Shown here in pieces: positions 1-14,136 of a stretch of 14,136 nucleotides of DNA. The position numbers and the translations under genes are program-made. Every line of letters begins with the position of its first letter. Position 1 is the first letter of the stretch. A model generated the notes under the pieces. The model had not been told where the DNA came from, did not search any database, and saw only the letters and a program-made list of their open reading frames with translations. Source of the stretch: Pedobacter sp. (GTDB lineage Bacteria; Bacteroidota; Bacteroidia; Sphingobacteriales; Sphingobacteriaceae); assembly GCA_028287885.1 (NCBI GenBank), contig JAQBOT010000359.1, positions 1-14,136 on the forward strand. Reading direction: 5' to 3'.

Positions 1-2
1 AA

Positions 3-194
3 CCCGCCTTAAACATGAGTAAGGAAGAATACAAGAGCACAGAGGCTCCAACGATTAACCACTTTTACGAAAAGCTGCTGCTGTTAAAAGATCTAATGAA
101 AACGGAGGCGGGCAGATCCATTGCAGAGAAACGTCACGAATTTATGCTTGCATACCTGGAAGAATTTTATCAGGAATGGGAAGGAAAAGCATAA
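3..194 (+). CDS. HD-domain phosphohydrolase (YedJ-like), C-terminal fragment
   Basis: The frame is open from the window edge to a TAA at 192-194, so only the last 63 codons are present. The visible text contains [16 protein letters not shown] followed by a helix with AEKRHEFM and LEEFYQEW. From memory this is the typical C-terminal tail of YedJ-type HD-superfamily metal-dependent phosphohydrolases, where the [12 protein letters not shown] segment follows the HD core. The catalytic HD residues would lie upstream of the window and cannot be checked. An in-frame ATG at 15 exists but starts in the middle of the conserved tail, so it is probably internal. The substrate is unknown. The next gene starts 62 bases downstream behind its own -7 element, so the two are probably separate transcription units. 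Family identification is fairly sure; function is not. Confidence 0.7.
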
Positions 195-231
195 TTCTGT
201 ATTCTTAACTAATATATTTAGCTATAATTAC

Positions 232-239
232 TATCTTTG
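232..239 (+). promoter_or_regulatory. Bacteroidota -7 promoter element for the radical SAM operon
   Basis: TATCTTTG is an exact match to the Bacteroidota -7 consensus TAnnTTTG. It lies 17 bases before the ATG at 257, which predicts transcription starting around 245 with a very short leader. I see no clear TTTG -33 element at the usual spacing, although the upstream stretch is AT-rich. Confidence 0.55.
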
Positions 240-256
240 TTAGCAAATATAGTACT

Positions 257-1513
257 ATGTCTGAACGGATTAGGGAAAAATTAAACATTCTCGCTGATGC
301 AGCTAAATATGATGTTTCCTGCTCTTCTAGTGGAAGCAATAGAAAAAATAACAATAAGGGATTGGGCGATGCAAGCTCTGCAGGTATTTGTCATACGTAC
401 ACAGCAGATGGACGCTGTGTTTCTTTATTAAAGATCCTGCTAACCAACCATTGCATTTTCGACTGCGCTTATTGCGTTTCACGTAAAAGTAACGACATTG
501 AACGTGCCGCCTTTACGGTTGAGGAAGTCGTTTCATTAACCATGAACTTCTACAGAAGAAATTATATAGAAGGCCTTTTTCTAAGCTCCGGTATTTTTAA
601 GAATGCGGATTTCACTATGGAACGCTTGCTGAAGGTGGTCAAGAAACTTCGACTCGAAGAAAACTTCAATGGGTATATTCACCTAAAGACCATTCCAGGG
701 GCGAGTGAAGAGCTCATTACCGAAGCTGGAATGTATGCAGACCGGATGAGCATTAACCTGGAAATGCCGACGGAAAGCGGTTTGAAGTTGCTTGCTCCAG
801 ACAAGTCGCATCAGGAAGTGATTGATCCTTTACAACTGGTACAAAACCAGATCGTTCAATTTAGGGAAGAAAAAAAGCTGATTAAAAGTGTTCCTAAGTT
901 TGTTCCGGCAGGTCAAAGCACCCAGATGGTTATCGGTGCAACGCCGGAAACAGATAAGGACATTATGCAAACGGCTGATACGTTCTACAAGAAATTCGAT
1001 TTGAAGCGCGTTTACTATTCCGGTTACATTCCCATAAGCAACGACAATCGCCTCCCAGTTCTGGGCACCCAGCCTCCATTGATCCGAGAAAACCGCTTGT
1101 ACCAAACAGACTGGTTGATGCGCTTTTATGGATTTAACGTAAATGAGCTGCTTAACGATGCAAATCCACATTTAGACATCGACATAGACCCAAAGCTAAG
1201 CTGGGCCCTAAGAAACATGCAACACTTTCCAGTCGACATCAATGTTGCAAATTATAAAATGATCCTTCGTATTCCCGGGATTGGAGTAAGTTCAGCGAAG
1301 AAGATTGTGCAAGCCAGAAAGTTCGGACGGCTTCGTATTGATCAACTGAAGAAAATCGGCGTTTCGTATAATCGCGCTCGCTATTTCATTCAGTGTGCAG
1401 ACACACCAGCCCAGCTTAAAGATTACCAGGGAACGCAGATTAAGTCTTTCATAATGGCGGAGAGTCAAAGCAAGTACCGGAATACGACCAATAACCAGCT
1501 TATTCTTTTTTGA
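257..1513 (+). CDS. Putative DNA modification/repair radical SAM protein with C-terminal HhH
   Basis: This 418-residue protein matches the family named 'putative DNA modification/repair radical SAM protein' (TIGR03916 as I recall). The radical SAM [4Fe-4S] motif is C66-xxx-C70-xx-C73, within NHCIFDCAYCVSR. Further family-typical segments are AKYDVSCSSSGS near residue 20, GRCVSLLKILLTN just before the cluster, NYIEGLFLSSGI, GYIHLKTIPGA, VPAGQSTQMVIGAT, KRVYYSGYIP and LYQTDWLMRFYGF. A helix-hairpin-helix lies at about residues 335-360 (ILRIPGIGVSSAKKIV), a non-sequence-specific DNA-binding fold. A nucleic-acid substrate is therefore plausible, but no reaction is established to my knowledge. Three extra cysteines (22, 45, 54) precede the cluster motif. 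The TGA stop shares one base with the next gene's ATG (TGATG), suggesting translational coupling. The start is supported by the -7 element just upstream. Confidence 0.9.
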   Translation: MSERIREKLNILADAAKYDVSCSSSGSNRKNNNKGLGDASSAGICHTYTADGRCVSLLKILLTNHCIFDCAYCVSRKSNDIERAAFTVEEVVSLTMNFYRRNYIEGLFLSSGIFKNADFTMERLLKVVKKLRLEENFNGYIHLKTIPGASEELITEAGMYADRMSINLEMPTESGLKLLAPDKSHQEVIDPLQLVQNQIVQFREEKKLIKSVPKFVPAGQSTQMVIGATPETDKDIMQTADTFYKKFDLKRVYYSGYIPISNDNRLPVLGTQPPLIRENRLYQTDWLMRFYGFNVNELLNDANPHLDIDIDPKLSWALRNMQHFPVDINVANYKMILRIPGIGVSSAKKIVQARKFGRLRIDQLKKIGVSYNRARYFIQCADTPAQLKDYQGTQIKSFIMAESQSKYRNTTNNQLILF

Positions 1514-2277
1514 TGATCACCTACGTTTATGACGGAAGTCTGGAAGGTCTGCTTACTGCTGTGTTCGAGTGGTTTGAAAGAAAGCCGGGCGCTGTGTTAT
1601 TGCGACAAAGCAACCTTCATCAGCCTGATGCATTTCAGGAAGACTTCGTTGTACTTTCAGATAGAAAAAAGGCAGATCGTGTTTGGGCTGCTCTGCAACA
1701 AAAGCTGAGTAAGGGCTGGATCCGGAGGATTTACTGCGCATACCTCTCAGAACTTCCGGAAACCCATTATCACATATTTGAGTTGGTTTGTTACGTGTTT
1801 CAAAGCGAAGCCGGCGCAGAAAACAACTTTGGGAATGAACATGTGTTATCTGTTTCTCAAACAGCCAAGAAAGTAGAGCGGGAGAAACACCGGATGGAAG
1901 CCTTTATCCGTTTTCAAGAGACTACAGATGGCATGTTCTATTGTGCAATAGATCCTGATTTCAATGTTCTACCTTTAATATCCAAGCACTTCAAAAACAG
2001 GTACGCGGATCAGCAGTGGATCATCTATGATTTAAAAAGAAAATTTGGTTTGTTTTATAACCTGGAGACTGTTGCGGAAATTGAAATGCAGTTTACTGCA
2101 GATACCATCAAAAGTAAAGCAAAGCCAGACATGATATCGGGCAAAGAAGCTCTTTACGCCATGTTATGGAAAGACTACTTTAACAGCACGAACATTCCGG
2201 CGAGGAAAAACACGAAACTGCATATTCAGCATGTCCCACGTCGTTACTGGAAATACTTAACGGAAAAACAGGTTTAA
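1513..2277 (+). CDS. DUF4130-type probable DNA metabolism protein, partner of the radical SAM protein
   Basis: I chose the ATG at 1513; an in-frame TTG one codon earlier is possible but unnecessary. The product has 254 residues. It begins with YVYDGSLEGLLTAVFEWF, typical of the 'probable DNA metabolism protein' family (DUF4130; TIGR03915 as I recall) found next to TIGR03916 radical SAM genes. Other hallmarks are MEAFIRFQ with DGMFYCAIDPDFNVLPLI in the middle, HFKNRYADQQWIIYD, and near the C terminus LWKDYFNSTNIPARKN followed by VPRRYWKYL. There is no signal peptide or membrane segment, so it is predicted to be cytoplasmic. In some bacteria I recall this domain fused to a uracil-DNA-glycosylase-like domain. 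Here the protein ends right after the DUF4130 region and no UDG gene is in the window. One-base overlap with the upstream stop indicates co-expression. Biochemical activity is unknown. Confidence 0.88.
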   Translation: MITYVYDGSLEGLLTAVFEWFERKPGAVLLRQSNLHQPDAFQEDFVVLSDRKKADRVWAALQQKLSKGWIRRIYCAYLSELPETHYHIFELVCYVFQSEAGAENNFGNEHVLSVSQTAKKVEREKHRMEAFIRFQETTDGMFYCAIDPDFNVLPLISKHFKNRYADQQWIIYDLKRKFGLFYNLETVAEIEMQFTADTIKSKAKPDMISGKEALYAMLWKDYFNSTNIPARKNTKLHIQHVPRRYWKYLTEKQV

Positions 2278-2282
2278 AATAA

Positions 2283-2312
2283 AAATCCCCCGCCATAACT
2301 GACAGGGGATTT
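2283..2312 (-). terminator. Rho-independent terminator after susE, possibly bidirectional
   Basis: An 8-bp perfect inverted repeat, AAATCCCC at 2283-2290 and GGGGATTT at 2305-2312, encloses a 14-base loop. Read on the minus strand, the GC part is followed by a T-rich tract (ATTTTTATTTT), as expected for termination of the sus operon, whose last stop codon is at 2331. On the plus strand the hairpin lies just after the DUF4130 stop but is followed only by a short T run, so termination there would be weaker. Confidence 0.75.
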
Positions 2313-2330
2313 GCTTGCTAGTTGACCGGG

Positions 2331-3485
2331 TTACAACCTTTGAATTGAAATACTTTCTGTCAATTGATTAATGGTAATCTTATAACGTCCTGCTCCGGGT
2401 ATTTTCCATTTAAAATCTGGGTTACCCCCTGGAACCAGTACCGCATCTGTACTTGTTATCCCTTCACCATTTGTGATTGGCATAAAGAAGTCTGCAGCCC
2501 AGCTACCTGTTGCTGTAGGCACCTTGAACTCACCAGCTTTTAAGTCACCCGTATACGTAAACTCGTATGGATTTCCTGCCGTCATTTGCATTGGTAATGG
2601 GTGATCAATGTCCCAACCGGCAATGGTGGCATCACCAACAAGATATAAGTTTGCATAGGGGGTAAATGGCTTAATTTCGATGAAGCTACTTGCGCTGATA
2701 TTTAAGAGAATCTTGTAGGCGCCGGGTGTTGTAATTTTCCATTTCTTATCTGGCATTCCGCCAGGAACAAACTCAACAGTTCTGTCAGTTAACTCTGGAT
2801 CGTTGACTGCCGGCATAAAAAAGTCGGCTCCCCAACTTCCTTTGGCAACTGGAATCTTGAATTCTCCCGCATTCAGCACAGCGTTATACTTGAATTGAAA
2901 ATTGTTGGTTGGATCGACTTTCATTTCATTTGGATTGTTGATATCCCAACCATTTGGAGTTGCGTCACCGACGATATATAATTGTGAATAAGCAGCACCT
3001 GTGGGTGCTGCCGTAATCTTAATTGTAATTACATTGGAAAGCGCCGATTTGCCGTTCACAGGCACAAATGCCTGAACAACCGCGGTTATATCTGTAGCCT
3101 TCCCAATCTCCAATCCCAATTTACCAACTACGATATTGTTTAGTTCTCCCATGGTGAACGCCTTGCTGCTACCTGTAACTTTTACCGTATCTACCGAAGC
3201 CGCACTTTTAAAAATGATGCCGTAGTTGATCTTAGAGTTCGCGGGGGCAGACCAGGATAACTTTAAGGCCTCATTGCTTGGCGTACTTGAGTTGATTACC
3301 ACTTCAGCCTGGGAGGCGGTAAGTTCGCCCGTTTCGAGGGGGAATACAGTAAATGCTCCTGGCTCCTTTTTACATGCACTAGAGCTGAGCAGCATTGCAA
3401 AAAAGAGTAAACACTTTAGAGTTACAACAGGAGATATGTTTGCCTTTCGGCCTATGTGCAAAAAGTTTTTGCTAATTATTCGCAT
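2331..3485 (-). CDS. susE: SusE/SusF-like outer-membrane glycan-binding lipoprotein
   Basis: This 384-residue lipoprotein has a somewhat long signal peptide whose hydrophobic stretch ends in a lipobox (SSSAC, lipidated Cys38), followed by KKEPG. Residues about 40-160 form a beta-rich SusE N-terminal domain (PF14292-like; LKLSWSAP, FKSAASVDTV). Two tandem modules of about 105 residues follow, starting at LYIVGDA (residue 169) and LYLVGDA (residue 280). Both have GWDI, GEFK(I/V)P, GSW.ADFFMP and VPGG.PD.KWKI. Each keeps three tryptophans (180/218/249 and 291/329/360), plausible sugar-stacking residues by analogy with Bacteroides SusE and SusF. It is predicted to sit on the cell surface beside SusCD and capture glycan. 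It is last in the operon, 42 bases after susD. The ligand cannot be deduced; an alpha-glucan is only a guess by analogy. Confidence 0.85.
   Translation of the reverse strand: MRIISKNFLHIGRKANISPVVTLKCLLFFAMLLSSSACKKEPGAFTVFPLETGELTASQAEVVINSSTPSNEALKLSWSAPANSKINYGIIFKSAASVDTVKVTGSSKAFTMGELNNIVVGKLGLEIGKATDITAVVQAFVPVNGKSALSNVITIKITAAPTGAAYSQLYIVGDATPNGWDINNPNEMKVDPTNNFQFKYNAVLNAGEFKIPVAKGSWGADFFMPAVNDPELTDRTVEFVPGGMPDKKWKITTPGAYKILLNISASSFIEIKPFTPYANLYLVGDATIAGWDIDHPLPMQMTAGNPYEFTYTGDLKAGEFKVPTATGSWAADFFMPITNGEGITSTDAVLVPGGNPDFKWKIPGAGRYKITINQLTESISIQRL
2334..2648 (-). repeat. SusE-like binding module, copy 2 of a tandem duplication
   Basis: Encodes residues 280-384 of the SusE-like lipoprotein. 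It aligns along its length with copy 1 at a period of 111 residues: LYLVGDA, GWDI, AGEFKVP, GSWAADFFMP and VPGGNPDFKWKI match LYIVGDA, GWDI, AGEFKIP, GSWGADFFMP and VPGGMPDKKWKI. The two are clearly homologous but diverged, so the duplication is old. Confidence 0.8.
2670..2981 (-). repeat. SusE-like binding module, copy 1 of a tandem duplication
   Basis: Encodes residues 169-272 of the SusE-like lipoprotein. A short linker (residues 273-279) separates it from copy 2. Its tryptophans W180, W218 and W249 are all retained at equivalent positions in copy 2, which argues that both modules bind ligand. Confidence 0.8.
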
Positions 3486-3527
3486 TTCAGTTTTTGAGTT
3501 TACGATAAAAAATATTTCAATTAATTA

Positions 3528-5246
3528 CTAATAGCCTGGATTCTGTTTCAAGTTTGGTGAAAGGTTTAGAATAGACTGGCCAATCGGATAAATCTTGGTG
3601 TGATCATCCGCATCAACTGGTTTGTCCCACCAAGTTCCTGAATTGAACACTCCCCATCGGATTAGATCAGTACGTCTTCTACCTTCAACAAGAAACTCAC
3701 GACCCCATTCGTCGATCATCTCTGCATTCGTGAGCTGACTTCCATCTGCTTTATAAAGACTCGGAGAACCAGCAGGATAATAACGCTTTCTTACCGCATT
3801 TAGGAGTTCCGCTGCTCCAGCCTTGTCCCCTGCCCGGAATTTGCATTCAGCCAAGGTATAATACACCTCCGCAAAGCGGATCTCGGCATATGCAGAGGTA
3901 ACCTTGTTTAGGTCATCTGATGGGTAGAGTGGATATTTTACTGGCCAGATTCCCGAATTATCATCTGCATGGTTCATATCTGAAACCTTATCCGCAGGTT
4001 TTTGTCCAGGAGGCGTGTCTTTAAACCAACCCACTTGATCACGTGAAAAGATGGTGTACCCTCTTAAACTTTTCACATTCTGCGTAGCGCCATTCGCATC
4101 TGTATAAGGTAAGTATCCATACAAAAACATACCTTCCCGCTTACTGCCTCCCAGGTTCTTATATTTCTTCAATCTCACATCATCTGGATATTTCTGAAAC
4201 TTTACGAAGGGCTTACCTAATGTATAAGCATACTCAACGCTGTCAACGTCTCTACCGGGTTGTAGTGCATAGCGCGTATTCATATCTCCAAAATCTTTAA
4301 ACCCAAAATACACCGCTGCTTTATGCGGCGCCATCGAATAGTACATATCACCGGAGTATTGCCAGTGTGTACGTGCAAAACTTCCCGGAAACGCAAACAC
4401 GGATTCAGGTGAAGTCCCATTATTGTAGTCGAAAGGTGCATCCCATCTACTCTCTAAAGAATAACTGCCATACTTTCCGGCAATTAAATCTTGTGCAATG
4501 GCTGCACATTCGGTGTATTTTTCCTGCCCGATGTACACGTTGGCATTCAGGTACAAGCGCATCAATAGAGACGCTGCCGCACCTTGTGTCCAACGGCCTA
4601 CACCAGTTATGCCAAGATCTTCTTTCTTTGGCAGACTAGGAATAGACTCCAACAATTCCTTCTCGATAAAGTCAAAGGTTTCCTGGGGACTTGCTTGATT
4701 AGGCATGGAACCTTCTCCTTTTACCTTCGTGATTAAAGGGATATTTCGGTACAAGTCGAATGCCCGCAAATTAAACCATGCTCTAAGTGTTTTAAGTTCA
4801 GCAACGTAGTCTGCCTTTTCTGCGTCGGTTAAATTGAATTTCGCAGGGTCTATGGCTTGAATATCTTCCAGCGAATTTGTAGATAAGCTCACGCCCTGGA
4901 ACAAGCCGGTCCACATGTCGTTTGTGTATCCGTCATTTACCGTCCAGGTATGGTAATGTGATCGCTGGTAAATGCCGCCGTCAAACCAATCGCCTTCGCG
5001 ATTCGGGGTCATGAGTTCATCGGTAGGCAACTCTTGTGCATAAAACAAGCCGCCACCCTGGATGGACCAGTATGCATGCTCAAACGGTCTTAAGAAATCC
5101 CGGATGACGTCTTCCTTGGTCTGAAGGAAGTTTGCTGAATTTATATTGTCGTACAATGTTTCATCTAGTTTTTTACAGCTGTTGATGGTTGTGAGCAACA
5201 CACAACTGCTTAAAATCCCCAATGTATATTTGATTGATAGTTTCAT
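3528..5246 (-). CDS. susD: SusD/RagB-family outer-membrane nutrient-binding lipoprotein
   Basis: This 572-residue protein is the surface lid of a SusCD transporter. Residues 1-23 form a lipoprotein signal peptide with lipobox INSC and lipidated Cys24, followed by KKLDETLYDNI, the usual start of mature SusD proteins. The N-terminal half has SusD helical-repeat features, including LRAWFNLRAFDLYRNIPLI and the aromatic-rich GGGLFYAQELPTDEL. The C-terminal PF07980-like part has IRFAEVYYTLAECKFRAGD, LLNAVRKRYYP and EWGREFLVEGRRRTDLIRWG, ending with IYPIGQ and NLKQNPGY. Length is normal for the family. It lies 17 bases after susC and 42 bases before susE, so the three are almost certainly co-transcribed. 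The sequence does not reveal the substrate. Confidence 0.95.
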   Translation of the reverse strand: MKLSIKYTLGILSSCVLLTTINSCKKLDETLYDNINSANFLQTKEDVIRDFLRPFEHAYWSIQGGGLFYAQELPTDELMTPNREGDWFDGGIYQRSHYHTWTVNDGYTNDMWTGLFQGVSLSTNSLEDIQAIDPAKFNLTDAEKADYVAELKTLRAWFNLRAFDLYRNIPLITKVKGEGSMPNQASPQETFDFIEKELLESIPSLPKKEDLGITGVGRWTQGAAASLLMRLYLNANVYIGQEKYTECAAIAQDLIAGKYGSYSLESRWDAPFDYNNGTSPESVFAFPGSFARTHWQYSGDMYYSMAPHKAAVYFGFKDFGDMNTRYALQPGRDVDSVEYAYTLGKPFVKFQKYPDDVRLKKYKNLGGSKREGMFLYGYLPYTDANGATQNVKSLRGYTIFSRDQVGWFKDTPPGQKPADKVSDMNHADDNSGIWPVKYPLYPSDDLNKVTSAYAEIRFAEVYYTLAECKFRAGDKAGAAELLNAVRKRYYPAGSPSLYKADGSQLTNAEMIDEWGREFLVEGRRRTDLIRWGVFNSGTWWDKPVDADDHTKIYPIGQSILNLSPNLKQNPGY

Positions 5247-5263
5247 TTCTTTGCTGTTAGAAG

Positions 5264-8209
5264 TTAAAATTTAAGTTGTAATCCCATCAGCAACTGCAAA
5301 GCAGAAGGATAATAAGATAAGCTCGGGTTAATTCCTGGATATAGACCGTTTATAGAAACAGACTCTGGATCGCCTCCAGACCACTTTGTGAACGTATAAA
5401 GGTTTCTACCATTCATGTACAGTCTTCCAGATTTGAAGTATTTTACCGGAGAACTGAAATTGTAACCTAAGGTCACATTGTCTAATTTGACGAAATCTCC
5501 TTTTTCAAGGAAATAGTCAGATAAGCTCGAATACGTATCTGAGTTGGTTAGGCTGGCATATTTTCCGCCATTGTACGCAGTAGAGAGCACATTAGCTCCC
5601 GTTTGAGTAACTGGAGTTCCCGCATAAAACGCAACGGTATTGAAAAGTTTGTAACCCAATGCAGCACGCAAGTACACGCTTAGATCGAATTGTTTATAAC
5701 GGAAGGTGTTCCCAAGGCTTGCGGTAAACTTTGGCAATCCGTTTCCAACGTATTGTTTGTCGTCATTTGTAGCTAAGTTGCCCGGTATGATCGTACCATC
5801 TTTCTTATACACCATTAACCTTCCGGTTGCATCAAGTCCCGCAGATTTAAGCATATAAAAGCTGCCAATGCGACGACCTTCTTCTAGTCGTTGTGATGTT
5901 CCTGGACTTCCCGGACTTGGCAAGCCCACAACATCAATGAATGGTTGCCCACTGTAAACATTGTTTGAAAAAGACACGAATTTATTGTTATTGGTTGCAC
6001 CGGCAAAGGAGAGCGAGTAGCTGAGTTCTTTACCACTGACAATATCCGCACTTAACTGAAGCTCCAAACCAGAGTTTTTCATGGTGCCCACGTTTGCGAA
6101 AGTGGTTGACTGTACATTCGGCGGTACAGAAACGTTATACGAGCCAAGTAGATCCTTGTTGGTGCGGACATAGTAGTTTACACTTCCTGAAAGCTTGCTT
6201 CCAAATAGTTCGAAATCCAAGCCCGCGTTGAAATTCTGAGCCTTTTCCCATTTAAGATCATAATTCGTATTTTGTTTTGGACCCCAAACCTGATAATAGG
6301 TTCCATTATATGGATAATAGCCAAAGCCTTGGTACAGATCCAGGGATTTATAATTTTCAAAGTCTTGATTACCTGTCTCGCCATAATCTGCACGAAGCTT
6401 TAGTTCGTTAACCCAAGGGATAGAGAAAAAATCCTCTTTACTTACTCGCCAACCAATTGAGGCTGCAGGAAAGTTTCCCCATTTGTGTTCGAAGCCAAAC
6501 TTAGAGGAACCTTCATGTCTAAGACTGGCAGAGAGATAATACTTACTTGCGAAATCATAGTTTACTCGTCCAAAGAAAGCGATCAGCTTGGAATCATTTT
6601 TGAAAGAGCCGACGTTATTTTGACCTTCTTCCAGGTTCCAAAGCCCTGCGCCCAAATTGTTGTATGTTAACACATCCGATGGAAAGCCCTGGTTAGAGCC
6701 ATCTAGTCCGGAGTCATTAAAGTAAAAATATGAATACCCACCAAGCACCTTTAGGTTGTGCTTACCGGTCGTCAGTGCATAATTACCAATCCACTCGAAA
6801 CTTTTTTGATCGCTCTTATTGTAATTTCTGGAAGCGAAACTCCTCCCTCCATTTGCATTGATCAAATTGGTGTTGTAAGAAGGCGTAAAATCATAATCGA
6901 AGAAGTCTTTGCCTTGCTGCGCAAGCGTTACCTGAGTTGAAAAATTCTTAAATAGGTTAAGCTTGATGCCAGCATTCCAATCCAGGTACTTACCTTCAGT
7001 ACCATCTAGAACCGTATTCATCTCTTCAACGGGATTGTAGACTCCGCTGAATCCGGTATTTACATTATAATATCGGATTGGGTTTACAGGATCATAAACC
7101 GGATAGGTGGGGTTTAAAGTAATAGCCCGGTTGAAAGCATCCCTACTCGCATTGTTCGACTTTAAGTTTCTAGGCGCAATACTTGCCGTAATTGTATAAA
7201 GATCATTATCAGACGTATGGCTTAGATTCAGACGCGCACCATATTCGATTTTGGAAGCCCTAAGATCAAGTCCTTCTGCATTCCTATAGTCGAAAGAGAG
7301 TAGGTAATTCGTTTTAGTATTACCACCAGAAGCTTGAAGGGTTTGTTTGTTTGAAAGTGCATAGTCGCGACTGACTGCCTTAAGCCAATCTGTATTACCA
7401 CCGAAATCTTTACCTCTGTTTTGTGTGAGGAACTCATCTCGGGATAGTGATTTCAATCCATTCGTCGGTAGGTCGAACGTTGCATATCCATCATAAAATA
7501 CTTGGGACTGGCCAGTACCTTTTTTAGTGGTAATGACAATAACGCCATTACTGCCTCGGGTACCATAGATGGCAGAAGCAGCACCACCTTTTAAAACGTC
7601 AATTGATTCAATGTCGTTCTGATTTAGGTTGTCGATGTTTCCACCTGCAACCCCATTGATAACATACAAAGGTCCCAGTCCGGCAGATCTCGATGACGCA
7701 CCTCTAAGCTGAATCGTTGGGCCGGAGTTCGGGTCGGAAGGTGCTTGATTGGTTATGGTAAGGCCAGCTACCTTTCCTTGTACACTCATTAGAGCACCAT
7801 TACCGCCAACGGTTAATAGATCTTTCGAAGACAAGTGAGTTACGGCACTGGTCACTTCTTTTTTGTTTAGCGTTCCATATCCAATCGCTACCACATTAAC
7901 AGTCTCGAGCGATGTGCTGCTTGGTTGAAGGCTAACACGAATTGGCGAACTGCCAATTGCAACTTCTTGTGAAGAATAACCGATAAAGGAAACAACTAAC
8001 GTACTGGCCGAAGGGGGCACAACGAGTTTAAATTTTCCGGCTGCGTCCGTTCCGGATTTAATGCTACTGCCTTTAACGGTGACGACGGCCCCTGGAATTG
8101 GAGCTTGCTTTTCATCTAGTACGGTTCCATTTATTGTCTTGTCTTGAGCTTTAAGGTGCAGGCTCAGGCAAAACAATAAAAGTTGAAATAGTAAAATTTT
8201 AACTTTCAT
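5264..8209 (-). CDS. susC: SusC/RagA-family TonB-dependent outer-membrane transporter
   Basis: This 981-residue protein is the beta-barrel pore that works with SusD, energised by the TonB-ExbBD system. A signal peptide ends at about LKA-21. Residues about 25-95 form a carboxypeptidase-regulatory-like beta-sandwich (INGTVLDEKQAPIPGAVVTVKG, ending FIGYSSQEV). This is followed by the SusC hallmark VVAIGYGTLNKKEVTSAV at about 104-122. The plug spans roughly 115-235 and ends with IDVLKGGAASAIYGTRG and GVIVITTKKG. The rest is barrel, ending in a terminal Phe (LQLLMGLQLKF) as expected for outer-membrane barrels. No N-terminal STN domain precedes the sandwich, so direct signalling to an anti-sigma factor of the FecA/FecR type is unlikely. 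It is the first gene of the susCDE operon and divergent from the histidine kinase. Confidence 0.96.
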   Translation of the reverse strand: MKVKILLFQLLLFCLSLHLKAQDKTINGTVLDEKQAPIPGAVVTVKGSSIKSGTDAAGKFKLVVPPSASTLVVSFIGYSSQEVAIGSSPIRVSLQPSSTSLETVNVVAIGYGTLNKKEVTSAVTHLSSKDLLTVGGNGALMSVQGKVAGLTITNQAPSDPNSGPTIQLRGASSRSAGLGPLYVINGVAGGNIDNLNQNDIESIDVLKGGAASAIYGTRGSNGVIVITTKKGTGQSQVFYDGYATFDLPTNGLKSLSRDEFLTQNRGKDFGGNTDWLKAVSRDYALSNKQTLQASGGNTKTNYLLSFDYRNAEGLDLRASKIEYGARLNLSHTSDNDLYTITASIAPRNLKSNNASRDAFNRAITLNPTYPVYDPVNPIRYYNVNTGFSGVYNPVEEMNTVLDGTEGKYLDWNAGIKLNLFKNFSTQVTLAQQGKDFFDYDFTPSYNTNLINANGGRSFASRNYNKSDQKSFEWIGNYALTTGKHNLKVLGGYSYFYFNDSGLDGSNQGFPSDVLTYNNLGAGLWNLEEGQNNVGSFKNDSKLIAFFGRVNYDFASKYYLSASLRHEGSSKFGFEHKWGNFPAASIGWRVSKEDFFSIPWVNELKLRADYGETGNQDFENYKSLDLYQGFGYYPYNGTYYQVWGPKQNTNYDLKWEKAQNFNAGLDFELFGSKLSGSVNYYVRTNKDLLGSYNVSVPPNVQSTTFANVGTMKNSGLELQLSADIVSGKELSYSLSFAGATNNNKFVSFSNNVYSGQPFIDVVGLPSPGSPGTSQRLEEGRRIGSFYMLKSAGLDATGRLMVYKKDGTIIPGNLATNDDKQYVGNGLPKFTASLGNTFRYKQFDLSVYLRAALGYKLFNTVAFYAGTPVTQTGANVLSTAYNGGKYASLTNSDTYSSLSDYFLEKGDFVKLDNVTLGYNFSSPVKYFKSGRLYMNGRNLYTFTKWSGGDPESVSINGLYPGINPSLSYYPSALQLLMGLQLKF

Positions 8210-8237
8210 GTTTTAACAGGATTTATATTGGTGTCCG

Positions 8238-8245
8238 CGAAAGTA
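8238..8245 (-). promoter_or_regulatory. Candidate -7 element for susCDE
   Basis: Read on the minus strand this is TACTTTCG, one mismatch from TAnnTTTG, about 28 bases before the susC ATG. The position fits a short-leader Bacteroidota promoter. No convincing -33 TTTG lies at the right distance, so this is tentative. Confidence 0.35.
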
Positions 8246-8331
8246 TAAGTTTTTTCCTGAACGACTTTGAAGCAAGCCCGGTGATTATTGTATCTTTTCT
8301 AACACAAACCCGCGAAATTCCTCTGCTGTGG

Positions 8332-8374
8332 CGAATATTATATGCCATTCGGATGTTAAATCATCGAATATTAT
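8332..8374. repeat. Exact 10-bp direct repeat in the susC/kinase divergent intergenic region
   Basis: CGAATATTAT occurs at 8332-8341 and again at 8365-8374, 33 bases apart start to start, about three helical turns. Each copy contains the palindrome AATATT, so a dimeric regulator could bind each. The rest of the 261-base region (8210-8470) is AT-rich and shows no gene, hairpin or RNA element I can support. Chance occurrence is not excluded. Confidence 0.4.
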
Positions 8375-8470
8375 CAACTTAAAAAAGTATCCCTGTTGGT
8401 AATAGAAGATTGTTTTTGAATAAAATCAAAGTGAATTTAAGTTTACAGATATACTTCGTAGATTGCTAGC

Positions 8471-9496
8471 ATGAAATTAAGTGTTTTGGTTTTAATTACT
8501 GCATTTGCAGTGGCGCTCTCAATTGGCCTGGTAAATTTTCATTTTCAACAAAGCTTGTACTACATGCTGGTGTCGTTTGGTATATCCTTTCTGACCAGTT
8601 TCATTGTTTTTTACTACTTGCTCGAAAAGTACATCTACACAAAAATCACTTTAATTTATAAGTTGATCCACAACTTAAAACTTGGAAAGGACCTAAAAGA
8701 AGCTATTGGTGAATACGTAAGTTCCGATCCTCTAAATGATGTGGAACAGGAAGTAAAGGCCTGGGCAGGAGAAAAAAAGAAAGAAATTGACTTGCTGAAG
8801 AAGCAAGAACAATTCAGACGTGAATTCTTATCAAACGTTTCCCATGAATTCAAGACGCCGTTGTTCGCGATACAGGGTTACGTGGAAACCTTGAAAGACT
8901 GCATTGTTGACGATCCGGAAAGGGCAAAAGGTTTTCTTGAAAAAGCGAGTAAAAACGTAGAACGTCTAAGCTATCTTATTGATGATTTGGATTCGATCTC
9001 ACGTTTAGAAAGTGGTGAAATTCCGATCAATTATGAAAAGTTCGACGTTGTTCTTCTCGCTAAGGAAGTAATGGATAGTTTGGAAGAAAAAGCCAAAAAA
9101 CGCAACATCAAGTTGTTTTTCAAAGAGAAATACATGAATCCGGCCTATGTAAGTGCAGATCGGGAGAAGATATCCCAGGTGTTATTTAACCTTCTACAAA
9201 ACTCACTTAAATACGGAAGAGAGAATGGTTTTACGGCCATTAAGATCTTTGAACTTCATGATCAGTATTTGATTGAGGTTACGGACAATGGAATCGGCAT
9301 TGATGAAAAGCAACTCCCTCGTCTGTTCGAACGCTTTTACCGCGTAGACTCACACCGTTCCAGGGAAGTTGGAGGTACAGGACTTGGACTTGCTATCGTT
9401 AAACACATCCTGGAAGCTCACCAGCAAATAATTTCTGTGCGAAGTACACTGCAGATCGGAACCACCTTCGCATTTACCTTGCAGAAGTACAGCTAA
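8471..9496 (+). CDS. PhoR-like membrane sensor histidine kinase
   Basis: This 341-residue protein has two N-terminal membrane segments (about residues 3-22 and 29-51) with only a few residues between them, so it has almost no periplasmic sensor domain. A charged linker (about 90-115, coiled-coil-like) leads to the HisKA domain with phosphoacceptor His125 in FLSNVSHEFKTPL. The HATPase region has the N box around N240/N244 (FNLLQNSLKYG), G1 DNGIGID (D272), F box LFERFYRVD and G2 GGTGLGLAIVKH (about 301-311). All catalytic motifs look intact. Short two-helix kinases of this type with adjacent phosphate genes are usually PhoR orthologues that sense through transporter and PhoU proteins; that assignment is inferred from context. 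The cognate response regulator is not in the window. The gene lies 162 bases upstream of the DUF47 gene in the same direction, separated by a promoter. Confidence 0.88.
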   Translation: MKLSVLVLITAFAVALSIGLVNFHFQQSLYYMLVSFGISFLTSFIVFYYLLEKYIYTKITLIYKLIHNLKLGKDLKEAIGEYVSSDPLNDVEQEVKAWAGEKKKEIDLLKKQEQFRREFLSNVSHEFKTPLFAIQGYVETLKDCIVDDPERAKGFLEKASKNVERLSYLIDDLDSISRLESGEIPINYEKFDVVLLAKEVMDSLEEKAKKRNIKLFFKEKYMNPAYVSADREKISQVLFNLLQNSLKYGRENGFTAIKIFELHDQYLIEVTDNGIGIDEKQLPRLFERFYRVDSHRSREVGGTGLGLAIVKHILEAHQQIISVRSTLQIGTTFAFTLQKYS

Positions 9497-9527
9497 CTTT
9501 CCGTTGCCCAAAGGACAAATGAATAAG

Positions 9528-9545
9528 TTAACATTAACTTAACAT
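9528..9545 (+). promoter_or_regulatory. Putative Pho box: two 11-bp-period TTAACAT direct repeats
   Basis: TTAACAT occurs at 9528-9534 and again at 9539-9545, separated by 4 bases, giving an 11-bp period. The 7+4+7 layout is the same as the E. coli PhoB box, and the half-site resembles the B. subtilis PhoP half-site TTAACA. It covers the position of a -33 element relative to the -7 at 9554-9561, where PhoB-type activators bind. The gene downstream belongs to a phosphate-uptake operon. Regulation by the upstream kinase's partner is inferred. Confidence 0.6.
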
Positions 9546-9553
9546 TGTGTTTA

Positions 9554-9561
9554 TACATTTG
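9554..9561 (+). promoter_or_regulatory. -7 promoter element for the DUF47-pit operon
   Basis: TACATTTG is an exact match to TAnnTTTG. There is no good -33 TTTG at the usual spacing; the space is filled by the TTAACAT repeats, consistent with an activator-dependent promoter. The predicted start near 9567 leaves a leader of about 90 bases before the ATG at 9659. Confidence 0.6.
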
Positions 9562-9658
9562 TAGGATAATTTATGGTTGAACGGCAAGCTGAACAATTAG
9601 TGTTTATTATTGTAATGAAGAGACTTGCCCCCAAACCGTAGAAATTAAAATCATATAA

Positions 9659-10300
9659 ATGAACAACATGTTTAAGTTCTTTACACCTAAAGACAAAAAA
9701 TTCCAGCCCCTATTCGAACAAGCTGGAAGTAATGTTCTAAAAATATCAGAAGCGCTGTTGCTTGCATTAAGTGCAACCGAAATGGACAAGCGTAAGGAAT
9801 ATATCAAAGAAGTGGAAAGATTAGAGCATGTAGGCGATGATATTACCCATTCAATCTTCCTGGAACTTAGCAAGAACTTCATTACTCCTTTTGACAGGGA
9901 AGACATCCATTCTCTAGCAAGTGCGATAGATGACATTGCAGATTACATCCATGCATCTGCCAGCAACATTGAGTTGTACAACATCACCAACATCGGAGAT
10001 GCAATGATCAAGCTTGCAGAACTGCTTGTTGAAATGTGTACAGACCTAGAAAAAGCGATCAAAGAATTAAGAAGCTTTAAAAATATCCGGGTGATTGCTG
10101 ATGCCTGCGTAAGGATAAATAGCGGAGAAAATCAAGCAGACTACGTTTGTAATCTTGCCATTGCACGTTTATTTGAGTTTGAGACAAATGCCATCGAACT
10201 TATTAAACAGAAAGAAGTGCTTCAAACACTGGAACTGGCTACAGATAAATGCGAAGATGCAGCAAACGTGCTGGAGTCTATTTTGGTTAAAAACGCTTAA
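9659..10300 (+). CDS. DUF47/PhoU-like accessory protein of the Pit phosphate transporter
   Basis: This all-helical 213-residue protein belongs to the DUF47 family (PF01865, PhoU_div), which is repeatedly paired with PiT transporters. It starts with FKFFTPKDKKFQPLFEQAGSN, the typical opening of the family. The two halves carry PhoU-like metal-site motifs: VERLEHVGDDITHSI (about residues 45-59) with DREDIHSLASAIDDIADYI (about 79-97), and FEFETNAIELIKQKE with LELATDKCEDAANVLE at the C-terminal end. It is predicted to be cytoplasmic and to modulate Pit activity or PhoR signalling, by analogy with PhoU and characterised DUF47 proteins. An internal ATG three codons later is an alternative start and would begin directly at FKFF. 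The gap to pit is 10 bases, so the two genes are co-transcribed. Confidence 0.9.
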   Translation: MNNMFKFFTPKDKKFQPLFEQAGSNVLKISEALLLALSATEMDKRKEYIKEVERLEHVGDDITHSIFLELSKNFITPFDREDIHSLASAIDDIADYIHASASNIELYNITNIGDAMIKLAELLVEMCTDLEKAIKELRSFKNIRVIADACVRINSGENQADYVCNLAIARLFEFETNAIELIKQKEVLQTLELATDKCEDAANVLESILVKNA

Positions 10301-10310
10301 TACATAAAAA

Positions 10311-11321
10311 ATGATAACTCCCTTATTGGTTGTTGTAATAATATTGGCTATTGGGTTCGACTACATCAATGGTTTTCATGATGCCGCCAATTCAATTGCA
10401 ACAATCGTTTCTACAAAGGTTCTGTCTCCCTTCCTGGCAGTACTCTGGGCAGCCCTATTTAACTTGGTTGCATATTTTGTGTTCACGGAACATAAAGTGG
10501 CAAACACGATTGCCAAAACGGTATTTGAACAATTTATAACTTTAGAGGTTATTCTCGCCGGCTTAATAGCTGCTGTTACATGGAACTTATTTACCTGGTG
10601 GTTTGGAATTCCTTCGAGTTCGTCACACACCTTGATTGGCGGATTTGCAGGCGCCGGCATGGCGAAAGCTGTTACCGTAGGTAGCAGTGCATTGGCTGCG
10701 GTTAACTTTACGCCGATATTAAAGGTGATCTCCTTTATTGTTCTTGCCCCGATTATCGGAATGATCATCTCGGTTATCATTTCTATAATCATCATGTACA
10801 TTTCCAAGAATGCACGTCCGTCAACTGCTGATAAATGGTTCAAAAGACTGCAGTTGGTCTCTTCTGCTGCCTTGAGTTTCACGCATGGCGGTAATGATGC
10901 GCAGAAAGTGATGGGAATTATCTATGTGGCCATGATTGCTGCAAAAGCCCTAAATCCTGGGGACGATATGCCTGAATGGATTCCCATCTCCTGTTATGCT
11001 GCAATAGCTCTAGGAACAATGAGCGGCGGATGGAAGATCGTGAAGACGATGGGTACAAAGATTACAAAAGTGAACGCTTTCGAGGGCGTAGCAGCAGAAA
11101 GTGCCGGCGCAATAACCCTGGGGATTACAGAGCATTTTGGTATTCCTGTCTCGACTACCCACACCATTACTGGATCCATTGTGGGCGTAGGCTTACTTAA
11201 ACGTGTCTCGGCGGTTCGCTGGGGTGTTACGCTGAGTCTCCTTTGGGCTTGGATATTGACTATCCCGGTTTCGGCGACGCTTGCCGCACTGGTTTACACG
11301 ATAATATATTTTCTATTCTAA
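10311..11321 (+). CDS. pit: PiT-family low-affinity inorganic phosphate transporter
   Basis: This 336-residue inner-membrane protein has about nine to ten hydrophobic segments and belongs to PF01384 (PiT). The two inverted-repeat signature motifs are present: GFDYINGFHDAANSIAT (about 15-31, with D24 and N27) and SFTHGGNDAQKVMG (H192, N195, D196). Each half also has the matching re-entrant motif, GIPSSSSHTLIGG and GIPVSTTHTITGS. It would import phosphate, probably as a metal-phosphate or proton/sodium symport. The length is that of the short bacterial Pit type, without the long central loop of E. coli PitA. It is the last gene of its operon, after the DUF47 gene, and converges on the anti-sigma gene with a 62-base gap in which I see no clear terminator hairpin. 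Confidence 0.94.
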   Translation: MITPLLVVVIILAIGFDYINGFHDAANSIATIVSTKVLSPFLAVLWAALFNLVAYFVFTEHKVANTIAKTVFEQFITLEVILAGLIAAVTWNLFTWWFGIPSSSSHTLIGGFAGAGMAKAVTVGSSALAAVNFTPILKVISFIVLAPIIGMIISVIISIIIMYISKNARPSTADKWFKRLQLVSSAALSFTHGGNDAQKVMGIIYVAMIAAKALNPGDDMPEWIPISCYAAIALGTMSGGWKIVKTMGTKITKVNAFEGVAAESAGAITLGITEHFGIPVSTTHTITGSIVGVGLLKRVSAVRWGVTLSLLWAWILTIPVSATLAALVYTIIYFLF

Positions 11322-11383
11322 TTATTCACGGTTTTAATCTTAGCTGCCACAGACAAGTCGGATTTGTTAGAAGACTCCTGCGG

Positions 11384-12034
11384 TTAAAACTGAATGTGAA
11401 CACGCATAGTTTTTGATGGGTCGGCTGGAATTGTCCATGCCGGACCCGTCTTAAGCAAACGAACAGACTCTTCGCCATACGTCTTCCCGGGACTATTTAC
11501 GACCTCAATGGCATGAGGTCTGCCACTTTCATCTACCTTAAAAGAAAGTTCTACAGATTTCCCAATCTTACCGCCGGCAATTAGTTTATTATTCTTGTTT
11601 ATATAGGTAAAAAACGCAGCCCAACCATTGACCGGCTTCATCGCCTCCATGGAATGCGAGGGATCCAAATTAACTTCTACTGTTGTGGATTGCTTTGCAA
11701 GCTGGTTGAAACTATTGTTCTGGCGCATCCAAAACATGATGGTTACAGCAACAAAGATTACTGCTGCTGTTGCCGCTATACTCAAGCGCTGCCAGGTAAT
11801 TACGGACTTGCTTTTATCCTCCTTGTGTTCTGCAATCCGGCTTTCCAGTGCCTTTTGAAGCAAGGATAAGGATTGTAGTGAGCGCTTAGGCGACTGACTT
11901 AGCCCTGCCAATGCTTGTGCCACAAAGGGATCTTCCAGGGCAGCGCGTTCTACCCTATTCATCATTTTGGCGTCAAGCTTACCATCCAGGTAGTCTTCCA
12001 GCACATCAAAATCTACCGCATCGTTATTTATCAC
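11384..12034 (-). CDS. Membrane anti-sigma-like protein with TonB C-terminal-like domain
   Basis: This 216-residue protein starts at a GTG; an in-frame TAG three codons upstream rules out a longer form, and the next Met would remove the conserved N-terminal motif. The cytoplasmic N terminus has DFDVLEDYLDGKLD and ERAALEDPFVAQALAGL (about residues 8-45), a pattern common at the start of Bacteroidota anti-sigma-like proteins encoded beside ECF sigma factors. One membrane helix lies at about 84-103. The periplasmic part ends with a TonB C-terminal-like fold (about 136-216: GWAAFFTYI, IGKSVELSFKVDESGRPHAI, GEESVRLLKTGPAW). Unlike larger relatives I recall, it has no carboxypeptidase-regulatory-like domain between the helix and the TonB-like region. 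It overlaps the sigma gene by 11 bases, indicating translational coupling. It probably restrains that sigma factor and responds to an envelope signal; this is inferred. Confidence 0.75.
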   Translation of the reverse strand: MINNDAVDFDVLEDYLDGKLDAKMMNRVERAALEDPFVAQALAGLSQSPKRSLQSLSLLQKALESRIAEHKEDKSKSVITWQRLSIAATAAVIFVAVTIMFWMRQNNSFNQLAKQSTTVEVNLDPSHSMEAMKPVNGWAAFFTYINKNNKLIAGGKIGKSVELSFKVDESGRPHAIEVVNSPGKTYGEESVRLLKTGPAWTIPADPSKTMRVHIQF

Positions 12035-12602
12035 TGCTCTTCTCTATACAAATTTTTAAATTGCGTTTACCGTTCTGAATATAGCTTTTGACCTTAAGCA
12101 AATCATAGCCGGTAATCTCCGCAATCTCTTTATAACACTTCTCCTGCAAGTAAAAAAGGTCAACACAAGTTCGTTGCTCCGGAGTAAGCGATTTCATACA
12201 ACTTTCCATTACCAGAAGCTGCTGCTCTTTCGCATGGTCTATATCAAGATGCATAAAATCGACGTTTTCCACAAAACTTTCGTCCAGGGAGACCATATTG
12301 TTTTTGGAAGCTTTTCTTAAGAGCATCAAACAATGGTTTCTGCACAACACATGCAGCCAGCTTTTGAAGTTCTGGATTTCATGTGCCCGTACCTTCACAA
12401 TTAACTCCTCAAAGATTTGCATTACGGCATCCTTGCTCTGCTCTTCTTCTTTTAAATAGTTCAGGCAAACCCCGAAAACCAGGTGCATATATCGGTTGTA
12501 GAGTACACCCAGGATCTCCAGGTCGCCCGTTTCTTTGTATTGGGCGATCAGTGTAGCGTCTTCGAGTTGCTTTAATCTGGACGTATTCTTAATGAATTTC
12601 AA
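12024..12602 (-). CDS. ECF-type RNA polymerase sigma factor
   Basis: This 192-residue sigma-70-family protein has region 2 at about residues 28-98 (LYNRYMHLVFGVCLNYL, EEEQSKDAVMQIFEELI, NFKSWLHVLCRNHCLMLLRK) and region 4 at about 136-185 (LTPEQRTCVDLFYLQEKCYKEIAEITGYDLLKVKSYIQNGKRNL in several blocks). Regions 1 and 3 are absent, as in ECF sigma factors. The start is unusual: the frame is closed by a TAA two codons upstream of a TTG at 12602, and no ATG occurs before region 2, so TTG is the likely start. A near-consensus -7 element lies just upstream. The product would direct polymerase to a small regulon, probably including itself, held in check by the overlapping membrane protein downstream. 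Targets are not visible here. Confidence 0.9.
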   Translation of the reverse strand: MKFIKNTSRLKQLEDATLIAQYKETGDLEILGVLYNRYMHLVFGVCLNYLKEEEQSKDAVMQIFEELIVKVRAHEIQNFKSWLHVLCRNHCLMLLRKASKNNMVSLDESFVENVDFMHLDIDHAKEQQLLVMESCMKSLTPEQRTCVDLFYLQEKCYKEIAEITGYDLLKVKSYIQNGKRNLKICIEKSSDK

Positions 12603-12624
12603 GGGCAGTTAACTCAATTGTAAT

Positions 12625-12632
12625 CAAGTATA
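12625..12632 (-). promoter_or_regulatory. Candidate -7 element for the ECF sigma operon
   Basis: Read on the minus strand this is TATACTTG, one mismatch from TAnnTTTG, 22 bases before the TTG start at 12602. It lies between the acyltransferase stop (12644) and the sigma gene, so the sigma pair may be transcribed independently of the upstream gene. No matching -33 element was found. Confidence 0.4.
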
Positions 12633-12643
12633 AAAATAAAAAC

Positions 12644-14136
12644 CTAGGAATGGCGCTGCTCTGCTTCCGATATTGCATTTTTTATTAACTGTTTGGCAAC
12701 TAAAGTACCCTGGTAACTTAAATGATCATCATCAAAGTACAAGACCGACTTATCCTTGAGCACCATAACTTTGTTGTTCTTCCGGAATAGCCTATTGACG
12801 TCAACAACCTTGCAGTTGCTAAATTTCGAAGCAAACACGTTTAGTTCAGCATTGCTCACCTGAACACTATCATTTGCAGCCAAGGGGAGGTACTGTGCTT
12901 TCCCATTTGGTCTAAGGCCGAGGAAACTTAAGTATTGGGTAGCGTTATAGTCCTCTATTTCCACAACATCAGGCTGTTCATTGAGTAGTATAACAGAGGT
13001 TCCATTTTGACCCGCTAATGAAATTAAACTTTCTAAATTATGGAAATCTGCAGCTGAACGGATTGACCATCTGCAGGAAACCATCAGCACTTTCGGCTTC
13101 CAGGTATTTAAATTATGCACCAGGCCTTTGGCATAGATCTTCCATTGTTCATTGGTAAAGGCGCCTATGTCTGCCGATGGGTCTTCTTTGTAAGGTATTT
13201 TAAACAATGGACTCGTGCCATTAATGGTATAAATGGATGCTTTGATATTTAATTCTGACCCAATCTCGTCGACCACCCTTGCCCACATTCCCCCATGTGA
13301 ATCGCCCAGGAGTACCATTGAAGGATTTCCCTTCCCTTTTCCTGCAGGAATTCCGCCATGCGCATAGGTGGCTTTAAATGACGGCTTTTGTAAAGGCACT
13401 TGTACTCCGGCTCGATCTGACTGTTTTGTTTGCCAGGTTGTCGAAACATGAGGGTTTATGTTGTAGTAAAGCCCATAGAACTTCGTCGTATTAAAAACCA
13501 GCGGATAGTTAGCCTTAACCAGGTCTGACCGAAAAACAGCAATTAGCGAAAGACAGATTACAAATAGGAACGTGACCAGGCTTAATATCGGCTTAAACTT
13601 TCGTGTGGGAATTTCAACAAGCAGGTAAGAGGCAAGGGATAAGACAGAGATGATGATTACAATCCAGGCTAGATACTCAGTTCGGCTGTAATGGGCCAAT
13701 CCTCCGTAATGCCTGGCGAGCACAATTACCGGCCAATGCCAGAGATAGAGTGAATAGGATATCTTTCCTACAAATACCAGCACTTTGTTGCTTAGTAGCC
13801 TACCGGCGATATTGTCTGCGGAGGCAAAGCCGATGAAAAGCACAGCGCCGAGTACCGGAAGGACACTAGCCATACTGATGACCTGCGTGGATGGAAAAAG
13901 AAAGTAGGATGCCAGTATGAAGATCAGCCCAAGTATCGATAGTAGATTCCGGCTTGCAGCACCAAGCAAAGCGCGCAATTGAGCAGCTGTGGCCGCAAGC
14001 AAACCTCCCGCAGCCAACTCCCAGGCTCTCGTTGGTAGAAGATAAAAGCCTTATTTCGGGTAAGCAATGGAGGTATAAAGAAAAAGTCCTAAGCTTATGA
14101 TCGTGATGATGGCCAGTACAGGCCATGTTTTTACTT
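12644..14136 (-). pseudogene. OafA-type acyltransferase/SGNH protein, partial, interrupted by an in-frame stop
   Basis: The coding frame runs from the window edge (14136) to TAG at 12644, but codon 14051-14053 is TAA. Before it the frame reads a hydrophobic segment (WPVLAIITIISLGLFLYTS, then IAYPK). Immediately after it comes GFYLLPTRAWEL, the conserved OafA/Acyl_transf_3 motif. Both sides fit the same protein in the same frame, so this looks like a nonsense mutation, not a gene start. Further along are ISYSLYLWHWP, several membrane helices, and a C-terminal SGNH domain with GDSH (nucleophile Ser at 13298-13300) and DDDHLSYQG (catalytic Asp/His at 12722-12733). Intact homologues O-acetylate surface polysaccharides. 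After the stop, only TTG (14017) or a later ATG could restart translation, giving a product without the N-terminal acyltransferase half. A sequencing error cannot be excluded, because the remaining codons are clean. Confidence 0.7.

Follow-up and report, generated by a model that had tools for sequence, protein, structure and literature searches.

Linkage, predicted LexA control and a clamp-type C-terminal motif in a radical SAM-DUF4130 gene pair of Pedobacter that probably acts on DNA

A radical SAM gene and a DUF4130 gene make up a conserved pair, physically and evolutionarily linked, that probably acts on DNA. The pair was analyzed in a stretch of 14,136 nucleotides from Pedobacter sp. (contig JAQBOT010000359.1; hereafter the window), one of the 498 contigs of a 3.4 Mb genome. 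Gene linkage, LexA-type boxes and conserved motifs, all read from the sequences, lead us to favour, with a probability of roughly 0.6, a reading in which the two proteins, SOS-induced and tethered to the sliding clamp, process damaged DNA by radical chemistry. The pair as such is known and uncharacterised, this locus being an ordinary representative, and no biochemical study of either family was found in the open-access literature. Features are listed in Table 1.

Table 1. Features of the radical SAM-DUF4130 locus, in window coordinates
Feature	Position	Strand	Basis or remark
CTAATATATTTAG, perfect CTAA-N5-TTAG, candidate Bacteroidetes non-canonical LexA box	209..221		motif from excerpts of PMC8565304
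TATCTTTG, Bacteroidetes-type -7 promoter box TAnnTTTG (presumed)	232..239	+	10 bases behind LexA box
Radical SAM gene, TIGR03916 family	257..1513	+	418 aa; ORF call and profile match
N-terminal three-cysteine segment, candidate auxiliary cluster or metal site	320..418	+	alignment of 51 sequences
CxxxCxxC radical SAM cluster motif, C66/C70/C73	452..475	+	motif and alignment
Helix-hairpin-helix motif, residues 325-366	1229..1354	+	HHH_3 29.0 bits, cutoff 27
QLILF, candidate sliding-clamp-binding motif in C-terminal tail	1496..1510	+	alignment, pattern counts, model
TGATG stop/start overlap, translational coupling	1511..1515	+	read directly
DUF4130/TIGR03915 gene	1513..2277	+	254 aa; ORF call and profile match
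Conserved DUF4130 C-terminal segment, I228 to K252	2194..2268	+	includes R244-Y245-W246 and E251-K252
Inverted repeat AAATCCCC / GGGGATTT, possible terminator	2283..2312		read directly

In profile searches the radical SAM protein scores 689.6 bits against TIGR03916 (cutoff 343.5), the match covering model positions 1-414 of 415, and its partner 271.0 bits against TIGR03915 (cutoff 112.25) and 175.1 bits against Pfam DUF4130 (cutoff 27). The initial annotation had described a CxxxCxxC radical SAM enzyme with a helix-hairpin-helix, translationally coupled to a DUF4130 protein, and this is borne out: the cysteines are spaced C66-x3-C70-x2-C73, Radical_SAM and HHH_3 exceed their Pfam gathering scores, and the two ORFs share one base, the A of TGATG, the DUF4130 start being taken at the ATG within it (the ORF lister begins at TTG 1510). 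An inverted repeat, possibly the terminator of the operon, lies behind the DUF4130 gene. The LexA box, the clamp-type motif and the three extra cysteines had not been mentioned in that first reading.

The two families were also said to co-occur, and the survey found them linked far beyond chance. The radical SAM gene resides in 82 of 247 Bacteroidota genomes (80 over cutoff, two as fragments of 165-330 bits), DUF4130 likewise in 82, and both genes in 80 of the 82 radical SAM-positive genomes; in the other two, the radical SAM gene extends to the end of its contig, on the flank expected to hold DUF4130. A radical SAM match at E 0.001 occurs in 136 genomes, those of the other 54 being short or weak and, for most of the ones listed, located in the helix-hairpin-helix region. 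Partners share contig and strand in 78 of the 80 genomes, and fewer than 200 bases separate the matched profiles in 69 of these 78. Among Pseudomonadota, 34 of 219 genomes carry the radical SAM gene over cutoff, all 34 with DUF4130; the remaining 185 genomes include two with DUF4130 over cutoff and one with a remnant. Both of these DUF4130 copies are fused to UdgX in genomes with no radical SAM match, and the partner may therefore act alone there. Next to both fusions lies a gene resembling ImuA, at 34-38 bits against a family cutoff of 150; L252, one of the two, is also accompanied by genes for an IMS-family polymerase and an error-prone polymerase. Upon clustering of neighbours, a LexA-like gene was recurrent in 15 loci, L041 included; most other large clusters seem to reflect gene order shared by related genomes, and a cluster of 13 loci seems to stem from an antisense frame of GC-rich loci.

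According to excerpts of PMC8565304, Bacteroidetes S24-family, phage-repressor-like regulators bind CTAA-N5-TTAG or GGA-N5-TCC, and the COG1573-COG4277 operon is a predicted member of the Bacteroidetes SOS regulon; SOS reports for Verrucomicrobia and Alphaproteobacteria are cited there. The perfect CTAA box of the window lies 36 bp upstream of the radical SAM gene. The genome holds 38 perfect sites, a density at which one is met in a given 100 bases with a chance of about 0.001. Genome-wide the pattern is not enriched (38 sites vs. 80 for the pattern read backwards), and the case for the box rests therefore on position and conservation; 23 of the 38 sites fall inside predicted ORFs. For recA, ruvB, an XRE-S24 LexA-like gene and an RNase_T/GIY-YIG gene, a perfect box precedes the gene by 29-72 bp; for a PA0069-type radical SAM gene, the box overlaps the start as listed. 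Another is flanked on one side by an AlkB-like oxygenase gene and on the other by a gene ImuA-like by eye, the available 113-residue piece of which gave no family match. The operon is a predicted member of the Bacteroidetes LexA regulon, having a box at its promoter and, in the same genome, an XRE-S24 repressor gene bearing its own box. Several other intergenic perfect boxes precede genes with no evident SOS role. The operon had been credited with its own promoter, and a TAnnTTTG sequence, which we take to be a Bacteroidetes-type promoter box, is found at 232-239. By itself this pattern is no commoner in the window than chance predicts (12 vs. 14.7 expected); its spacing of 9-11 bases behind the LexA box is kept in six near relatives (four Pedobacter, two of the window's genus), which would place a bound repressor on the promoter.

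All six radical SAM-positive genomes of the same family have a CTAA box at -52 to -25. The first 30 survey loci feature CTAA boxes in seven cases, three GGA boxes in one, and neither in 22; in further survey loci, repeats of the first 30 excluded, a CTAA box was found solely in L045, from the same genome as L010, and single GGA matches in L043, L048 and L053. Eighty named loci, the best 80 of 588, were searched from 150 bases upstream to 20 into the gene. CTAA boxes were detected in 24 of them (0.48 expected from base shuffles) and GGA boxes in 15 (0.80 expected), 38 loci having either Bacteroidetes box and 42 neither; none was found in any of the 17 loci whose titles name Flavobacterium or Chryseobacterium. 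Of the 80 loci, 14 have two to four GGA boxes, and a gene of the LexA-like cluster, the identity of which was checked on one protein, is divergently placed 26-538 bp upstream in 14 of the 80, 12 of these having GGA boxes. In Escherichia the LexA box is of the CTGT-N8-ACAG type. For Alphaproteobacteria, GTTC-N7-GTTC is quoted in excerpts of PMC8565304. Upstream of the 34 Pseudomonadota genes, GTTC-N7-GTTC was found in 23 cases (0.14 expected) and CTGT-N8-ACAG in four (0.11 expected). The seven upstreams with no box are L206 and six Moraxellaceae-like ones (L125 and L190 being from the same genome), these copies having none of the tested box types. A UmuDAb-type palindrome is a candidate box for such copies, and was sought and not found in the six upstreams.

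Lineage-matched boxes of four types lie, in sum, upstream of many, not all, relatives. Four box types before the same gene are otherwise hard to explain, which argues for a function in the damage response, and LexA/SOS regulation of the operon is a well supported prediction. Of the undescribed base repair or modification proposed in the initial annotation, action on DNA stands as probable, and the boxes favour damage response over modification. An epigenetic or anti-phage DNA modification enzyme would suit the NCBIfam name 'DNA modification/repair', as a base could be modified by a radical SAM enzyme; set against the four kinds of LexA-type box, and with no PADLOC match for either protein and a 42-residue radical SAM stretch as the sole PHROGs match, we regard it as highly unlikely. 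The same PADLOC result led us to discard anti-phage defence. Phage origin was likewise discarded, on the shortness of the PHROGs match and on the presence of relatives in just 10 of 50,697 phage records: eight are unannotated contigs from human faeces, and the other two, entered as 'Acinetobacter phage' and 240 kb in size, are suspected to be bacterial. Plasmid records with relatives number 158 of 72,556; 142 of these are called non-mobilizable, and some are chromosome-sized.

The operon is labelled a UDG-based base excision repair system in excerpts of PMC8565304, and the radical SAM protein would then be an accessory to a uracil-DNA glycosylase. Pseudomonadota provide the ground for this: TIGR03914, the UdgX family, is over cutoff in 25 of the 34 radical SAM-positive genomes, 24 times behind DUF4130 on the same contig (the 25th is split between contigs), and both fusions from radical SAM-less genomes were confirmed by profile. 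Yet nine of the 34 genomes do without TIGR03914. The own genome gave no match, none of 13 named relatives and none of 247 Bacteroidota genomes has one over cutoff (183 of the latter have weaker UDG-superfamily matches, and 82 have DUF4130), and Pfam searches detected no UDG domain in the DUF4130 protein of the window. The UDG-like fusion of the partner, noted in the initial annotation, thus holds in Pseudomonadota and fails in this lineage. Because UdgX is absent here and from all 247 Bacteroidota at cutoff, the core is the pair, not the glycosylase. The UDG label, as worded in those excerpts, therefore misfits the Bacteroidota version, and the substrate of the pair itself, rather than uracil excision, is to be sought. 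An accessory role to a glycosylase is in our judgement quite improbable.

The CxxxCxxC motif and the barrel fold of the predicted model place the window protein among radical SAM enzymes, and a [4Fe-4S] cluster and SAM cleavage are putative activities; the protein may also bind DNA. C22, C45 (followed by H46) and C54 are invariant in 51 aligned sequences, which suggests a second metal site or cluster, in a region largely modelled with pLDDT < 50 (residues 20-53). Direct lesion reversal of the spore-photoproduct-lyase type, an SplB-like photolyase association being suggested in excerpts of PMC3765255, would agree with the common superfamily and the same kind of regulation; moreover, the own genome encodes a PA0069-type radical SAM protein that has both a LexA box and a clamp-type tail in common with the window protein, and one source gives relatives of this type the name DNA repair photolyase. 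However, TIGR04070 (spore photoproduct lyase) does not match the window protein at E 1e-3, and the three invariant cysteines are extra. The fold search ranked lipoyl synthase, HydE and biotin synthase at the top, which excludes nothing by itself. We consider lesion reversal of this type unlikely.

Tethering of the radical SAM protein to the sliding clamp is likely, judging from its last residues. Q414 is invariant across the 51 divergent sequences, the sole invariant residue past F377. The main pattern, Q[LM]x[LMIF] followed directly or one residue later by a hydrophobic residue, was monitored in 148 distinct complete proteins (from 164 copies, after removal of 14 duplicates and two short ones). 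It is found within the last 25 residues of 134 (mean 4.1, maximum 14 in 500 shuffles) and within the last 12 of 132, vs. 3 of 793 background ORFs, i.e. other mechanically predicted ORFs of at least 150 aa from the same loci; the strict QL[SD]LF is found in 53 (0.1 in shuffles). Of the 14 proteins lacking the main pattern, two have QIKLF or QINLF, four have QTSLFG, QASLF or QGSLF, seven belong to one distant survey family with QLVLPG then LF, IF, MG or LG, and the last, L039, has QLSLF further upstream. Among the database matches listed, the pattern is present in 120 of 120 radical SAM relatives vs. 0 of 120 DUF4130 relatives. Sliding-clamp-binding motifs conform to a penta/hexapeptide consensus; by this consensus the tail qualifies as clamp-type, a conserved motif of this form in a low-confidence segment (pLDDT < 50) that is probably disordered and flexible. 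No earlier report joining a radical SAM protein with the clamp was found in the open-access literature.

The motif is short, and conserved at the very end of proteins nearly always found with DUF4130; it could instead serve to contact something other than the clamp, DUF4130 for instance. PA0069-type proteins, a different family, nevertheless have a like tail: the own-genome copy ends in QTSLF, and among the matches listed, that copy included, 119 of 120 fit a relaxed pattern and 91 the main one. The variation among relatives (QLSLF, QMALW, QLGFGF, QLSLAL) also fits the penta/hexapeptide clamp consensus. A partner contact is accordingly a minor alternative, improbable in our view, to clamp binding.

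The partner is predicted to adopt a DHH-like fold (RecJ/Cdc45/NrnA) over residues 1-202. In Foldseek searches just two matches to the model reach E 0.001 (best 1.9e-4), unrelated folds coming next. Neither PF01368 (DHH) nor PF02272 (DHHA1) matches the protein at E 1e-3; a single-sequence search of the PDB returned one unrelated hit (E 0.46), a profile of 18 DUF4130 sequences S100-A6 entries alone (E 0.03-0.07), and an hhalign comparison between 129 DUF4130 domains and 30 RecJ sequences from Bacteroidota a probability of 0.1%. With sequence support absent, a DHH-like fold devoid of DHH motifs stays a prediction. The conserved C-terminal segment is a candidate contact to the radical SAM partner. 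Its pattern is matched by 121 of 129 distinct domains. Of the other eight, L002 is cut by the locus end, five stop at the domain boundary (L158, L199, L208, L216 and L218; one also varies by a residue), and two, L040 and L041, are the radical SAM-less Bacteroidota copies, both of which have lost the segment. Loss is partial in G476, where the match ends at model position 227 of 243, and G330 retains a DUF4130 remnant, below cutoff, ahead of the UdgX domain. A rule by which the C-terminus is lost whenever the radical SAM gene is lost was rejected, as G459 keeps a full match.

For the chemistry, DNA substrate, second cluster and product of the pair we infer the following scheme. LexA would repress the operon, and DNA damage would lead to its expression. 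The radical SAM protein would be recruited to newly replicated or stalled DNA through its C-terminal clamp motif and helix-hairpin-helix, SAM would be cleaved at the CxxxCxxC cluster to give a 5'-deoxyadenosyl radical, and a second cluster on the N-terminal cysteines would probably assist the radical chemistry. Hydrogen would then be abstracted from a damaged nucleotide while DUF4130 holds it. This partner, in the scheme a compact DNA-gripping protein that is RecJ/Cdc45-like with no DHH catalytic motifs, would position the DNA; in many Pseudomonadota its added UdgX-type domain would be the part that recognises a flipped-out pyrimidine. The outcome could be a direct reversal, a product tailored for translesion synthesis or the resolution of a crosslink. 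More tentatively, and with the odds somewhat against it, the enzyme may be wired to the replisome, riding the clamp during the SOS response with a catalytically dead mini-RecJ/Cdc45-like partner and a second cluster, and attending to lesions at stalled forks. If so, it would form, together with clamp-tagged PA0069-type enzymes, a class of fork-associated radical repair enzymes, resembling no pathway known to us.

The repair annotation and the co-occurrence correspond to the existing NCBIfam and published view; families and co-occurrence are already known, and SOS membership is predicted for the phylum in excerpts of PMC8565304. As far as our searches go, the clamp-type tail, the predicted DHH-like DUF4130, the candidate extra cysteine site and the evidence for a dispensable glycosylase in Bacteroidota are new; the partial co-decay of the DUF4130 C-terminus is new here. 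The pair is widespread in Bacteroidota and Pseudomonadota, and no described activity was found for it. The clamp-type tail and the LexA box are directly testable predictions, including when the genes should be on. Clamp binding, if true, would tie a radical SAM enzyme to the replication machinery; we know of no earlier one with such a tie.

Compared with known systems, the window proteins follow the TIGR03916/TIGR03915 pair of NCBIfam (COG4277, DUF4130), typical in gene order and close spacing and far above the cutoffs, with no feature that distinguishes this copy. SplB and the PA0069-type proteins are, as the window protein, radical SAM proteins linked to DNA repair and to the SOS regulon, the PA0069-type having in addition a clamp-type C-terminal motif; the window protein differs from both by the helix-hairpin-helix, the three extra cysteines, the near-obligate DUF4130 partner and the lack of a TIGR04070 match. 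UdgX is absent from this lineage; in many Pseudomonadota it forms a fusion with DUF4130 that follows the same radical SAM gene. From lipoyl synthase the window protein is set apart by the helix-hairpin-helix and the clamp-type tail, and presumably by cysteine spacing. DUF4130 is predicted to resemble RecJ, Cdc45 and NrnA of the DHH superfamily in fold, but is shorter and has neither Pfam DHH/DHHA1 matches nor profile similarity to RecJ. Pol IV and ImuB are clamp-binding SOS proteins whose flexible tail carries a short motif of the Q-L-x-L-F type; in these proteins the tethered domain is a polymerase, in the window protein, under a like predicted SOS control, a radical SAM enzyme.

The TIGR03916 radical SAM proteins of Acinetobacter and Psychrobacter (four loci, L122, L125, L187 and L188) share 62-70% identity with their counterpart in the window, against about 48-54% for the remaining Pseudomonadota copies, and this excess suggests that the four were acquired from Bacteroidota by transfer. 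No match to any LexA box type tested (CTAA-N5-TTAG, GGA-N5-TCC, GTTC-N7-GTTC, CTGT-N8-ACAG) was found upstream of these copies. Relatives of the radical SAM gene also reside in two records of 240 kb each labelled Acinetobacter phage (CAKLQF020000004.1 and CAKLQH020000003.1), a name that may be wrong, the contigs being perhaps bacterial.

In the own genome, the PA0069-family radical SAM protein (locus L089) ends in QTSLF. A clamp-type tail, as defined by the relaxed pattern, is common to 119 of the 120 listed members, and for this reason clamp riding may extend to PA0069 as a second family of SOS radical SAM proteins. The QLSFF stretch near the N-terminus of an AlkB-like oxygenase (locus L106) is clamp-like; a single LexA box is common to the gene of this protein and a divergent gene, ImuA-like by eye.

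Features of the own genome and of the window
Feature	Position	Contig or strand	Remark
PA0069-family radical SAM protein	L089:2567-3637	C342	LexA box at gene start
AlkB-like 2OG oxygenase	L106:530-1135	C177	N-terminus MEQLSFFGEAG
SusE/SusF-like, SusD-like, SusC-like genes	window 2331-8209	(-)	glycan-uptake type cluster
PhoR/PnpS-like histidine kinase, PhoU-like (DUF47), phosphate-transporter-family genes	window 8471-11321	(+)	consecutive

At L041:2480-4190 a truncated DUF4130 gene adjoins a LexA-like gene; both are retained in a genome lacking the radical SAM gene, and the arrangement looks like what is left of the operon in decay. Two genomes of Pseudomonadota in which the radical SAM protein has no match encode DUF4130-UdgX fusions (loci L251 and L252), in both cases adjoining an ImuA-like gene; L252 additionally features genes for an IMS-family polymerase and for an error-prone polymerase.
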